DNA of 64,000 nt from positions 1 to 64,000 of IMG/VR virus record IMGVR_UViG_3300045971_000674. One strand, given 5' to 3'. The notes below the pieces were generated by a model. That model ran no database searches, was not told where the DNA came from, and saw only the letters and a program-made list of their open reading frames with translations. Source of the DNA: a virus. Made by a program: the position numbers and the translations under genes. Below are positions 1 to 64,000 of the stretch, piece by piece. Positions within the stretch are counted from its first letter, which is position 1, and every line of letters begins with the position of its first letter.

Positions 1-570
1 CTCTTTGGTGAAGTACTTCTGCGCCTTCTTGTCATGTACCACGGCTTCAGCCAGGGACAGAACACGGCGTGAACCCATTGCTTCAGCCACAACGTCAGGA
101 TAGGCATCAGGAGCCGATGGCTGAGATACGATATCCACAGTCGTGAAGACGAAGTCAGAGACGTCGCCGGATTCATTCACGTTGCCAGTGCCACGTGAGG
201 AAACACCTAGACGAACACCGCCGTCAATCAGCGCCTTGGCGATGTTGCCCGATGGGGTGTTGAGGATCTTCATCTTGCCGATGGCGTTGTTGCCGTTCAT
301 CGCGCATTCGGTGATGCAGTGAGAGACGTTTGCCAGGTTGATCGACAGGGTATCAGGGTGGTTCAGTTCGCCACAGACGGACTGGCCAGACTTGATGCGC
401 TCATTGACCGATTGGATCGCCTTGGTGATCTCGTCGAGCGGGTAGTTGCGGCCGTTGCCATTCTTGATGGCGGCTTGCATCATGATCCCCTTGAGGAAGA
501 GGTCATTGCCCTTGCGCTGCTCCGTAAGGCGAGCAGCAACTGGCGTGAGGTGTTCTTGAAGAAGCAGCAT
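1..570 (-). CDS. 21: Prohead core protease, T4 gp21-like (C-terminus beyond window)
   Basis: Reading leftward from ATG at 570, the protein begins MLLLQEHLTPVAARLTEQ and continues in one open frame to the window edge, so the C-terminus is missing. It has the signature of the T4 gp21 prohead protease family (serine protease, herpesvirus-assemblin-like fold): a His motif GELNHP near residue 68 and a Ser motif LGVSSRG near residue 124, the expected catalytic His and Ser. In T4 this enzyme cleaves scaffold and capsid proteins after L/I-x-E during prohead maturation. The start at 570 is preferred over an in-frame ATG at 576 because AAAGGA sits six bases before 570 but touches 576. It follows the portal and a core-like gene, the T4 order 20-67/68-21. 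Confidence 0.9.
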   Translation of the reverse strand, partial: MLLLQEHLTPVAARLTEQRKGNDLFLKGIMMQAAIKNGNGRNYPLDEITKAIQSVNERIKSGQSVCGELNHPDTLSINLANVSHCITECAMNGNNAIGKMKILNTPSGNIAKALIDGGVRLGVSSRGTGNVNESGDVSDFVFTTVDIVSQPSAPDAYPDVVAEAMGSRRVLSLAEAVVHDKKAQKYFTKE

Positions 571-581
571 GCTCATTCCTT

Positions 582-1166
582 TCAACGGAGCCAGTCGAGT
601 TCAGCAGCCTTCTTGGCGCCGAGCCCGTCGCGCAGCAGCTTGTCGAGATTGGAGGACAGGTCGAACAGCTCGGTGGCGTTCTGCTTGTCTTCATTCGATG
701 CAGCTGGGTTGGCGAATGGGAAACGATGCAGGCCCTTCAGGTTGGCATGCATCATGTCGTGGTGGTGCTGGAGCTCAGACTTGATAGAACCGGTGTTCTT
801 GTCACCAGTCTGAACCTGTGCATGCGCGCGATCAACAAGGTGCTTGATGCTGGCACGAATCCAGTTTGGATCGAGACGTTGTTCAGCGGCATCCTTCATC
901 ATGGCTTCACGTTCAGCCTTGACCTTTGGATCGACGGTGTTGCCTGGTGCAAATGCTGGGGCACCTGGCTTCTTCTCTTCACCTGGAGCGCCTGCTGGCT
1001 TGGTAGTTGGAGGTGCCTTATCAGCAGCCTTCTCGCCAGGCTTTGCAACTGGTGCCTTGTCATCAGGCGTCTTGGTCTCGTCGCCCTCAACCTTGCTCTC
1101 GTCATCTTCTTCCATGACTTCGGCCATACCGGCGAGCTTCTTGAGACGGCTCAGATTGAATTCCAT
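582..1166 (-). CDS. Putative prohead core/scaffold-associated protein (gp67/68 position)
   Basis: 194 residues. The first ~85 residues are low-complexity, rich in E, D, K, P and A, and probably disordered; the rest is helical and charged, ending AAELDWLR. There is no enzymatic motif and no family I recognise by sequence. Its place between portal and prohead protease is that of T4 genes 67 and 68, small charged prohead core proteins, so a prohead core role is inferred from synteny and composition. A late-promoter motif (1194-1201) lies 27 bases upstream, and AGGAG precedes the ATG. Candidate L/I-x-E sites for the neighbouring protease are not obvious in the N-terminal part. Confidence 0.6.
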   Translation of the reverse strand: MEFNLSRLKKLAGMAEVMEEDDESKVEGDETKTPDDKAPVAKPGEKAADKAPPTTKPAGAPGEEKKPGAPAFAPGNTVDPKVKAEREAMMKDAAEQRLDPNWIRASIKHLVDRAHAQVQTGDKNTGSIKSELQHHHDMMHANLKGLHRFPFANPAASNEDKQNATELFDLSSNLDKLLRDGLGAKKAAELDWLR

Positions 1167-1193
1167 GTGGGATCTCCTAATAGGATTGTTGCC

Positions 1194-1201
1194 TATTTAC
1201 G
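1194..1201 (-). promoter_or_regulatory. Late-promoter motif CGTAAATA
   Basis: 27 bases before ATG 1166, directly after the portal stop. Predicted start near 1188. It would give the core-like and protease genes a second late transcript. Confidence 0.65.
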
Positions 1202-2917
1202 TCAAGGGGCTGCTGGTGGCGTGTTTCCGCCAGCTTCTGGTGGCGGAGTTTCTGCTGGAGGAGCTTCCCCGCCTGGAGGAGCTTCAGGCCCAGCTGGTGG
1301 AGCTTCACCACCACCGCCAAAGAATCCACCGCCAATGTCAGCTTCTTGACCCAAGCCACCGCCGAGGGCATCACCACCAGTTGCTGCTGGTCCACCTTCA
1401 ACCGTCTGTGCTTCACGGTTTTCGTAGACTGACGGGTCATAGATCTGCTGCATCGATGGGATGTTGCCGCTCTCAAGGATGCCACGCTCTTCCTTGATCA
1501 TGACTTCGTTCATCTGGATCTCGTCATCAGTCAGGCCGAGGTAACGCTTCAGGATGAATCGCTTCGACAGGTACTTCGTCTGCTCGATGTTGTTGAACGA
1601 GCTGATCAGGTCGGCATCGAGTGCAGCCTGACGGTACAGAGCGAAGTTGGCTGGATCTGGCAAACGGATGGAGAAGATCTCGTCATCGATCTTCAGGCCG
1701 CAGACCTTCAGATAGATCTTGAATTCTTCGTCAAGCAGGTCATTCATACGCTGTTGCAGACGCATGATGAACTTGGCGAACCGGAGTTCTTCGATGTACG
1801 CGATACCGACCTTGCCGTCGTTGTACTGGGCGCCTTGGCCGTCAGCACCGCCCATGTACGAGGTTGGGATCCGCAGACCGCGGAAGACCTTGTCTTGGAA
1901 GAACTTGAGCAGGTTGGTGCCGAAATCTTCGGTGCCGCCTGGCAGGGTTTCAACCCGTGAGCCACGACCAGTTGCCGTGACTGGGAAGAACATGTCCTCT
2001 TGAATGGACTGTGGATCGTACTGACCGTCAACGACGTCCTTCTGACCGTTGGCTGACTGGCCAGGAACCCGCTTCTGGCGGATCTCGTTCTTGACCTGTT
2101 CGAGGTACGTCTTGACACGTTGAGCTGGCATGTTGCCAACGTCGACGTAGAACACACGACGTTCTGGAGCGCGCACGATCCGGTAGATGATCACAGCATC
2201 TTCGATCATCGACAGCTGACGATAGACACGGAAGATTGGGCGAAGCACTGACTGGCCGAATGGAGCTGAGTCGCCCATCTCGTCACACAGCGTGAAGTGA
2301 ATCATGGCTGCCGCTGGCACCACATCCATCTCTTCGTTGCGAACGCCGTAGCTGTTGCTACCCTGACCTTGTTTGCCTGGGCGCTTGAGGTAGTAGTTGA
2401 GCTTGTCGCCGTGCTCATTGATTTCGATACCGTACACAAGGGTAGGATCGACCCACACCCACTTGCGGGTGTCAGAGATCTTGCGGAAGAAGCAGTCACC
2501 GTTCTTGATGAGACAGCGAGCGATGCCGAACAAACGCTTGTGCATCTCTTGCATTTCAGACCACTGACGAACCGCCTGACGAAGCGTGATAGCAGTGGTG
2601 TCACTGACGTCTTGGTTGTCTTCCTTCTCGTAGTCAATCAGGAAGTGCAGATTGGTCTTCTCGTCGCGAGATGTCATCTCTTCGGCGATGATGTCCATCG
2701 AACGTGCAATGTCGATGTCAGCATCCATTGCGTCGTACTGCTTGTACTGATTCATACGGCTGCCAGGCCCACGCATCACCTGCGAGTACCACGTCACAGC
2801 CGTCATCGACGACATGTCCGTTGATCGTGGATCAAAGGCATCGGTGGAGATCGTCGTATACAGCTGCTTACGCGAAGCCGGTGTGATGATCTTCCAGAAA
2901 CTTTCCAACTGGCTCAT
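1202..2917 (-). CDS. 20: Portal vertex protein, T4 gp20-like
   Basis: 571 residues, close to T4 gp20 (524). It matches the T4-type portal family: the N-terminal SMTAVTWYSQVMRGPGSR stretch, the NQYKQYDAMDADIDIARSMD helix region, and the VDPTLVYGIEI and RIVRAPERRVFYVDVG segments typical of the family. The portal dodecamer sits at one capsid vertex, nucleates prohead assembly and passes DNA during packaging and ejection. The last ~60 residues are a proline/glycine/alanine-rich tail (repeats of APPAGPEAPPGG type) that T4 gp20 lacks and that is probably flexible. AAGGA lies five bases before the ATG. It lies downstream of the tape measure gene, whose stop is at 2940, and upstream of the core-like gene. 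Confidence 0.93.
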   Translation of the reverse strand: MSQLESFWKIITPASRKQLYTTISTDAFDPRSTDMSSMTAVTWYSQVMRGPGSRMNQYKQYDAMDADIDIARSMDIIAEEMTSRDEKTNLHFLIDYEKEDNQDVSDTTAITLRQAVRQWSEMQEMHKRLFGIARCLIKNGDCFFRKISDTRKWVWVDPTLVYGIEINEHGDKLNYYLKRPGKQGQGSNSYGVRNEEMDVVPAAAMIHFTLCDEMGDSAPFGQSVLRPIFRVYRQLSMIEDAVIIYRIVRAPERRVFYVDVGNMPAQRVKTYLEQVKNEIRQKRVPGQSANGQKDVVDGQYDPQSIQEDMFFPVTATGRGSRVETLPGGTEDFGTNLLKFFQDKVFRGLRIPTSYMGGADGQGAQYNDGKVGIAYIEELRFAKFIMRLQQRMNDLLDEEFKIYLKVCGLKIDDEIFSIRLPDPANFALYRQAALDADLISSFNNIEQTKYLSKRFILKRYLGLTDDEIQMNEVMIKEERGILESGNIPSMQQIYDPSVYENREAQTVEGGPAATGGDALGGGLGQEADIGGGFFGGGGEAPPAGPEAPPGGEAPPAETPPPEAGGNTPPAAP

Positions 2918-2939
2918 GTGTATCCTTGTAGCGCCGCGA

Positions 2940-5900
2940 TTAGACGGCTCGGCGCGTTAGCTCTGCTGTGTCAGGGAAGGTGGGCAAGACAGACCGCAGG
3001 AAACCTGGCTGGGTATCTTCCTTTGCAGTGGTGGCATCAAGCATCTTCTGCGCAACCTCCAACTGCTTCTTCAGGAGTTCAAGCGCTTCCTTCATGCCCA
3101 CAACCGTCATGCCCTTCTTCTTGGTCTCGTCCGTGTCTTCTTCAACCTGCGGCTTATTTACTTCTGGCAGAGTGACTTTTTGGCGGCCTTGTTGACCTGG
3201 TGTAGCAAGCGCTGCATTTGGCGAAACTGGAGTAGCTTGAACAGGAGTAGCCTTTGCCATGACAGTTTCGCCTGGGGTCAAGCTATCTTCTGGCTTGACG
3301 GGCGTTGCTTGAACTGCAGGCGTTGCTTCGGTCTTCGCATCCTGATCCTTCTTGGCTTGGGCGATTAGCGGTGCTTGTGCCGCGGCGACTGCGCCATGCG
3401 CTTGTGCCAACAGCTCCTTGGTACTGTTGGCAACTGTTCCACTTAGCTTCTTGCCCTGCTTCTTAGCATCTGCAGCCGCTTGTTGATTGGCTTCACCAAT
3501 GCTAGAGAGAGTAGCTTTGCCATCTTCTTGCAGGGTCTTCAGTGTTGCTTCGCCAGTCTTGACTTCTTCTTTGGCTGCATCTGCATTACCCTTGAACGTG
3601 TTCTTGATGAAGTCGGGGGCCCATGATGGCACCAAGCTGGTGAGGAAGTCCCAGAAAGCTGCCTTCGTAGAACGCCATGCAACTTGAATTTCGGTAAATG
3701 TTCGGTCGAACATGTTGGTCAGCGTGCCGCCCAGCAGTTCTTCAGTGTCAAGACCGATGCCCTTCAACAGAAAATCAAGTCCACCTGTTACTGCAGCGCC
3801 AATTCCGTGGAAAGCACCGATGATCATGCCATTGATCTTGTCGCTAACCATCTGACCCATGTCCCAGATCCAGCCCTTCTTCGACATGTCTACTTCCTTG
3901 GCCACCGTGCCAGCGCCTGCTGCAGCCAAGTTTCCAGTGAACAGTTCATCAAGAGCGCCCCATACTGCAGAGACAATCATGCCCAAGCCGAGTACGCTTG
4001 AAAGGCTTCCGAACAATGTGCTTGCGATTCCCTGTGCAGCAGTAGCCATTCCACCACCAGCCGCAACGACAGCGCCTTCACCAGCAATGGCAGCAGGCGC
4101 TGTCGTTGCGACGCTGCCAATCACCGTCTCCATTAAAGTGGTGGCAACTGTGCTTATGTCGCCGGTAATGGCAGCTTCAGCAAGAGTAGCAACCTTACCA
4201 AGACCTGGGAGTTTCCCAAGAGCTCCAGCCATCGGCACGCCCTTTGGCATGTTCGGCATTGGGAGTGTCATGCCCTTTGGAACGCCCGCGCCCGGAACCG
4301 TAGGCAGCGGTTTTGGAATGCCACCAGTTACAATTGGCTTGCCACCTACCGTTGTGGTGGGAGTTGGCCCTGTTGGTGGAGGCGTCTTTGGTGTGGTGGG
4401 CGTAGTCTCCTTCTTCTTGAAGATATCAAGTAAGCCGCCTTTCTCTTCCTTGCCTGTGGCAGGCACTAGACCATCCGTGTTCTTCGCAATCTTGCGGAGG
4501 AAAAGAACCTGGGCAACTGAGCCAGCAATCAACTCGGCAAATTGCTTTGCTGCGTCATACAGTGGGTTCTTGGTAATGCCCGTCAGCGTGGTCATGATGT
4601 TGCCCATCATTTGGGCCAGCGGCCCGGTCTCTTGACCCATACGACTGTTAACAACATCACCCGATTGCTTCTGCAACTGGGCCTTGCCTGCTACTTCAGC
4701 AACGTCGCGCTGCGAGGAACCCTGGATTGCTTCGTTGATCTGGTCAGCAATGTTCTGAGCACCAACGTCACCGCTGTTCTGCATGCCTTGCAAGCGCTCT
4801 TGCATTTGGCCATGTAGCTCAGTCAGGCGTGCATTCTCTTCCTCGGTCTTGTTCTTCTTCTGCGCAAGGCGTGCAAGTTCCTCAGTGTCCTGTGCATTCA
4901 TGCCAGTCATCGAGCCTGCTTGGCGAATGATGCCTGCTGCCTTGAAGCGATCCTTAGCAGTGGCGCGACGTTGCGCAAGCAGCGCATCAGTCAACTGCTT
5001 CGAGGTGTTCGCTGTCAAGCCCATCTGCTGGCCGAGAGTGGCCGTGTGCATGATGTCATCCATGCGAGCCTGACGTTCAGCAGGTGCAAGGCCTAGCAAT
5101 TCTTCCTGGACGTTCGTGTTGTTTGAGATGTCCTCGACAAGTGCCTTGAAGGCATCTGACGTCATCAGCGTAGACTTACGCAGCTGCTTGAACAACTTGA
5201 CTTGAGCCGTGGTGGCATCGGCCATCTGCGCCTGTGGAATGCCGACCGTAGTCGCAGCAGTTTCCATTGAGGCAGACAACTTACGAGCTGCAGGGCCAAA
5301 GATACCGAGCGAGCCGAGTTCCTTCGATGTCTTTGAGATGCTCTTGTCGAATTCTTCGAAGCTGCCCTTACGAGCCACGACAGCCTGATTCTCTTCAAGC
5401 ATCTCCGTGTATTCTGCCAAGGACATGCCTGCCTTGACGGCATTGGCGTACATGCCAGCGAGGTCCTTGGATCCAGAGATGCCACGCCGCTGCAAGCTGT
5501 AGAAGTCATCGATGATCTGGTACAGGAAGCCGAAGCTGTCCTTTAGCTTCTTCGTCTTCTCTTTCAGCAGGTCGAACTGAGTCTTGACTGGTTCAGCCGC
5601 CTTGCCGGCTTCTCCCACCTTCTCGGTGGTAGCCTTCACATTCTTGTTGAGCGAGGTTGCTGCTTGATTGAAACCTTGGGCCGTCTGTTGTGCAGCCTTA
5701 GCAGCCTGTTCACCAGCGGCAGCTGCAACCTGTGGGCAAGGGTCGCAGTTCTGGAGCTTCTTGCTGAAGGCCTCGAGACGACCTACAGTTACTAACAGAG
5801 CCCGATTGAGACGCGTGATGACGCTGACGGTGCCTTCGTCCTTCTTGTTCGGCTTTACTTCAATCTCAGGGGCCGTGCTCTTCGGCGTCTTAACCTGCGC

Positions 5901-6173
5901 CTTAGCGCCTAGACTGCGATTGAGTGCCTTGAAATGTCCAGTAGTTGTCTTGACGGTGCCACCAAGAGTGGACAAGCGGCCATCAACAATCTCGATGGTG
6001 CCGCCAAAGTTGTCGAGTGCAGTTGATGTAGCACGAATGCGATCGTTCAGACCCTTCAATCCCTTTGGACCTGCTGGGGCTGGGGGTGGTGTAGGGGCAG
6101 GCAGCGATGCAAACGCGGAGGCGATCGCCTTACCGAGCTTGGTTGCAATCAGTTGTGCTTCTGCTTCTGTCAT
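2940..6173 (-). CDS. Tail tape measure protein (gp29-like role)
   Basis: 1077 residues. The N-terminal ~120 residues are Pro/Ala-rich. A long helical, coiled-coil-prone body follows (QTAQGFNQAATSLNKNVKATTEKV and similar). A low-complexity Thr/Pro stretch lies around residues 590-640. Hydrophobic Gly/Ala-rich segments lie around residues 690-850 (VVAAGGGMATAAQ, GALDELFTGNLAAAGAGTV). The tail is charged and helical. Length, helicity and internal hydrophobic segments fit a phage tape measure protein, which sets tail length and is ejected with DNA. T4 gp29 is shorter (590). It diverges from the tail assembly chaperone gene at 6251, the expected partner. A late-promoter motif at 6229-6236 reads into it. 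The SD is poor (AGG abuts the ATG). Identification rests on architecture and context. Confidence 0.75.
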   Translation of the reverse strand: MTEAEAQLIATKLGKAIASAFASLPAPTPPPAPAGPKGLKGLNDRIRATSTALDNFGGTIEIVDGRLSTLGGTVKTTTGHFKALNRSLGAKAQVKTPKSTAPEIEVKPNKKDEGTVSVITRLNRALLVTVGRLEAFSKKLQNCDPCPQVAAAAGEQAAKAAQQTAQGFNQAATSLNKNVKATTEKVGEAGKAAEPVKTQFDLLKEKTKKLKDSFGFLYQIIDDFYSLQRRGISGSKDLAGMYANAVKAGMSLAEYTEMLEENQAVVARKGSFEEFDKSISKTSKELGSLGIFGPAARKLSASMETAATTVGIPQAQMADATTAQVKLFKQLRKSTLMTSDAFKALVEDISNNTNVQEELLGLAPAERQARMDDIMHTATLGQQMGLTANTSKQLTDALLAQRRATAKDRFKAAGIIRQAGSMTGMNAQDTEELARLAQKKNKTEEENARLTELHGQMQERLQGMQNSGDVGAQNIADQINEAIQGSSQRDVAEVAGKAQLQKQSGDVVNSRMGQETGPLAQMMGNIMTTLTGITKNPLYDAAKQFAELIAGSVAQVLFLRKIAKNTDGLVPATGKEEKGGLLDIFKKKETTPTTPKTPPPTGPTPTTTVGGKPIVTGGIPKPLPTVPGAGVPKGMTLPMPNMPKGVPMAGALGKLPGLGKVATLAEAAITGDISTVATTLMETVIGSVATTAPAAIAGEGAVVAAGGGMATAAQGIASTLFGSLSSVLGLGMIVSAVWGALDELFTGNLAAAGAGTVAKEVDMSKKGWIWDMGQMVSDKINGMIIGAFHGIGAAVTGGLDFLLKGIGLDTEELLGGTLTNMFDRTFTEIQVAWRSTKAAFWDFLTSLVPSWAPDFIKNTFKGNADAAKEEVKTGEATLKTLQEDGKATLSSIGEANQQAAADAKKQGKKLSGTVANSTKELLAQAHGAVAAAQAPLIAQAKKDQDAKTEATPAVQATPVKPEDSLTPGETVMAKATPVQATPVSPNAALATPGQQGRQKVTLPEVNKPQVEEDTDETKKKGMTVVGMKEALELLKKQLEVAQKMLDATTAKEDTQPGFLRSVLPTFPDTAELTRRAV

Positions 6174-6207
6174 CCTAGAGGTGTCCCGGGCAGCCTTTGG
6201 TCAGCTG

Positions 6208-6215
6208 CGTAAATA
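6208..6215 (+). promoter_or_regulatory. Late-promoter motif CGTAAATA (rightward)
   Basis: 35 bases before ATG 6251. Predicted start near 6221. Faces the leftward late motif at 6229-6236. Confidence 0.65.
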
Positions 6216-6228
6216 GCAAGTCGTAAGG

Positions 6229-6236
6229 TATTTATC
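6229..6236 (-). promoter_or_regulatory. Late-promoter motif GATAAATA (leftward)
   Basis: Directs the tape measure-portal transcript; predicted start near 6223, 50 bases before ATG 6173. The two promoters face each other, so each RNA runs through the other's element. Confidence 0.7.
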
Positions 6237-6250
6237 CTCAGAGGACGTAT

Positions 6251-7033
6251 ATGGAAACCAACATTCAGAACCCACTGCTCGCAAAGCTAAAGCTGCCGGG
6301 TCGTACCTTCCAGCTTCCCTCACGTGGAATCTTCTACAAGAACGGCGAAGTCGCTTCAGCTGAAGGCGAAATTCACGTTCACCCAATGTCTGCTCTCACC
6401 GAAATCAACCTCAAGAACCCTGACCTGTTGTTCAACGGCAAGGCAATCGAAGAGGTGATGGCTGAGTGTGTGCCTGAAATCAAGAAGCCACTCGAGCTGT
6501 TTGGCCGCGACATCGACGCCCTCATGTTCTTCCTGCGGTTGGTCACCTACGGCTCGGCCTTCGAGATCAATGTCAAGCACACCTGCAAGGATGCGAAGCA
6601 GCACTCGTACGTAGTTGATGTCGAGCAGATGGTCATGGCCATGAAGCAACTCGATCCAACACTGGTCGACCAGTTCCAAGTCACGCTGCCAAATGATCAG
6701 GTCGTTCGCCTCCGACCCGTCACATTCAGCCACATGGTCAAGCTATTCCAGATGAACACGGGCAAGGAAGAGCTGAAGCCTGAAGACATCAAGGCCAACA
6801 TCGTCTTCAACCTCGTCAACCTGATTGAGAGTGTTGATGGACTGACCGACAAGACCATGATCGAGGGTTGGGTTCGTGCCATCCCTACCACGCTGCAATC
6901 CCGCCTGACCGATGTCATCGAGAAGATGAACGATTGGGGTCCTGCCCAGACATCGAAGCTCAAGTGCAAGGACTGCGGTGAAGAGATGGATGTTGAGCTC
7001 CCGCTGAACCCTGTAAGTTTTTTCACCGAATGA
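6251..7033 (+). CDS. 26: Tail assembly chaperone / baseplate hub assembly protein, gp26-like
   Basis: 260 residues. The start resembles T4-type gp26 proteins of cyanophages and relatives: LKLPGRTFQLPSRGIFYKNG, then HPMSALTEI, NPDLLFNGKAIEEV and FFLRLVTYGSAF. A possible zinc site is formed by KHTCKD (near residue 115) and CKDCGEE (near residue 240), the C-x2-C lying close to the C-terminus. In T4, gp26 and gp51 act in hub assembly and are regarded as tail assembly chaperones. The last codons contain a T TTT TTC slippery heptamer (7018-7024) followed by a long hairpin, so some ribosomes should enter the -1 frame and make a 334-residue fusion with the next ORF. It lies divergent from the tape measure gene. 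A late-promoter motif is at 6208-6215 and GAGGA precedes the ATG. Confidence 0.8.
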   Translation: METNIQNPLLAKLKLPGRTFQLPSRGIFYKNGEVASAEGEIHVHPMSALTEINLKNPDLLFNGKAIEEVMAECVPEIKKPLELFGRDIDALMFFLRLVTYGSAFEINVKHTCKDAKQHSYVVDVEQMVMAMKQLDPTLVDQFQVTLPNDQVVRLRPVTFSHMVKLFQMNTGKEELKPEDIKANIVFNLVNLIESVDGLTDKTMIEGWVRAIPTTLQSRLTDVIEKMNDWGPAQTSKLKCKDCGEEMDVELPLNPVSFFTE

Positions 7034-7072
7034 TCATCTCCGGAGATACGAGCAGGATCTCCGAGATGATCA
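7018..7072 (+). promoter_or_regulatory. Programmed -1 frameshift signal (slippery site plus hairpin)
   Basis: The heptamer T TTT TTC (7018-7024) is in the X XXY YYZ register of the gp26-like frame. After a six-base spacer a hairpin starts: 7031-7040 (TGATCATCTC) pairs perfectly with 7063-7072 (GAGATGATCA). C7041 is bulged, 7042-7047 (GGAGAT) pairs with 7057-7062 (ATCTCC), and nine bases form the loop. Slipping one base back leads through CAC CGA into the ORF starting at 7030. Tail chaperone pairs of many dsDNA phages use such a shift (lambda G/GT). Confidence 0.85.
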
Positions 7073-7254
7073 ATTCGATGGCCCTTGACGTTAGAAGCCT
7101 GCTCAAATCCGCAATCGAAATCTCCTACTTTTCACGCGCTGCAATCGCCTACGAGAAGGTTCTTACCATTTCCGCACTCGAACGGGATCTCTGGGTTGAA
7201 TTCATCAATGAACGCCTGAAGATAGCCGGGAAGTCCCCCTTTCCGGTATTCTGA
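7030..7254 (+). CDS. Downstream half of frameshifted tail assembly chaperone (gp51-position)
   Basis: This is an open frame of 74 codons in the -1 frame relative to the gp26-like gene, overlapping its stop by ATGA. The product (MIISGDTSRISEMINSMALD...) is helical and without recognised motifs. Independent start at 7030 looks poor: the upstream sequence TTTTTTCACCGA has no Shine-Dalgarno and the ATG is buried in the hairpin 7031-7072. The likely product is therefore a gp26-gp51-type fusion: residues 1-258 of the upstream protein, then H-R, then these 74 residues. By analogy with lambda gpGT and the T4 26/51 pair it would bind the tape measure protein and recruit tube subunits. T4 gp51 is much longer (249), so homology to it is not shown. 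Confidence 0.7.
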   Translation: MIISGDTSRISEMINSMALDVRSLLKSAIEISYFSRAAIAYEKVLTISALERDLWVEFINERLKIAGKSPFPVF

Positions 7255-7255
7255 C

Positions 7256-7263
7256 GATAAATA
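7256..7263 (+). promoter_or_regulatory. Late-promoter motif GATAAATA
   Basis: Two bases after the chaperone ORF stop and 28 before ATG 7292. Confidence 0.7.
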
Positions 7264-7291
7264 AGCGGTCGAACGAACCGGGATTACACCA

Positions 7292-8938
7292 ATGAAAATC
7301 TTCCAAAGTACCGAGCTATCTCGGCACCCCATTGCTGAAATGGAGGCTGCGACAAAATTCTATGTCGATAGCCAAGTCACCAATGGCGCCATCGTCGGCG
7401 GTCTCTTCTTCACCAACATTGCACCCACTTCTACGGGTATCGTTGGTAGCAAGCAGTACGTCGCTGGCACCACGCCATCCAACATCGTCATCTCTGAAGG
7501 CACCACCGATACCAACAGCGTGACTGTCACGTTGTATGCTGAAGGCGGTTCTGCATTCTTCTCCCCAACAATCACGATCACCACAGTGCCTGCACAGTCT
7601 GGTGGTCCGATCATCGCCACCCTGTCACAGAGCGTGACTGGCGACCGTGTCTACACGGCAACTGCCAACCTCACGAACATCACCGCTGACACCGTCGTCA
7701 ACGCTTCGTCATCGACCAACGCCACTGCAACAACCACGATTCGCCGCGCCGCTGCGGGTCCAGTGCTTGATGTGCTGACAATCGGTGGCTACCCAGGTGC
7801 ACAGACTGCTGTCAAGGCAGGCGACACCGTTACCGTCTCTGGCCGTGTTGCCAACACCGCAACCTACGCCGAAATCGTGGCAGGTGGCGCAGCAGCTTCG
7901 TTGGTCTCCATGACACTGGGTGCTGACAACAGCTTCAGCACTGGCTTCAAGACGATCACCGCAACGGTCACGATCAGCGGTCTCTCAGGTGCTCAGACGG
8001 TTTCTGCTCGTGCACGCAATGCACTCGGTACCTACGGTTCGACCTTCGCATCGACCAACACGATCACGCTTGACCAGGTCTACCCAACCATCGGTGCATT
8101 CTCGATCGCCTACCCAGCCACTCAGTCTGGTTTGAAGACTGGCGAATCGGCAACGGTCACATCGACGGTCACGAACTTCACAACGATCAGCTACTCAGGC
8201 ACGAACCTTTCGATCGGTTCTCCAACGACGTATGCAGCTTCCAAGACTGCTTCGCTGACTGGTGGAACCTACTCGTTCGGTTCCAACAACTACACGATCA
8301 GCGCCAACAAGGCAGCCAACAACTCGACGACGACGACTTCAACTGCCGTGACGATCGCTGCAGTTGCCCCAACCGCTGCAATCACGTACTCGCCAACTGG
8401 TCGCATGCTGTCATCGCCGCTGGGCGTCAGCTACACGGTCACCATCACCGCTGACCAGCGTCTCGCATCTGCACCATCGCTCACTGCTTCTTCTGGCACG
8501 TGGCAAGGTGCATGGACTGGTTCTGGCGCCACTTGGACTCGCGTGCTGAAGATCGTTGACTCTGATCCAAAGGGTTCGCAGACATTCAGCGCACTGTCAA
8601 TGACAGGTCTGGCCAACATGTCCGGTTCGACGATCACATCTGGTGCTTCGTACACTGTTGGTGGCTTCGCTACCCGCACGATCACGTTCCCAGCCTTCGC
8701 TCGCTACGCAGCAATCGGCACGAACATCGTCGACATCACGAAGGTCACCGCATCGTACACCGGCTCCACGGTCCTGACTCGTCAGACCTCGACAGCCGAC
8801 GTGTTCCAAGGTTTCACGATCGTCGACGCAACTGGAACGTACAGCCCAACAGGAGGATACCTGATGATCTCGGACGTTGCATTCGCGGGTTCGAACACAA
8901 CTGGTACACTTCAACTTGACGTGACGGAGGCTGCATAA
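7292..8938 (+). CDS. Ig-like multidomain virion surface protein
   Basis: 548 residues. The N-terminus MKIFQSTELSRHPIAEMEAATKFYVD resembles the attachment segments of phage fibre proteins. The rest is Thr/Ser/Ala-rich beta-sandwich sequence with repeated units (ATVTISGLSGAQTVSARARNALG; YSGTNLSIGSPTTYAAS; AVTIAAVAPTAAITYSPTG) of the bacterial Ig-like type, about 90-100 residues each. Such domains decorate capsids or tails and bind weakly to cell-surface or environmental glycans. There is no signal peptide, as expected of a virion protein. The late-promoter motif is at 7256-7263, two bases after the preceding stop. It overlaps the next gene by one base (TAATG), so the two are probably co-translated. 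Exact virion location is unknown. Confidence 0.65.
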   Translation: MKIFQSTELSRHPIAEMEAATKFYVDSQVTNGAIVGGLFFTNIAPTSTGIVGSKQYVAGTTPSNIVISEGTTDTNSVTVTLYAEGGSAFFSPTITITTVPAQSGGPIIATLSQSVTGDRVYTATANLTNITADTVVNASSSTNATATTTIRRAAAGPVLDVLTIGGYPGAQTAVKAGDTVTVSGRVANTATYAEIVAGGAAASLVSMTLGADNSFSTGFKTITATVTISGLSGAQTVSARARNALGTYGSTFASTNTITLDQVYPTIGAFSIAYPATQSGLKTGESATVTSTVTNFTTISYSGTNLSIGSPTTYAASKTASLTGGTYSFGSNNYTISANKAANNSTTTTSTAVTIAAVAPTAAITYSPTGRMLSSPLGVSYTVTITADQRLASAPSLTASSGTWQGAWTGSGATWTRVLKIVDSDPKGSQTFSALSMTGLANMSGSTITSGASYTVGGFATRTITFPAFARYAAIGTNIVDITKVTASYTGSTVLTRQTSTADVFQGFTIVDATGTYSPTGGYLMISDVAFAGSNTTGTLQLDVTEAA

Positions 8939-9348
8939 TGAGTGCCTTTGAAGACTTCGTCCAGCTTGAACTTCCAAAGCGCCCCTACCTCAGCACTGAC
9001 GTTGCTGAGGAAACTGTCATCGTTCGTCGTGGTGCTGGTCCACGACAGTTGAATGCGGTAACACTTACCAACGGCCAGGTTCTTGGTATGGTTGGTGGTG
9101 TTCTTGTTGGCACTACGGTTGCTTCCCTCGGTAACGGCGTACGCAAAGCCATCTTGAACGTGACGGTTGACGATGCACAGTGGGATATCCCACACGGTTT
9201 GAACTCGACGAACGTGATCGTACAAGTGGTTGATGCTGCTGGGTACGTGATCATTCCGAAGGAGATTCAGATCCTCGATGCGAACAACATCACCGTGTAT
9301 TTCAACACGGCACAGACCGGTACCGCCCGCGTCATCTTCCTCGACTGA
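8938..9348 (+). CDS. Small fibre-type virion protein with C-terminal W-x-I-x-H-x-L module
   Basis: 136 residues. The N-terminal ~70 residues contain VEETVIVRRGAGPRQLNAV-like sequence and a Gly-rich hydrophobic stretch. Residues ~80-136 form a compact beta module starting QWDIPHGLNSTNVIVQVVD and ending AQTGTARVIFLD. The same module recurs at the C-termini of, or as, the small structural proteins at 46998-51981. Such modules are common in phage tail fibre and baseplate-attached proteins. It is translationally coupled to the Ig-like gene upstream and is followed by a perfect hairpin (9366-9390). A role as fibre tip or attachment is inferred. Confidence 0.6.
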   Translation: MSAFEDFVQLELPKRPYLSTDVAEETVIVRRGAGPRQLNAVTLTNGQVLGMVGGVLVGTTVASLGNGVRKAILNVTVDDAQWDIPHGLNSTNVIVQVVDAAGYVIIPKEIQILDANNITVYFNTAQTGTARVIFLD

Positions 9349-9365
9349 TCCTGCTTCCAGGAACT

Positions 9366-9390
9366 GCAATGGGCCCAATGGGCCCATTGC
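9366..9390 (+). terminator. Perfect 11-bp hairpin between convergent genes
   Basis: GCAATGGGCCC (9366-9376) and GGGCCCATTGC (9380-9390) form an 11-bp stem with a three-base loop (AAT), 18 bases after the stop of the 8938 gene and 30 bases past the stop of the convergent minus-strand gene. There is no U-tract on either side, so it may act as a weak or bidirectional terminator or as a 3'-end protecting stem. Confidence 0.5.
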
Positions 9391-9449
9391 TATTTGCGCG
9401 CGCTATCTTGAAGCTAATGCTATAAATCGCGCGTGGTGGGTGGTGTTGA
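9391..9449 (-). repeat. Dispersed inverted repeat, copy A (37-bp exact core 9395-9431)
   Basis: Read on the minus strand this segment starts CTCAACACCACCCACC and contains a 37-base core (9431 down to 9395, CGCGATTTATAG...GCGCGCA) identical to 56242-56278 on the plus strand. The 19-20 bases before the core are also similar. Here the core covers the last codons and stop of the 9420 gene plus downstream sequence. Confidence 0.85.
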
Positions 9450-9773
9450 GTCTCCATCTTCGTCGAACTCGGCACGGAGGATGGCCTTTGCAAGCCACTT
9501 CTTGGCCACCTCGAGTGGAATGCCGTGCACGTTGCTCATCGAGTCGACCTTCTTGCGCTTGCCTTGACCCAAGTTGCGATGCGCATCGCTGTCATCGAGC
9601 CGCTGCAGGTAGAGCTGGACGATGTAACTGTCGCCTGTTGCGCCGTTGGTTCTCGTGTCGAAGAGGAGGAGCAGATGCAGCTCGCCCTGTCGAATGCGGT
9701 AGGACTTGTCATCTGCAATCCAACGTGCGTTGAAGACCTTTCTGAGCATCATGCCCATCTGGATAGTGTTCAT
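9420..9773 (-). CDS. Hypothetical protein, 117 aa
   Basis: I do not recognise this protein. It begins MNTIQMGMMLRKVFNARWIADDKSY, has a mixed alpha/beta look (GELHLLLLFDTRT; YIVQLYLQRLDD) and a charged C-terminus ending TPPTTRDL. Its ATG overlaps the stop of the polymerase-like gene (ATGA at 9770-9773), so it is co-translated with it as the last gene of that minus-strand operon. Its final codons lie inside the dispersed repeat shared with 56242-56278, so its C-terminus may have been altered by a recombination event. Confidence 0.6.
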   Translation of the reverse strand: MNTIQMGMMLRKVFNARWIADDKSYRIRQGELHLLLLFDTRTNGATGDSYIVQLYLQRLDDSDAHRNLGQGKRKKVDSMSNVHGIPLEVAKKWLAKAILRAEFDEDGDSTPPTTRDL

Positions 9774-11029
9774 GTTGTCACCTTCAGACCTATCTTCTGC
9801 ATGAGGGCTGGCAAGTTGTCGAGGTACTCTTGCGGAACTCCGTCGATGCCATCATGCACCATGATCCCATGGTGGCCAACCTCTTTCCAGATGGCGTAGC
9901 GAGCTTGTCGTTCCCATTCGAAGTAGCCCGAGAACACGAGCTTCTGGTTCGTGCGAGATGGGTGCAGCCCGTATTGGGTGATGCAGACCAGGCGGCGCGC
10001 ATCCGAGTACTGACGGGAGATGCGTCGAAGCCTCATTCCAATTGCGTCGAGGTTCTCCACTGACAGATCATCAGTGGCTTGGATGACGAGGTCTGCAGTG
10101 ACCGAGAATCCATTGTTGCCTGACAGAATGGCGGGAGAGATGCGGGAGCCGTTGGCCAGACTCATGCACAGCTTCTTGACGATCGAGATGTTCTCGTCGG
10201 TCCATTGCAGACCCATGAGAGCACACAGCTCTTGGCGGAATGCTTGCTTGTCCTTCACTGAGCGCACGATGTCAGGATAGAAGAGCAGAATTCGCTCCTC
10301 CGACTCCGTGCGCTGGAGTTGTGACAGGAGGTATTGGGTGTAAGCGGCCTCGATATCGATGCCCGGGCCGAACAGTTGCTCACGTAACCATGCTGGCCAG
10401 GTCTCGATTGCAGCGACCGGCCACACAGAGGTGTCACGTTGCTGCAGCTTGCCAGATCGTTGGAAGATGAAGTTGACCTCGGTCTGTCGAAGCAACCAGT
10501 CGGTGGCTGCACGCAGGTCGGCACGATTCTCTTCAGCGAGGCGAAGTCGAATCGTCTCGGCGTTCTGCTGTTGGATGTGTACCTTGGAGATGGTCCCATC
10601 ATCCGGCCGTTCTGGCGGAACGTAGAGGAGACCGAGACGGATCATGCCCTCACCGAAGTTTCGGCCACCAGCTGGGGCGTACTCGATGTTCTTGGGGATG
10701 AGGGTGGAGACCTCATGCGCACCTTCACCGAAGTTGAAGCCGATCTGCTTCACCTCGAAGAAGTAGTCAAGCACGACGCGGTAGTCGTGTACCCAATCAC
10801 GCAGCGTCATCAGCCGGAACGGCACCTCACAGAAAGCACGTGGCTTGTTGGAGATGGCGCAGTGTTTGACAGCAGTGGCGTGGAGCTGCGCGAGATAGAG
10901 GATCAAGTCCTGCCGATCTTGCATCTTGCTGCGGTGTCGCCGCTGCTTGTCAGGGTAGAAGTTGCAGACATGCAGCGGGTCTGCGGGGTGCAGATCCCGA
11001 TTGGCTCTGACCTTGTAGACCGTGGTCAC
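9770..11029 (-). CDS. Putative compact polymerase with T7 RNAP / Pol I-like palm motifs
   Basis: 419 residues, GTG start overlapping the preceding 49-codon gene (GTGA). The C-terminal half has three motifs in the order and rough spacing of family-A/T7-type polymerases. Motif A-like GIDIEAAYTQYL has Asp225; T7 RNAP has Asp537 with Gln at the same offset as this protein's Gln. Motif B-like KKLCMSLANGSR (285-296) aligns without gaps to T7 RNAP KRSVMTLAYGSK, with Asn293 in place of Tyr639. Motif C-like IMVHDGIDGVP has His392-Asp393; T7 has VHDSFGTIP. The A-to-C distance (168) is near that of Pol I (177). The N-terminal half is unrecognised, and T7 RNAP is twice as long. The motifs are visible; the activity is inference, and a degenerate or different nucleotidyl-transfer enzyme is possible. 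Confidence 0.45.
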   Translation of the reverse strand: MTTVYKVRANRDLHPADPLHVCNFYPDKQRRHRSKMQDRQDLILYLAQLHATAVKHCAISNKPRAFCEVPFRLMTLRDWVHDYRVVLDYFFEVKQIGFNFGEGAHEVSTLIPKNIEYAPAGGRNFGEGMIRLGLLYVPPERPDDGTISKVHIQQQNAETIRLRLAEENRADLRAATDWLLRQTEVNFIFQRSGKLQQRDTSVWPVAAIETWPAWLREQLFGPGIDIEAAYTQYLLSQLQRTESEERILLFYPDIVRSVKDKQAFRQELCALMGLQWTDENISIVKKLCMSLANGSRISPAILSGNNGFSVTADLVIQATDDLSVENLDAIGMRLRRISRQYSDARRLVCITQYGLHPSRTNQKLVFSGYFEWERQARYAIWKEVGHHGIMVHDGIDGVPQEYLDNLPALMQKIGLKVTT

Positions 11030-11175
11030 TTTGCCGTGCTTGCTGCCGAAAGTCGCTCGAGTTCTGCACGCACCTGATGCAGGCGGTTGAGCAGTTCGGC
11101 GTGGGTAGTCGGTCGTTGCGCAGCGTAGCTCTGCATCTTGATGATGTAGTCGCGCATGTGTTCGTAGTTGTCCAT
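11026..11175 (-). CDS. Small hypothetical protein, 49 aa
   Basis: A short gene from ATG at 11175 to TGA at 11026-11028, encoding MDNYEHMRDYIIKMQSYAAQ followed by a helical stretch (HAELLNRLHQVRAELERL). It is tightly coupled at both ends: its ATG shares a base with the stop of the 135-residue gene (TGATG), and its stop overlaps the GTG start of the polymerase-like gene (GTGA). No gap would be filled otherwise, which supports it as real. The predicted all-helical, coiled-coil-like fold suggests a small binding partner; the function is unknown. Confidence 0.65.
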   Translation of the reverse strand: MDNYEHMRDYIIKMQSYAAQRPTTHAELLNRLHQVRAELERLSAASTAK

Positions 11176-11582
11176 CACTTGGTCCTCATGATCGCCATGG
11201 CCAGATCGTGGTACTCACGGTGAAAGCGCTGCTCCTTGGCAGCGCGGTTCTTCTGGGCGGTGTTCATCCATTCCCAGGCCCGACCCGCTTCGGCCTGAGC
11301 GGCCACGTAGTCCTGCGGTTCACCGCGCTTCGTGGGCAGGCGGGTGATGTCCTCGAGCCGTTGGCACAGCTCCTTGATCTTCTTCTCGCAGGCCTCGCGC
11401 TTCTCGACCAGCTCGGGCGCCACCTTGTAGAGGTCGCCTGTGACACGGCTGCGCGTGGCAACGGTGGCGATGATGAAGTGGTCGAGCATCGTCTCTTCCA
11501 TCTTCAGCTCGGCCAGCAGTCGAGTACGCTCCTTGCCTTCACCACTTCGGGCGGGGCATTCGCGGTAGTGTGCATAGCTCAT
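11175..11582 (-). CDS. Hypothetical helical protein, 135 aa
   Basis: The protein begins MSYAHYRECPARSGEGKERT and is almost entirely charged helix (LVEKREACEKKIKELCQRLED; AGRAWEWMNTAQKNRAAKEQRF), suggesting a coiled coil. It has no recognised family. It is first in the operon 135 aa - 49 aa - polymerase-like - 117 aa. A strong extended -10 promoter lies just upstream (11605-11610) with AAGGA six bases before the ATG, which marks it as probably expressed early from host RNA polymerase. Confidence 0.65.
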   Translation of the reverse strand: MSYAHYRECPARSGEGKERTRLLAELKMEETMLDHFIIATVATRSRVTGDLYKVAPELVEKREACEKKIKELCQRLEDITRLPTKRGEPQDYVAAQAEAGRAWEWMNTAQKNRAAKEQRFHREYHDLAMAIMRTK

Positions 11583-11604
11583 GGCTGTTCCTTGTCAGAG
11601 AGCC

Positions 11605-11613
11605 ATTATATCA
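11605..11613 (-). promoter_or_regulatory. Early-type promoter, extended -10 (TGATATAAT)
   Basis: The minus strand reads TGATATAAT, a perfect TGn extension plus TATAAT. No good -35 is seen (AACTCA at 17 bases). The predicted start near 11598 leaves a 16-base leader with AAGGA before the ATG at 11582. It overlaps the end of the 11611 gene. Confidence 0.7.
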
Positions 11614-11889
11614 CGCAACCGAGCGCTTGAGTTGCTTGTAGATGCCCTTCAGGCTGTCCTCACGCACCAACAGTTGGTAGGTGGGCGGATTGAAGGGATC
11701 GGTGGGGAATGGGTTCTCGCCTGGCAAGACACCCTTCGGGTCGGAATGGATGCTCGAGGCACTCAGCTTCGTTCCACCGTGCTTGATCACCTTGTAGCCG
11801 GCTTCCTTGATGTCCTTGCCCTGCTCGGACAAACTGACAGCCAACCCCATAGCTGCGCGACGCAGCCGCTTTGCTTGTCTACCGTTCAT
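11611..11889 (-). CDS. Hypothetical protein, 92 aa
   Basis: ATG at 11889 is chosen because it falls directly after the stop of the 197-residue gene at 11891; the longer frame up to 12003 would overlap that gene by over 100 bases. The product begins MNGRQAKRLRRAAMGLAVSL, basic at first, with a middle section KVIKHGGTKLSASSIHSDP and a C-terminus YQLLVREDSLKGIYKQLKRS. No family is recognised. It belongs to the minus-strand group beginning with the nuclease gene at 13083. Confidence 0.6.
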   Translation of the reverse strand: MNGRQAKRLRRAAMGLAVSLSEQGKDIKEAGYKVIKHGGTKLSASSIHSDPKGVLPGENPFPTDPFNPPTYQLLVREDSLKGIYKQLKRSVA

Positions 11890-11890
11890 G

Positions 11891-12484
11891 TCACATGATC
11901 CCAGAGTAGCGTGGGTTGATGGTCGTATCGACCCAGTCTGGGATGTAGCCCAGGTTGGTGCGATAGAAGAGCACTTCCCAGTTTGTAGCCGAAGCCGTCC
12001 CAAGCTTCGACAGCTTCGGGCGGACGATGATGAACTTCACTTCATCGGGCTGGCGCAGTCCACGTACAACGATAGGAGTCGCGACACCACCGATTGAGAT
12101 GATTGTATCACCGCTGCCACCAGATTGCAGCGAAAATGCAGGTAGCGGGAGCTGGATGGAGTGCACTACTGATGGGTGCGGGGTCGGCAGGGCTCTCAGC
12201 CCCTTCGTCTGTTCGCAGAACCTGACGATGGAGTTGAGGAAGGCGAAGTAGGTGAAGTCATTCACACCACTCTGACGGATGATCTGTCGTAGCGTTTCCT
12301 TGTCGGGTGGTGTGTAGTGTTTGGCTGATCGTTGACGGGCATTGTAGGGCCCGAGAAACTCGACAGCCTGTGACAGCATGTTGTAGTGGTGACCGATGAC
12401 GGGGATCAGGTCAGAGAAGCCGTGCTCATTCGCAGGCCGCTGCGCATCGAGCCGAACGGCCCAGCGTGGGAGAGTTGATTCCAT
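11891..12484 (-). CDS. Hypothetical protein, 197 aa
   Basis: The protein begins MESTLPRWAVRLDAQRPANE. The first ~100 residues are mostly helical; the second half looks beta-rich (GDTIISIGGVATPIVVRG; DEVKFIIVRPKLSKLG; NWEVLFYRTNLGYIPDW). I cannot assign a family. It lies three bases after the PD-(D/E)XK nuclease gene and one base before the 92-residue gene, so it is part of one transcript with them. Confidence 0.6.
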   Translation of the reverse strand: MESTLPRWAVRLDAQRPANEHGFSDLIPVIGHHYNMLSQAVEFLGPYNARQRSAKHYTPPDKETLRQIIRQSGVNDFTYFAFLNSIVRFCEQTKGLRALPTPHPSVVHSIQLPLPAFSLQSGGSGDTIISIGGVATPIVVRGLRQPDEVKFIIVRPKLSKLGTASATNWEVLFYRTNLGYIPDWVDTTINPRYSGIM

Positions 12485-12486
12485 GA

Positions 12487-13083
12487 TTAGGCTGGTTGAA
12501 ACCAGAAGTCGGGAAACTTGAGGAGGTCCTCAAGGTAGTGGATTGCGAGGGTCCGGGCGAAAGGTGCTCGTCCGGTCAGGGTAAAGAGCGCAGTTGGTGC
12601 GAATGCAGCCCGGCTCTTGTCATGGTAGATGTCAAATGCCACGAAGATTGGCGTGTGATTCCATTTGAAGATGAGGAGCGGGTTCTTCTCGATCTTCTTG
12701 GCATCGACGACGATCTCCTCATACCACTTCCAGACATTGGCAGTGCCTGAGGCGAGTGAGGTGAAGTTGTCAGGTGTAGCGTAGGACTTGCACTCGATCG
12801 CATGCAGGAAGGTCAGACCCTCCTTGCGTTCGTTCACGGGCACCACGTCGCCGACAAAGATCTTGAGGGCATCTTCGCCAAGCATCTGTCCAAGGGTCTC
12901 GAAGTTCTTACCGCCTACGCGAGCGCCAGAACCAGGTGTACGCATGAAGTTGAGGGGTTGCAAACCTGCGATTAGCTTCTTGGCGACGGTGCCTTCGAAG
13001 CCGTTGCCCTTGGCCTTGCCGCCGCCAGGTCGCATCTTGCGTTTGGCGGGTTTAAGCGCCACAGGTTTTTCTGTATCAGCCAT
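12487..13083 (-). CDS. Putative PD-(D/E)XK endonuclease (Holliday-resolvase-like)
   Basis: 198 residues. After a basic N-terminal tail, the sequence GNGFEGTVAKKL (Glu30), TPGSGARVGGK, VGDVVPV (Asp79) and HAIECKSY (Glu97-x-Lys99) gives the E...D...E-x-K pattern of the PD-(D/E)XK fold as seen in Hjc-type resolvases and related nucleases. It would cleave branched or other DNA in recombination or repair; exact specificity cannot be read. It is the first gene of a three-gene minus-strand group. The ATG has no Shine-Dalgarno; a sigma70-like -10 (TACAAT, 13092-13097) ends only eight bases before it, and a late motif lies at 13113-13120. Confidence 0.55.
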   Translation of the reverse strand: MADTEKPVALKPAKRKMRPGGGKAKGNGFEGTVAKKLIAGLQPLNFMRTPGSGARVGGKNFETLGQMLGEDALKIFVGDVVPVNERKEGLTFLHAIECKSYATPDNFTSLASGTANVWKWYEEIVVDAKKIEKNPLLIFKWNHTPIFVAFDIYHDKSRAAFAPTALFTLTGRAPFARTLAIHYLEDLLKFPDFWFQPA

Positions 13084-13112
13084 GAGAGTAGATTGTAGGG
13101 TGGGGATGCAGG

Positions 13113-13120
13113 TATTTACA
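13113..13120 (-). promoter_or_regulatory. Late-promoter motif TGTAAATA
   Basis: The minus-strand TGTAAATA lies 30 bases before the ATG at 13083, giving a predicted start near 13107 and a ~24-base leader. An overlapping early-type candidate, TTGTAA-18-TACAAT (-10 at 13092-13097), would start at about 13085, almost on the ATG. Confidence 0.55.
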
Positions 13121-13136
13121 ACCTACCCAACCTGTT

Positions 13137-13799
13137 TCAATCGTCGTTCTGTGCCAACGAGATGTAGAAGAGACCAATACCCCGCATGGCATTGACGGTA
13201 ACGTCGAACACTCCGCCTTCTTCACGAATGAATTCGTCAGCCATCTTCTTCAGACGATCCTTCGCATCGTTCCAATCAAGTGAGCCAGTTTTCTGCTTGC
13301 GCACTAGATCCAAGCGGATCACTGATGCACGATGACTCTCATCTGCGGGCATGAACTTCAACGTGTATGGTGGAGTTGTGCCATTCTCTTCATAATGACT
13401 TTCCTCGGCGTACTTGAAGTTCGTGTACAACTGCTGGGCCAGATGGTTGAGGATCTTCGGGCTCTCTTGAAGCAGACTTTCCTCAAGCGGTTCTTGCTTC
13501 AGCACGAGGTGCCGCTTTTCAGTACCGCCCAGCCACGTTGCAGAAAGTGGATGCAGCCCACCATGAATGACTTGGTTGATGACGTCACTTGCTCGTTGGA
13601 ACGCCGTTACCCAGCTACTGTCAGTCATTCCCGCCGGGCGCACACAACGAATACACAACGTAGAAGTTGCCGGTAGATCAAAAGCTTGCCTGGTACCTGG
13701 CAGTAACCGATCAAGCTCGCAAGTAATCCCCACGTAGCCCAACGTTTTCTCGACAACGGGAAAGATTCCTTTTGTGACGTTGTCAGAGAAGCTCGCCAT
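13137..13799 (-). CDS. Hypothetical protein, 220 aa
   Basis: The protein begins MASFSDNVTKGIFPVVEKTL and has a predominantly alpha/beta composition with segments RHLVLKQEPLEESLLQESP, YTLKFMPADESHRASVIRLD and a C-terminus DVTVNAMRGIGLFYISLAQ. No conserved motif is recognised. Its ATG overlaps the stop of the 156-residue gene (TAATG at 13799), so it is last in the operon 14739-13137. With a late motif heading that operon a late or virion role is possible, but nothing in the sequence proves it. Confidence 0.6.
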   Translation of the reverse strand: MASFSDNVTKGIFPVVEKTLGYVGITCELDRLLPGTRQAFDLPATSTLCIRCVRPAGMTDSSWVTAFQRASDVINQVIHGGLHPLSATWLGGTEKRHLVLKQEPLEESLLQESPKILNHLAQQLYTNFKYAEESHYEENGTTPPYTLKFMPADESHRASVIRLDLVRKQKTGSLDWNDAKDRLKKMADEFIREEGGVFDVTVNAMRGIGLFYISLAQNDD

Positions 13800-14269
13800 T
13801 ACTTCTCTTCGATGTAATCAGCTTCGAATGTCTCGGTGGACGAGATGGCGTAGATGAAGTTGTCGCCTTCGGTGGTGCGGATCAGATAGTCGCCATTCTT
13901 CAGCTTGCCGACCTGGCCCTCGAGGTCCACCTTGGTGGTGTCGCCATCGTACTGGAATGATTCGACATCACCTGCTTCGCGGTACAGCTTGTAGCCTTCG
14001 GCATCTTCGTTCTGCTTGGCCCGGACCGGCTCGTATTTCTTGTTAAACTTGTCACTGTCGAACTTGCCGACAAGTTTGCGCTTGTCATTGGCGTCCTTGT
14101 AGACCTCGTAGCGCTTCGGGTCAGAGCCATCAATCACACGAGCCTGGAACGTGGCAGACGAGACGTAGGTCTTGACCTTGTCCTTGTTGTCCTTCCACAG
14201 ATCGGAAGCCTTCTTAGTTTCGATGGCTTCTTCTGAGACGATGGTAAGCAATTCTTGGAGCAGTTTCAT
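13799..14269 (-). CDS. Hypothetical charged protein, 156 aa (capsid-targeting-like N-terminus)
   Basis: The protein begins MKLLQELLTIVSEEAIETKK, a short amphipathic helix containing L-x-E. This resembles the N-terminal capsid-targeting peptides of T4 internal proteins (MKTYQEF type). The rest is Lys/Asp/Glu-rich with beta-like segments (GKLKNGDYLIRTTEGDNFIY). Packaging into the prohead and cleavage by the gp21-like protease is a possibility drawn only from that resemblance. It overlaps its neighbours by ATGA (14266-14269) and TAATG (13799-13801). Confidence 0.55.
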   Translation of the reverse strand: MKLLQELLTIVSEEAIETKKASDLWKDNKDKVKTYVSSATFQARVIDGSDPKRYEVYKDANDKRKLVGKFDSDKFNKKYEPVRAKQNEDAEGYKLYREAGDVESFQYDGDTTKVDLEGQVGKLKNGDYLIRTTEGDNFIYAISSTETFEADYIEEK

Positions 14270-14739
14270 TTCGTTTCCTTGATGTTTAGCGAACGACGCA
14301 ATTTTGCACTACACTGGCGCAGTTCTCTCTGTTTCAGCTTGTTGTATTTCTGGAGAGATATGTCAGCGCCTTGGTAAGTAACGGTCTCGGGGTCGTCTGG
14401 CAAAATGCCATGCTGACGATAACTGTCAAGATAGTTTTCAAGCCTAAGTATATGGGTAAGTTCTTGATCAAGATCTACTCCTGCTATTTCGGCGCGCCGT
14501 TCTACTTCCCGAAGCGGCAGATGAATTCCTGCAACTTCTAATGTATGCTGCAGGGATGCTTCTAGATCTGCTAGCTCTTTACGCTTCTGTGCAGCTTGGA
14601 CATTTAGCTCCGCTGCTTTGACATTGTCCTGGGCTATTTTTATCAGGCGGCGGCGGCTTGCCGCCGCACTGTATAAGCGATACGCAGCATAGATTGCTGC
14701 GACGGCAACGATCTCACCAACAATCTCGTTCAACTTCAT
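14266..14739 (-). CDS. Putative membrane-anchored coiled-coil protein, 157 aa
   Basis: The start at ATG 14739 (MKLNEIVGEIVAVAAIYAAY) is preferred over the longer frame to 14949, which would run through the divergent homing endonuclease gene. One hydrophobic segment lies at residues ~5-25, followed by Arg-rich residues, then a long charged helix (KIAQDNVKAAELNVQAAQKRKELADLE). The topology suggests an inner-membrane anchor with a cytoplasmic coiled coil. Function is unknown; a holin or spanin is not indicated. A late motif (14817-14824) lies upstream, inside the first codons of the homing endonuclease. Confidence 0.55.
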   Translation of the reverse strand: MKLNEIVGEIVAVAAIYAAYRLYSAAASRRRLIKIAQDNVKAAELNVQAAQKRKELADLEASLQHTLEVAGIHLPLREVERRAEIAGVDLDQELTHILRLENYLDSYRQHGILPDDPETVTYQGADISLQKYNKLKQRELRQCSAKLRRSLNIKETK

Positions 14740-14749
14740 CCCAAGGCCC

Positions 14750-14757
14750 CATAAATA
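14750..14757 (+). promoter_or_regulatory. Late-promoter motif CATAAATA
   Basis: It lies 55 bases before the homing endonuclease ATG. The predicted start near 14763 lies inside the left arm of a leader hairpin (14761-14766 GTGTGC with 14783-14788 GCACAC, plus an inner GGG/CCC stem). Confidence 0.65.
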
Positions 14758-14811
14758 GCTGTGTGCCACGGGTTGCAGCCCTGCACACTCTAGTTCGAGA
14801 AGGGAACCAGC

Positions 14812-15597
14812 ATGACTATTTACAGCATCTACCGCCTGACCAACATCCTGACAGGTAAGGTCTACATCGGTAAGACAACCACCGCTCTGAAAAATCGGCT
14901 GAAGGGTCATCTTCGTGATGTGTCCGAGGGTGCGCAGACAATTCTGCACCGATCAATCCGCAAGCATGGCTTCAGCAACTTTACCGCAGAAGTCATCTTC
15001 AACTGTTTTCGGGAAGAAGATCTGTCTGACATGGAGAAGTTCTTCATTGTTGAACACGACTGCTGTCTACTAGATGGCAAAGACAAAGGTTACAACATGA
15101 CCCGAGGTGGTGAAGGCTTCTCATCCGAAGAGGCTGGAAATCTAGCACACCGTTTACTTGAAGAGGGTAAGCATCCATGGCAAGGAGAACGTGGATCAGA
15201 AATGGCGAAGGTCCGAGAAGCAAAGAAACTTGCCGAAGGCAGACATCACCTTGCAGGAGAAGCTTCATTCGATCTTCATAGTCGAATAGCTAAGGCTCGA
15301 GTTGCAGCTGGAACACACAATCTTCAGGGTCCAGCTGGCGCAGCTAAAACATCTGAGCAGCAGAAAGCGCTCGTGTCCTCAGGAAAGCATGTCCTACAAG
15401 GTGAACGTGGTAAGGCAATGCACGCTAGACTTCTAGCAGAAGGTAAGCACCCCGGTAAGAAGGTCTATGACTGCCCGAACTGTGGCAGATCTGGCAAGGG
15501 AAACCGGTTCAAAGGTTTCCACTTTGCCAAATGCAAGTCACTCACCAATCACGCTCGAGAAGCCGTTCTCTTTGCGAATAACGATCTCGCGATCTAG
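14812..15597 (+). CDS. GIY-YIG homing endonuclease with 24-residue repeats
   Basis: 261 residues. The GIY-YIG nuclease domain is at residues 3-90 (IYSIYRLTN...KVYIGKT, then LKNRLKGHL with the Arg and a conserved Glu in MEKFFIVEHD). Residues ~115-215 hold five units centred on [EAS]-G-[KRT]-H (118, 142, 166, 190, 210), the first four exactly 24 residues apart, probably DNA-binding modules. A Cys-x2-Cys...Cys cluster at 221-241 may bind zinc. Such genes cleave and copy themselves into cognate sites. It is inserted between divergent operons, its 3' end overlaps gp46 by 60 bases on the opposite strand, and a late motif (14750-14757) and AAGGGA precede the ATG. Confidence 0.85.
   Translation: MTIYSIYRLTNILTGKVYIGKTTTALKNRLKGHLRDVSEGAQTILHRSIRKHGFSNFTAEVIFNCFREEDLSDMEKFFIVEHDCCLLDGKDKGYNMTRGGEGFSSEEAGNLAHRLLEEGKHPWQGERGSEMAKVREAKKLAEGRHHLAGEASFDLHSRIAKARVAAGTHNLQGPAGAAKTSEQQKALVSSGKHVLQGERGKAMHARLLAEGKHPGKKVYDCPNCGRSGKGNRFKGFHFAKCKSLTNHAREAVLFANNDLAI
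14817..14824 (-). promoter_or_regulatory. Late-promoter motif TGTAAATA inside homing endonuclease start
   Basis: The minus-strand TGTAAATA is read from codons 2-5 of the GIY-YIG gene. The predicted start near 14811 gives a ~70-base leader to the ATG at 14739. Confidence 0.5.
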
Positions 15598-17277
15598 TCT
15601 GCCCTGAATTGCTGGGTGATGGCTAATGACAAATATGGACATGTCTTCATCACGGCTCTTCTCCTTCAGCACCCGCACAATTGCATCGATCCCGTTCTGG
15701 TCGAGGGCACCATCAAGCTCGTCGATGAGCATGAGATTTGCGCGTGCATGAAGGTGATGTAGCACATCTCGGAAAGCCAGCATGAGTGCGGTGTTCACCC
15801 GCTTCTTCTCACCTGCTGACAGGTTCCCGAAGTCCAGCTCACGACCGAACTCGGCCACCGTGCAGGACATGTCGGCATCAAACTTCACCACGTGCGGCAG
15901 ACCAAGAGTCTGCGTGTAGTGGTTCAGCCGGCCGTTCAGGAACGGAATGGTCTGGTTGATGATGCGCCGACGGAGGAAGGAGTTCTTGTCCGTGAGAAGC
16001 TTGAGCAGGAAGTTCTGGTGGTCGAGACGCCGGCGAAGAACGTCTACCTTCAGCGTATCCACCACAGCAACGCGTTCCTTCTGGAGCTTGTCACGTGCCT
16101 CGGTGTGTGGGTTCGTGGCGGTCTTGAGCATCGCCAGCTTCTGACGGAGGGCAGCCGCATTCTCACGGGCCTTCAACAGGTCGTCGAAGTCGGGGTGCTG
16201 GATGGCTGCATCTACTTCGGTGAGGCGTGTCTTCTTTGCTGCTGCTTGGGCAGTCAACTCGTCGACTCGGCCCTCAACCTCAAGCAGCTTGTTGCCCTTG
16301 GTTTCCAGATCCACGTCAACCTTGGCCAACTTTGCAGGTGCATCAGCGAATGCTTGCGTGCAGTACGGGCACTTGGCTTCCACCAAGTGGGTCTGCTCAG
16401 CCATCAGCTGCTCAACATCGAGGGTGAGCTGAACCTTGTCCTTGCGGAGTGGGGCAAGCTTGGCAGCCAGGTAGGCGCCCTCTTCCTTGAGCGTGTGGCG
16501 CTCATCGTGCAGCGCCTTCTCGGTATCGAAGTTGACCGTTTCCAGGGCAGCGAGAGTCTCTTCAATCTCGGCGATGTCGGCTTGGCGTGTGGTGTTCCAC
16601 CGTTCGATGCGAACCTCTGCCTCGCGCACGTGCTTCTTGTGCACATCGACAGCGACCTGTTGCTGGACGCAGACAGCCTCGGCAACCTTGATGTCACCTT
16701 CAGTTGCCTTCACCTTCTCCTTGAGGAGCTTGGCCTTCTCGGAGAGCATCGTGATGTTGAACAGCTCTTCGATCTGGTTCCGCTGTTGGTGGATCGGAAG
16801 CTGGAGGAAGGCCTGCGAGTTGCCCGAGAAGATGATGGTTTTCGTGAAGAGCTCGTAGGAGATGCCGATGATGTCTTCAATCAGGTGGTCGCATTCTGTC
16901 ACGCCCTTGCCTGGGGTGATGTCCTCGCCGTCCTTGCGGATCTCGATGCGGTAGTCTTCGCCGCGAGCACGATAGATCTCGTACTCGATGCCATCCTTCT
17001 CAAAGCAGAGCCGCACCTCCATGAGGGTGTTCTTGGTAGCGTTCGTGCTGTTGATCAGACGCTGCAGCGAGATGCTGTCGAACGGCTTGTTGTAGAGCGC
17101 ATAGCAGACGGCATTGATGATCGTCGTCTTGCCAGCACCGTTCGATCCACCGATATCGACGTTCTCGCCAGTCACCATGACGGTGCCTTGGTCATTGAGT
17201 TCGATGACTTGCGGGCTGTTGCCGAACGAGAGGAAGTTCTTGATCTCGATCGTCTTGAAGATCAGTGGGATGCTCAT
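15538..17277 (-). CDS. 46: Recombination nuclease ATPase subunit, T4 gp46-like (SbcC/Rad50)
   Basis: 579 residues (T4 gp46 is 560). It has a complete Rad50/SbcC ABC-ATPase layout: Walker A GGSNGAGKTT (43-52), a coiled-coil arm with a CPYC zinc hook near residue 300, a second coiled coil, signature LSAGEKKR near 484, and Walker B LMLIDELDGALD near 513 with a distal ISHH. With gp47 it resects DNA ends for recombination-dependent replication and degrades host DNA. It starts at ATG 17277, overlapping the preceding small gene by ATGA, in the operon gp55 - gp47 - two small genes - gp46. Its 3' end overlaps the convergent homing endonuclease gene by 60 bases. Confidence 0.95.
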   Translation of the reverse strand: MSIPLIFKTIEIKNFLSFGNSPQVIELNDQGTVMVTGENVDIGGSNGAGKTTIINAVCYALYNKPFDSISLQRLINSTNATKNTLMEVRLCFEKDGIEYEIYRARGEDYRIEIRKDGEDITPGKGVTECDHLIEDIIGISYELFTKTIIFSGNSQAFLQLPIHQQRNQIEELFNITMLSEKAKLLKEKVKATEGDIKVAEAVCVQQQVAVDVHKKHVREAEVRIERWNTTRQADIAEIEETLAALETVNFDTEKALHDERHTLKEEGAYLAAKLAPLRKDKVQLTLDVEQLMAEQTHLVEAKCPYCTQAFADAPAKLAKVDVDLETKGNKLLEVEGRVDELTAQAAAKKTRLTEVDAAIQHPDFDDLLKARENAAALRQKLAMLKTATNPHTEARDKLQKERVAVVDTLKVDVLRRRLDHQNFLLKLLTDKNSFLRRRIINQTIPFLNGRLNHYTQTLGLPHVVKFDADMSCTVAEFGRELDFGNLSAGEKKRVNTALMLAFRDVLHHLHARANLMLIDELDGALDQNGIDAIVRVLKEKSRDEDMSIFVISHHPAIQGRLDREIVIRKENGFSSVIGE

Positions 17278-17609
17278 GCTTGTAGTTCCAGAAAATCTGA
17301 CATCTTGACAAGGCTGATGGTGAACGTCTTGGCCTCTTCAGCTTCTTGCACGAAGCTGGAGTAAATGCCGGCCATGATGCCAGACATGTGCTCGTTGTTC
17401 TTGTGGCAGAGGTACGTTGATCCACTTGACTGCGGCATGGTGTAGAGCACGTCGCCAACGTCCACGCCTTCAATGCCTGAACTCAGCTTCCACGAATCGC
17501 CAGTGGTGTAACCGCCGTACCAACTTGCAAGCACCTTGTAGACCTTGCCGTGTTCTTGCGAGTCAAGCAAGACGATGACCCAGGAATCGGGTTGGTATGC
17601 GCGGCTCAT
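17274..17609 (-). CDS. Hypothetical protein between gp47 and gp46, 111 aa
   Basis: The start is at ATG 17609 (MSRAYQPDSWVIVLLDSQEH), overlapping the upstream stop by ATGA; an ATG four codons earlier is possible. It is beta-rich with an SH3-like feel (DSWVIVLLDS...VYKVLASWYGGYTTGDSWKLSSG). No family is recognised. Its tight ATGA couplings to the 100-residue gene and to gp46 suggest co-expression with the recombination nuclease. Small genes between 47 and 46 also occur in T4 (47.1, 46.1), but homology is not shown. Confidence 0.65.
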   Translation of the reverse strand: MSRAYQPDSWVIVLLDSQEHGKVYKVLASWYGGYTTGDSWKLSSGIEGVDVGDVLYTMPQSSGSTYLCHKNNEHMSGIMAGIYSSFVQEAEEAKTFTISLVKMSDFLELQA

Positions 17610-17908
17610 CGGTGCATCCACATTTCGATTGTGACGTTGCCATCACCGAAATCGGTGATCTTGGTTTCGTCTGCACACACGAGATACGAGTTGATGGTGT
17701 TCACCAGCGCCGGAACATTGATGCAGTCTAGCGCCGACTTTGGCTTTATCTCGATATGCGTCCACTGCGGTTCAGCAATCTTGGGAATATATGGACAGTA
17801 GAAGAATCCCCCGCCTTCAACTTGCGTTGCGAGACCAGTGAACGGCAACTCGTCAACTACCACTAGGGAGTTAACACGGGCAGGGTGACGCTTAGATAGG
17901 ATCTTCAT
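17606..17908 (-). CDS. Hypothetical protein between gp47 and gp46, 100 aa
   Basis: The protein begins MKILSKRHPARVNSLVVVDE and is mixed alpha/beta with GFFYCPYIPKIAEPQWTHIE and a C-terminus DGNVTIEMWMHR. No family is recognised. Its ATG overlaps the gp47 stop (ATGA at 17905-17908), and its own stop overlaps the next gene. It could be a small regulator in the recombination operon, but nothing in the sequence specifies a role. Confidence 0.65.
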   Translation of the reverse strand: MKILSKRHPARVNSLVVVDELPFTGLATQVEGGGFFYCPYIPKIAEPQWTHIEIKPKSALDCINVPALVNTINSYLVCADETKITDFGDGNVTIEMWMHR

Positions 17909-19002
17909 GATAGTTCCTCGTAGAGCTTGATGAGGGTTTCAGGATCGATGGTCGGTGAGGGCGCTACGCCCTCAGTGATAAGCTTCCGTACCGTGTTGTC
18001 GAGTGAGGTCAGATCGATCTCGCCTTCCAACTCCAGTCCTTCGCTCAGTAGTTCCTTGCGGGCGAGGATGTCTTCCTCAACCGAGAACTCACGAAGCTGA
18101 AGACCCGTCAGCATCTCCTCGCGCAGAGCCTGCACGTCTGAGTAGCCGATGTCCATGTCCAGCAAGCACCGCACTCGGCTCCGTGGTGGAAATTCGCAGT
18201 CCCCGTCCAGCACTCGACTCAGTCTCGTCTTGAAGAACAGCGGAGCTTCTTCCCAGTCATGGAAGTAGACGTCCTCTTCCTCGAGGTTGAAGATGGCGCA
18301 ACCGCGTTCTTTGTCACCTGCATCGCCGAAGTTCGTGGGGAACGTGTTGCCGATGTAGATGATGTTCTTGTTGGCTTGGCGCTTGTGGAAGTGGCCAGAG
18401 AAGATGTACTTCGGACCGGCGAAGTCCTCAGCATCCGGTCCATGTTCCATCCGACGGTCAGCACCGGTCACCACGAAGTCGCGGAACTCGAAGTGACCGA
18501 GCACGTACTTGTGGGAGTTGATGTCCTTGACCAGACCTGGGTACTCGTCCTTGAAGAGATATGGCGTTGCGAAGATGTCCTTCGAGATCTCCATGGGCTC
18601 GCTCACGATCAGGAAGTTCGCGAGGTCACTGAACATGTCAGTCGAGAAGATGGTTCGGTTGGCGCGGTGGTAGAGGTCGTGGTTGCCCACGATCCAGATG
18701 ATCGGAACACCAACTGCATTCAGTCGACGGCATGCTTCAGTGGCATGCTTCATCGTGCGCACATTGATGGCATTGCGGTTCTCGAAGAAGTCTCCGAGGA
18801 ACGCGATGCAGTCCACCTTCTCAGTCTTGCAGATCCCGATGAACCAGTCGATGTAGTCGAGGTTGTCGAGGTTGTGCAGATCCGAGTTGTTCCGCGCGCC
18901 GAAGTGGATGTCGGTGAACATCGCCATCTTCTTGATCTTGCGATAGTCCCCGAGCTTGCCACCACCCAGCCGGCTGTTGTAGCCTCCTGTGATGATCTCC
19001 AT
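17905..19002 (-). CDS. 47: Recombination nuclease subunit, T4 gp47-like (SbcD/Mre11)
   Basis: 365 residues (T4 gp47 is 339). All Mre11-type metallophosphoesterase motifs are visible: Asp31-x-His33 (FTDIHFG), GDFFENR (Asp71), GNHDLY (Asn107-His108), VLGHFEF (His170) and FSGHFHKR (His204, His206). It is the nuclease partner of gp46. ATG 19002 (MEIITGG) is chosen over GTG 19008 because GGGGAG lies five bases before the former. It directly follows gp55, whose stop is at 19005, an order also seen close together in T4 (55 and 47 are neighbours). Confidence 0.95.
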   Translation of the reverse strand: MEIITGGYNSRLGGGKLGDYRKIKKMAMFTDIHFGARNNSDLHNLDNLDYIDWFIGICKTEKVDCIAFLGDFFENRNAINVRTMKHATEACRRLNAVGVPIIWIVGNHDLYHRANRTIFSTDMFSDLANFLIVSEPMEISKDIFATPYLFKDEYPGLVKDINSHKYVLGHFEFRDFVVTGADRRMEHGPDAEDFAGPKYIFSGHFHKRQANKNIIYIGNTFPTNFGDAGDKERGCAIFNLEEEDVYFHDWEEAPLFFKTRLSRVLDGDCEFPPRSRVRCLLDMDIGYSDVQALREEMLTGLQLREFSVEEDILARKELLSEGLELEGEIDLTSLDNTVRKLITEGVAPSPTIDPETLIKLYEELS

Positions 19003-19004
19003 GC

Positions 19005-19478
19005 TCACTCCCCAGAAGTGTTGGTCTGGGATGTGAATGCGGTTTCGTCAGAGGTCTTGCCGCGCGAACGATCTTGGTAGGAGAAGGATGGATTGGCACC
19101 AGCTTCTACCAGCAGGTTGTCGCGAATGTCGCGCTGCTTCTTCTCATCAGCAAGGTACTGAAGGAAGGAACGGTACGCGGCCGTCGTGTAGAAGGCAAAT
19201 GGATTGTCCGACTTGGCAGGATCGAACTTGTACCAGTTGGCGCACAGGTTCACCACGGCAAAGCTCACCATGTCCTCGCGGAAAGAGTATCCGGCAAAGG
19301 AAGGGCTGTACGAGTAGCGCTCGGCGATCATGTGCAGGTACTTCGCCAACTTCGACGAGAGTACCCGACCGTTCGCTTTGTCCTCCGCGATAGCTTCGAG
19401 AAGCTGCGCGTTGGTCACGTAGTGACCGCGAGTTGTTGTCGATCGTGGCTTTTTGTAAACTGTGGGCTTGGTCGCCAT
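19005..19478 (-). CDS. 55: Late-transcription sigma factor, T4 gp55-like
   Basis: 157 residues (T4 gp55 is 185). It shares the T4 gp55 pattern: YVTNAQLLEAI, AGYSFREDMVSFAVVNLC, then KFDPAKSDNPFAFYTTAAYRS followed by YLADEKKQRDIRD, equivalent to [21 protein letters not shown] and VQRIKKERKEV. gp55 is a minimal sigma factor that directs host RNA polymerase core to TATAAATA late promoters, with the sliding clamp and gp33 as coactivators. The many TAAATA motifs in this window are its likely targets. Upstream lie both an extended -10 early promoter (19519-19524) and a late motif (19536-19543); GGGAG precedes the ATG. It heads the gp47/gp46 operon. Confidence 0.9.
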   Translation of the reverse strand: MATKPTVYKKPRSTTTRGHYVTNAQLLEAIAEDKANGRVLSSKLAKYLHMIAERYSYSPSFAGYSFREDMVSFAVVNLCANWYKFDPAKSDNPFAFYTTAAYRSFLQYLADEKKQRDIRDNLLVEAGANPSFSYQDRSRGKTSDETAFTSQTNTSGE

Positions 19479-19518
19479 ATGACTCCCTACTTACGGGTGG
19501 TTAGGTGACCAGAAAACT

Positions 19519-19527
19519 ATTGTAACA
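19519..19527 (-). promoter_or_regulatory. Early-type promoter, extended -10 (TGTTACAAT)
   Basis: The minus strand reads TGTTACAAT, a TGn extension plus TACAAT, with no clear -35. The predicted start near 19512 gives a ~34-base leader containing GGGAG before the gp55 ATG. It would express the sigma factor before late transcription begins. Confidence 0.6.
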
Positions 19528-19535
19528 TAAGATCG

Positions 19536-19543
19536 TATTTATT
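19536..19543 (-). promoter_or_regulatory. Late-promoter motif AATAAATA upstream of gp55
   Basis: It lies 57 bases before the gp55 ATG and just upstream of the early-type -10. It could give positive autoregulation of the late sigma factor. Confidence 0.55.
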
Positions 19544-19578
19544 CCCGTAGAAGCGCGATTGGTCGCGTTTGACCAACC

Positions 19579-19586
19579 CATAAATA
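19579..19586 (+). promoter_or_regulatory. Late-promoter motif CATAAATA
   Basis: It lies 21 bases before ATG 19608, with GGAG between. It heads the baseplate operon 19608-26088. Confidence 0.75.
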
Positions 19587-19607
19587 CTTGACAGTCGGAG
19601 ACTCCCC

Positions 19608-20300
19608 ATGCATGACGAAGACCTTTACGAAGCCAAAGCCAAGAAGACCGTTGGCGTGCAAAACAAGCGCGCGGTGGTTTCACCTGGTCGCTTCCAGCCG
19701 CCCACCCGGGGTCACTTCAAGATGATCGGGGCCATGAAGGCTTTCATCCGTGATAACCCAGAAATGCGTCTAGACAAGGCCATCGTTGTTGTAATCGCCG
19801 GCGAAAAGACCGGTGAAGACAAGGTCAAGAACCCTCTCACTGCTGAACAACGGAAGAGCTACATCGAAGCTTCAGGCAAAGCCAATGGGGTGTTGGTCCT
19901 GACTGCAAGCAACGTCTTCGCCGCCTTCGAGGAGGTTCGCAAGGCTGGCTATGAACCGATCGCTGTTGCTGCCGGCTCTGATCGTTCCCCTGGTTACCTG
20001 AAGATGCTGGACAAGTACTACACTGCCAAGGATGGTAGTCCCATTGTACACCATGTGGTGCCTGATCTGGCTCGCGACCAGGATGACAGTGACGATGGTG
20101 ATGCCTACTTTGATAAGGTCATCGACATGATCAATGACGGTGACAAGGTTGACGATGCGCAGATTAGCGCATCCCTTGCTCGCTACGCAGCCCGCAAGGG
20201 TGAAGACAAGGCCTTCGCCTACATTGCTGGCTTGGAAGATAAGCCGAAACTGGCTCTGAAGATTCAGGCCAACATCAACTCAGCCGGTAAGGTAGTCTGA
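19608..20300 (+). CDS. Nucleotidyltransferase (cytidylyltransferase/NMNAT-like fold)
   Basis: 230 residues. After a short N-terminal extension (MHDEDLYEAKAKK), the sequence VVSPGRFQPPTRGHFKMI is the T-x-G-H signature of the HIGH-type nucleotidyltransferase superfamily (NMN adenylyltransferase, CTP cytidylyltransferases). NPLTAEQRKSYIE and GYEPIAVAAGSDR follow as in phage relatives; the usual ISSTxxR-like motif is not clear. The C-terminal third is helical and lysine-rich. Substrate cannot be told. It is first in a late operon of baseplate genes and coupled to gp48-like by TGATG, so the product may be made late or even packaged; that part is inference. Confidence 0.75.
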   Translation: MHDEDLYEAKAKKTVGVQNKRAVVSPGRFQPPTRGHFKMIGAMKAFIRDNPEMRLDKAIVVVIAGEKTGEDKVKNPLTAEQRKSYIEASGKANGVLVLTASNVFAAFEEVRKAGYEPIAVAAGSDRSPGYLKMLDKYYTAKDGSPIVHHVVPDLARDQDDSDDGDAYFDKVIDMINDGDKVDDAQISASLARYAARKGEDKAFAYIAGLEDKPKLALKIQANINSAGKVV

Positions 20301-21643
20301 TGACCCCGTCCCCGCTGACACCTGACGAGCAGGCTCTTGTAGATTCAGCCAAGAAGTTGCCGCTGGGAATCTCGATCATTCCGCCGGCCGAGATGCAGGT
20401 CAATATGTCCCCTGCCCTGCAGGAAGCATACCTGCAAGCAGAACAGGAACGCAAGAATCAATCACCACTGACAAGCCCAGCTGGCGGCATCGGCGACTTC
20501 TTCAATGGAAAGGCGTCGCTTCCACAGGCAGCAGGAAACGCCCTGGGCGGGCTTGTCGATAAGGTTCAAGAGGGTTGGACAGATCTCAAGGCGAAGTTCA
20601 GTGGCAAGGGTCCATTCGACAAGCTCGGCGCCAAGACAGAGACCGTTGAAGAGGCAGCCGCAAAGCATGCATTTGCTAAGGCAGAAGTGGAACGCGCTGC
20701 TGGTGATGATCGTGTCAAGGCTATGGAAGAAGAGAGTCGTCTTTCTGCAGAAGATGTGATGACGCACAATGACGTCACTGACGATGCAGCAACCAAGATG
20801 GTGCAGGACCAAGTCGATGCTGACGTATCTGCAGCTGAACTTGCTGCTGCTACGAAGACAACTACCACAGAAGCAGATGACCACAAAATTCGGCTGACCG
20901 AAAAGGGTGGCGGCTTTGTGATGTTTGACATCATGCCCGAGATCTATGAAACTCGGTCTGTCGAATACGAGGCAATTGCGCCACCACAATCGCCTGCTGC
21001 TTTCCAGAAGTACAAGGGAACTGGCAGCACTCAATGGACCATCAATGCCACCCTCGTTTGTCGTACCAACGATGAGGCGACAACCAATCTGCAGGTCTTG
21101 AACATTTTGCGGGGTTGGACAATGCCGTTCTTTGGGCAGAACACGGCAACGCATTTCAACTGGGGTCAGAAGATTGGCGCACCACCATCCGTGCTCACCC
21201 TGTCGGGCTGGAGAAAGGGCGTTGTTGGCCCCACCCCTGTCGTAATCACTGGTCTCAACTGGACATTTCCAGTTGATGTCGACTATTTGCCAGCACTGGC
21301 CTTCGATGGAACTCTCGTTCCATTCCCAACGGTTCTGAAGGTTGCTATCAACTGCGTTGAGACCTATTCGACTGATCAAATGAATGGCTTCGATCGTTTC
21401 AAAATGATGATCGGCGACATCGAAGGTACATGGGCTGCTTTGGCAAGCGGTGCGCAACTCGCACAAGCTCAAACAAGTTCGGCCACTCCTCAGGCGCAGA
21501 GCATAGCAGGTTCAGGTACACCAGTCCCAGCAGATCCTGGAGTCATATCGGAACCTCCTACGGCGATGGATGGTGAAGGTGGGCGATTGCCGATAGGTTC
21601 CCCTTCCACCGAAGGTAACTCAACAGATTTGGGATTGGGTTGA
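20300..21643 (+). CDS. Baseplate tail-tube cap/initiator protein, gp48/gp54-like
   Basis: 447 residues. The N-terminal ~195 residues are low-complexity and helical (Ala/Glu/Lys-rich). Residues ~205-360 form a tube-like domain: FDIMPEIYETRSVEYEAI, AFQKYKGTGSTQWTINATL, LRGWTMPFFG, VVITGLNWTFPVDVDYL, FPTVLKVAINCVETYST. This pattern is that of the T4 gp48/gp54 group, the rings joining the hub to the tail tube; T4 gp48 is 364 residues. The last ~75 residues are Pro/Ser/Gly-rich. Position directly before gp53-like and the hub/spike genes supports a baseplate centre role. I cannot separate gp48 from gp54; a second such gene was not seen in this window. Confidence 0.65.
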   Translation: MTPSPLTPDEQALVDSAKKLPLGISIIPPAEMQVNMSPALQEAYLQAEQERKNQSPLTSPAGGIGDFFNGKASLPQAAGNALGGLVDKVQEGWTDLKAKFSGKGPFDKLGAKTETVEEAAAKHAFAKAEVERAAGDDRVKAMEEESRLSAEDVMTHNDVTDDAATKMVQDQVDADVSAAELAAATKTTTTEADDHKIRLTEKGGGFVMFDIMPEIYETRSVEYEAIAPPQSPAAFQKYKGTGSTQWTINATLVCRTNDEATTNLQVLNILRGWTMPFFGQNTATHFNWGQKIGAPPSVLTLSGWRKGVVGPTPVVITGLNWTFPVDVDYLPALAFDGTLVPFPTVLKVAINCVETYSTDQMNGFDRFKMMIGDIEGTWAALASGAQLAQAQTSSATPQAQSIAGSGTPVPADPGVISEPPTAMDGEGGRLPIGSPSTEGNSTDLGLG

Positions 21644-21644
21644 T

Positions 21645-22013
21645 ATGGAAACCAATAGCACGCTAGTTCGCACATCTAGATACGTGGCCGGCGGCACCAC
21701 AGAGGTGAATGACTGGGGTATCGAATGGTGGGATAGGGCCATCTTCCGTCCGGCACCTGATGATATCCGCTACACAGTGGACAAGAAGTTCGAGGGGCGT
21801 CTTGACATGATCTCTGATCTGTTCCTCGGTGAACCTCGGTGGTGGTGGATCATCGCTCAGATGAACAACATTCTGGATCCGCACAATGAGGTGCGTGAAG
21901 GGGCAGTGCTGTCAATTCCAACTGCAGATCGTGCAAAAAGTATGTTGACTGGCCAGCTTGGTGGCGTTGCATCTACCCGTGAACTTACTCCATCCATTCT
22001 TCCAATCGTATGA
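21645..22013 (+). CDS. 53: Baseplate wedge protein with LysM-like domain, gp53-like
   Basis: 122 residues (T4 gp53 is 196). The core GRLDMISDLFLGEPRWWWII, NNILDPHNEVREGAVLSIPT matches the LysM-like domain of gp53-type proteins, where the E/W-WW-I pattern and a final beta strand are typical. In T4, gp53 links the wedges to one another and to the hub. It starts two bases after the gp48/54-like stop (TGATATGG) and overlaps the next gene by ATGA at 22010-22013. The short length suggests it is the LysM core with little extension. Confidence 0.7.
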   Translation: METNSTLVRTSRYVAGGTTEVNDWGIEWWDRAIFRPAPDDIRYTVDKKFEGRLDMISDLFLGEPRWWWIIAQMNNILDPHNEVREGAVLSIPTADRAKSMLTGQLGGVASTRELTPSILPIV

Positions 22014-24130
22014 GCGATACAGGCTTCGGTCGCGTCAATAACCCGCTCGATAAGTTCACCTCTTATTCGACGCAATTCATCATGCTTGCTTGCCGGTCCA
22101 CTGATCGTGCTCGCAAGTTTGCTGATGCACCATCGATGGAAACTCTAGATGCCATTAACCGTGTCCAGTTTCTGGGCGATCCTGTTGTATGGGGTGGATC
22201 TGCAACCGATATCTACCTGGCCATCGATACCCGCCGGTTCTCTCAATTCACCATCGAGCGGCTACGCTATGAGGTGCTGATCAACGGGCTGCAGCAGGGC
22301 GGCGAACATGGCAATCTGTCCAATGAAATCACCATGACGGTGCTGGACAGCGTGGGCATCTCCTTCATCAACTACATGCAGTGGCTGATGGACACCAAGA
22401 TGCAGACAAACTTTGACGGCTTGATGTTCATGCTGCAGGTGTTGTTCATTGGCCACCATCCTGATGGCTCTACGGAGACGGTTAGTCGCGTGAACATTCC
22501 GATGCACCTCTTCAAGATGGACTTGAACCTTGACCTGGCCCAGGGAAAGTATGAGTGCACGTTCATGCCGAACATGAACTTTGCACCGAACCATCACCAA
22601 CGTTGGCTCAACATCGGCACTGCCACCAACTTCACAGCCAATCAGTCCAAGCTCGGCATGATGATTGACAGCTTCGAGAAGGAGTTGAACGATGCATCAG
22701 CCTCCTTCTACAAGAACATGTCAGCGAAGCTGCTCAAGGCGGGAAAGCTCCCAATTGACGGCCGTCCTGGTGAGTTCGGCCGGATGGTCCAGTACCAGAT
22801 CACCATCCCAGAACAGTGGAAGGAATTCACGTACACTGGCGGATCCATTGGCGCTGCTGTCGAGAAGGAATTTCCGAAGTCAAAGACTGCAAAGTCGACC
22901 AAGCCCGACCCCAATGCTGGGAAGTCCATGACAGAGGGCAGCTTGCCAGCCAAGGATGTCAAGTTGGCTGTGCAGCCAGGTCGCACTATCGTTGAGGTGC
23001 TTGAGATCATGCTTAAGCAGACCAATGAAACTCGTGCCTTCGCAAATGCAGACAAGCTGACGTCCAAGGACAAGGTCATTACGTTCTACAAGTTCCTGGT
23101 CGGTATCACGAGCGATGAGAAGTCATTCACGGTTCACGTCGACGTAATTCCGTTTGAAGTACCAAATGTTCTGCCGCCGCCAAAGCAGGGTGCAGCTGCC
23201 GCTGCTGAAGAGGCACAAAGCCGGTTTTACGTTACCATCACTGACAAGCAACACGGTACATACCGCCGCCCGAAGAACTACTTCGAACTGGACTACATCT
23301 TCACAGGCCAGAATCTGGACATTCTCAGCTTCGACATGAAGATGCAGGACCTTCAGTTCCTGCTTGCCTCGAACGTGAATGTTGGTGAAGGCGCCATCTT
23401 CAATGCGGTCGGTGAAGGTCAGGGCGAACCGAAGGATGACAACGGCAAGCCATACCCGAAGCCTGAGATCATGTCAGCTCGTCAATACGATCCGATCATG
23501 ATGCCGCTCGTGTCGAAGGACCAGGACAAGAATTTCTCGGACTACGTGACCGCTCGTCAGGGCGCCCAGAACCAGAAGTTGATCGTGGATGCGCAGTCGT
23601 ATTCGCGCAACCTCTCTGCATTCTACGCTCAGTCGCCCATCATGGTGAACATCGTCATCAAGGGCAATCCCGACATCATGGAGAAGTTCAATCTCGGGAA
23701 GCCACTTGACCACACAAGTCCTACTTCTGTAGGATCTACTGGCACCAGCACCACGAACCAGACTGTCAAGACTGCGTATCGTGAAAAGCTGGTCAAGGAG
23801 ATCTTGAACACCGAAGAGGGTGTCTCTGTCAGCGAGAAGGGCAACTTCTCCATTAAGGCACCACTCGGCAACCAGTCCTACGTCTCCACCCCAGTGTTTG
23901 TGAAGCTGAACATCAAGGGGCCGAATGTCGACTTCCGATCCAATCAGATGCGTGATGGTGAGAGCTTCGCAACTGAAGTCCTCTACAACAACTACTACGT
24001 GGTGTTCAAGATCGTCAACACCATCGAGCGTGGTGTGTTCACGCAGGAGCTGGAGCTGTGGTCGCACAACGTCTACGGCACTGGCAAGCTGACTGCAGAA
24101 CAGATCAAGCCCACACCAGAGAAGAGATGA
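22010..24130 (+). CDS. Baseplate hub protein (gp27 position)
   Basis: 706 residues. No single motif is recognised with certainty. The protein has an N-terminal MSDTGFGRVNNPLDKFTSYS, long beta-rich sections (TIERLRYEVLINGLQ; GKYECTFMPNMNFAPNHHQRW) and, near residues 420-450, FELDYIFTGQNLDILSFDMK, the kind of segment seen in phage hub proteins. Its position immediately before the gp5-like spike, coupled to gp53-like by ATGA, is that of the central hub (T4 gp27, 391 residues). If so it is nearly twice the T4 length. Role assigned from synteny. Confidence 0.55.
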   Translation: MSDTGFGRVNNPLDKFTSYSTQFIMLACRSTDRARKFADAPSMETLDAINRVQFLGDPVVWGGSATDIYLAIDTRRFSQFTIERLRYEVLINGLQQGGEHGNLSNEITMTVLDSVGISFINYMQWLMDTKMQTNFDGLMFMLQVLFIGHHPDGSTETVSRVNIPMHLFKMDLNLDLAQGKYECTFMPNMNFAPNHHQRWLNIGTATNFTANQSKLGMMIDSFEKELNDASASFYKNMSAKLLKAGKLPIDGRPGEFGRMVQYQITIPEQWKEFTYTGGSIGAAVEKEFPKSKTAKSTKPDPNAGKSMTEGSLPAKDVKLAVQPGRTIVEVLEIMLKQTNETRAFANADKLTSKDKVITFYKFLVGITSDEKSFTVHVDVIPFEVPNVLPPPKQGAAAAAEEAQSRFYVTITDKQHGTYRRPKNYFELDYIFTGQNLDILSFDMKMQDLQFLLASNVNVGEGAIFNAVGEGQGEPKDDNGKPYPKPEIMSARQYDPIMMPLVSKDQDKNFSDYVTARQGAQNQKLIVDAQSYSRNLSAFYAQSPIMVNIVIKGNPDIMEKFNLGKPLDHTSPTSVGSTGTSTTNQTVKTAYREKLVKEILNTEEGVSVSEKGNFSIKAPLGNQSYVSTPVFVKLNIKGPNVDFRSNQMRDGESFATEVLYNNYYVVFKIVNTIERGVFTQELELWSHNVYGTGKLTAEQIKPTPEKR

Positions 24131-24131
24131 T

Positions 24132-25277
24132 ATGGATATCGGATTCGTTGAAGGCGTAGTAAAGGACACCTCTGATCCCCAAGAAATGGGTCGTGTCAAG
24201 GTGTGGTGCCCTGCAGTTGACGGAGAAGGATTCAAGGTAGAGAACCTGCCATGGGCCTACTACGTTTCACCACTCGCCGGTCAGGTTTACGACTACCCTG
24301 CCGGTCCTGCTGGCATGGAAACTCCAGGCCCAACGTCATACGGTTTCTGGGCCATTCCGAAGGTCGGCGCGTCTGTCATCGTCGGCTTCCTCTATGGTGA
24401 CCGCAACCAACGGTTCTATCTAGGCTCGTACTTCCCAGACCATGGCAACCGGTCGCTCCCCGCTGGGCGCAACACTGCAACTGGTCCACAGTCAGACAGC
24501 TACGAAACTATGAACCCGGCGACCACAAGTCTTGGTGCACAGTTCCAGGGAAACCTTGCAGCGTCAGAAGCCCAGACCCGTGGCGCGTACGAACGCCAGG
24601 TGGCTCAAGCCGCCACTGAGAAGACGGTGGCTGAGGGATACCAGAAGGATGTGAAGGGCGTTGGACTTGATCCGCAGACCTACTGCATCACTACTCCAGG
24701 CCGCCACTCGATCATCATGCAGGACAACATCGAGAATGGTCGGGTCCGCATCAAGACTGCTGAAGGTCACCAAGTCATTCTCGATGATGCGAACGAACGC
24801 ATCTACGTCAGCACCGCCAAGGGCCAAACCTGGATCGAACTCGATCAGGACGGTCGCATTCACGTCTACGCCGGATCGGACATCTCGATGACGACAGGCG
24901 GCAACTTCAATCTCTCAGCCAAGGGCAATGTCCGCATTGCAGCTGGTGGTGACGTCGACATTGGCGCTTCAGGCCATGCGCGTATCTCAGCCTGCAGTGA
25001 TCTATCTCTCAGTGGAGATGCCGGATTGTATGCAACGTCTGGTGCTGGCATGGAGCTTCTGGCGGCAGGCGGAACCAACATCTCTGCAGGCAGTGGCCTA
25101 AATATCCTGGCAGGTGGAACCATTCTTCAAACGGGTTCTGCTATCCACCTCAATGGGCCAGGAGCCAGTAAAGCTGCGACAGCACCATGTGCCACAGCAC
25201 CTGACGTCCTGCCAGAACATGAGCCTTGGGTCCGAGCAGGATCGAAGGCAAAGCGGAACAAGAACTGGAAACCTTGA
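24132..25277 (+). CDS. 5: Central spike protein, gp5/VgrG-like without lysozyme domain
   Basis: 381 residues. Residues 1-100 form an OB-fold typical of gp5/VgrG: GFVEGVVKDTSDPQEMGRVKV at the start, then FWAIPKVGASVIVGFLYGDRNQRFYLGSYF. A helical linker (110-165) follows, then from ~170 a beta-helical needle built of short repeats (GRVRIKTAEGHQVILDDAN; GRIHVYAGSDISMTTGGNFN; NVRIAAGGDVDIGASG). The T4 gp5 lysozyme domain between OB-fold and needle is absent, so cell-wall cleavage on entry must come from another protein. The PAAR protein at 55618 would cap the needle. It is coupled by TGATG to the next gene. Confidence 0.88.
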   Translation: MDIGFVEGVVKDTSDPQEMGRVKVWCPAVDGEGFKVENLPWAYYVSPLAGQVYDYPAGPAGMETPGPTSYGFWAIPKVGASVIVGFLYGDRNQRFYLGSYFPDHGNRSLPAGRNTATGPQSDSYETMNPATTSLGAQFQGNLAASEAQTRGAYERQVAQAATEKTVAEGYQKDVKGVGLDPQTYCITTPGRHSIIMQDNIENGRVRIKTAEGHQVILDDANERIYVSTAKGQTWIELDQDGRIHVYAGSDISMTTGGNFNLSAKGNVRIAAGGDVDIGASGHARISACSDLSLSGDAGLYATSGAGMELLAAGGTNISAGSGLNILAGGTILQTGSAIHLNGPGASKAATAPCATAPDVLPEHEPWVRAGSKAKRNKNWKP

Positions 25278-25705
25278 TGCTACTTGAAGAACTTGATGAC
25301 GACGTCCCTATCGCATACTCCATCATTCGGAGCAGGCTTGCGAAGGGTGAGCAGATTCTGTTTGCAAGCGACCCGGAAGAAGTAGATCGTCCCAAAAATC
25401 CTGACACCTCGGTGAAGCCTTCACCTAACAGGAGCACCTATCGAGGAACGATGGGGCTCGTCAAGAGCATTGAGATAGAGCACCATGTTGCCGAGAAACG
25501 TAAGACAAAGGCTAGACCCAGAAGCATCAAGAAGGATCCATTCAGTTTCCAAATGTATTACTGGGAAATGAACAAGCGCGGCGCCGTTGACGATCATGCC
25601 GACTTCACGCGTGTTTCCATGGCAGAGCTTGAGGATGCCGTGCTAAGTCGTCATGGCTCAGGTTGGTATCTCCAGCTGCCCAACTATCTCAAATTCGGAG
25701 GCTGA
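25277..25705 (+). CDS. Hypothetical baseplate-operon protein, 142 aa
   Basis: The start is at ATG 25277, sharing a base with the spike stop (TGATG); a longer frame from 25226 would overlap the spike. The product begins MLLEELDDDVPIAYSIIRSR, is charged, has a basic middle (EKRKTKARPRSIKKDPFSFQ) and ends GWYLQLPNYLKFGG. No family is recognised. Lying between spike and gp25-like genes in one late operon it is probably structural or an assembly factor. Confidence 0.65.
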   Translation: MLLEELDDDVPIAYSIIRSRLAKGEQILFASDPEEVDRPKNPDTSVKPSPNRSTYRGTMGLVKSIEIEHHVAEKRKTKARPRSIKKDPFSFQMYYWEMNKRGAVDDHADFTRVSMAELEDAVLSRHGSGWYLQLPNYLKFGG

Positions 25706-25707
25706 CC

Positions 25708-26088
25708 ATGGTCACTGCCGTCTACCGTGGATTCTCCACTGTTAATCACCTCAAGAACCCAGCCAAGGGATTTTCGGTCACGAACGTCGAGCTGATCAAC
25801 CAGGATCTGCTCAACCACATCTACACCATCAAGGGCGAGCGGGTCATGCTGCCGAACTTCGGCACTCGCATTCCACTCCTGGCGTTTGAACCACTGGACA
25901 AGGATACTCTTGCCGTGGTTGAGGAAGACCTGCGCATGGTCTTCAACTACGATCCACGGGTGAAGCTACTGGCTATTGCGGTGATGGCCGTGCCTGACAA
26001 CAACGCAATTTCGGCCTTTGTTGATCTGCAGTATGTCAACCTTGGCCTCAAGGAAACGATGAAACTTGAGTTCCCTGTCGGAGCCTAA
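25708..26088 (+). CDS. 25: Baseplate wedge protein, gp25-like
   Basis: 126 residues (T4 gp25 is 132). ATG 25708 follows GGAGG in the preceding gene's last codons. The GPW/gp25 family core is clear: DLLNHIYTIKGERVMLPNFG followed by TRIPLLAFEPLDKDT and a beta-rich C-terminus (LQYVNLGLKETMKLEFPVGA). gp25 joins the wedge core bundle to the first sheath ring and is among the most conserved contractile-tail proteins. The stop codon TAA is part of the late motif (26084-26091) for the next gene. Confidence 0.88.
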   Translation: MVTAVYRGFSTVNHLKNPAKGFSVTNVELINQDLLNHIYTIKGERVMLPNFGTRIPLLAFEPLDKDTLAVVEEDLRMVFNYDPRVKLLAIAVMAVPDNNAISAFVDLQYVNLGLKETMKLEFPVGA

Positions 26089-26091
26089 ATA
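26084..26091 (+). promoter_or_regulatory. Late-promoter motif CCTAAATA
   Basis: Contains the TAA stop of the gp25-like gene; 24 bases before ATG 26116. Confidence 0.55.
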
Positions 26092-26115
26092 GTCGACTGA
26101 TACATCGGAACAACC

Positions 26116-29100
26116 ATGGCGCTTCGCACAACCTACTCCGCAGAAACCTGGGACAAGATCTACCAAGCGTTTGGGGCGGTCAGCTTTGTGTCGTACGACT
26201 TCGACACCATCAAGCAGTCACTGGTAGATTACACCCGGACCTACTATCCAGAATACTTCAACGACTACATCCAGTCGTCGGAGTTCATCGCCTACCTTGA
26301 AATCTTCGCGTACATTGCCGAACAATTGGCATACCGTGTGGACATGGTTGGTCATGAGAACTTCATCACCACCGCCCAGCGCAAGCAATCCATTCTCAAG
26401 CTTGCCAAGCTCATCTCGTACAAGGCAACTCGCAACATTGCAGTTCGTGGTCTCGTCAAGTTGACTTCGATCACCACCTCTGAGCGTATCATCGACTCCC
26501 GTGGTGTTGACCTGGCAGGTCTGTCAATCGTCTGGAACGATCCAAACAACACGAACTGGAAGGAACAGTTCTTCCTCGTGATGAACCGGGTTCTGAACTC
26601 CCGCTTCGGCAATGCCCAGAAGACGTACCAGATCGGTGACGTTGTCATGGATCTGTACTCGCTGAAGAACACCTCCAGCTCCTTCCCACTTGGCGTCTTT
26701 CCGTTCTCGGTAAGCACCGGTCTTGACAGCTTCACCATGGAAATGGTGCCTGCAGACATCGATGAGAACGGTCCGTTCGAACGTGAACCAGATCCGTCTG
26801 CTGCGATGAGCATCATCTACGCCAATGACGGCGTGGGCGATGGCTCTGACTACACAGGCTTCTTGGCCTATGTCAAGCAAGGTGTTCTTACCCGCATCGA
26901 CTACGACCTAGTGGACAAGCTCCCAGATCGCCGCATCGACTTCGATACCACAAACGTCAACGATACTGACGTTTGGGTCCAAAAGATCAATGGCACTGGC
27001 TCTATCACTGAACGCTGGACACAAGTCGACGTGATTGCTGAGCAGAACCTGGTCTTCAACAGCAACCGCACGACCCGCAAGAAGTACGAAGTTGACACGC
27101 TGGAGAGCGACCGCGTTCGCATCATCTTCGGTGATGGCGACTTCAGCGAGATCCCACAGGGTACGTACCGCTTCTGGGTTCGCCAGTCCATCGGTCGCAG
27201 CATTGTCATCCACAAGAACCGCATCACCAATCAAGCGATGCAGTTCACGTATCCCGGTGCCAACGGGAATGCCGAGACTACCAACGTCACCTTCAGCCTG
27301 ACTACCACGCTGCAGAACGGTTCGGCTGCTGAAAGCATCGAGCACATTCGTCGCTCTGCTCCAGCAACGTACTACGCTCAAGACCGCATGGTCAATGGCC
27401 AGGACTGCAACACGTTCATGCTCAAGGATCCAACGATCCTTCGTCTCAAGGCAATCAACCGCACCTTCGCTGGTCAGCCAAAGTACATCGACTGGAATGA
27501 CGCCTCAGGCAAGTACGAGAACATCAAGCTGTATGGTGACGATCTCATTATGCGCTACGAGACAAGTGTCAACACCCAGACGACAGACGTCTCTGGTCAA
27601 GCACTCATCGACAGCATCATCGAGCCGCTTCTCTCTACAAGCGGCGTCATCAACACGATGATCCACGTCTCTGCTACCGATCCTGCCATGTACGGCGTCG
27701 TCAGCCCTCCGCGCCGTGCCTTCATCGAAGACAACCGTGGCGGTCTCTATCGTGACAAGGCAGGCGCCTACGTTCAGCTGATCCACACCTCCTCAGCTGG
27801 TGACGGCTCGCTGAAGGAAAAGACCGCAATGCAGGGCCTGATCGACCAACACTACTACGGTGAACCACTGGAGTACGTGCTCGACAGCTCGAACAACGTG
27901 ATGGCTCGGATCCCTGATCCTGACCTCGTCCCAACGGATGACAGCAAGATCTACGCAGCCAATGTGCCGCGCACAATTGACGGTATCAATCGCTTCCCAC
28001 CAGGCGACACCGGTTCCGGCACTCAGCTCTTCTCGCAGCAGGAGTTCTTCGGTCTGCGCTACAATCGGTACCTGAAGGGCATCGGCAACTGCACGAACAT
28101 GACATCGGCTGTTACCATCGCCAACACTGCTGGTTCTACGTGGCTGACTGGAAACTTCTGGGTTGCTGGTGAAGTGTGGACCCTCGAGGTGAATGCTACC
28201 GGCGGTATCGACGTTCGTTCCAATCTCCGTGGCACCTTCGGCTCAGGCGAGGTAGCGGTTCCGTACTACATCCAGCCAACCGGGTTCTTCACTCGCGCTG
28301 AGATGTTCACAATGGAAGGCGCGTTCGAACCAGGCGATGCCATCATTCTCGACACCTCTTCGACCGGTCATCTGACGGTACGCAACAATGCTCTCTACAA
28401 CCTCAATGGTTGGTGGGAAACGATGGGTGTCGGCGAGATGACCGATGCGGCTTTCGGCAACGGTGCACCTCCTCCATACCTCTTCACTACATCCAGCGAT
28501 CCTGCCTTGAAGCAGTACAGCTGGGTGATCTTCGTTCGCAAGATTCGCCAGCAACCATCAGGCAACATCATTGGCTACGAGGTCCACACCCGTGACGTGA
28601 AGTTGACCATCGAAAGCCCGACTACAAAGTTCTGGTACAACTCGGTTGATCAGCTGATTGACGGTGAAACCAAGAAGCGCGTGTTCGACAACATCAAGAT
28701 CCTCCGTTCCAACCTCAACTACATCGGCGCGGTGCTCGGTACCAGCCAAAAGTACGACGTTGTTGGCGCTGTCAAGGATGCTGATGGCGTGGTCGACCTG
28801 CACCGTCTGGAGGTGGTGCCAACCGACCTGCTGAATGAGAACAGCTCTGGGGATCTGGTAGCCGACCGCCTCCTGCAGTTTGAGATGTTTGCAGGCTCTG
28901 GCACAGTCTCCCCATCCTATGAGTACTACACCATCGCCAACCCGACTGTCGTGCTCACCTCTATTCCTGGCGTGACATTTGAAGCAGGTGCATTCTCGGA
29001 CAACACCAACACCTACGGTCGCCGGCTGCGGATGCCTGGAACTGGCCGTGAAGCTGGGCTGGACTTCATGTGGCAGCACTTCTCGCCATTCACCCACATC

Positions 29101-29670
29101 ATCGATCCTTCGGTCACGAACATCCATGACGTCTACCTGATGACGCGTGGTTACTACGATGACGTGATCAACTACGTACGTGGAACCTCCACCTCGGTGC
29201 CAACCCCACCAACCCCGCTGGATCTGCGCAACTCGTACGGCTACCTGCTGAACAACAAGATGTTGTCTGACACAATCGTGCTGCACTCTGGCAAGATCAA
29301 GCTTCTGTTCGGTAACCTTGCTGAGCCACAACTGCGTGCCAAGTTCAAGGTCGTCAAGCAGGCTGGTGCATCTCTGACGAATGAGCGCATCAAGGAAGAG
29401 GTCCTGAATGTCATCAACACGTTCTTCGACATCGATACCTGGGATTTCGGCGATACGTTCTACGCCACCGAACTGATCACGCTGATCCACCAACGGTTGC
29501 CAGCTGATGTCGCCGCTGTTGTGCCGGTTCCAATCTACTCGACCAACTCCTTCGGCTCGCTCTTCACTGTTGAGAGCGGTCATGATGAGATCATCCAGTC
29601 AGCTGCTCTGCTGTCTGACATCGAGGTGGTTGATGCTCTCACCCCAACGGTAATTCGGCAGGTGAAGTGA
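26116..29670 (+). CDS. 6: Baseplate wedge protein, gp6-like
   Basis: 1184 residues, nearly double T4 gp6 (660). The N-terminal region FDTIKQSLVDYTRTYYPEYF, SSEFIAYLEIFAYIAEQLAYRVD and RKQSILKLAKLISYKATR is the standard gp6/baseplate-J start, with later VRIIFGDGDFSEIPQGTYRFWV. gp6 forms the iris-like ring that holds wedges together. Extra mass lies in the middle (residues ~550-900), perhaps insertions with beta-rich domains. The C-terminal DTWDFGDTFYATELITLIHQ is also J-like. A late motif overlaps the previous stop. It overlaps the next gene by GTGA (29667-29670). Confidence 0.87.
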   Translation: MALRTTYSAETWDKIYQAFGAVSFVSYDFDTIKQSLVDYTRTYYPEYFNDYIQSSEFIAYLEIFAYIAEQLAYRVDMVGHENFITTAQRKQSILKLAKLISYKATRNIAVRGLVKLTSITTSERIIDSRGVDLAGLSIVWNDPNNTNWKEQFFLVMNRVLNSRFGNAQKTYQIGDVVMDLYSLKNTSSSFPLGVFPFSVSTGLDSFTMEMVPADIDENGPFEREPDPSAAMSIIYANDGVGDGSDYTGFLAYVKQGVLTRIDYDLVDKLPDRRIDFDTTNVNDTDVWVQKINGTGSITERWTQVDVIAEQNLVFNSNRTTRKKYEVDTLESDRVRIIFGDGDFSEIPQGTYRFWVRQSIGRSIVIHKNRITNQAMQFTYPGANGNAETTNVTFSLTTTLQNGSAAESIEHIRRSAPATYYAQDRMVNGQDCNTFMLKDPTILRLKAINRTFAGQPKYIDWNDASGKYENIKLYGDDLIMRYETSVNTQTTDVSGQALIDSIIEPLLSTSGVINTMIHVSATDPAMYGVVSPPRRAFIEDNRGGLYRDKAGAYVQLIHTSSAGDGSLKEKTAMQGLIDQHYYGEPLEYVLDSSNNVMARIPDPDLVPTDDSKIYAANVPRTIDGINRFPPGDTGSGTQLFSQQEFFGLRYNRYLKGIGNCTNMTSAVTIANTAGSTWLTGNFWVAGEVWTLEVNATGGIDVRSNLRGTFGSGEVAVPYYIQPTGFFTRAEMFTMEGAFEPGDAIILDTSSTGHLTVRNNALYNLNGWWETMGVGEMTDAAFGNGAPPPYLFTTSSDPALKQYSWVIFVRKIRQQPSGNIIGYEVHTRDVKLTIESPTTKFWYNSVDQLIDGETKKRVFDNIKILRSNLNYIGAVLGTSQKYDVVGAVKDADGVVDLHRLEVVPTDLLNENSSGDLVADRLLQFEMFAGSGTVSPSYEYYTIANPTVVLTSIPGVTFEAGAFSDNTNTYGRRLRMPGTGREAGLDFMWQHFSPFTHIIDPSVTNIHDVYLMTRGYYDDVINYVRGTSTSVPTPPTPLDLRNSYGYLLNNKMLSDTIVLHSGKIKLLFGNLAEPQLRAKFKVVKQAGASLTNERIKEEVLNVINTFFDIDTWDFGDTFYATELITLIHQRLPADVAAVVPVPIYSTNSFGSLFTVESGHDEIIQSAALLSDIEVVDALTPTVIRQVK

Positions 29671-30008
29671 AAGTAGCCCAACTCTTCGAAGAGGAGGGTG
29701 GAACTCCTGAAGCTCTTGTCACTAAGTTGGTGCAGCAGCTACTCGACAAGGGCGAGCTCGTCTACCTGAATGCAAAAGCCTTTGGTGTCAACCAGGTGCG
29801 TGTGTCTCATGTCGACTACAATCGCGGCCCAAATAGAAATCACGTGACAGGCACGGTGGATAAGATCACAGTGCACAATGATGGTGCCACCTACTTCGTG
29901 GTGGTCAACGGCGGATGGGCACGGGTCATGGATGAAGATGCTGATGAGCTGCTGACGCTTTCCAAAACACCGGGCGATCTCGGCTGGGGGTTGACAAATG
30001 CGCCTTAG
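29667..30008 (+). CDS. Hypothetical protein, 113 aa (GTG start)
   Basis: The GTG start overlaps the gp6-like stop (GTGA). The product begins MKVAQLFEEEGGTPEALVTK; a middle section VTGTVDKITVHNDGATYFVV looks like a small beta domain. No family is recognised. The MKVAQLFEE-type start recalls short N-terminal helices of internal head proteins, but the operon is baseplate. Its last codons overlap the next gene by 11 bases. Confidence 0.6.
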   Translation: MKVAQLFEEEGGTPEALVTKLVQQLLDKGELVYLNAKAFGVNQVRVSHVDYNRGPNRNHVTGTVDKITVHNDGATYFVVVNGGWARVMDEDADELLTLSKTPGDLGWGLTNAP

Positions 30009-30297
30009 TGAAATTACTGTTGAGGGACGGCCTCCACTTCTCTACACCATTCTGGCAAAGCGTCTAGCTGATGGTAAGGAAACTTGGGCATCCATTATGG
30101 GTGACCAAGCTACCGGCCATTGGGGCGGCAAGATCGTAAATCTCGAACTGAACGAGACCGTCGGCGCTGTCTGGATCTTTCGTGCTGCCCAGCACCGCGA
30201 CGACGACCCGATCTACGATACGCCCATTCGGACATTCGACGACAACTTCACCATCACCACTGACAAACGTGGCAACGCCACCCTGGAGAAGGTGTAA
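29998..30297 (+). CDS. Hypothetical protein, 99 aa
   Basis: The ATG at 29998 lies inside the end of the previous gene. The product begins MRLSEITVEGRPPLLYTILA and is probably a small alpha/beta protein (NLELNETVGAVWIFRAAQH; FDDNFTITTDKRGNATLEKV). No recognised family. It is the last gene before the late promoter for the giant structural gene at 30373. Confidence 0.6.
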   Translation: MRLSEITVEGRPPLLYTILAKRLADGKETWASIMGDQATGHWGGKIVNLELNETVGAVWIFRAAQHRDDDPIYDTPIRTFDDNFTITTDKRGNATLEKV

Positions 30298-30338
30298 TCA
30301 CTTTTTCTGGTAAGCCTCCCCGGGCAAACTGTCTGAGT

Positions 30339-30346
30339 CATAAATA
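30339..30346 (+). promoter_or_regulatory. Late-promoter motif CATAAATA
   Basis: 26 bases before ATG 30373. Predicted start near 30352 lies within a small inverted repeat CCATC-AACA-GATGG. Confidence 0.75.
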
Positions 30347-30372
30347 GCCCATCAACAGATGGTGATGACCTG

Positions 30373-33300
30373 ATGGCCCAGAAGCTCGATTACGCACGCC
30401 CTTACAACAACCTGACCCAGTATGTGCCGCAGAAGTTGCGGAACATGGTCAATTTTGGGCTGTTCGACAACCTGTTCAACCGTTTCATGACACGTGACGA
30501 AAGCGTGCCATTCTACGGCTACGTGGGCCGTAAGCCATCCAACCCAGAAGACAAGTCACCCGCAATCTACCAGCCAACTGTAGAGCGTGATGTCAATGCT
30601 GTCATCCCAGTCCTGAACTTCAAGCAGGGTTCCGAGACGGTTGCATTCACGGTGCAGGACCTGCTGAACAAGGCCAAGGTTCTTGGTATGGACACGAATG
30701 ATCTGAGTTGGCTCTACGCTCAGGCAAACAACTTCCGTCCACCAATCGACTTCGACAAGTTCACGAACTTCTTCAACTACTACTGGATCGGTGCATCTCT
30801 CCAGCCCGACACCGCCTGGAATCCAACTTGGCAACCAGAGTACTACATCATTGCCAAGCCACAAGCATCTGATCTGGACAAGATGAACGTGATGGCTGCC
30901 ACGATCAGTGGTCAGAACATCGTGCTGACCGGCACCGGCTTCCTGGACCAGACGTTCACGATCACATTCACCGATGCTCTCAACTTCACGGTCACCTCGT
31001 CAGTAGAGAGCGGCAACACCCAGCCCGGCCCAAGCGGTACTTACACTCCACTGACCCACAACTTTGCCCTTCCTGCACAACCGGGTACCGTTTCGGCTAT
31101 CGACCTGGTAGACACCTTCGAATACAAGGTCACCGGCTTTGATGGTGTCAAGACCCTCGTCACCTTCAAGATCACACGTTCCCCTGCCTACAACGAGTTC
31201 AATGCCCAGACCGGCTGGACCGCTTGCGTTGCTGGCGACAAGTTCACTGTCGCAACGACCATGATGTCGTCGAACTACAACGTGACCTTCATTGGTTCGG
31301 CTGGTGTTAAGCCAAGCATCTCAGGTGTTACCACTCTCAAGACTTTCCAGAACATCGACGGCTACATCCCTGAAGTCGGTGATCGGGTGCTCATCAAGAA
31401 CCAAAGCAATGGTGCTGAGAATGGCATCTACGTTGTGGGTCGCCAAGCATGGGCCCGAGCAGAGGACTTCAATTCGTCTACCTGGTCTGGTGGTGCAAAG
31501 ACATTTGATCGGCATCGTTCTGTGCTGTGGGTATCTACCCAAACTGGACCAACAACCTTTAGCTGGACTTCAACAGCAGGGGACAGCAACACGAATGACT
31601 GGCAAGAAGGCAACTTCTGGATCAAGGGTGAAGAGCTCATCAACTACAATCTGGACCGTGCTTCTGTCCAGCAAGCCGTTCGCCCAATCATCGAGTATGC
31701 TTCGAACTTGCAGCTGAACTCCCACGTGTCAAACGTTGGTGCACCAGCTGAGACTGGGTTCTACTTCAAGCAAGTCAAGACCGAGTTCAACCAGCTTCCA
31801 CTGTTCGATCTGTTCCGCTATGACGGCACCCATGCTGGCATCGTCAGCTCAATCTTCTACTACGTCGAAGACCTGACCGCCAATCTGGATGTGGCTTTGC
31901 AGAAGCGTGTCAAGATCAGCACCAACGATAGCGCTGACTTCGTGTTCAATCATGGTTGCGCTGATGCAGCCGGAAACTTGCTCTTCTTCAAGCGTGATGG
32001 TTCACTGCACACCGTCTGGCATGCAGGCTACCTTGGCCCAGAAGTCATCGACACGATGCTCGTCGGTACTGGCAACGGCACGATCACTGCTCTCACTGCT
32101 GCCGACAACACACAGCAGCAGGTCTGGACAGTCACCGCCGATACTGCATCCACCTTCACTGTCACTGGATCCAAGCTCGCTACACTGCCATCTGCTGCGT
32201 CGCACTCTGTTGCGGGCGCCCCATATGACAATGGGGAAATCGGTTTCACGATCACTAGCGGGTCTACACCCTTCTCAGTAGGTGACACCTTCGTCATCCG
32301 GGTCGGCAACATGGAGCGTCCTCGCTACGTCTTCCGAGCCGCTGACACCAGCATCCAGGATCTGTATGGTGGGGCGGTGGCTGACACGGCCAATGTGGGG
32401 GCACACCTCGTATCGCGCACCTTCTACAACAATCCGTACAACGATAGTCGTGCCGAGATCCTGGAAGGTTCACTCTACACTCACTTCCGTAGCGTGCTGG
32501 CCAATGAGATTGCTGGGCTGCCACTCGACTATGCCTTCGGTGGCAACATCAAGCTCTGGTCTGAACAGCACACGCTCCTTGCATCTCTGCTGATGCAGAA
32601 GGATCTAACACCAATCTCACTCATTGATATGGCGAAGCGCCAGTACGATAACGGCCTGAACAGCCTGCGCGATCTGTACATCACCCATATCGTTGACTAC
32701 TTCTCCACTACCCAGGTGGTGAGTTATGACGGCTCTCCTGACCAGTCCGCAAAGACGGCTGCCCTACTTGATGCTCTGTTGGCTTTGCGTGCCAAGGACA
32801 ATGACTCTCGCCTGGTTCTCTTCGACACTACGGCGGCCTGTGTCGGATTCCCAATCACCCTGCCGCAACTTGGCCTGGCGCCACTTGTCGAACCGGCGGT
32901 TCGCTTCGACCGTATCCTGAATCAAGACGTGCTTGTTCACCATGACGGTCACCTCTCCAGTCTCGTCGCCGAAACAAATGACTTCCGTGGTCGCATTCTC
33001 GGTGGCTACGTTGGTAAGCCAGTGAAGCGTAGCGATGGCACGTCAACACCTGCCATCGGTTCATCCACCTGGATTCCACCAATCAACCCATACAAGGGCG
33101 AGCTGTGGCTCCGCCCAAGTGAGACAGCGCTGCCTGATCTACTGGCATTCGATGTCACGTATGACACCGTCGCTACTCCGCCAGCAACTCCTGCAGGCCT
33201 GCTGTGGTACAATCGTACCACGGGAATTCTGTCGCAAAGTACTGGTAGCACCTGGGTGGCACTGCCATCAAAGGATATTGCTTGGAAGACGGTCAATTTG

Positions 33301-36300
33301 GCAGACACTCTCAACGAGATCATCTACCAAACTGAACACCGCCTGTATCACGGCATCAATCCAAATCAGCGCCGCTTTGACTTTGCTGATCCAGTACTTT
33401 CTGCTGACCCAGTATTCAAGAGTGAGCTGCAGCGTGAGCTGTTCACCTTCGCTTCTCTTAACAATCTTGATCCGCTCGGCACCAATTACACTGCAGCTGA
33501 TGCATTCACCTGGAACTACGCACAGGCCACGTTCTTTGCACCTGTAAACACTGCCACCATTCCTGGCCGCTGGTACAAGGCGCTGATGGCACATCAAGCA
33601 ACAATTGCAGGCGTAATCCCAACAGAACGTCCAGACATGGAACCGTGGAAGCTGTTTGGCTTTTCTACGTATGCCGCTTGGAAGGCATCTCCACAGTGGT
33701 TCGCATCCTATGAAGCAGCAGTGTCAGCTGAGAGTCTCTACGATCCAACGTATGTAGATTCGGGCAGTGTCAAGGTTGTGGCAGTTGATTCAATTGGATC
33801 CCTTGCAGGGTTGCAGGTAGTTGATGGCATCTCACTGCAAAGTGGTGATCGTGTGCTCGTTCAGAACGAAGCGGTGTCAGCCAACAATGGCATCTACCTT
33901 GCATCTACTGGTGCATGGACCCGTACCACTGCACTTGTGCAGAAGATGTTCGTTCGTGTTCTCGGTGGTGCTCGGTATTCTGACACTCTCTGGTACCTGT
34001 CCGCTGCTGTTCCGTCTGTGGGTGTGAGCCCAGTCCTCTTCCAGCAGGTACGTCAATGGTCGACTACAATGTGGACCTCCTTGATGCTCTCGAAACCAGC
34101 ACTCAAGCTGAGCGTCAATCCTTGGTCTGATTTGCTTTTGCCGCCTTACGTTGCTTCATCGGCTCTGACGTCTAGCTTCGCACTCACAAATGTCATTCCA
34201 ACTGGCGTTGCGCTGCCGTACGACTTTGGTGGCGGCTCACCTGTTGAAGAGGTCTGGGAACGGTCTATCGAATATCGCTACGCTCTCGTGAAAGCACTGC
34301 TGCGCTTTGATCCGCTTGCAGCTCTTGGCTTTGCTTGGGGGTTCAACTGGGTAGAAGTCGACAACATTCTCTATGACGGCTACGACATCAACCTGCCTGG
34401 TCACAAGCGGTTCCGACTGCATGGTGATGCTGTTACGATGGTCGATCGAACTGGTGCACTAACTATCGGAACCATCTCCGGCCCTGCTGCGATCGACATC
34501 ATGCTCACATATGATGCCTACACAGCAACACGCGCCCAGAGTTTCGGTGTTCGTACTGTTGATGGCACCTTGCTAGGATCTATCCAAGAGGGTGGTGCTT
34601 GGAACTTCAACAGCTCGATAGTCAACATCACCAACATTCGTATTGAGGACTTTGGCCAGCCATTCCACATCGGTGATAGTTTCCACATCACCGCCACTAC
34701 AGCAGGGTCAGATCTGGTAGTGACGTTCGTTCCTGCACCGACACACCGGATTCTTGGTCTCGGTCAGACATTTACGAACGCGCTGCGCGAGATGTCTGTC
34801 GATTCGAAGAGCAGCTACGCCAATGCCGCCTTCCGCGATTGGGACGTCAACATGGGTTACCGTGCTGGCAGCCTCGTGGTGACTGATGATCTGAACGTCT
34901 TCAATGAGAACGAGACTCTCAACCCGTCCTCGTACAACCTGATTCTCAAGAAGAATGCCATTGCGGCTGATCACTGGATCCAGGCGCTGCGAGTTACAGT
35001 CTTCCAGACTGGCAACTTTGCACTTAACGAATCCACCAAGGTGGGCGATGCCTACCGCGGATCTATCTCGAACCGTCCAAAGGATGATGCATCTGACTGG
35101 GTCTTCCGTATCGAAGGCTACAACCCACGCTACAACGACATCAGCTACTACGGTCTGCAGAACATTGCATCTGGCATGGCATTCCCAGGCGCCGCGCCAA
35201 TCGGACAGCGATTCTTCCGTCATGACACAGGCGAGCTTTACACGTTCAGCGGCACCTCGTGGGACGTTACGTCATCAAGTGATCTGATGACGTTCAACGT
35301 GCTGGATCAGTCCAACACAACATTGACTTGGTACCAATCCACAGTCCGGACTGGTGTGATCACCACCGGCTTGCCAATCACTATCACTGGTGTTCAGAAC
35401 CTGTTGAATTTCCTCTTTGGTTACGCGCAGTATCTCGAAGATGCAGGCTGGAGATTCAACACCAACAATGAGTTCAACATCGATGCACTCACTGGACGCC
35501 GTCGCAACTTCCAACTGGAGATTGAGAAGGCCGTTCACTCGATCTTTGGTGGCATCAGCGTTGGTCTCGGTGCTATCATCAACCCATTCATCGATCGCGT
35601 GTGGTTCGAGCAGAAGGCAGGCATGATGTCGGAGTTCACCGACACCGCCATCTTCGACATCACTGGCGATACGGGCGTCTTTGACATTCTAGGCATGCGG
35701 TTCCGCACTGCAGACCTTCGCCCTGTCCGCGGAAATGCCACATCAAGCATTGCATCCATCGGCCCAATGTATTCGGCTCACATCCAATTGGATGAGTTCG
35801 AGCACCTCTTCGTCTTCAACGACTACGTGAATGAGTCGACCCAGAGCGGGCTGCTCTATGACGCATTCTCTGGTTCCCGCGCTGTCACCTACAAGTTCAA
35901 TGGCCGCAAGCAGGGCAACACGAATCTGCGGCTGGAGTTTGGCGGTCACTACATCGTCGGTCACGAGGTTCGCCAGAATCTACAGTTGTCGACTGACAAT
36001 CTGGCCCGGGTGTATGATGCCGACTATGCCTTCGAGAATACCACGACCAGCAAGCACGCTCTTGCTTTGCTCGGCTTCTCGACCAAGGACTACTTCAACA
36101 ATCTCGACATCACTGACAAGACGCAGTTCAATTTCTGGCGGGGTCTCATCCACTCGAAGGGCACGAACATGTCCATCGATGCATATCTCAACAGCAACCG
36201 ATTCCAGGAAGCCAAGATCGACGAGTACTGGGCGTACAAGATTGCCGAGTATGGTGACTCACGTCAGAACTCGTACCCTGAGATGCGCCTCCAGGTCTCT

Positions 36301-39300
36301 GACACCCTTCAGCAGTTCACGCAGCTTCAGTTCGATGCTGCTCCTGCAACTGAGCTGAACAACTTCACGCAGATCAACCGCTTCATGGAAGACCGTTGGT
36401 TCTCCATCGATGACCTAGATCAAGACGCCTACTTCAAGGCAGAGCAGGTTGGTCAGCTGACGTACACTGCAACCACCACCGAACTGATCACACTGCCATT
36501 CATCGCTGACAAGCTTGTCATCACTGGCCCAGCCACGCAGGTGAATGCAACATCGCTGAGCATCACCGCACCTGGCACGATCACGGTTACGGGCTACGGT
36601 CCAGCCACACCACGCTACAACCCAGTCAAGCTGTTCAACTACGTGGCTGAGGAACTGGTGGAAGAGATTCCGATGTGGCACCCAGCCGTGGGTCAACACA
36701 CACCGACGGCTCTCGAAGCCATCAATGTCATCGGCCCTCTGGATCCAGCTCGCTACAACTACTCGACCTTGGTCGCTGACAACAACTCCTACGATCCGCT
36801 TCGTGCTTGGGGCGACAAGGAACTTGGCCGCGTTTGGTTCGACACACGCAAGCTCGACTACATTCCGTACTACGACACCACCATCTTCACGAGCCGTGCA
36901 GAACGCCTGTCACGTTGGGGTGCCCGTGCTGACTATGCCACCATCGACATCTACGAATGGGTGAAGTCATCGGTGCCGCCGTCTGAATACGCAGCTTTGG
37001 CCAAGGTCGAAGCCCTCGATGCTGACATCGCAGCTGCCAACAAGGCGAGCGGCGAAGTGGCTCTGCAGGAAACGTACTCGCGTGACCGCATCTGGAGCGT
37101 TCGCCCAATTGCCTGGTCACAGTCAGGCACTGTCACGGGTGGTCATCCGGCCTTTGGTGAATCCTACAGCTCGACAAACACTCGCCTCTACATCGGTCCA
37201 GGCAACACGTACTCGATCGCAGTGGCTGATGGTGCTGGCCAAACTGGTCTTGGCACATTCTCCGGCCAAGGTATCACCGTCGGCATGCACATCGGTGCAT
37301 GGGATCCTGACACCAACGGTCAGCGTGCAATCTCTGAGGCCGTCATCACTGGCTTCACGAAGCGGATTCTGTATGACGGAGATCTGAGCGGTGTGGTTCC
37401 ATCTAGCATCATCACGAGCACCGTGCCAGGCATCTGCTCAGTCACTCTCAATGAGTACACTCAGCAGTATGGTCAGTTGATCTTCGTGCCAGAACCTGTC
37501 TCAGCTTCGGCCATCGTTGATGCTAATGGTGCGCCAGTCGGCTACACTTTCAACATCGCCCTGCGAGTCACTGACTTCAACACTGGCGTCTCTGAGGTTC
37601 TCGAACTCTCGAATGAGTTTGCCACCATCGTAACTCCAGGCGTGATCCCGAATCTGCCTAACATGGAGCTAGTGGCCGGCCAACAGTACACATTCACTGC
37701 GTTCGGCTTGAAGATCGTCTTCACTGTTGGCACAACAGGCACCTACTCGCCCGTAACCGTCGGTGTGAACACCTACTCGCCAGTTCAGTACGCCCTGTGG
37801 CATGCACTCAGCACTCACATCGAGGTGTGGGATTCCTGTATCGTTGAGCACATCGTCGAGAAGACCATTCCAGGAATCCGTTACTTGACCAACAACGTTG
37901 ATGATCTCGGCTTTGCTGCAGCGGGGTACAATGGTTGGGCAGCTTGGACAGTTCCAACTCAGGCTCAGCTCGATGCTGATGGTAAGCAACCGAAGTCTGT
38001 GTGGAAGCCATACCCTGGACTGTGGACTCAATTCTGGCCAGATGACGTGCAGCTTGCTGCTGCCGTGGCCTATGAAGCTGCACCTCTAACTCTCAATGAC
38101 GGCACTACCATCTCTCGTTACTCCACCACGTGGACTGACTGGGTGGTGTTGACTGACATCAAACCAACCGACAAGTTGGACACCAAGGTCCAAACTGCAA
38201 CCGGTAACGTCGTCTTCACATACGACGATAACGTAGACTCAACACGCACAACCATCTACATCAATGGAATTGCACAGCTGAAATCCGCTTACAACATTGT
38301 GGGAACCGAGATCACGGTCTACAGTGTTCTTCGTGGCCACGTAGTAACGGTGGTCGTGCGCAAGTACAGCCCCACGGCCGACGAACTGAGCTTTGACCCC
38401 ACAGTGAAGGACGATCTGACCTTCCAACAACAATTCAAGGTCGACTATGAGTACGTATCAGTGCCTGTTCGTGATAGCGAAGGCTCGCTTGCTACAACAA
38501 ACTACTACTTCTGGGTCAAGAACAGAACAGTCCCAGCAGGCGGCAAGAAGCTCTCAACCTCTTCTATTGCCCAATCCCTCAAGGACGGTCCTCCCAGCTA
38601 TCTGACGTTCCAGACACTGGACGCTGGCATGATCGGATCGGGCAGCACCTCGGATCCGTACCGCTACGATGCCATCACCCTATCAGGTCTTTCATATCTC
38701 GTCACCAAGAACGACACGTTCAAGCTGCGCTTCACCCGCAATTTCACGCTGCGTGACGATCCGCTGGAGCTCGACCTGAAGAACACCCATACAGAATGGG
38801 GTCTCATTCGTTCTGGTCAGAAGGCCCGTGTTCCTGAGTTCCTGTGGACGAAGCTGACTGACAGCATGGCTGGCCAAGATGCTGCTGGCAATACGGTTCC
38901 ATCTCTTCGGCGCGCACTCTACGATGAACGCACCGGTAGCTTCACGTCGTTTGGTTTTGGACCTGAACAGACGCTTGCTCCGGCCGATTTGCTCAGGTTG
39001 TCAGTTGCTCATACGATCCTAAATACTCGACTTACGGTTACGAGCAACTCTGCAGTGGTCCCTGACTTCATCTCCTTCCTCGATACGTCTTACGGCAGCA
39101 CCGAAGAAGCAGCGCTGGCTTGGTTCCCGAATGCACCGGCAGTTCGCAACATCATGGCTCAGATCTGGAACCAAGCAAAGACGTCTCAAGTCAATGAGCT
39201 CTTCTTTGCCGCCCTTGAAGATGTGCTCGCCTCCAATTTGGAGATGACGGACATCTTCAAGACATCTCGTCTGTCAGCCTACTCCATTCGCACCGTCACA

Positions 39301-39330
39301 GAGACTGCATCGGTACCGACCTATGAGTAA
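30373..39330 (+). CDS. Giant virion structural protein, gp7-position baseplate wedge (2985 aa)
   Basis: One uninterrupted frame of 2985 codons, begun at ATG 30373 with a late motif 27 bases upstream. The N-terminus (YARPYNNLTQYVPQKLRNMV) and FDKFTNFFNYYWIG near residue 130 are of the kind seen in very large baseplate proteins of T4-like jumbo phages. Two copies of a fibre-type module, GDRVLIKNQ...NGIYVV (near residue 335) and GDRVLVQNE...NGIYLA (near 1157), are embedded. The remainder is beta-rich with many YNP/W-F motifs. Position after gp6-like corresponds to T4 gp7 (1032 residues), the peripheral wedge protein; identity with gp7 is inferred from gene order only. It overlaps the next gene by eight bases. 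Confidence 0.6.
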   Translation: MAQKLDYARPYNNLTQYVPQKLRNMVNFGLFDNLFNRFMTRDESVPFYGYVGRKPSNPEDKSPAIYQPTVERDVNAVIPVLNFKQGSETVAFTVQDLLNKAKVLGMDTNDLSWLYAQANNFRPPIDFDKFTNFFNYYWIGASLQPDTAWNPTWQPEYYIIAKPQASDLDKMNVMAATISGQNIVLTGTGFLDQTFTITFTDALNFTVTSSVESGNTQPGPSGTYTPLTHNFALPAQPGTVSAIDLVDTFEYKVTGFDGVKTLVTFKITRSPAYNEFNAQTGWTACVAGDKFTVATTMMSSNYNVTFIGSAGVKPSISGVTTLKTFQNIDGYIPEVGDRVLIKNQSNGAENGIYVVGRQAWARAEDFNSSTWSGGAKTFDRHRSVLWVSTQTGPTTFSWTSTAGDSNTNDWQEGNFWIKGEELINYNLDRASVQQAVRPIIEYASNLQLNSHVSNVGAPAETGFYFKQVKTEFNQLPLFDLFRYDGTHAGIVSSIFYYVEDLTANLDVALQKRVKISTNDSADFVFNHGCADAAGNLLFFKRDGSLHTVWHAGYLGPEVIDTMLVGTGNGTITALTAADNTQQQVWTVTADTASTFTVTGSKLATLPSAASHSVAGAPYDNGEIGFTITSGSTPFSVGDTFVIRVGNMERPRYVFRAADTSIQDLYGGAVADTANVGAHLVSRTFYNNPYNDSRAEILEGSLYTHFRSVLANEIAGLPLDYAFGGNIKLWSEQHTLLASLLMQKDLTPISLIDMAKRQYDNGLNSLRDLYITHIVDYFSTTQVVSYDGSPDQSAKTAALLDALLALRAKDNDSRLVLFDTTAACVGFPITLPQLGLAPLVEPAVRFDRILNQDVLVHHDGHLSSLVAETNDFRGRILGGYVGKPVKRSDGTSTPAIGSSTWIPPINPYKGELWLRPSETALPDLLAFDVTYDTVATPPATPAGLLWYNRTTGILSQSTGSTWVALPSKDIAWKTVNLADTLNEIIYQTEHRLYHGINPNQRRFDFADPVLSADPVFKSELQRELFTFASLNNLDPLGTNYTAADAFTWNYAQATFFAPVNTATIPGRWYKALMAHQATIAGVIPTERPDMEPWKLFGFSTYAAWKASPQWFASYEAAVSAESLYDPTYVDSGSVKVVAVDSIGSLAGLQVVDGISLQSGDRVLVQNEAVSANNGIYLASTGAWTRTTALVQKMFVRVLGGARYSDTLWYLSAAVPSVGVSPVLFQQVRQWSTTMWTSLMLSKPALKLSVNPWSDLLLPPYVASSALTSSFALTNVIPTGVALPYDFGGGSPVEEVWERSIEYRYALVKALLRFDPLAALGFAWGFNWVEVDNILYDGYDINLPGHKRFRLHGDAVTMVDRTGALTIGTISGPAAIDIMLTYDAYTATRAQSFGVRTVDGTLLGSIQEGGAWNFNSSIVNITNIRIEDFGQPFHIGDSFHITATTAGSDLVVTFVPAPTHRILGLGQTFTNALREMSVDSKSSYANAAFRDWDVNMGYRAGSLVVTDDLNVFNENETLNPSSYNLILKKNAIAADHWIQALRVTVFQTGNFALNESTKVGDAYRGSISNRPKDDASDWVFRIEGYNPRYNDISYYGLQNIASGMAFPGAAPIGQRFFRHDTGELYTFSGTSWDVTSSSDLMTFNVLDQSNTTLTWYQSTVRTGVITTGLPITITGVQNLLNFLFGYAQYLEDAGWRFNTNNEFNIDALTGRRRNFQLEIEKAVHSIFGGISVGLGAIINPFIDRVWFEQKAGMMSEFTDTAIFDITGDTGVFDILGMRFRTADLRPVRGNATSSIASIGPMYSAHIQLDEFEHLFVFNDYVNESTQSGLLYDAFSGSRAVTYKFNGRKQGNTNLRLEFGGHYIVGHEVRQNLQLSTDNLARVYDADYAFENTTTSKHALALLGFSTKDYFNNLDITDKTQFNFWRGLIHSKGTNMSIDAYLNSNRFQEAKIDEYWAYKIAEYGDSRQNSYPEMRLQVSDTLQQFTQLQFDAAPATELNNFTQINRFMEDRWFSIDDLDQDAYFKAEQVGQLTYTATTTELITLPFIADKLVITGPATQVNATSLSITAPGTITVTGYGPATPRYNPVKLFNYVAEELVEEIPMWHPAVGQHTPTALEAINVIGPLDPARYNYSTLVADNNSYDPLRAWGDKELGRVWFDTRKLDYIPYYDTTIFTSRAERLSRWGARADYATIDIYEWVKSSVPPSEYAALAKVEALDADIAAANKASGEVALQETYSRDRIWSVRPIAWSQSGTVTGGHPAFGESYSSTNTRLYIGPGNTYSIAVADGAGQTGLGTFSGQGITVGMHIGAWDPDTNGQRAISEAVITGFTKRILYDGDLSGVVPSSIITSTVPGICSVTLNEYTQQYGQLIFVPEPVSASAIVDANGAPVGYTFNIALRVTDFNTGVSEVLELSNEFATIVTPGVIPNLPNMELVAGQQYTFTAFGLKIVFTVGTTGTYSPVTVGVNTYSPVQYALWHALSTHIEVWDSCIVEHIVEKTIPGIRYLTNNVDDLGFAAAGYNGWAAWTVPTQAQLDADGKQPKSVWKPYPGLWTQFWPDDVQLAAAVAYEAAPLTLNDGTTISRYSTTWTDWVVLTDIKPTDKLDTKVQTATGNVVFTYDDNVDSTRTTIYINGIAQLKSAYNIVGTEITVYSVLRGHVVTVVVRKYSPTADELSFDPTVKDDLTFQQQFKVDYEYVSVPVRDSEGSLATTNYYFWVKNRTVPAGGKKLSTSSIAQSLKDGPPSYLTFQTLDAGMIGSGSTSDPYRYDAITLSGLSYLVTKNDTFKLRFTRNFTLRDDPLELDLKNTHTEWGLIRSGQKARVPEFLWTKLTDSMAGQDAAGNTVPSLRRALYDERTGSFTSFGFGPEQTLAPADLLRLSVAHTILNTRLTVTSNSAVVPDFISFLDTSYGSTEEAALAWFPNAPAVRNIMAQIWNQAKTSQVNELFFAALEDVLASNLEMTDIFKTSRLSAYSIRTVTETASVPTYE

Positions 39331-42300
39331 CCCGCTCAACAAGTCTTCCCAGTACGTTCAGTCGCTGGTCGACTACATCGCCGACACCAAGCCATACCAC
39401 TCGAAGCTCACCGAGATTGTCGAGGAGTACCAGTTTGCGGAGACGATGCGCGTCAAGATCACCGAGATCACCTCCATGCCAATCATGCAGAAGGCTGCAT
39501 GGCGATACGACTTCTTCTCTGGCGGCAATTCGACCTATCGCACCATGCTGGGCAAGCAGGTGCTGTCTCCTGACTTCCTACGCACCTACACGAACAATAC
39601 GGCTGATGGCGCCTTCAAGGCGTTCCGTGACGAGAACACCGACATGGGTCTGGTGCCGTTCGTCTTCAACAAGAAGCAGTTCGATGGTCTGGGCATTGCT
39701 GATGGTCGCATCGAGCTGAACGGAACTGACATCATTCCGTACACCGATGGTCATGACTTCTTCCACAACTACGGTTCGTTGGAATTCCAGGTCAAGCGCA
39801 TCAATGACATCAACGGTCTGAACCCAGCCTGGACAGAAACAAACCTCGATGGGATCATTGCCACTGCTACACTGAATACGACGGCTCTTGAATCGGATCT
39901 GAGCCGTCCACAGAGCGCTGTGAATAAGCTCATTGAATTCTTCACTGGCATTCAGCAGCACATCACGTCCCCAGTGTATGCTCGACCGAGCGATGCGAAC
40001 TGGGTAGATGCTGTTGCTGCTTGTGCTTCTCTGTTGACCACTCTAAGCACAGAAACCCCTCCGGGCTCGCAAGTAGGCACCATTCCAAATCCATACACAA
40101 TTGACAACACGGGCTACGTGTTGGTTGGTGAGTATGAACGCATTCTCTACGGTGCAAGCAAAGCGCTGCCAGCAATCCCGGCTCCACCTAATTATCAAGG
40201 GTGGATTGGCAACGATACTGGCGGCAGTTACGTTGACGAAGTTCTGGCCAATCTGCTTCCGCCACTCCTCTTCAATGCTCACAACGACATCAATCTCTAT
40301 GAGAGCGGTGTGTTGTGGTACGATGACGTTTCGATTCCATCGCTGCAGGTCCGCAACATAATCGCAAATCCTGCAGCAACAGTCTATGACGAATGGACTA
40401 TTCGTTGCGTCTCTTCAACCCCATCCCTATGGGAAGTCTCTACAACCCAAGCTGGCATTGTTGGTGGATTTGAGAGCGGCAGCAACTTCAGCAGTCCAGG
40501 ATTTAGTTTCGAAAGTGTGGCATTGGCAACGCCGAATGTCGGCGAAACTCTTGTCCTAACTCCACGCAACAAGATTAGCATTCATCAGAGCGCCAACCTT
40601 GAGCGGTGGAACGTCATCAAGACTGATCCAATCTCCTACACTCGGCCAGTCTTCACCTCCACCCGTTACGGTCACATTCAGAACCTCAGCGGTTCTGTCG
40701 GCACCATCGATCTGTTAGACGACACCCTGCCATCAGGCACTGTCGTTCTTACTGCCACATCGCCAACCACGTTCTCGGTGACGCATACTTCAGATGTCCT
40801 GAGCGGAAGTGCCACAGTCGGTATCGCCTACTCTGACAAGGTTGGCTTCGTGATCGTAGCAGGATCTGTGCAATCCTTCGTAGCAGGTGACCGCTTCCTG
40901 ATCGAGATCGTCAATGGCCCAGCAAAGCCTGTTGATTTCGATCTCTACTACGGCTATGATCTAGATAGTTACGACAATGCGCTGCTCGAGTATGACGTGC
41001 CGGCTGGCCAAGCGCTAGATTTCAAGTACGATAGTCGGTTCACGGACTATGATTTGACATTGATGCTGCTGACCACTACACAAGCAGCGCATGATGGTCG
41101 GGTCTTTAGGTTGATGGCTGAACCAACCGGGGCAGTCATTAACACTGTGGCGCCACCCGGTGAACCACCGCTTGATGCTTCACTCACGCTGCACCGGTCA
41201 ACCAGCTTTCGGCTTGAGTATTCGGACAATGGTTTCCAAACCAAAACGGTAGTTGCTAACGTTCCCGTGGGCGGTACCTTTAGCGATGCTGCATTGGGCA
41301 TCTCCTTCACACTGCCGGCTGCAAGCAAGGCCTTCATCTCTGCATCCTCAGCCGACAGTGTTACTGGTGGTGACGTGTTCTCATGGCGCATTTCGAACCC
41401 GCCGCCAGCCATCACCTCCCTTCCCGTTGGCCTGATGGGCGCAACAGTTCCTCGCCTCGTGATGTACGGTGGTTCCTACTGGCGTTCCGCGCCTGCAGAT
41501 TGGACCATCACCTTCTCTGCATCATCCACGTACACAATCACCGGTTACTACACGACTGGTGCCCTCTACGGCACGCTGGTTCCAGGCTACACAACACCGA
41601 TCACGTTGGCTGATGGTGCCACCTATCGTGACGACAACCTTCACTTCACGGTGAAGCCAGGTCGTGGTCTCGGATCCGGTGACACGTTCACCCTCTCGAC
41701 ACTACGCCAGCACCCATCATTCATGGTCCATGGCTCAGTGACGGGCTGGACACCGAATGCTGAGTACGGCAAGTGGTACTGGAACGGCAGCATTGGTTTC
41801 AAGATTCACCCATCGATCATCAGGATCTTTGCAACCTCTGACACGAAGCAGTTCAAGAAGGTCAACGTCTATTGGCAGCGTGATCCAGTTCCAACGGGCC
41901 ACATTCAAGAAGTCTTTGTGCGTCCCGATACACCAGCGCTGGTGTACACTTTTGCTCGCACCACTGGGCGCACAACTGCTCCAATCACCGCTGGCGGTTG
42001 GATGGTGTCTCGCTCTGACATGGGTGTTGTGGGCTTTGTTGCCTACAACGGCACCTTCAAGGACGAGTACATCGAGTTGGCTATCACTGACGTGCATGAG
42101 GACTTCCATGTCCATGCCATCCCTGACACGCTCGATTTCTGGAATGCGCAAGACACGGTCGTCGTGCGTTCCAACTTCACGGTGCTGAACCCAACTGCTT
42201 CTGACTTCGTCTCATTCGTGAAGACAGAGATGGGCACGCTGCGCTTGAGCCTGAACTACCAAGGTGTGCAGTCCGTTCCAGACATTGCCTCACTGTACCC

Positions 42301-43879
42301 AATTGCGATCGACACCCAGTTCATCGACATTGACACACACTCCAGCATCGCACTGGCTCGCACTTCACCAGAAGTAGCATTGCTTGATACATGGCTGCCG
42401 ACTTATCTGGTGAAGCGTGACACAGCCACTTCTGTTGCCGAGTTCCCAGATGCCACTGCCTACTTCGATGTTCGCAGTGCTGCAACTGGCCAGTTGATCG
42501 GTACCCTGAAGCCGCTCAACACCGTGCTGCAAGAACCAACTGTGCTGGAGTTCGACAGCGGCTTCTTCACCACCTATCTGCCGCTCAATGCCAAGGCGCA
42601 CTTGGTCACGTACGGCACAGGCCTTGATGACAACGTCTCTGTGAACATCACCGAGCGGATCGCCTTCCTCTTCAGTGGCGACGTACTGTTCGAGAACGCA
42701 ATGTTCAAGGACAGCATCAACGTCACGATCATCGACACCGAACAACTTGGTGCTACGTCGTTCTCGGCGATCAACGATCCTCTCCAAGGTAGCAACACTA
42801 TCCTGGTGCCGGCTGCTTTCAATCCGCTAACCAACATCCTGAACCCAGGCGATGGCGTCTTCACTCCTGGTTCTTGGCGCTTCCGTTTGACTCCATCGCA
42901 TGATGTGACCATCAACACGGCTGTTGCTGATGGCCCGTTCGGCGGCTTCATGGCTGGCTACGACAACTTGCCGTACGATGCCGAAGATGTTATCGGCATC
43001 GATTCTATCATGTCACAGTTGAGCGTAGATAATGCGGCACAACTCCAGTTGATGAACGCCGCTCTCATTGTTGCTGGCTTGATGAATGCTGACAATGAAG
43101 ACCCTCTGCGCCTTGCAATTACTCAGCCATACTATGCACAGATTCAAATCAATGCAGATACCGCTCACGCCCAAATCACCGCATTGGTGGAAGCAGCACA
43201 AGGTGCGTACGACACCGGGTATCCGCTTGTCGATCAGTTCTTCCGTGCGCAATATCTTGCCACCCTTGGCACACCAACTACGACCGAGGCAAGTGAACTC
43301 TCGGTTCTGACCAGCCAACTTCAGTCCTATCTCCAACCTGCAGGTCTTGCAGCCACCAGTCTCGCTCAGTTCTTGGGCGCACTGGACTCGGTAGGTTTCG
43401 CTACGGGTGGCACAGCACCAGGCTTCGGCTTCCCGATCGTTGGCCATGCCACTGACATCAGCCAGGGTGAAACAGAACCGGTCTCCCATGCATCGATGTC
43501 AGAAGCCTTCTCCGTGCAGGTTGCTGACACTGCTGGTACTATGGACAGCTTTGGTGGTGGCTTCGACAGCACTCCGCTTGATGCGTATGGCGAACGAACC
43601 GCCTTGCTTTTCAGCATGTCTCTCCCTCCAGTTCCAGCCGGTGCTATTCCGCCTACTTGGGCTGATTTCATCACTCCCCTAGAAGTAAGCGGTGTTGGGG
43701 CCCGCATCTTTGAAGTGTCCTTTGCCAACCCGCCAGTCAACATGCCGACCCCCACCTTCAAGATCTGGCGGCCGACTGATCCTGTACCTCTCACCGTCAA
43801 CATCGTTCAAGTGGTGTCTAACGGCCGGTTCCGTTTCAGCTTGCCCAACCTATCGGAAGTTAAAATCGTGGCAACCTGA
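39323..43879 (+). CDS. Very large virion structural protein (1518 aa), gp8-position
   Basis: 1518 residues, starting ATG 39323 inside the end of the preceding gene (ATGAGTAA). The N-terminal YVQSLVDYIADTKPYHSKLT is a segment seen in phage baseplate/structural proteins. The rest is beta-rich with repeated domain-like units (TVVLTATSPTTFSVTHTSDV; GVSDAALGISFTLPAASKAF-type), and a helical section near residue 1260 (QLQLMNAALIVAGLMNADNE). By gene order it occupies the T4 gp8 slot, but T4 gp8 is only 334 residues and I see no clear similarity. It probably forms a peripheral baseplate or fibre-attachment part. Confidence 0.55.
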   Translation: MSNPLNKSSQYVQSLVDYIADTKPYHSKLTEIVEEYQFAETMRVKITEITSMPIMQKAAWRYDFFSGGNSTYRTMLGKQVLSPDFLRTYTNNTADGAFKAFRDENTDMGLVPFVFNKKQFDGLGIADGRIELNGTDIIPYTDGHDFFHNYGSLEFQVKRINDINGLNPAWTETNLDGIIATATLNTTALESDLSRPQSAVNKLIEFFTGIQQHITSPVYARPSDANWVDAVAACASLLTTLSTETPPGSQVGTIPNPYTIDNTGYVLVGEYERILYGASKALPAIPAPPNYQGWIGNDTGGSYVDEVLANLLPPLLFNAHNDINLYESGVLWYDDVSIPSLQVRNIIANPAATVYDEWTIRCVSSTPSLWEVSTTQAGIVGGFESGSNFSSPGFSFESVALATPNVGETLVLTPRNKISIHQSANLERWNVIKTDPISYTRPVFTSTRYGHIQNLSGSVGTIDLLDDTLPSGTVVLTATSPTTFSVTHTSDVLSGSATVGIAYSDKVGFVIVAGSVQSFVAGDRFLIEIVNGPAKPVDFDLYYGYDLDSYDNALLEYDVPAGQALDFKYDSRFTDYDLTLMLLTTTQAAHDGRVFRLMAEPTGAVINTVAPPGEPPLDASLTLHRSTSFRLEYSDNGFQTKTVVANVPVGGTFSDAALGISFTLPAASKAFISASSADSVTGGDVFSWRISNPPPAITSLPVGLMGATVPRLVMYGGSYWRSAPADWTITFSASSTYTITGYYTTGALYGTLVPGYTTPITLADGATYRDDNLHFTVKPGRGLGSGDTFTLSTLRQHPSFMVHGSVTGWTPNAEYGKWYWNGSIGFKIHPSIIRIFATSDTKQFKKVNVYWQRDPVPTGHIQEVFVRPDTPALVYTFARTTGRTTAPITAGGWMVSRSDMGVVGFVAYNGTFKDEYIELAITDVHEDFHVHAIPDTLDFWNAQDTVVVRSNFTVLNPTASDFVSFVKTEMGTLRLSLNYQGVQSVPDIASLYPIAIDTQFIDIDTHSSIALARTSPEVALLDTWLPTYLVKRDTATSVAEFPDATAYFDVRSAATGQLIGTLKPLNTVLQEPTVLEFDSGFFTTYLPLNAKAHLVTYGTGLDDNVSVNITERIAFLFSGDVLFENAMFKDSINVTIIDTEQLGATSFSAINDPLQGSNTILVPAAFNPLTNILNPGDGVFTPGSWRFRLTPSHDVTINTAVADGPFGGFMAGYDNLPYDAEDVIGIDSIMSQLSVDNAAQLQLMNAALIVAGLMNADNEDPLRLAITQPYYAQIQINADTAHAQITALVEAAQGAYDTGYPLVDQFFRAQYLATLGTPTTTEASELSVLTSQLQSYLQPAGLAATSLAQFLGALDSVGFATGGTAPGFGFPIVGHATDISQGETEPVSHASMSEAFSVQVADTAGTMDSFGGGFDSTPLDAYGERTALLFSMSLPPVPAGAIPPTWADFITPLEVSGVGARIFEVSFANPPVNMPTPTFKIWRPTDPVPLTVNIVQVVSNGRFRFSLPNLSEVKIVAT

Positions 43880-43884
43880 TGCGG

Positions 43885-43892
43885 GATAAATA
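43885..43892 (+). promoter_or_regulatory. Late-promoter motif GATAAATA
   Basis: 28 bases before ATG 43921, just after the 1518-residue gene; AAGGA follows in the leader. Confidence 0.75.
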
Positions 43893-43920
43893 GTCTTCAC
43901 AGATCCTCAAGGAATTGAAC

Positions 43921-44559
43921 ATGCAAGAAACTCTCAAGACCGTCATCGCCGGTCATGTCAAGATTACTGATGCCAAGACAGGTGAGGTCCTTGTCGATCA
44001 TCACAACGCCATTCACCCGAAGAACATGGCTACAGCCATCGCTCGGGGTCTGTCGAATGCTCCCAACTTCCAGATCTACAAGATCAAGCTGGGCAACCAA
44101 GGCACGTACATCGACGGCACGCAACAGATCATCTTCCGTCCGCCTGTCACGACTGGCGACACCGCTGACCTGTACAACCCAACCTACGCCGAGATCGTTG
44201 ACGATGCCAACGTAGCAGTTGGTGTTGGCAACAGTGTGACGTTCACGAACATCCCTGCCTCGACGAACACTCGTGTGATCATCACTGCAGTCATCTCCTC
44301 GAACGAAGCCATCAACAACCCGACAGACACTGGCACAGCTGGCCAGATCTCTGGTTCTGGTGGTGGTCTTGGCAATGCTGGTGGCGATACTTTCTTCTTC
44401 GACGAGCTTGGTCTCTTCACGAAGGAAACATCAGGAGCTGATCCTCTCCTGAACGGTGTTGGCGAGCTGATGCTGTCACACCTGATCTTCTCTCCAATCG
44501 AGCACACTGGCAATCGCGAGTTGACCGTGGTCTATAGCTTAACCGTGAGCGTTTCTTAA
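43921..44559 (+). CDS. Virion/baseplate-associated structural protein, 212 aa
   Basis: ATG 43921 is used because AAGGA lies seven bases before it; a TTG two codons earlier would have no spacing. The protein begins MQETLKTVIAGHVKITDAKT, with a Gly-rich segment (GQISGSGGGLGNAGGDTFFFD) and a C-terminus FDELGLFTKE ... LMLSHLIFSPIEHTGNRELT, a pattern repeatedly seen in structural proteins of large phages. Late motif at 43885-43892. Likely a fibre or baseplate-attached protein; position in the virion is unknown. Confidence 0.6.
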   Translation: MQETLKTVIAGHVKITDAKTGEVLVDHHNAIHPKNMATAIARGLSNAPNFQIYKIKLGNQGTYIDGTQQIIFRPPVTTGDTADLYNPTYAEIVDDANVAVGVGNSVTFTNIPASTNTRVIITAVISSNEAINNPTDTGTAGQISGSGGGLGNAGGDTFFFDELGLFTKETSGADPLLNGVGELMLSHLIFSPIEHTGNRELTVVYSLTVSVS

Positions 44560-44568
44560 GGATCGTTG

Positions 44569-45303
44569 ATGTTCGCCGAGAACAAATACTCTCGGTGGTA
44601 TTTCTCGATCGTTAACAGTGCTCGTGCTTATCCACGAGAAGGGTATGTCGAGGAACACCACATTCATCCAACGAGCATGGGTGGTGTAGACACGCTTGAG
44701 AACACTGTCAATCTTTCTGCACGTGAACATTTCATTGTGCACTTGCTATTGCCGAAGATGGTCATTGACAAGAAGCACCTAATGCAGATGCGCAAAGCAA
44801 TTCGTTTCATGATGTGCGTACCTAAGAAGATGCAGGGTCTTCGGTGGATCCCGACTGGTAGAACATTCGAGATCGCCAAGAAGGAAGCAGCACTTGCCAA
44901 CAAAGGTAATAAAGATATTGCTGCAAAGATCAGCGCTTCACATAAAGGTAAGGTTCTGTCAGAAGAACACAAGCGCAAGATCAGCGAAGGCAATATGGGT
45001 CGTGGACGCGCATTGGCTTCAATCGAGGCGCAGCGGGGTCAACCAAAGTCGGAGCATGCGAAAGAAAAGATGCGCCTCGCATGGATTGAACGACGTAAGC
45101 GAATTGCAGCCGGTGAAGAAACTCGTAAGCCTATGTCTGAACAGGGACGAAAGAACATTTCAATGGGCAAACTTGGAAAGCCGGCAACAGAAGAACAAAA
45201 ACGCAAAAACGGTATTGCCCATACGAAGTTATGGCAGACCCCCGAACATCGCGCTAAAGTGGTGCAAGCCCAGCGCAATGCGCATATGAAGGGGCTTGCG
45301 TAA
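44569..45303 (+). CDS. HNH homing endonuclease with NUMOD3-type repeats
   Basis: 244 residues from ATG 44569, with TAAGGA just upstream. The HNH core is at residues ~28-60 (EEHHIHPTSMGG, then ENTVNLSAREHFIVH). Several basic helix repeats of NUMOD3 type follow (LSEEHKRKISEGNMG; KSEHAKEKMRLAW; MSEQGRKNISMGK; ATEEQKRKNG; TPEHRAKVVQ), which bind DNA. It sits between two fibre-region genes without its own late promoter and is richer in A/T and Lys codons than its neighbours, as expected of a mobile intruder. No split coding sequence is seen around it, so it is a free-standing element. Confidence 0.88.
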   Translation: MFAENKYSRWYFSIVNSARAYPREGYVEEHHIHPTSMGGVDTLENTVNLSAREHFIVHLLLPKMVIDKKHLMQMRKAIRFMMCVPKKMQGLRWIPTGRTFEIAKKEAALANKGNKDIAAKISASHKGKVLSEEHKRKISEGNMGRGRALASIEAQRGQPKSEHAKEKMRLAWIERRKRIAAGEETRKPMSEQGRKNISMGKLGKPATEEQKRKNGIAHTKLWQTPEHRAKVVQAQRNAHMKGLA

Positions 45304-47001
45304 ATGCGTCTTACCTTCCGTCAAGGTATCGTTAGGTTCCAAACAGACATCAATGGTCAGTCGATATTTCTCCAGAAATCGACACAAGATGCGCAGTTTG
45401 TAGACTTAAACGTTTCACCAGACCCCACGATCATTGCGTTCGCGCATCGTGGGGCCAACTACATCTACGAAGAGGCACGCGGGGTCAAGCGGGCTTGGGG
45501 CCCGTTCACCACCAACAAGACAGCGTATCTCTACTGGGACATCAACGTCCTGACAGGCGAGCTGACTCGTGGCTTCACCTACCTGCCGCCACTGAACTCA
45601 GGCGTAGAGCCGCACGAGCCGGCTGTTGATCAACACTGGTTCGACACTGAGAACACCCTGATGAAGGTGTGGAACGGTGCCAAGTGGATCGAGAAGATCC
45701 GTGTCTTCGCTGCTGCCTACTCGTCTTCCGCTGTCATCAAGGGCTACTCGCTCGGTTCCCAGGTCGGCATCAATGTCGACACTGAAGCCGGCAACATCGT
45801 CCTCGATTCCTACAACAAGCCGCTGCGCCAATCAGACGGCTCATTCGTTACGTCAACGACTGGCATGTCCGTCGTTGGTATCGCCACCAAGAAGATTCGA
45901 ATTGAGGGCGAGATACTCAATCTCTTGGCGACAGAGTACATCCCCAAATTCAACTGTGTTCAGGCCCGTTCGGGCCGTACGGCTATTATGGCGCGCAGCA
46001 ACAACCGCATGTCACGGGTCTCAGGCATTGCTGTTGAAGACATGTACCAGGGCGAGACGAGCATCATCATCTCTAGCGGTCTGCTTCGGAATGAGATGTG
46101 GAACTGGCCTGCAGCCTCAGTCAACCGCCCGCTGTTCTGCAATGCTGACGGTGAACTGACCTTGACCCCACCGAGCACTGGCGTTCTTCAGCAGGTTGGC
46201 AGTGTCTATGACACTGACTGCATCTACGTTCACATCTATCCGTCGATCACCCTCGACCACCCAGATGGTATCTACCAACCACCGCTGCCAGATCCAATCT
46301 CGTACCCTGTCGCCAACTTCACAGCTCAGCCACTGACACTCACTGGTAATGCACCGCTGTTGGTCAACTTCGTCGACCTCTCCACTGGCGGTCCGATCAC
46401 GAGCTACGAATGGGACTTCACAAACGACGGCTCTGTCGATGCAACGACCCAGAATCCGAGCTACACGTTCGCTTCTCCTGGCACATACTCGGTTCGTCTC
46501 AAGGTTCGCAACTTGGCTGGTGCCAATGAAGTCATCAAGACCCAGTACGTGGTTGTTGGTGAGCCGTTGGCTGAACCAGGCAAGACCAACCTCGACGTTC
46601 GGATCACTATCAATGGTCAAGAAGACAACGGTCATCTCGAGATTCCGCGTGGCGACAACTTCACAGTTCGCTGCCGCATCAGCAACATTGGTACGCAGAC
46701 CGCCCACACTGTCACTCGCGTCTTCATCGTGTTCGACGTAGACAACCAGCAAGTGACGCCGATGACGCCAATCCCAGCAGGGCTCAGCACCTCTCGTGGC
46801 ATTGGCTACAACCAGATCCTCTTCACTCCTGTGGCCTCCATGGTTCCAGGTGGTGTCGTTGATGTGCCAGCCTTCACGCTGCGCGCCCCAATTCTAGGCA
46901 GCCAGATCCGAATGGAAGCTGTCGTTCGCAGTGCCGACGGTGAGGTAGATGCTGACACCACGAACAACAACCGTGCTCTGACCGTGAGGCTCGTATCATG
47001 A
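45304..47001 (+). CDS. PKD-domain adhesion/fibre protein, 565 aa
   Basis: 565 residues, starting at ATG 45304 directly behind the HNH gene. N-terminal ~330 residues are of unknown beta type (WGPFTTNKTAYLYWDINVLTG; WFDTENTLMKVWNGAKWIEK, a short element common in fibre proteins). A PKD domain spans ~335-420 (PVANFTAQPLTLTGNAPLLV; SYEWDFTNDGSVD; YTFASPGTYSVRLKV). The C-terminal ~130 residues resemble a CARDB-like beta sandwich (LDVRITINGQEDNGH; TVRCRISNIGTQTAHTV). PKD and CARDB domains occur in surface and glycan-binding proteins. Probably a host- or surface-binding fibre component. It overlaps the next gene by ATGA. Confidence 0.7.
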   Translation: MRLTFRQGIVRFQTDINGQSIFLQKSTQDAQFVDLNVSPDPTIIAFAHRGANYIYEEARGVKRAWGPFTTNKTAYLYWDINVLTGELTRGFTYLPPLNSGVEPHEPAVDQHWFDTENTLMKVWNGAKWIEKIRVFAAAYSSSAVIKGYSLGSQVGINVDTEAGNIVLDSYNKPLRQSDGSFVTSTTGMSVVGIATKKIRIEGEILNLLATEYIPKFNCVQARSGRTAIMARSNNRMSRVSGIAVEDMYQGETSIIISSGLLRNEMWNWPAASVNRPLFCNADGELTLTPPSTGVLQQVGSVYDTDCIYVHIYPSITLDHPDGIYQPPLPDPISYPVANFTAQPLTLTGNAPLLVNFVDLSTGGPITSYEWDFTNDGSVDATTQNPSYTFASPGTYSVRLKVRNLAGANEVIKTQYVVVGEPLAEPGKTNLDVRITINGQEDNGHLEIPRGDNFTVRCRISNIGTQTAHTVTRVFIVFDVDNQQVTPMTPIPAGLSTSRGIGYNQILFTPVASMVPGGVVDVPAFTLRAPILGSQIRMEAVVRSADGEVDADTTNNNRALTVRLVS

Positions 47002-47690
47002 GCACCAAGCGCATCTTCCGTCCTGCGTATGTAATCGATGAGCTGGGTGAACTGGGTCGGACACCAGACGGTGCCATCTCCAACATCGGCGGTACCGACA
47101 GCCCGACCTTTACCGTTGGTGGATTCCCAGTCGTCGTCGACACTGGCGTCGGCCCAAGCAATGCAAACCTGCAAAGCGTCTATGATCTGTCTGTCACAGG
47201 AAACACCAACCTGTCGACTGGCAAGAACTGGTCGATCAATGCCCTGAACGGCAACAAGCTGATCGTTGATGCTGCCACTGGCAATGTCACGATCAACGGG
47301 CTGATCAACGGTGTCAACCTCGGTCTTCTCAATGCCCACGTCGATGGTGCAGTTACTCCTGCCAAGCACACTGCTTCACAGGTTTCAGCTGACACATCAA
47401 CGATGGTCAACATTGTTGGCGCATCAGTTCAGCAGGCCCTTGAATCGATTGACGGTCAACTTGGTGTTTTGGCAGTTGGCAACGCTGCTGGCTACGAATA
47501 CATCAAGGCGATTCCAGCTACTGTTTGGACAATCGTCCATAGCAACAACACCAAACGAGTTCAAGTCCAGATCTGGGACGAAAGCGACAATATGGTCTTC
47601 GCAGACACTGTCAGTATCGTCGATTCCAACACTGTCCGTGTCGTTTTCAGTACTGCCCAGGCGGGCCGGGCAATCTTGATGCTTTTCTGA
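46998..47690 (+). CDS. Tail fibre protein with C-terminal W-x-I-x-H module, 230 aa
   Basis: The protein begins MSTKRIFRPAYVIDELGELG, has Asn/Thr/Gly-rich beta repeats (LSVTGNTNLSTGKNWSINAL; GNVTINGLINGVN) typical of fibre shafts, then from ~174 the module VWTIVHSNNTKRVQVQIWDE ending AQAGRAILMLF. That module is shared with the proteins at 8938, 47997, 50919, 51528 and 51757. Coupled to the PKD protein by ATGA. Likely a trimeric fibre segment or tip. Confidence 0.7.
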   Translation: MSTKRIFRPAYVIDELGELGRTPDGAISNIGGTDSPTFTVGGFPVVVDTGVGPSNANLQSVYDLSVTGNTNLSTGKNWSINALNGNKLIVDAATGNVTINGLINGVNLGLLNAHVDGAVTPAKHTASQVSADTSTMVNIVGASVQQALESIDGQLGVLAVGNAAGYEYIKAIPATVWTIVHSNNTKRVQVQIWDESDNMVFADTVSIVDSNTVRVVFSTAQAGRAILMLF

Positions 47691-47708
47691 TCCTTTTCTG
47701 AAGCCATC

Positions 47709-47716
47709 AATAAATA
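47709..47716 (+). promoter_or_regulatory. Late-promoter motif AATAAATA
   Basis: 27 bases before ATG 47744, between the 230-residue fibre gene and the DUF5659-like gene. Confidence 0.7.
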
Positions 47717-47743
47717 CGGTGGTAAGAGAAAAGATCAAGCCAT

Positions 47744-47971
47744 ATGACACGAAACCTTGAAACAAGCGATATCGTCCTTGCGGCAACGCTTAAGGTCCAG
47801 GGTCAGAAACTTGACAGGATCGAAAAGCAGGGCAATCGCGGGATTTTCTGCTTCGTCGATGTAGATGAAACCTTGCTGAACGAGTTTGATCTCGGCCATG
47901 CATTGGTGGAACCGGTTTCCCTAAATAACGCCATCAAGGCACTGACCACCGCGACTCGTCGCATCAGCTAA
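47744..47971 (+). CDS. Small DUF5659-like protein, 75 aa
   Basis: 75 residues with the layout of the DUF5659 family: TSDIVLAATLKVQGQKLDRI, RGIFCFVDVDETLLNEFDLG, then VEPVSLNNAIKALTTATRR. Family function is not established; members are small and frequent in phages and bacteria. It is preceded by late motif AATAAATA (47709-47716) and followed by the large fibre gene 25 bases later, so it is expressed with fibre proteins. No SD of normal strength is visible before the ATG. Confidence 0.55.
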   Translation: MTRNLETSDIVLAATLKVQGQKLDRIEKQGNRGIFCFVDVDETLLNEFDLGHALVEPVSLNNAIKALTTATRRIS

Positions 47972-47996
47972 TCAACCGTCCTAGGAGACACTCACT

Positions 47997-50807
47997 ATGA
48001 AGATCAATGGCTCACTGGTATTTGACGCATCGTCTGCATCAGAAATCCAAAACCTGCGCGTCGAAAAGTTCTCGTCCACGCCGTCGCACAACCAGGGTTC
48101 TGACCAGGGCCGTGCGATTTTCAACACGACCGAAAACGTCCTGTACTACGGTTCGGCAACTGCTTGGGTGCCTATCGCTACTGGCGGCAACGCTGCAAAC
48201 CTGCAGACCGAAGTCAATGCAATCGAAACATCGATTGGCGCCGTCGTCAACAGCGCCGGTGTGTTCGTACCGGGTCAAGTGACCCTGGCAACTGGCCCTT
48301 CAGCCGCCACTTCGATTACCGGCATTCTGCAAGAAATCGCTACCTACGCTACAGGCAAGGACCAGCTGGCTGAGCTCAGCGACGTTGCAATGACTTCACC
48401 AGGCACTGGTGACTTCCTGCGTTACAACGGTACCAAGTGGACTGATGCTGTCATCGACTTCGTCGCTGACCTTGGTCTCACAGTCACCCCAGCTGAACTG
48501 AACGAACTTCACACTGCCGGCGCCGTTCTTGCCGATTTCGTGAAGCTGCACGCTGTCACAGCTTCTGCTGCTGATCTGAACCTGCTGACTGCCGCTGAAG
48601 CCGGTACTGCTCTGACACCATTCGCTGGTGCTGCCATCACATCGACGAACCTGAGCCACCTGTCTGGTTCGACCTCGAACATTCAGACCCAACTGAACAA
48701 CAAGCAGCCGCTTGACGCTACGTTGACAGCTCTTGCTGGCATCGATGCGCTGACTGGCATTCTGGTTGAGACTGGCACGAACACGTTCGTTGCTCGCTCA
48801 CTCGTGGAGCCTGCTGCTGGTGTCACGATCGCTGACCCAGCAGGCATTCTCGGCAACCCAACGTTCGCTCTTGCAAACGACCTGGCTGCCCTCGAAGGTC
48901 TGGCTGCCACCGGTATCGCTGTTCGCACTGGTGTTGATGCTTGGACACAAGTTGCAATCACACAATCCGCTGGCCGCACTGTGGTCACGAACGGTGACGG
49001 CGTTGCCGGTGCACCAACAATCGACCTTGCAACTGTCGCAAACTCTGGCACGGGCACGTTCCTGAAGCTGGCTACTGACACATACGGCCGCGTTACTGGT
49101 ACTGCAGCTGTTCTGACCGCTGACATCACCGGTCTCGTAGACGCCACATACGTGAATGTTACCGGCGACACGATGGCAACTGCAGCTAACCTCACGTTCG
49201 TTGGTGGTGGTGAAGTTCTTGGTCTGCCAAGCACCCCATCAGTTGACTCTGCCGCCGCTTCGAAGGCTTACGTTGACTCTGTCGCTGCTGGCCTGTCATG
49301 GAAGCAATCAGTTCGCGTCGCTTCAATTGCTGACGTCACGGTCGCATCGGCTCCTGCAGCAATCGACGGCATCACGCTCGTCTCTGGCGACCGCGTTCTG
49401 TTGAAGAGCCAGACTGCTGGCGCCGAAAACGGTATCTACGTGTTCAATGGCACTGGTGCAGCAATGACCCGTGCAGTTGACATGAATACTGCAGTTGAAT
49501 TCTCTGGTGCTACCGTGTTCGTTGCAGAGGGCGCAACGTTCGCTGACTCTGGTTGGACACAGACTGCCGAAGTCGTGACTGTTGGCACTACCGCAGTTTC
49601 CTTTACGCAGTTCTCTGGTTCCTCGACTTACACTTGGGGCGTCGGTCTTGCTCTTACTGGCAACACCGTCAACGTCAACCTCGGTGCTGGTATTGCTCAG
49701 CTCCCATCGGACGAAGTTGGTATCGACCTGTTCAACACGACCACCGGCGCCGTCATTCTGACGGACGACGGCTCCACTCGTGCTGCTTCTCCAGCCTCGA
49801 ACTCGAAGCTTCACCTTCTGCTTGATACGACTGCTACTGGTGGTCTTGATCAAGGCACCCTCGGTCTGTTCATCAAGGCTGCTGGTGTCACGAACGCTCA
49901 ACTCGCAAACAGCACGATCACTCTCGATGCTGACGACGTTGGCTCTGCCACTGTCGCCCTTGGCGCTACCCTGAAGGTCTTCGGTGACACTGCTTCTGGC
50001 GTGTCTACCTCGATCAACGCTGGTGGTTTCAAGGTTGTTGTTGGTGATGCCGCTTACGCTCAGAAGGGTGTTGCTCAATTCACAACCGGCACATTCGCAG
50101 TGACCGCTGGTGTTGTTGATGTGGCTGCCGCTGGTATCACAAACGTGATGCTGGCAAACAGCACGATCAACTTTGCTGGTGCTACTGGCGCTGATACTGT
50201 TGCTCTCGGTGAAACGTTCACGTTCACGGACGGCGGTTCGCACGCTGTTGCTGGTCGTCTGGTGGACACGACTGTTGCTGCCAATGCAGTGACTGTCAAG
50301 GTCCGCGAAGCAACTGCTTCACTGCTTGGCGTGGCTTCCTTCGATGCCAACATGTTCACGGTCACCGCTGGTGCCGTAACGCTGACAGCAACGCTTGACG
50401 ATCTGACCAACGTTGCTGGCGCTGACGCTGCTGGTAACGGTGACCTGCTCACGAAGACTGCAACCGACTGGGTGCCAGTTACTCGCACCGCATTCTTGGG
50501 TGCAATGACCCTTGGCGATCTGGGCGATGTCGGCACTGCACCAGCAACGACTCCTGGCCAAGTGCTGGTTGCCGACGGTGCTGCTTGGCAAGCCAAGTCA
50601 GCTTACTACCTGCACTCGCAAGCTGTGGCAGCTTCAACATGGACAGTGACCCACAACCTGGGCCAACAGTTCTGCAACGTGACAGTTCTTGATGACACGA
50701 ACAACGTGGTCATTCCACAGTCAATCGTCATGGGTAGCACGACCGGTCTCGTTGTGACCTTCAACACTGCTGTCGCCGGCAAGGTTGTTGTGATGGGCAT
50801 TGCCTAA
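47997..50807 (+). CDS. Large tail fibre protein, 936 aa
   Basis: 936 residues with AGGAGA before the ATG. It is Ala/Thr/Gly/Asp-rich, with repeated beta segments of fibre shafts (VTPAELNELHTAGAVLADFV; LDATLTALAGIDALTGILVE; YVNVTGDTMATAANLTF). A GDRVLLKSQT...NGIYVF module is near residue 463, a coiled stretch AASKAYVDSVAAGLSW precedes it, and the C-terminal module STWTVTHNLGQQFCNVTVLD ends the protein. The combination is that of a trimeric long fibre. Its transcript ends at the strong UUCG terminator 50831-50857. Host receptor cannot be told. Confidence 0.85.
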   Translation: MKINGSLVFDASSASEIQNLRVEKFSSTPSHNQGSDQGRAIFNTTENVLYYGSATAWVPIATGGNAANLQTEVNAIETSIGAVVNSAGVFVPGQVTLATGPSAATSITGILQEIATYATGKDQLAELSDVAMTSPGTGDFLRYNGTKWTDAVIDFVADLGLTVTPAELNELHTAGAVLADFVKLHAVTASAADLNLLTAAEAGTALTPFAGAAITSTNLSHLSGSTSNIQTQLNNKQPLDATLTALAGIDALTGILVETGTNTFVARSLVEPAAGVTIADPAGILGNPTFALANDLAALEGLAATGIAVRTGVDAWTQVAITQSAGRTVVTNGDGVAGAPTIDLATVANSGTGTFLKLATDTYGRVTGTAAVLTADITGLVDATYVNVTGDTMATAANLTFVGGGEVLGLPSTPSVDSAAASKAYVDSVAAGLSWKQSVRVASIADVTVASAPAAIDGITLVSGDRVLLKSQTAGAENGIYVFNGTGAAMTRAVDMNTAVEFSGATVFVAEGATFADSGWTQTAEVVTVGTTAVSFTQFSGSSTYTWGVGLALTGNTVNVNLGAGIAQLPSDEVGIDLFNTTTGAVILTDDGSTRAASPASNSKLHLLLDTTATGGLDQGTLGLFIKAAGVTNAQLANSTITLDADDVGSATVALGATLKVFGDTASGVSTSINAGGFKVVVGDAAYAQKGVAQFTTGTFAVTAGVVDVAAAGITNVMLANSTINFAGATGADTVALGETFTFTDGGSHAVAGRLVDTTVAANAVTVKVREATASLLGVASFDANMFTVTAGAVTLTATLDDLTNVAGADAAGNGDLLTKTATDWVPVTRTAFLGAMTLGDLGDVGTAPATTPGQVLVADGAAWQAKSAYYLHSQAVAASTWTVTHNLGQQFCNVTVLDDTNNVVIPQSIVMGSTTGLVVTFNTAVAGKVVVMGIA

Positions 50808-50830
50808 GCTCTACTGAGCATCTCCTGACA

Positions 50831-50857
50831 AGGGCAGCTTCGGCTGCCCTTTCTTCT
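50831..50857 (+). terminator. Rho-independent terminator with UUCG tetraloop
   Basis: AGGGCAGC (50831-50838), loop TTCG, GCTGCCCT (50843-50850), followed by TTCTTCT. The eight-base perfect stem with the stable UUCG loop lies 23 bases after the fibre gene stop and before the next late motif at 50877. Confidence 0.9.
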
Positions 50858-50876
50858 GCCTGGGCCTAGCACTCAC

Positions 50877-50884
50877 CATAAATA
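50877..50884 (+). promoter_or_regulatory. Late-promoter motif CATAAATA
   Basis: 34 bases before ATG 50919 and 20 bases after the terminator 50831-50857. Confidence 0.75.
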
Positions 50885-50918
50885 CCAGGATCCAACACCT
50901 AACCTCAAGGACACCTCC

Positions 50919-51518
50919 ATGAAGTTCTACGGCGACGCCAATCTTCAACAGAACGAGCTCCAGAACGCTGTTCTCTCTACCCTCACGCAGTTTCCATCAC
51001 CCCCAAAGCAAGGTCAGATCGCGTTTGTTCGCAGCGTTGTCTACATCTGCGTTACGGCTGGCGAGCTTCCTGTCTGGGTTCCGCTGACGAATGAAATCAC
51101 GGCTTACACCCACAACCAAGAAGGCTTGTCTGCCAACTGGTCGATCAGCCACCCACTGAACACGATGTCGGTGAACGTGCAGGTTTATGACGGCACCAAC
51201 AACGTGATCATTCCCGATTCGATCGTCACCACTGGTCCAGGCACCGTGCTTGTGAACTTCTCGACGGCAACTGGTGGTCGTGCTGTCGTGATCACCGGTC
51301 AGTTCGACGGCAACCCAAAGCCAACATACGCCTTCACGTACTACCAGAACCCAGCCTCCACAACTTGGACAATCACCCACAATCTTGGCTACAACCCAGT
51401 TGTGCGTGTGTTCATTGGCAATGACGAAGTTCAGCCGCTCACGACCAGCCACCCTTCGATCATGCAGACAGTTATCACATTCACCACAGCTCAGGCCGGC
51501 TACGCTCGCCTGATTTAA
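50919..51518 (+). CDS. Fibre-type protein with two W-x-I-x-H modules, 199 aa
   Basis: 199 residues, start ATG 50919. The N-terminal ~60 residues resemble fibre attachment segments (FYGDANLQQNELQNAVLSTL; FPSPPKQGQIAFVRSVVYIC). Then come two copies of the module: NWSISHPLNTMSVNVQVYDG...TATGGRAVVITG and TWTITHNLGYNPVVRVFIGN...TAQAGYARLI. Each copy starts ~10 residues earlier with a Tyr-x-x-x-Gln pattern (AYTHNQ, FTYYQN). It follows the terminator and late motif 50877-50884 and heads a new transcript through three module proteins into lysis. Confidence 0.7.
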   Translation: MKFYGDANLQQNELQNAVLSTLTQFPSPPKQGQIAFVRSVVYICVTAGELPVWVPLTNEITAYTHNQEGLSANWSISHPLNTMSVNVQVYDGTNNVIIPDSIVTTGPGTVLVNFSTATGGRAVVITGQFDGNPKPTYAFTYYQNPASTTWTITHNLGYNPVVRVFIGNDEVQPLTTSHPSIMQTVITFTTAQAGYARLI

Positions 51519-51527
51519 GGAGCTGTC

Positions 51528-51755
51528 ATGTCACTAACTCGCACTCTCGCAATGCTCTACACTCACACGCAGGACGTTCCTGCAACTGAGTGGGTGATCG
51601 TTCACAACCTCAACCTCTATCCAATCGTGGATTGCTACGTGACGGACAATGGTGTCAACCAGAAGATCCTTCCAAGTGCCATCACATTCATCAATCTCAA
51701 CACCTGCATGGTGACCTTTACGGTTGCCACGGCAGGACACGCAACGGTGGTGTAA
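51528..51755 (+). CDS. Stand-alone W-x-I-x-H module protein, 75 aa
   Basis: 75 residues, essentially one module: LYTHTQDVPATEWVIVHNLN, then DCYVTDNGVNQKILPSAITF and VATAGHATVV. It is preceded by TAAGGAGCTGTC, a good SD. There is no shaft or anchor sequence, so it must bind another protein, perhaps capping the fibre of 50919. Confidence 0.65.
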   Translation: MSLTRTLAMLYTHTQDVPATEWVIVHNLNLYPIVDCYVTDNGVNQKILPSAITFINLNTCMVTFTVATAGHATVV

Positions 51756-51756
51756 C

Positions 51757-51981
51757 ATGGCACGCTCAGTAGGTATTCCCGTTTTCCACCACACGCAAGA
51801 TTCCTCGTCTATGACGTGGACCATTGTTCACAATCTCGGTCACCGCCCAACCCATGATGTGTGCGTCATGAATGACGGCGTGCTCGAGAAGATCTATCCG
51901 CTGCGTGTGACCCACGTAGACGACAACACCCTCATGCTGGAATTTTCGATTCCACGTACAGGATTCGCCCGCCTGTTTTAA
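51757..51981 (+). CDS. Stand-alone W-x-I-x-H module protein, 74 aa
   Basis: ATG 51757 (MARSVGIPVFHHTQDSSSMT) begins two bases after the previous stop. One module: WTIVHNLGHRPTHDVCVMND ... EKIYPLRVTHVDDNTLMLEF ... RTGFARLF. It is a diverged tandem duplicate of the 51528 gene. Such pairs may form hetero-oligomeric caps or alternative fibre tips. Confidence 0.65.
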   Translation: MARSVGIPVFHHTQDSSSMTWTIVHNLGHRPTHDVCVMNDGVLEKIYPLRVTHVDDNTLMLEFSIPRTGFARLF

Positions 51982-52011
51982 TAGGGCGCATACGCATAGG
52001 AGCATACCAAG

Positions 52012-52425
52012 ATGGGATTTCTATCAGTCATCGGAATCAAGGGCGTTGTGATCATCGCCCTTGTTCTTGGCCTTGGCGGTTGGGCAGGCTACAACCACTA
52101 TCAGATCTCATCTGCTAAGGCGGAGCGCGACACAGCAATCGCCGAACGCGATGAAGCAGGCATTGCACGTGACAAGGCTGTTGAAGCCAACAAGGTCACG
52201 CAGGCCACGATCGAGCAGTTGACCAAAGAGAAGGCCGACATTCAAGTGGCGCTCAACAACCTCGATGCCGATCGGAAGAAGAACCAGACGGTCATCAACA
52301 ACCTGTCATCGGTCATTCGCTCGATGGCGGCCGACCCAGCCAACAAGGTGGCTCTGAGCCCGGTGTTGCAGCGGACGGTCGATGACATTCAGAAGCAGCG
52401 CGCTGCACGGGAGGCATTGCCATGA
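52012..52425 (+). CDS. Inner-membrane spanin subunit (Rz-like)
   Basis: 137 residues. A single N-terminal membrane segment (VVIIALVLGLGGWAGY, ~12-28) with a short cytoplasmic start is followed by a periplasmic coiled coil (KAERDTAIAERDEAGIARDK; TIEQLTKEKADIQVALNNLD), the classical i-spanin layout. It starts behind AGGAG. It overlaps the o-spanin gene by ATGA (52422-52425). With the lipoprotein it fuses inner and outer membranes in the last lysis step of Gram-negative hosts. No holin gene is evident beside it. Confidence 0.82.
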   Translation: MGFLSVIGIKGVVIIALVLGLGGWAGYNHYQISSAKAERDTAIAERDEAGIARDKAVEANKVTQATIEQLTKEKADIQVALNNLDADRKKNQTVINNLSSVIRSMAADPANKVALSPVLQRTVDDIQKQRAAREALP

Positions 52426-52751
52426 AGCGCATCATTCTAGCCCTTGCGGCCACTCTCGCTCTTGCTGGTTGCGATACCTTCGTCCGCAAGGAAGTTGTTG
52501 TTGAGACGCACTACGTTGTGCGCAAGGCGACCGATCAACAGAAGGCTCTGCCTCCATACCCAGCACCGCTGAATGTGGCAACTGCCGATCAGCTGTCCCT
52601 TGCTGACTGGATTGCCCAGAGCGAGAAGCGCCAATACGATCTCGAATCAATCATCAAGCGGCTCGTGGAATACTACGAGCAAGCCCCAACCCCTGAAGAG
52701 AAGGCTGCTGCCCCGGCTGCACCCGCGTCGGCTGCCTCTGCCGCTAAATGA
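52422..52751 (+). CDS. Outer-membrane spanin lipoprotein (Rz1-like)
   Basis: 109 residues with a lipoprotein signal: KRIILALAATLALAGC, lipobox LAGC with Cys17. The mature part is Pro/Ala-rich (LPPYPAPLNVATADQLSLAD) with a helical section (SIIKRLVEYYEQAPTPEEK). Directly after the Rz-like gene and overlapping it by ATGA, it fits the outer-membrane partner of a two-component spanin in a separated arrangement. It overlaps the lysin gene by ATGA (52748-52751). Confidence 0.82.
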   Translation: MKRIILALAATLALAGCDTFVRKEVVVETHYVVRKATDQQKALPPYPAPLNVATADQLSLADWIAQSEKRQYDLESIIKRLVEYYEQAPTPEEKAAAPAAPASAASAAK

Positions 52752-54373
52752 GCTGCTGTCCTGAAGCACCACAGATCAACGTTGCAGATGTAGGCACTGA
52801 CGAGCCATCTCAAGGTGCTGAGGTCGAGCGCATTCCTGGCGAGAGCGAGGACTGTTATGTCAAGCGTGCTGGCAATGTCAACTCCACTGGATCTGTTGGT
52901 GACAAGACCGAGGAAGTAGCAGACAAGATTGCGCAGAACTCGGTGGTGCCAGACGGAACTGCAGCCATCAATCTGCAGTTCACGATGTCGAAGGGCTCTC
53001 AAGTCCCTGATCATTGGGTGTTCGAGCCTGCTTCTGTTGGCGGTGTGACGGGTACTTCGAGCGGACTATTCAGCGGAACATTCGACCCGAACGTCTTTGG
53101 CACGAAGCTCCAGATTCGGGTGAAGGCCATGAAGGCTGACAACTCGGTCATCGACGATCGCACCTACAGCTTCTCGCCTACGATCTATGACAGCTCGAAC
53201 TCGATCAAGCTACAGCACCCACTTCCTGGCTCCATCACCACCTCCAAGTTCGGTCCTCGGAAGCCTCCTGCAACTGGCGCAAGCTCGAACCACTTCGCCC
53301 TTGACTTTGCCTACGGTGGTGGGACCACAAAGGATGTCTGCTGCGCTGCTGATGGTGAAGTCACGCTTGCACGACCCGGTTCTGGCTATGGCAACTATGT
53401 GATGGTGAAGCACAAGGACGCTTCAGGCAAGCACCTCATCACCACCCTCTACGCCCACATGGAGACATTGTACGTCAAGGTCGGACAGAAGGTTTCTGCT
53501 GGTCAGACTCTCGGCAAGGAAGGCAACACCGGCATCGGTTCGGGTGCTCACCTCCACTTCGAGGTTCGACTGCCTGACGACACGAAGGTAGATCCAACTC
53601 CATACCTGAATGGTGGGGTGCAGGTGGCTAACGGCGTTCGACCAAACAACACACCTGATGACAGCGGCACTTCACCTCCGCTGGATGGCGGCAAGGCCAT
53701 CACGAAGGCTGAAGTAGATGCACGCCAGTCATGCGAAGCATTCGGCACATCCTATCCAGCAGGTGCTCCAGGATCTACTCCTCCACCAGAAAGTGGCGGC
53801 ATTACCCCTCCGCCTGGAGCTAATGCCTTCGAGAAGACATGGTTCTACACCATGACACACGAAGTCAGTCCTCGTTGGGGTAGCGATGCATCATGGTCGC
53901 CGACAGATGCAGACGTGGCTGCTGGCAAGATGGACACATCGAACCAGAAGCTGCACGTTGGCTACCTCGACCATCCTAAAGACCCAGGTGGTTTGACGAA
54001 GTTCGGCGTGGCACAGCGCTACAACCCGAACGTCCAGATCTTTGACATGTCCTACGAGCAAGCACGCTCGACTGGCTACAACGTCTACTGGCTTGCCAAG
54101 CAGAATGACTGCTCGCAGATCACATCGGGCAAGATTGCCTGCATGGCTTTCGACATGAACTACGCCCTCGGCCCGGGCACTGCAAAGGCGTTGATGCAGA
54201 AGGCTGGAATTACCGGCAACGAGACAGGTGCTGCAGAGATTGCCGCTGTAGAGAAGCTAGGTGATGTCTACATCGCCTACTATCTGTCTCGCCCTGCCGA
54301 CAAGGTTGCGGCGTTCGGTAAGGGCTGGACCGCGCGGGTCAAGCGTGGTGTTGAGTTTGCGAAGACGGTCTGA
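52748..54373 (+). CDS. Two-domain lysin: M23 endopeptidase plus GH108-type muramidase
   Basis: 541 residues. Residues ~1-155 contain a Cys-rich start (MSCCPEAPQ) and a beta domain. Residues ~155-290 are an M23/LytM zinc peptidase: HFALDFAYGG (His~181, Asp~185) and HLHFEVR (HxH ~268) in the usual context YGNYVMVKHKD and LYAHMETLYVKVGQKVSAG. A Pro-rich linker (290-355) leads to residues ~358-541, resembling GH108/N-acetylmuramidase with a probable catalytic Glu in MTHEVSPRWG, then DPGGLTKFGVAQRYNP and FDMNYALGPGTAKALMQ. It is the endolysin by position with the spanins, but two catalytic domains and lack of a signal peptide leave a virion-carried role possible. Confidence 0.85.
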   Translation: MSCCPEAPQINVADVGTDEPSQGAEVERIPGESEDCYVKRAGNVNSTGSVGDKTEEVADKIAQNSVVPDGTAAINLQFTMSKGSQVPDHWVFEPASVGGVTGTSSGLFSGTFDPNVFGTKLQIRVKAMKADNSVIDDRTYSFSPTIYDSSNSIKLQHPLPGSITTSKFGPRKPPATGASSNHFALDFAYGGGTTKDVCCAADGEVTLARPGSGYGNYVMVKHKDASGKHLITTLYAHMETLYVKVGQKVSAGQTLGKEGNTGIGSGAHLHFEVRLPDDTKVDPTPYLNGGVQVANGVRPNNTPDDSGTSPPLDGGKAITKAEVDARQSCEAFGTSYPAGAPGSTPPPESGGITPPPGANAFEKTWFYTMTHEVSPRWGSDASWSPTDADVAAGKMDTSNQKLHVGYLDHPKDPGGLTKFGVAQRYNPNVQIFDMSYEQARSTGYNVYWLAKQNDCSQITSGKIACMAFDMNYALGPGTAKALMQKAGITGNETGAAEIAAVEKLGDVYIAYYLSRPADKVAAFGKGWTARVKRGVEFAKTV

Positions 54374-54508
54374 CAGGTCCCGGTTCTCCACATTGGTCCG
54401 CAGGATCTCGAGCCACTCAGGGATCTTCCAGCCGTCTTCAGTCAACTGCGCGAAGACGGTCTCCAGGTGATCCACCTGTTCGGCGGTTATTGATCCCAGC
54501 CAAACCAT
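54257..54508 (-). CDS. Hypothetical protein, 83 aa (3' end antisense to lysin)
   Basis: ATG 54508 follows AAGGA by seven bases and lies one base after the stop of the next upstream gene. Product begins MVWLGSITAEQVDHLETVFA and reads WKIPEWLEILRTNVENRDLS, a normal-looking helical protein. The frame overlaps the 3' 117 bases of the convergent lysin gene. It is last of a five-gene minus-strand cassette. No family is recognised. Confidence 0.55.
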   Translation of the reverse strand: MVWLGSITAEQVDHLETVFAQLTEDGWKIPEWLEILRTNVENRDLSDRLRKLNTTLDPRGPALTERRNLVGRARQIVGDVDIT

Positions 54509-54509
54509 T

Positions 54510-54809
54510 TCAGTTTCCTTTTGCTGCCTTCTTCGCGGCCAGAGTGGCGCGCAACTTCGCGAGACGGGCGGCCTTCTTGGCCTTGATTGCTTCGTTTGCG
54601 ATCCACTCATCGCGTACGATCTTGTACAGCTCGTGGGTGCGCTTGTTCGCCATGAACAGCCTGCTGCACTTGCGATTGTCCAGGTAGATCGAGTACGAAG
54701 CATCGCACACGTCGTAGTCCTTGCGGTACAGAGCACCACGTCGGCCAAGCTCGAGTGTGATGCCGAGGATCATGTCCATCGAGTAGACGACTTCGCGATA
54801 GACTCTCAT
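54510..54809 (-). CDS. Hypothetical basic protein, 99 aa
   Basis: ATG 54809 overlaps the stop of the 91-residue gene by ATGA. It begins MRVYREVVYSMDMILGITLE; the C-terminal third is very basic and helical (NEAIKAKKAARLAKLRATLA). Function is unknown; the tail could bind nucleic acid. The longer frame to 55034 would overrun the 91-residue gene. Confidence 0.6.
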   Translation of the reverse strand: MRVYREVVYSMDMILGITLELGRRGALYRKDYDVCDASYSIYLDNRKCSRLFMANKRTHELYKIVRDEWIANEAIKAKKAARLAKLRATLAAKKAAKGN

Positions 54810-55081
54810 TTGTCGATCCTTTGTGCGTCGAACCACTCTTCGAGTGAGTAGAATTCGGGGAAGTAGAACTGATCGAGACCGTGCGAGTGGAACGTGCACG
54901 AGTTGAACTCCATGCCAGCGAACCAAAACGCGCCGCGTAGTTCGGGGTTGGTGTGTGCTTCCGTGCAGAGCCGCTCGAAATCGATGAGGGCGTCGCATGC
55001 AGACACATACTCGAATGGTAGGCTCACATCGCACGAGTACGTGCAGCCGTCGCCGTCAGTGTAGAACATCACGCACTTCAT
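54806..55081 (-). CDS. Hypothetical protein, 91 aa
   Basis: Begins MKCVMFYTDGDGCTYSCDVS, aromatic and acidic, with several Cys (SCDVSLPFEYVSACDALIDF; CTFHSHGLDQFYFPEFYSLE). Overlaps both neighbours by ATGA. No family recognised; small acidic proteins of this sort are often early host-modifying factors, which is speculation here. Confidence 0.6.
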   Translation of the reverse strand: MKCVMFYTDGDGCTYSCDVSLPFEYVSACDALIDFERLCTEAHTNPELRGAFWFAGMEFNSCTFHSHGLDQFYFPEFYSLEEWFDAQRIDK

Positions 55082-55314
55082 TGCATCACCAGCATCAGTT
55101 CAGGATCCTTCATGCAGAAGGCGATGGCTTCGAGTGTGTCGGCGACCCAGCACGGATCCCACTGCCGGCTCTCCATCTCGAGAAGCAGGAGCTGCAGCCG
55201 AAGGACATTTGTTGGTGCAGCCATCACAGCCTCGGACACCGCGGTCGGCGTCTGGAACGGGAAGCCGAGGGTGCGGCCATCGGCCACGAAAACGAAGGCG
55301 AGGTTCATTGACAT
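55078..55314 (-). CDS. Hypothetical protein, 78 aa
   Basis: ATG 55314 (MSMNLAFVFVADGRTLGFPF) with GGTGG four bases before; ATG 55308, which overlaps the upstream stop by ATGA, is the alternative. A helical leucine-rich section (NVLRLQLLLLEMESRQWDP) follows. Function unknown. The longer frame to 55401 would overlap the 82-residue gene. Confidence 0.55.
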   Translation of the reverse strand: MSMNLAFVFVADGRTLGFPFQTPTAVSEAVMAAPTNVLRLQLLLLEMESRQWDPCWVADTLEAIAFCMKDPELMLVMQ

Positions 55315-55553
55315 ACGACCACCAGAAGTTCGCGTTGAACGGCGAGCAAGAAGCGTGTCTTGCGTTGCAGAGCAATGCCGCGCAGTTCGCCGTCGCAGCA
55401 CAGGTTTTCGGGGCTGAGGTCACAGTCGAGCTGCTGTTGCAGCCGGTTGCGATCAGCGACCGTCAGGGTCTTGATGTCCAGCTTCTTGGTCTTGCTGAAG
55501 TCAGCCCAGACATTCTGTTGCTGGATGTACGTGAGGAGGTTGGGGGTGTTCAT
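55305..55553 (-). CDS. Hypothetical protein, 82 aa, first of minus-strand cassette
   Basis: Begins MNTPNLLTYIQQQNVWADFS; charged helical protein with two Cys (ENLCCDGELRGIAL). No SD is present, and a sigma70-like promoter (TTTACG-16-TAGAAT with TGA extension, -10 at 55560-55565) ends six bases before the ATG, so the message may be leaderless. It heads a likely early operon of five small genes set inside the late plus-strand region. Confidence 0.55.
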   Translation of the reverse strand: MNTPNLLTYIQQQNVWADFSKTKKLDIKTLTVADRNRLQQQLDCDLSPENLCCDGELRGIALQRKTRFLLAVQRELLVVVCQ

Positions 55554-55559
55554 ACTGCT

Positions 55560-55587
55560 ATTCTATCACAGCCATGGCCGGCGTAAA
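55560..55587 (-). promoter_or_regulatory. Early-type promoter overlapping a divergent late promoter
   Basis: Minus strand: TTTACG (55587-55582), 16-base spacer, TGATAGAAT whose -10 TAGAAT is 55565-55560. The -35 coincides with the plus-strand late motif CGTAAATA (55582-55589), so early leftward and late rightward initiation would exclude each other. Confidence 0.5.
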
Positions 55588-55589
55588 TA
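55582..55589 (+). promoter_or_regulatory. Late-promoter motif CGTAAATA
   Basis: 29 bases before ATG 55618 of the PAAR gene; GGGAG follows in the leader. It overlaps the -35 of the early-type leftward promoter. Confidence 0.7.
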
Positions 55590-55617
55590 GCCAGATGTGT
55601 AACAGTTGGGAGATGTC

Positions 55618-55914
55618 ATGGGAAACGTCGTGAGAATCGGAGACTCTGTTTCTTGTGGTGACCATGCCGCTCAGGGATCCTCCAACGTCTTCGCTAACGG
55701 GATGCCCATCACCCATCAGGGCAAGAAGGTCACTACGGGTCATGGATGTTTTCCACCTACTGTCTTCATTGGCCCCTACACATCTACGGTCTTCGTGAAC
55801 AACCAACCTGTGGCCTTGAAAGGCAAGACGAAGATTCAAGTGCACGCGTGCGGCAAATCAAAGCATGACGGCGTAGCATCTTCTGGCGCAGCGACAGTCT
55901 CCTTCGAGGAATGA
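55618..55914 (+). CDS. PAAR-repeat spike tip protein (gp5.4-like)
   Basis: 98 residues from ATG 55618, with GGGAG upstream. The start GNVVRIGDSVSCGDHAAQGS, then VFANGMPITHQGKKVTTGHG (His), HxxxxC-type residues and a C-terminal HACGKSKHDGVASSGAATV form the PAAR pattern with Cys/His zinc ligands. PAAR proteins sharpen the tip of gp5/VgrG spikes; this one would cap the beta-helical needle of the 24132 product. It lies some 30 kb from the spike gene, unlike T4 where 5 and 5.4 are close. A one-base gap separates it from the next gene. Confidence 0.88.
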   Translation: MGNVVRIGDSVSCGDHAAQGSSNVFANGMPITHQGKKVTTGHGCFPPTVFIGPYTSTVFVNNQPVALKGKTKIQVHACGKSKHDGVASSGAATVSFEE

Positions 55915-55915
55915 C

Positions 55916-56860
55916 ATGCCAAGTGGACTTCTTCCTGTCTACTCCTATCGACCGCCCAAGAAGTCTGGGGAGCCACAGCTTCGCACTTGCTCGTCCCTGC
56001 GTGCTCGGCTCTGGGCTGGCAACACGTACTTTCGGTCCCGCGATCCTGGGCTAAAAAGCAACCTCATCTCAGTGCAGGTGATCGAGTACACCGATCCGGA
56101 CCAAGCGGTCTGTGTCGTGACCAACTACGGGTTGATGACGTCGGAGCTCGTGACTGGTCCTGTCGAAGCCGAGGTCTTTGACGTCCATCTGCAAAGCAAC
56201 GACAAGATCAAAATTACCGACCTCACCACCACACCACACGCCGCGATTTATAGCATTAGCTTCAAGATAGCGCGCGCAGATACCCTGGTGACCGATCTTG
56301 GGGAAGTTCAGCTCTCTCGTCTTTTCAGCATTCCTGGTATGCTGGCAGCTAAGCTCACCCCGCAAGCCACCGGATTGACACCCGCCGATGCGATTGTCAT
56401 CACTCCGAGACGCCGGGTGTACCAATTGGTGTCGAAAACGGTGACCCCACCGGCCGCCGCAGATGGCGGCGCATCCGTACCAGTTACGGGGTGGGACATT
56501 GAGGACCTGCGGACGCAGATCAATGCCAACGATCCATGGGTAGAGATGCCTGCTCGACCTGGTCCAGCGGCGGCACTACCCGCAGATGGCAGCCCAGCAC
56601 TTGTGATCGACGAGAGTGGGCTGTGGGCTGACAAGCAGGACACTCTCCGGGATGGAGACGTGCTTGTTGCCTTCGCTGAGAAGCGAGTAGCAGGTGGTGA
56701 TGGCTTGCCTGACACTCCAGACCGTGAATGCACTGGACCGTTCAGGTCGCTAGTGCATGTCAACTACGGTGAAGCTACAAACGGTGCTCTCAAGGAGATC
56801 AACACCGTCTACGAATGGAACGGCAAGAACTCCGCTGAAGGAACCTGGAAGAGCTACTAG
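55916..56860 (+). CDS. Structural protein of unknown role, 314 aa
   Basis: Begins MPSGLLPVYSYRPPKKSGEP; beta-rich (LISVQVIEYTDPDQAVCVVT; EVFDVHLQSNDKIKITDL), followed by a Pro/Ala-rich middle and the terminal HVNYGEATNGALKEINTVYE. No family is recognised. Following the PAAR gene in the same late transcript, it may be a spike- or baseplate-associated protein. Codons ~103-121 contain copy B of the 37-bp dispersed repeat. Its TAG stop overlaps the convergent gene's TAG within the palindrome ACTAGT (56856-56861). Confidence 0.6.
   Translation: MPSGLLPVYSYRPPKKSGEPQLRTCSSLRARLWAGNTYFRSRDPGLKSNLISVQVIEYTDPDQAVCVVTNYGLMTSELVTGPVEAEVFDVHLQSNDKIKITDLTTTPHAAIYSISFKIARADTLVTDLGEVQLSRLFSIPGMLAAKLTPQATGLTPADAIVITPRRRVYQLVSKTVTPPAAADGGASVPVTGWDIEDLRTQINANDPWVEMPARPGPAAALPADGSPALVIDESGLWADKQDTLRDGDVLVAFAEKRVAGGDGLPDTPDRECTGPFRSLVHVNYGEATNGALKEINTVYEWNGKNSAEGTWKSY
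56222..56282 (+). repeat. Dispersed inverted repeat, copy B (37-bp exact core 56242-56278)
   Basis: Plus-strand core CGCGATTTATAG...GCGCGCA is identical over 37 bases to the minus strand of 9395-9431. Upstream CTCACCACCACACC resembles copy A. Here it is internal to the 55916 gene and read as AIYSISFKIARA, a frame different from that in copy A. Confidence 0.85.
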
Positions 56861-57249
56861 TGAGCCTTCGTGTAGTTGAAGGTCAGTACATGCGTAGCGA
56901 TACCTGACTGGGCGTAATCAAGCACGAGCTCATGATCAACCAGCTTGGAGTAGCACTTGATCTGGGCGGTAACACCTTCAGCACCATCAAGCATGTCGAT
57001 GAATGCCACGTAGTCGAACTTTGCTAGATCGCCGATCATGTCAAGCAGTGTCTGCGCATGGGCGGCCGGTTGCTCAACCCACACCTTGATCTCGCCCTTC
57101 ACCATGTTCACGTAGATGCGCGTCGTTTGCGCCGTCAACAGGTTGAATTGGTTGCCCTCACCAATCCGAAACCGGAATTGGTGAGACATTGTTGGGTGAA
57201 GAATGCCGAAGCCAACGCCGGGAATGCCGAACTCTTGTAGTGATGTCAT
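56857..57249 (-). CDS. Putative tail-tube-fold virion protein, 130 aa
   Basis: Begins MTSLQEFGIPGVGFGILHPT; strand pattern SHQFRFRIGEGNQFNLLTAQ, VKGEIKVWVEQP, AFIDMLDGAEGVTAQIKCYS, LVLDYAQSGIATHVLTFNYT. A strand-rich layout with 'DMLDG' and a final 'LDYA...LTFNY' recalls tail-tube-like proteins of contractile tails, but similarity is only general. Expression looks controlled: a late motif (57275-57282) and an SD-sequestering hairpin (57254-57274) precede the ATG. Stop overlaps the convergent gene by four bases. Confidence 0.5.
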   Translation of the reverse strand: MTSLQEFGIPGVGFGILHPTMSHQFRFRIGEGNQFNLLTAQTTRIYVNMVKGEIKVWVEQPAAHAQTLLDMIGDLAKFDYVAFIDMLDGAEGVTAQIKCYSKLVDHELVLDYAQSGIATHVLTFNYTKAH

Positions 57250-57253
57250 GATG

Positions 57254-57274
57254 GGTCTCCTGTATGCGGAGACC
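57254..57274 (-). promoter_or_regulatory. Ribosome-site hairpin cut by the late start site
   Basis: Minus strand: GGTCTCC (57274-57268), loop GCATACA, GGAGACC (57260-57254). The right arm contains the SD AGGAG for ATG 57249 (seven-base spacing). A late transcript from AGTAAATA would start near 57269, inside the left arm, and lose the stem; readthrough RNA from upstream genes would keep it. Confidence 0.75.
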
Positions 57275-57282
57275 TATTTACT
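57275..57282 (-). promoter_or_regulatory. Late-promoter motif AGTAAATA
   Basis: Overlaps the TAA stop of the 57278 gene and abuts the hairpin 57254-57274. Predicted start near 57269. Confidence 0.7.
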
Positions 57283-57928
57283 CAGTCGGCGTAAACCAAT
57301 CCTGGTACCTTCCGGGGAAGTTCGCCGGTTGGTAGAGCCAAGGCCCACCTTCCATGGTGGTCAGCTTGATGGCGACCTTTACGTGCTCATACGAGCCGAC
57401 CAGAATCGGAGAGATGGCAGTGATGAAGTGTGGTCCTGCTGGGAACAGAACGAGAGTGCCACGCTGTGGGACCAGGCTGAAGTCATAAGCTGCGAACTCG
57501 AGCTTGCCGCCGTACACCTCGAAGCGAGTATCCAACGGCACTCCGCCATTGTAGTCCTTCAGCCAGAGGAAGCCGACCAAGTCGACGTCACGGCTCTTGA
57601 CCCACTTCTTGCGAATGAACTTGGCGTTCTCACAGCCGTGTGGCTCACAAGGATCATTCGGATTCTCGAAGTACTGCTGGAAGAGGGGGCTCTCCATGCC
57701 AGCAACTATTCCCGCATAACGATCTTCGATTTCAGACACGTGCGGCTGAAGGAGTTGAACGATAGGGGCGTTCGTTGCGGCATCGCGCATGATGCGATCA
57801 TGGCGGAGCGGTCGGTTCTTGTTCTTCTCGTCAAAGGACGGGACCTTGATGCCGAGTTCAGCAATGAGCGTCTCACACCTGGCAGGTGAGATTGCGTCTT
57901 CGACGATGAAGAAAGGACTTTTGATCAT
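57278..57928 (-). CDS. 2OG-Fe(II) oxygenase-like protein, 216 aa
   Basis: ATG 57928 (MIKSPFFIVEDAISPARCET) is chosen since the longer frame would overlap the preceding gene. The C-terminal half has prolyl-4-hydroxylase-like strands: VDLVGFLWLKDYNGGVPLDT, FEVYGGKLEFAAYDF, VPQRGTLVLFPAGPHFITAI and SPILVGSYEHVKVAI, with His in GPH as the distal metal ligand candidate. The usual proximal His-x-Asp is not clear (DVD at that place). T4-like cyanophages carry such genes near virion genes. A late motif (57934-57941) ends only six bases before the ATG and there is no SD. Confidence 0.6.
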   Translation of the reverse strand: MIKSPFFIVEDAISPARCETLIAELGIKVPSFDEKNKNRPLRHDRIMRDAATNAPIVQLLQPHVSEIEDRYAGIVAGMESPLFQQYFENPNDPCEPHGCENAKFIRKKWVKSRDVDLVGFLWLKDYNGGVPLDTRFEVYGGKLEFAAYDFSLVPQRGTLVLFPAGPHFITAISPILVGSYEHVKVAIKLTTMEGGPWLYQPANFPGRYQDWFTPTE

Positions 57929-57933
57929 GCGGG

Positions 57934-57941
57934 TATTTACA
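57934..57941 (-). promoter_or_regulatory. Late-promoter motif TGTAAATA
   Basis: Contains the TAA stop of the 57937 gene. Predicted start falls at the 57928 ATG, so either the message is leaderless or the motif is fortuitous. Confidence 0.35.
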
Positions 57942-58473
57942 CCAGCCCGAGATGCTTCGCTGTGACAGCGTCCAGGATGATGTGTGGGCGACGTGCAGCT
58001 CGGCCCATATTGACCTCGCACATACGACCGAACTTGGCGCTCAGCTGCATGTTGGTACGCAGACCTGCCTCTTCACGCCAGAACGTGTAGGTGTTCTCAG
58101 CCAGCTTGTAGGTGATCTTGTCGTCACCGGTCAGGTCAACAACGCGGAGCAGCGGGAACGAATACGAGCGATCGAGATAGGCAGTGACCTTCTCGCCGTC
58201 CACAGATACTTCGCCGATGGCTTCAGTGGTTGGCTCTTCCTCAGCAGGCATTTCTTCAGCAGGCGCTTCGTCAGCTGGTGGCTCTTCAGCAGGTGCTTCG
58301 TCAGCTGGTGGCTCTTCGGTGGGGGCTTCCTCATCCATCATGCCAACTGCCATGTGCAGAAGATTGACAGGAGTTGCTTCAACCACTTCAACTTCGTGGC
58401 CTGCATCCTTGAGCGCTTGTTCGCCAGCGGAAACGTCTTCACCTGGTGGTGCAAAGATAACGACTTGTGCCAT
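57937..58473 (-). CDS. Structural-type protein with acidic Pro/Glu/Ala repeats, 178 aa
   Basis: N-terminal ~45 residues form a small alpha/beta unit (AQVVIFAPPGEDVSAGEQAL). Residues ~48-84 are acidic repeats of the EEPPADEAPA type, encoded by a 30-bp tandem repeat. The C-terminal ~90 residues are beta-rich (VTAYLDRSYSFPLLRVVDLT; RPHIILDAVTAKHLGLV). Function unknown; acidic linkers of this kind occur in prohead and decoration proteins. Starts four bases after the stop of the 58477 gene. Confidence 0.6.
   Translation of the reverse strand: MAQVVIFAPPGEDVSAGEQALKDAGHEVEVVEATPVNLLHMAVGMMDEEAPTEEPPADEAPAEEPPADEAPAEEMPAEEEPTTEAIGEVSVDGEKVTAYLDRSYSFPLLRVVDLTGDDKITYKLAENTYTFWREEAGLRTNMQLSAKFGRMCEVNMGRAARRPHIILDAVTAKHLGLV
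58258..58317 (+). repeat. Tandem 30-bp direct repeat (two units, one mismatch)
   Basis: Units 58258-58287 and 58288-58317 differ only at the C/T in AGCAGG[C/T]GCTTC. They encode the acidic EEPPADEAPA repeats of the 57937 gene and could change in number by slippage. Confidence 0.85.
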
Positions 58474-58476
58474 GGG

Positions 58477-58917
58477 TTACTCCAGCCCCGCCAAACGGCG
58501 GAAACGCTTGCGGGTTGCAGCAGCCTCTTCTTGGAGGGCTGCGCTCTTTGCTTCAACGATTGAAACGGGCATGCTGCTTTGTGCAGTTGCAGCAAGCTTG
58601 GACTTGTCGATGCCGATGCGCTTGACCACTTGATAGGTCTTCGTGCTGTCGCCGCAATTGACACCAACAGAGAACACGATGTCGAAGGCAGCAACTGCGT
58701 CTACATTGCCGTACGAGACGGGCGTGATGCTGTTGGCATACACGGTAATGTTCTTGCAGTCGAGGTCAGCGGCAGGCGCGCCAATGGCGATGTCATCGTA
58801 ATCAGCATCGTAGGCATCGTCATGCGAAGGGGTCATTGAAGCAGTGATATCACCAGTCACGCCGAGGGCGGCAGCGCTGATGATTGGCATGTTCATTTCG
58901 TTTGTGGTCTCAGCCAT
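58477..58917 (-). CDS. Hypothetical structural protein, 146 aa
   Basis: ATG 58917 (MAETTNEMNMPIISAAALGV) has GGAG five bases before; the upstream in-frame ATG at 58938 has no SD and lies too close to the late motif. Residues 20-115 are beta-rich with three Cys/Asp-rich turns (DADYDDIAIGAPAADLDCKN; SVGVNCGDSTKTYQVVKRIG). C-terminus is basic helix (AAATRKRFRRLAGLE). Role unknown; late promoter and neighbours suggest a virion part. Confidence 0.6.
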   Translation of the reverse strand: MAETTNEMNMPIISAAALGVTGDITASMTPSHDDAYDADYDDIAIGAPAADLDCKNITVYANSITPVSYGNVDAVAAFDIVFSVGVNCGDSTKTYQVVKRIGIDKSKLAATAQSSMPVSIVEAKSAALQEEAAATRKRFRRLAGLE

Positions 58918-58934
58918 AGCTTCTCCAATGGATT

Positions 58935-59609
58935 TCATACAGAGCTATTTACAGCGTGGGCCCAGTAAGCTGCAGCCCGGTCGCGTAGCTCTTGCATGTG
59001 ATCCGCAAGCTTGACCTTGAATTCTTGAGGAAAGCCACTGTCTGCCACCATGAGAATGAAGCCGTCCTTGATGGTAGTGCCGAACATTTCATTGTGCGCC
59101 ATACCGTAGAAACACAATTGGCACTTGTAATTCCCGATGTCACTATGTCCCTTGACGCGCGATGCAGTTTTGAAGTCGACAATGGCTGGTACGCCCTTGT
59201 AAACACCGATGAGATCGCAACGACCGGCGATCTCGATCTCGTGGGAGACCAAGCAGACCTCTTGGCCCCACACTTCGTCGACCTTCTTGAGCAGCATCTT
59301 CAGCGCATTGAAGGAAGCCATGTCCGCTTCAGACACTGGCTTGCCCTCGATCGGTGCATTGACGACTTCACCCTTGAGGAAGCGTTCAGCCAGCAAGTGG
59401 ACTGTAGTGCCGCGATCGGTGGCGAACTTCGACTTCTCAACTGCCAATGAACCGAGTGCATCTTGCCAGCGCTTCAGCGAAGCCTTCTTTTCAGGCGCTT
59501 CGGTAAAGCCCAAAATCGTGGTGATTGAGGGCATCGGTCCGGCATCAGTGAGATACCATCGCCCACCCAGATGGGTTTCAGTTGTTATCTCGGGATATGG
59601 AAATTGCAT
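58935..59609 (-). CDS. PD-(D/E)XK exonuclease (RecB/Cas4-like)
   Basis: 224 residues from ATG 59609. Motifs of the RecB-type nuclease family: RGTTVHLLAERF (His71, Glu75), EIAGRCDLIGVYKG (Asp132), AIVDFKTAS (Asp145-x-Lys147), then CQLCFYGMAHNEMF (Gln/Tyr motif). Cyanophages and other T4-like phages encode such exonucleases, likely in recombination or host DNA use. The start of the gene is overlapped by 32 bases by the homing endonuclease gene, which appears to have inserted next to it. Its 3' codons contain the late motif for the 58917 gene. Confidence 0.78.
   Translation of the reverse strand: MQFPYPEITTETHLGGRWYLTDAGPMPSITTILGFTEAPEKKASLKRWQDALGSLAVEKSKFATDRGTTVHLLAERFLKGEVVNAPIEGKPVSEADMASFNALKMLLKKVDEVWGQEVCLVSHEIEIAGRCDLIGVYKGVPAIVDFKTASRVKGHSDIGNYKCQLCFYGMAHNEMFGTTIKDGFILMVADSGFPQEFKVKLADHMQELRDRAAAYWAHAVNSSV
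58946..58953 (-). promoter_or_regulatory. Late-promoter motif TGTAAATA
   Basis: Lies within the last codons of the exonuclease gene; predicted start near 58940, ~23 bases before ATG 58917, with GGAG in the leader. Confidence 0.65.
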
Positions 59610-60201
59610 CTTCTCGCCTTTTAGACCAATATGCGCGGCGTGCAGCAGCGATTTTGGCTCTATGTTCTTCTGTTTTGGGACCACTCAAATTTTTCCGATG
59701 TTCTTCAGATAACGGAACACCTTTGAAAAGTGCAGATATGTCAGGTCGAGAAACACCTTTACGAGCCGCAGACATCTTAGCTTTCGTTTCAGAGGTTGCA
59801 CGTCTTGTGCGATTTGCCTCGCTGATTTTGCCTCGATGATCAACAGAAAGACATTTACCAGTTTTCGCTTTGCTAATCTTAGCACGAATGGTCTCTGACG
59901 GATTGGCAAGCCCTTCACCACCATCAGTCAAATTAAGAAGCGGACCTTTGCCAAGATCCTTTCGTCCTATTACAGCAATGAGACATCGCTCCAGAAATAG
60001 TGCATGCGCCTCATCTAATGCCAAAACAATTTCTATTTTGGGAGACGTGCCATCACGTTTCATTTGTTGCAATGTATTTGTGAAATGACACCTGTCGCTG
60101 CGCTTTAGATGGCTAAAAGCCCTGTTACCAGACCCCTTACCAACGTAAAACGGTTCGTCGGTATCTGGCCGACGATAGATGTAGGAATAAAATTGTCTCA
60201 C
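59578..60201 (-). CDS. GIY-YIG homing endonuclease with NUMOD3-type repeats
   Basis: 207 residues; GTG start overlapping the upstream stop (GTGA). GIY-YIG-type domain: FYSYIYRRPDTDEPFYVGKG at the start, Arg in GNRAFSHLKR, Glu in LERCLIAVIG. From ~100 on come basic repeats (PSETIRAKISKAKTGK; VDHRGKISEANR; SETKAKMSAARKG; LSEEHRKNLSG; TEEHRAKIAAARR). The gene is visibly A/T-richer than its surroundings, a mark of recent arrival. It lies between the 60198 gene and the exonuclease gene and overlaps the start of the latter. Confidence 0.85.
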   Translation of the reverse strand: MRQFYSYIYRRPDTDEPFYVGKGSGNRAFSHLKRSDRCHFTNTLQQMKRDGTSPKIEIVLALDEAHALFLERCLIAVIGRKDLGKGPLLNLTDGGEGLANPSETIRAKISKAKTGKCLSVDHRGKISEANRTRRATSETKAKMSAARKGVSRPDISALFKGVPLSEEHRKNLSGPKTEEHRAKIAAARRAYWSKRREDAISISRDNN

Positions 60202-60890
60202 TTCTTATGTGATATGCGTTTGTTATACGCCACAAGCCGCTTCGATAATGGCTTTCTGCGTGTAATTCTGCCTTTCAATAATCTGATAATCCGCTTCTTC
60301 TTGGAGGCGATGCGAAGCTTCAGACGGGTACGTGCCTTTGGTCGTGGCTTGTAAGCGTTCTTGATGTTGCTTACAACACGACCCTTGCGCCAGCCGGAAG
60401 TAACGCGGAAGCCACGTTTGATCTTCTTGCCAGAGCGACGGAATGCGCGCTTGACCCCTTCTTCGAGCTCCACTTCGGGCTCAGCTGCCTCAACATCTAC
60501 AGCTTCAGGGTCAATTGTATCATCTTGCCCAGGCCCTTCGGCACCTTCGATAGGTTGTTCGGCCTCGTGCTCTTCAATGCCCATCTCTTTCAGAGTGGTT
60601 TGGTCGAGGACGACTCCGGTCGGGTAGGCCTTGTCACCTTCACGAGATAGGACGATCGTCCCATCACCAATCTCCACGAAGACTGGGTTGTCGTCGTGGT
60701 CATACACCTCTCCGTCCTGACCATCTTCAGCCAGGTCGAAGAGAGCATTGAGTTGGTCCAAGTCCAACTTCATCGAGAAGCCATCACATGAGATGAGGAT
60801 GCCGTGGTGAGCCAGATGCCCCACGTTCCAGCCACCTTCAGGGGTGACTGGACCTTGGATTTCCTCGGTGACTTCTCGAAGTAGACGCAT
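60198..60890 (-). CDS. Head-type protein with acidic middle and strongly basic C-terminus, 230 aa
   Basis: Begins MRLLREVTEEIQGPVTPEGG, a short amphipathic helix like other head proteins here; residues 15-105 look like a small domain (HGILISCDGFSMKLDLDQLN). An acidic linker (105-142) is followed by ~85 residues with Lys/Arg at about every second or third position (RRSGKKIKRGFR; RTRLKLRIASKKKRIIRLLK). The tail probably binds DNA. It could be an internal head or core protein; no family is recognised. Coupled to the 62602 gene by TAATG. Confidence 0.6.
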   Translation of the reverse strand: MRLLREVTEEIQGPVTPEGGWNVGHLAHHGILISCDGFSMKLDLDQLNALFDLAEDGQDGEVYDHDDNPVFVEIGDGTIVLSREGDKAYPTGVVLDQTTLKEMGIEEHEAEQPIEGAEGPGQDDTIDPEAVDVEAAEPEVELEEGVKRAFRRSGKKIKRGFRVTSGWRKGRVVSNIKNAYKPRPKARTRLKLRIASKKKRIIRLLKGRITRRKPLSKRLVAYNKRISHKK

Positions 60891-62602
60891 TACTGCAGAT
60901 CGCGACCGCGTTGGCTGAGGCGCTTCGACAGGGTGTCCATCATGCGAGCGATGGTAGACCCAGCATTCTTGTCACCTTGTTGCACGAGCTTCATCTTGCG
61001 GGCGACTTGTGGTGGAAGGGTCTCAGAGTTGATGCCAAGAGCGAGCAGCAAGTTGTGCGTAGCAGTCTCGACTTCAGTTGCCGCAGGAGCTTGGCCAGCC
61101 CTTGGTGCAACAGGCGCTTGAGTTTGCATGGCAGGAGCTTCAGACAAAGCACGACCTGAACGACGGCGTGCTTCCATCTTGGCTTCAGCAGCTTCGTCAT
61201 CGAGAGGAGCCATTGCGTCAGAAGGCTTGAGGCCCATGCGAACAGCCAGCATGCGCATCTTGAGCTTCAGATCGGAGTTGTCTTCGATGACCTTCGAGGC
61301 ACGGTACAGGGCAGTCTTGACTTGCTGTGGGCCAGTCGTTGACACGAGATCTTCTGGCAGGCCAAGCTTCACGAGGATGGTCTCGAGCTGCTTCTGCAGA
61401 TAGTTGCCAGCCTTGAGCTTGGCTTCGTTGAGGCCTTCCTTCATGGCGAGTTCGTCAGGAGTAACTTCCTTCGGAGCATCCTTTTCGATGGCATGGCCAG
61501 TAGCAGTGGCATAGACCTTCAGGAAGTCCATGAATGCGCGACGCACAGACAGTTGCTGACGCAGCATCTCAGCAGCTTCTTGCACGCCGGTGGTGATGCC
61601 TTCGGTGTTGAGCTTCAGACCAGGGATGCCGAGCAGCGAGAACAGCACGATGACCTGCTTCTCAAGCTTGAACTTCAGCTTCGACACCAGCATGCGCTGC
61701 TGGCCGTCGAGTGGGATGTTGAAGCCGTCGATCACGCCGTCGCGATCCTCAGCTGGCTTTGCTGGCGCCTTGCCAGCTTCTTCGAGATGTCCTTCGCTCA
61801 GTACGCGCTGAAGGAATTTGTTACCAATGCTCATGTTGTCTCCTTGGGGGTTGTAGCCTTCAGCTGCTTTCATTTTCTTGCCAACATTCTTCAGCTTCGA
61901 ATGTTTGTCTTTGCCCTTGTCCTCTTCCTCTTCAGGAGGAGTCTCTTCTTCACCGCCTTCAGGTGCGGCTTCGCCTTCACCCTCTTCGCCTTCTTCGCCC
62001 GCTGCCGGCTCTTGCGAGACTTCGTCAGCGGTTCCGTTGGTGCGGTCTACACCGTCGTCGTCAGCAGTTCCGATGACATCCATCTCGTCATCATCTTCAT
62101 CAGGTTCAGCATCATGGGCTGGGTCGCCCACATCGGCTTGATCATCCATGTTGACAGCATTGGGATCTTCAGCATCGGCTGCAGCGTTGGGGCCTTCGCC
62201 CTTTGGCCAGATCACGTCAACGATGTCGAACCGGCCAGCCAGCTCATTGATGGCTTCTTCAATGTCATCTTCCATGCCGAGCAGCTTCTTCATCTCGGCT
62301 TCAAAGGCATCGGCTTGGGTGGCATTCACGTAGACCTTGACGATCTTGCCGTCATCGGTCTCGAGGCCGTACAGCACGCTGTCAACTTCGTCGTTCAGGT
62401 CCTTGGCCTTCTCGAGGTAGTTGGCAACATCAGAGCCAGAGATCTTGCCATCGGCATTGATGGTGTTGCGCATCAGCGAGAACTTGACGTCAGTTTGTAT
62501 TCCACCGGCTTTCTTGGAGACATCTCCCTTGCCAGCATCCGAGCCATCGCTACGCGATAGATCGGTTTGGCTGACGAATTCGAGCAGTGAACGGTAGGTC
62601 AT
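60890..62602 (-). CDS. Large acidic virion/prohead-associated protein, 570 aa
   Basis: Begins MTYRSLLEFVSQTDLSRSDG. Residues ~35-135 form a domain (FSLMRNTINADGKISGSDVA; VYVNATQADAFEAEMKKLLG). Residues ~140-250 are a very acidic, disordered stretch (E/D/G-rich, EEGEEGEGEAAPEGGEEE). Residues 255-570 are helical (KFKLEKQVIVLFSLLGIPGL; QLETILVKLGLPEDLV). No family is recognised. The composition resembles scaffolding or core proteins, but the prohead protease cluster is at the other end of the window, so the role stays open. Confidence 0.55.
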   Translation of the reverse strand: MTYRSLLEFVSQTDLSRSDGSDAGKGDVSKKAGGIQTDVKFSLMRNTINADGKISGSDVANYLEKAKDLNDEVDSVLYGLETDDGKIVKVYVNATQADAFEAEMKKLLGMEDDIEEAINELAGRFDIVDVIWPKGEGPNAAADAEDPNAVNMDDQADVGDPAHDAEPDEDDDEMDVIGTADDDGVDRTNGTADEVSQEPAAGEEGEEGEGEAAPEGGEEETPPEEEEDKGKDKHSKLKNVGKKMKAAEGYNPQGDNMSIGNKFLQRVLSEGHLEEAGKAPAKPAEDRDGVIDGFNIPLDGQQRMLVSKLKFKLEKQVIVLFSLLGIPGLKLNTEGITTGVQEAAEMLRQQLSVRRAFMDFLKVYATATGHAIEKDAPKEVTPDELAMKEGLNEAKLKAGNYLQKQLETILVKLGLPEDLVSTTGPQQVKTALYRASKVIEDNSDLKLKMRMLAVRMGLKPSDAMAPLDDEAAEAKMEARRRSGRALSEAPAMQTQAPVAPRAGQAPAATEVETATHNLLLALGINSETLPPQVARKMKLVQQGDKNAGSTIARMMDTLSKRLSQRGRDLQ

Positions 62603-62604
62603 GG

Positions 62605-64000
62605 TTACTTGTCCTTCTTCATGTCTTTCGGTGCCTCAAACTTTACGTGCTTGAAGGTGCGGCGGCGCTTGACAATTTCGCGGCCCGTTCCTGGTACGAC
62701 GTAAGAGCCAATGGCTCCAGCATTGGTTGCGGCGGCGTTCTGTGCTTGGGCAAGTGGGGCGGTTCCAATCGGCGCAGAGCCGGGTGTTGGGATAGGACCC
62801 TCACCATCCTCCGTGATCTTCGAAATGCTTTGCAGCAGCTTCATCTCTTGCACCATGTCTCCGTTCTGTGCTGCTTGGTCGCCGGCTGCCAGCAGTGTGG
62901 CGCTCATGATAGCCCGCAGTCTAGTCAACAGCGGCGAGTTACCAACAAACTGGGAAACCAGGTAGAACAGCTTCGTTTGAAACTTCACCTTCTCGTCAAA
63001 GGTCAATTCGTCGTAACGCATCATCCCATCGAGTAGAGTATTTATGCGCTCGACATTCAGACCTGGCGCAATCTGAAGGATACGGAAGACCTTGCGATGA
63101 TCTTCCCATTCGATTGGTGTCTCACGACCGTAGCTCAGGTCAATGTGAATGAACTTCCAAAGCTGAGGCGGAACGCGTCGCGTCACACTGAACAGCTGCT
63201 TGGCAACCTTCGGCCCAAGCAGCTTCTTGACGGCTGGAGTTCCAGAGCGCCACACTGGGTAGCCCCAGAAGTTGAGTGCGCCCATGTCCATGTCGAACTT
63301 CTGCAGCCGCATGTGCGTCTTGTCACGTAGCAGCCGCATGCCTGGCTTGTCCTTCTCACGATAGATCAGGCCAGCCATGAGATATGAGGCGATGTAGGTG
63401 CAGAGGATGTTCGCAGCATCTCTGCCCTTGTACATCGACATGTCCGAGTGTTCACGCTTCTCGGTGATCAGGTCTTCCTTCAACGAGACATTACCACCGT
63501 ACTCGATGTCAGCATCAGCGAGGACATTCCAGATGTCATCCTCGTCAAAGTCCTTCTTGGTGGTCAGCTCGAATTCAAAGCCACCACCCTCTCCGTCTTC
63601 ATCGAAGAGGCGAACGAGCTTTACCTTGCCAAGCTTCTTCAGCTGCTGGACCATCAGCTCTTCTTGCTCGGCCTGATCTTGAATGCCTTCATCAGGATGC
63701 AGCGTGATGGACCAGACTTGGGATTCTGTCAAGCTCTCAGCAACTTTCTCTTCTTCCTCCGGCGCTTCGTGCACTGCCTTGGCAGTACGACCGTAGAGCA
63801 GGGCAACCAGCTGTGGCAGATTCTGGGTCTTCCCAATCTTGCCGCCGAGTTCGTCGAGATCCCGCTTGGCCTCTGCAAATGCGAGCAGAGTGCGGCGGAT
63901 AATCTCGGCGCTCAGACCAATGGTGCGACCACCCTTGAGCTTCAGCTGGAACTGGTCCTTGTTAGCCTTGAAGTCCTTGAGCGAGGCAAGCAGCTTCTGC
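62605..64000 (-). CDS. Virion-type protein, N-terminus beyond window
   Basis: The frame is open from the right edge to the stop at 62605 (~465 visible residues); a GTG at 63774 is not needed as a start. Visible parts: LLASLKDFKANKDQFQLKLK, YKGRDAANILCTYIASYLMA near the middle, FDMDMGALNFWGYPVWRSGT, and a C-terminal Ala/Pro/Gly-rich stretch followed by basic RRRTFKHVKFEAPKDMKKDK. No family recognised. It precedes the 62602 gene by two bases and is probably part of a structural operon entering from the right. Confidence 0.6.
   Translation of the reverse strand, partial: QKLLASLKDFKANKDQFQLKLKGGRTIGLSAEIIRRTLLAFAEAKRDLDELGGKIGKTQNLPQLVALLYGRTAKAVHEAPEEEEKVAESLTESQVWSITLHPDEGIQDQAEQEELMVQQLKKLGKVKLVRLFDEDGEGGGFEFELTTKKDFDEDDIWNVLADADIEYGGNVSLKEDLITEKREHSDMSMYKGRDAANILCTYIASYLMAGLIYREKDKPGMRLLRDKTHMRLQKFDMDMGALNFWGYPVWRSGTPAVKKLLGPKVAKQLFSVTRRVPPQLWKFIHIDLSYGRETPIEWEDHRKVFRILQIAPGLNVERINTLLDGMMRYDELTFDEKVKFQTKLFYLVSQFVGNSPLLTRLRAIMSATLLAAGDQAAQNGDMVQEMKLLQSISKITEDGEGPIPTPGSAPIGTAPLAQAQNAAATNAGAIGSYVVPGTGREIVKRRRTFKHVKFEAPKDMKKDK

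Follow-up and report, generated by a model that had tools for sequence, protein, structure and literature searches.

A gp26-like gene ending in a conserved slippery run and followed by a −1 frame domain predicts short and long tail assembly chaperones in a T4-like phage group

The tail assembly chaperone (TAC) of phage lambda is produced as gpG and, by a −1 frameshift, as gpGT, and TACs made by frameshifting are known from most long-tailed phages, with T4 given as an exception in a 2016 review (PMC5009743). The T4 proteins gp26 and gp51 were described by Leiman et al. as hub assembly chaperones, gp51 being required yet absent from the particle, and the 2010 review (PMC3004832) gives gp51 as essential, its function being unknown. 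Vladimirov, Gautam and Davidson 2022, as cited in two later papers, identified gp26 and gp51 as the TACs of T4-like phages (PMC10885494, PMC12846349). Passages citing that work state that in some T4-like phages a short gene is accompanied by a longer, fused one (the PRFect paper, PMC10885494) and refer to poly-T frameshift signals in T4-like TAC-N genes (the Adele paper, PMC12846349). A TAC locus with −1 frameshifting is also found in the Vandenendeviridae and Andersonviridae (PMC12846349). Because frameshifted T4-like TACs have already been described, the kind of locus reported here is known, and the phage group represented by the window (the whole stretch of 64,000 nucleotides of viral DNA that was analyzed) is an added member; its standing as a new member of the frameshifted TACs is well supported by sequence comparison.

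Like lambda gpG/gpGT, the locus in the window has one gene predicted to give a short form and a −1 frameshifted long form, with a C-terminal domain on the long form only and a tape-measure gene adjoining. It differs from lambda in its U-run heptamer, in the strong hairpin present in its clade, in an N-domain belonging to the T4 gp26 family, and in being divergent from the putative tape-measure gene. The Vandenendeviridae and Andersonviridae share with it a GTTTTT-type poly-T slippery site ending TAC-N and a −1 frame that is uninterrupted across the lineage, but in those families the tape-measure gene comes immediately downstream of the TAC genes. The T4 proteins gp26 and gp51 are likewise a short and a long form with a common PF12322 domain; T4, however, encodes them in two divergent genes that have no slippery site, whereas the window has a single gene with a predicted −1 frameshift.

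We consider it very probable that the locus is the TAC gene of a T4-like myovirus, in which a −1 frameshift yields a 260-aa short form and a 334-aa long form (Table 1). ORF1 matches PF12322 (T4_baseplate) at 5.3e-11 and 43.1 bits, above the gathering cut-off of 24.5, and phrog_150 (baseplate hub) at 7.9e-13. Its AlphaFold model has a pLDDT of 78, and it matches BFVD entries that bear the name baseplate hub protein, with E values down to 1.5e-17. Among the 50 PDB matches listed for the N-domain model, the HK97 tail assembly chaperone 2ob9 had the highest probability (0.44; TM 0.55 by target), with an E value of 2.8, which is not significant. Searching PDB sequences with profiles of the family, of gp51, and of the C-terminal (T) domain gave no significant match.

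Table 1. Features of the predicted tail assembly chaperone locus, in window coordinates
Feature	Position	Strand	Basis
ORF1, predicted TAC-N (gp26-like short tail assembly chaperone), 260 aa, zero-frame product	6251–7033	+	
Slippery heptamer T TTT TTC (tandem Phe codons)	7018–7024	+	Sequence, conservation
Spacer, 6 nt	7025–7030	+	Sequence
ATGA, ORF1 stop overlapped by a possible restart codon, without Shine-Dalgarno	7030–7033	+	Sequence, start scan
Predicted stimulatory hairpin: 10 bp, bulged C7041, 6 bp, 9-nt loop	7031–7072	+	Folding, covariation
C-terminal (T) domain in the −1 frame, contributing 76 aa past the slip; would give the 334-aa TAC-NC fusion	7024–7254	+	
Probable tape-measure protein, 1077 aa, divergent from ORF1; expected chaperone partner	2940–6173	−	

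The 3′ end of ORF1 reads ...GTA AGT TTT TTC ACC GAA TGA, and the heptamer stands in the register for tandem −1 slippage, followed by the six-base spacer, as the initial annotation of this DNA had described. It is the only copy of TTTTTTC on the two strands of the 64-kb window, against 5.2 expected by chance. An open −1 frame spans 6997–7254, reaching 73 codons beyond the ORF1 stop, and a slip at the heptamer would give the 334-aa fusion of 258 and 76 residues predicted earlier. The downstream ORF, correctly placed in the −1 frame and without a Shine-Dalgarno sequence, has an ATG (7030–7032) that overlaps the ORF1 stop TGA (7031–7033) at the foot of the hairpin, and from this ATG the T domain can alternatively be read as a 74-aa ORF. 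The window contains 180 open frames with 100 codons or more, and this frame alone (1/180) has both an in-frame X XXY YYZ motif close to its end and a −1 extension of at least 57 codons. A long −1 extension by itself was present in 68/180 frames, owing to the G+C content of the window. Extension length was therefore dropped as evidence in its own right; what carries weight is the co-occurrence of motif and extension, together with conservation among the relatives.

An in-frame T6C, T7, or T8 run coding for the final Phe-Phe was present in 25/25 distinct loci with a −1 extension, 10 from the clade of the window (the window included) and 15 others, drawn from close metagenomic loci and annotated jumbo phages; relatives of the window among them have 23–82% protein identity. 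At the same Phe-Phe junction, the −1 frame extends 51–80 codons past the stop. The initial annotation had proposed programmed −1 frameshifting by comparison with lambda gpGT and had suggested examining this junction in related phages; the conservation found there strongly supports a frameshift. The same architecture is seen in the gp26 homologs of RaK2, 121Q, GAP32, CBB, BF, PA5oct, XacN1, and Atu_ph07, which have the same gene, the Phe-Phe slippery run, and the −1 domain. In the records of these jumbo phages the −1 domain is unannotated or labeled hypothetical protein, as in PA5oct (L007 3819–4055) and RaK2 (L009 3813–4043), where it carries no annotation (L numbers designate loci). Scans of viral contigs with XacN1 alone or with XacN1 and RAS14 returned no relatives, and a scan with Atu_ph07 returned only its own genome. 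Bacillus phage SP-15 (L036 2875–3615) and the uncultured phage LR756508 (L026) carry a similar C-terminal domain, apparently reached through the +1 (or −2) frame; SP-15 does contain a TTTTTTC run, but in another register.

Across the 25 loci the −1 frame encodes a conserved domain of ~70–80 residues, and the products align with a common region '..Y..xL.M(S/T/P)..ER(D)...'; in the 25-row profile of the domain, the four rows from loci with T7 or T8 runs (L042, L045, L004, and L005) are short stubs. Among the six close loci, pS is 0.50–0.95 against a pN of 0.11–0.33 within the domain, no stops occur in the −1 ORF compared with 1–8 in the zero and +1 frames, and dN/dS is about 0.05–0.2 where calculable. 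These substitution patterns indicate that purifying selection acts on the −1 domain. Searches of family profiles gave no convincing match for the −1 ORF. The predicted structure of the domain consists of three helices (pLDDT 77), for which Foldseek found no significant fold match among viral models.

The hairpin of 10 + 6 bp with one bulge also withstood reanalysis: positions 7031–7040 pair with 7063–7072 and positions 7042–7047 with 7057–7062, leaving C7041 bulged. Its minimum free energy is −28.1 kcal/mol (z = −5.4), and 0/200 shuffled sequences were equally stable. In the six closest loci the hairpin keeps its stability (z of −2.6 to −5.0), and two-sided compensatory changes occur at 3/15 pairs in 6 sequences, a level reached by 3/500 shuffles. 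A stable hairpin after the slippery site is absent in relatives of the RaK2/121Q/GAP32 type, where z is about 0 or positive. The structure thus weakens or disappears with distance from the clade of the window, whereas the slippery run is almost universally kept. The initial annotation had held that relatives keeping both ORFs without heptamer and stem would count against a frameshift: no such loss of the run was seen, and it is the stem that distant relatives do not have. This distribution suggests that the slippery run is the core signal and that the hairpin, being missing in distant relatives, is a lineage-specific stimulator.

The ATGA overlap raises the question of whether the C-terminal domain is also, or instead, made as a free protein. 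An ATG at the same spot just past Phe-Phe is found in the window and in L002, L038, L039, L003, L041, L046, and L035, so that the overlap beside the heptamer is conserved in the closest relatives. In the clade of the window, a free C-terminal domain initiated at ATG 7030 could accompany the frameshift fusion as a third product, but we regard this as unlikely, since the ATG is without a Shine-Dalgarno sequence, lies at the foot of a strong hairpin, and is not conserved family-wide. Somewhat less likely still is that the hairpin and ATG 7030 form a three-way switch in this clade between stop, −1 slip, and re-initiation; if they did, one site would set the ratio of three tail-assembly proteins. 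That frameshifting is dispensed with altogether, and ribosomes that terminate at the ATGA re-initiate there to make a separate 74-aa protein (translational coupling), is improbable. Such overlaps are ordinary in phages and the shared ATG would suit this explanation, but the PA5oct domain contains no ATG, GTG, or TTG anywhere in the start scan and is therefore expressible there only as a fusion. In L008, L009, L030, and L032–L034, moreover, the first start codon lies at least 12 codons inside the domain, the slippery run is kept where the ATG is not, and in T4 gp51 the domain is fused in frame.

With a fused product as the preferred reading, the second frame could in principle be supplied by transcriptional rather than ribosomal slippage at the T run. 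The T7–T8 runs of the four loci named above would favor this, but most members have exactly six T followed by C in tandem-codon register, and the hairpin is placed at ribosomal spacing. A run of six T is short for polymerase slippage, and we consider this explanation very improbable. That the heptamer and overlap arose by chance, or that one gene was split by an indel in the assembly, has a negligible probability even though long −1 overlaps are frequent in this G+C-rich window, as it is contradicted by the relatives, with the same junction in 25 loci and selection on the −1 domain.

T4 genes 26 and 51 are adjacent and divergently transcribed (L010 5803–7229), and they are paralogs by PF12322, which each protein matches over its full length (8.8e-64 for gp26 and 3.9e-52 for gp51). 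What sets gp51 apart from gp26 is an extension at its C terminus, matching the −1 domain: the T domain aligned with the gp51 C terminus at an hhalign score of 29.9, compared with a maximum of 16.4 for 150 column-permuted controls, and with an E value of 7.8e-6 as a single comparison. The match to the full-length gp51 profile was weaker (46%, E = 2e-4). The downstream ORF had originally been described as lying in the gp51 position; equating it with gp51 is ruled out by the presence of the entire PF12322 domain in T4 gp51. Because gp51 has the whole of PF12322 and a tail matching the −1 domain, the fusion, and not the downstream ORF alone, is the gp51 equivalent. TAC-N, the short chaperone that corresponds to gp26, would thus be made without the shift, and TAC-NC, the long one that corresponds to gp51, would be the fusion.

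Gene number is consistent with this correspondence. One PF12322 gene was found in 16/16 non-T4 records searched (14 of the −1 type and two of the +1 type, SP-15 and LR756508), against two in T4. The window record, one of these 16, has one PF12322 gene rather than the two per genome of the T4 type, although it is possibly a fragment, and its single copy is therefore not proof. The T-run signal is absent from gp26 of seven two-gene phages, T4 and six relatives. Taken with the match to the gp51 tail, one PF12322 gene against two in T4 argues that a single frameshifted gene corresponds to the two genes of T4. In RB43-type phages, a gp51 homolog is followed by a same-strand gene of 558 bases in the gp26 position, putatively gp26.

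The chaperone gene adjoins a predicted tape-measure gene in divergent orientation. This assignment depends on a chain of weak matches: the protein encoded at 2940–6173 has 32% identity over 404 aa to the divergent neighbor in L003 and matches the RaK2 neighbor at 2e-5, and the Serratia phage BF homolog of that RaK2 protein matches tape-measure PHROGs at 1e-6. The gene is thus probably the tape-measure gene. On the other side, a 548-aa protein (7292–8938, + strand) matches a 'tail sheath' PHROG at 1e-89 over profile positions 278–797 only; it is repetitive and by eye unlike the T4 sheath, and the family name may be wrong. A 419-aa ORF (9770–11029, − strand) has a similar ORF of 413 aa in the same place in L003 (5719–6960, − strand).

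In the mechanism that we propose, most ribosomes would terminate at 7031–7033 and release the 260-aa TAC-N, whereas a minority would pause at the hairpin (7031–7072) with two tRNA-Phe on U UUU UUC, move one base backward, and complete the 334-aa TAC-NC, whose C-terminal domain of 76 aa is predicted to be helical. The N-domain common to both forms would, by analogy with lambda gpG/gpGT, coat the tape-measure protein (probably that encoded at 2940–6173), with the C-terminal domain serving to recruit tail-tube subunits. The sequences show the signal and its conservation, selection on the −1 domain, one gene copy, and similarity to the tail of gp51; the slip and its efficiency are inferred, and so is the chaperone role, from homology and analogy.

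Under this mechanism, one gene would do by frameshifting what T4 does with the paralogous genes 26 and 51, which supports reading gp51 as the long chaperone form and suggests that the single frameshifted gene is a possible ancestral state. The jumbo-phage annotations examined miss the C-terminal domain or call it hypothetical, and they can be corrected.
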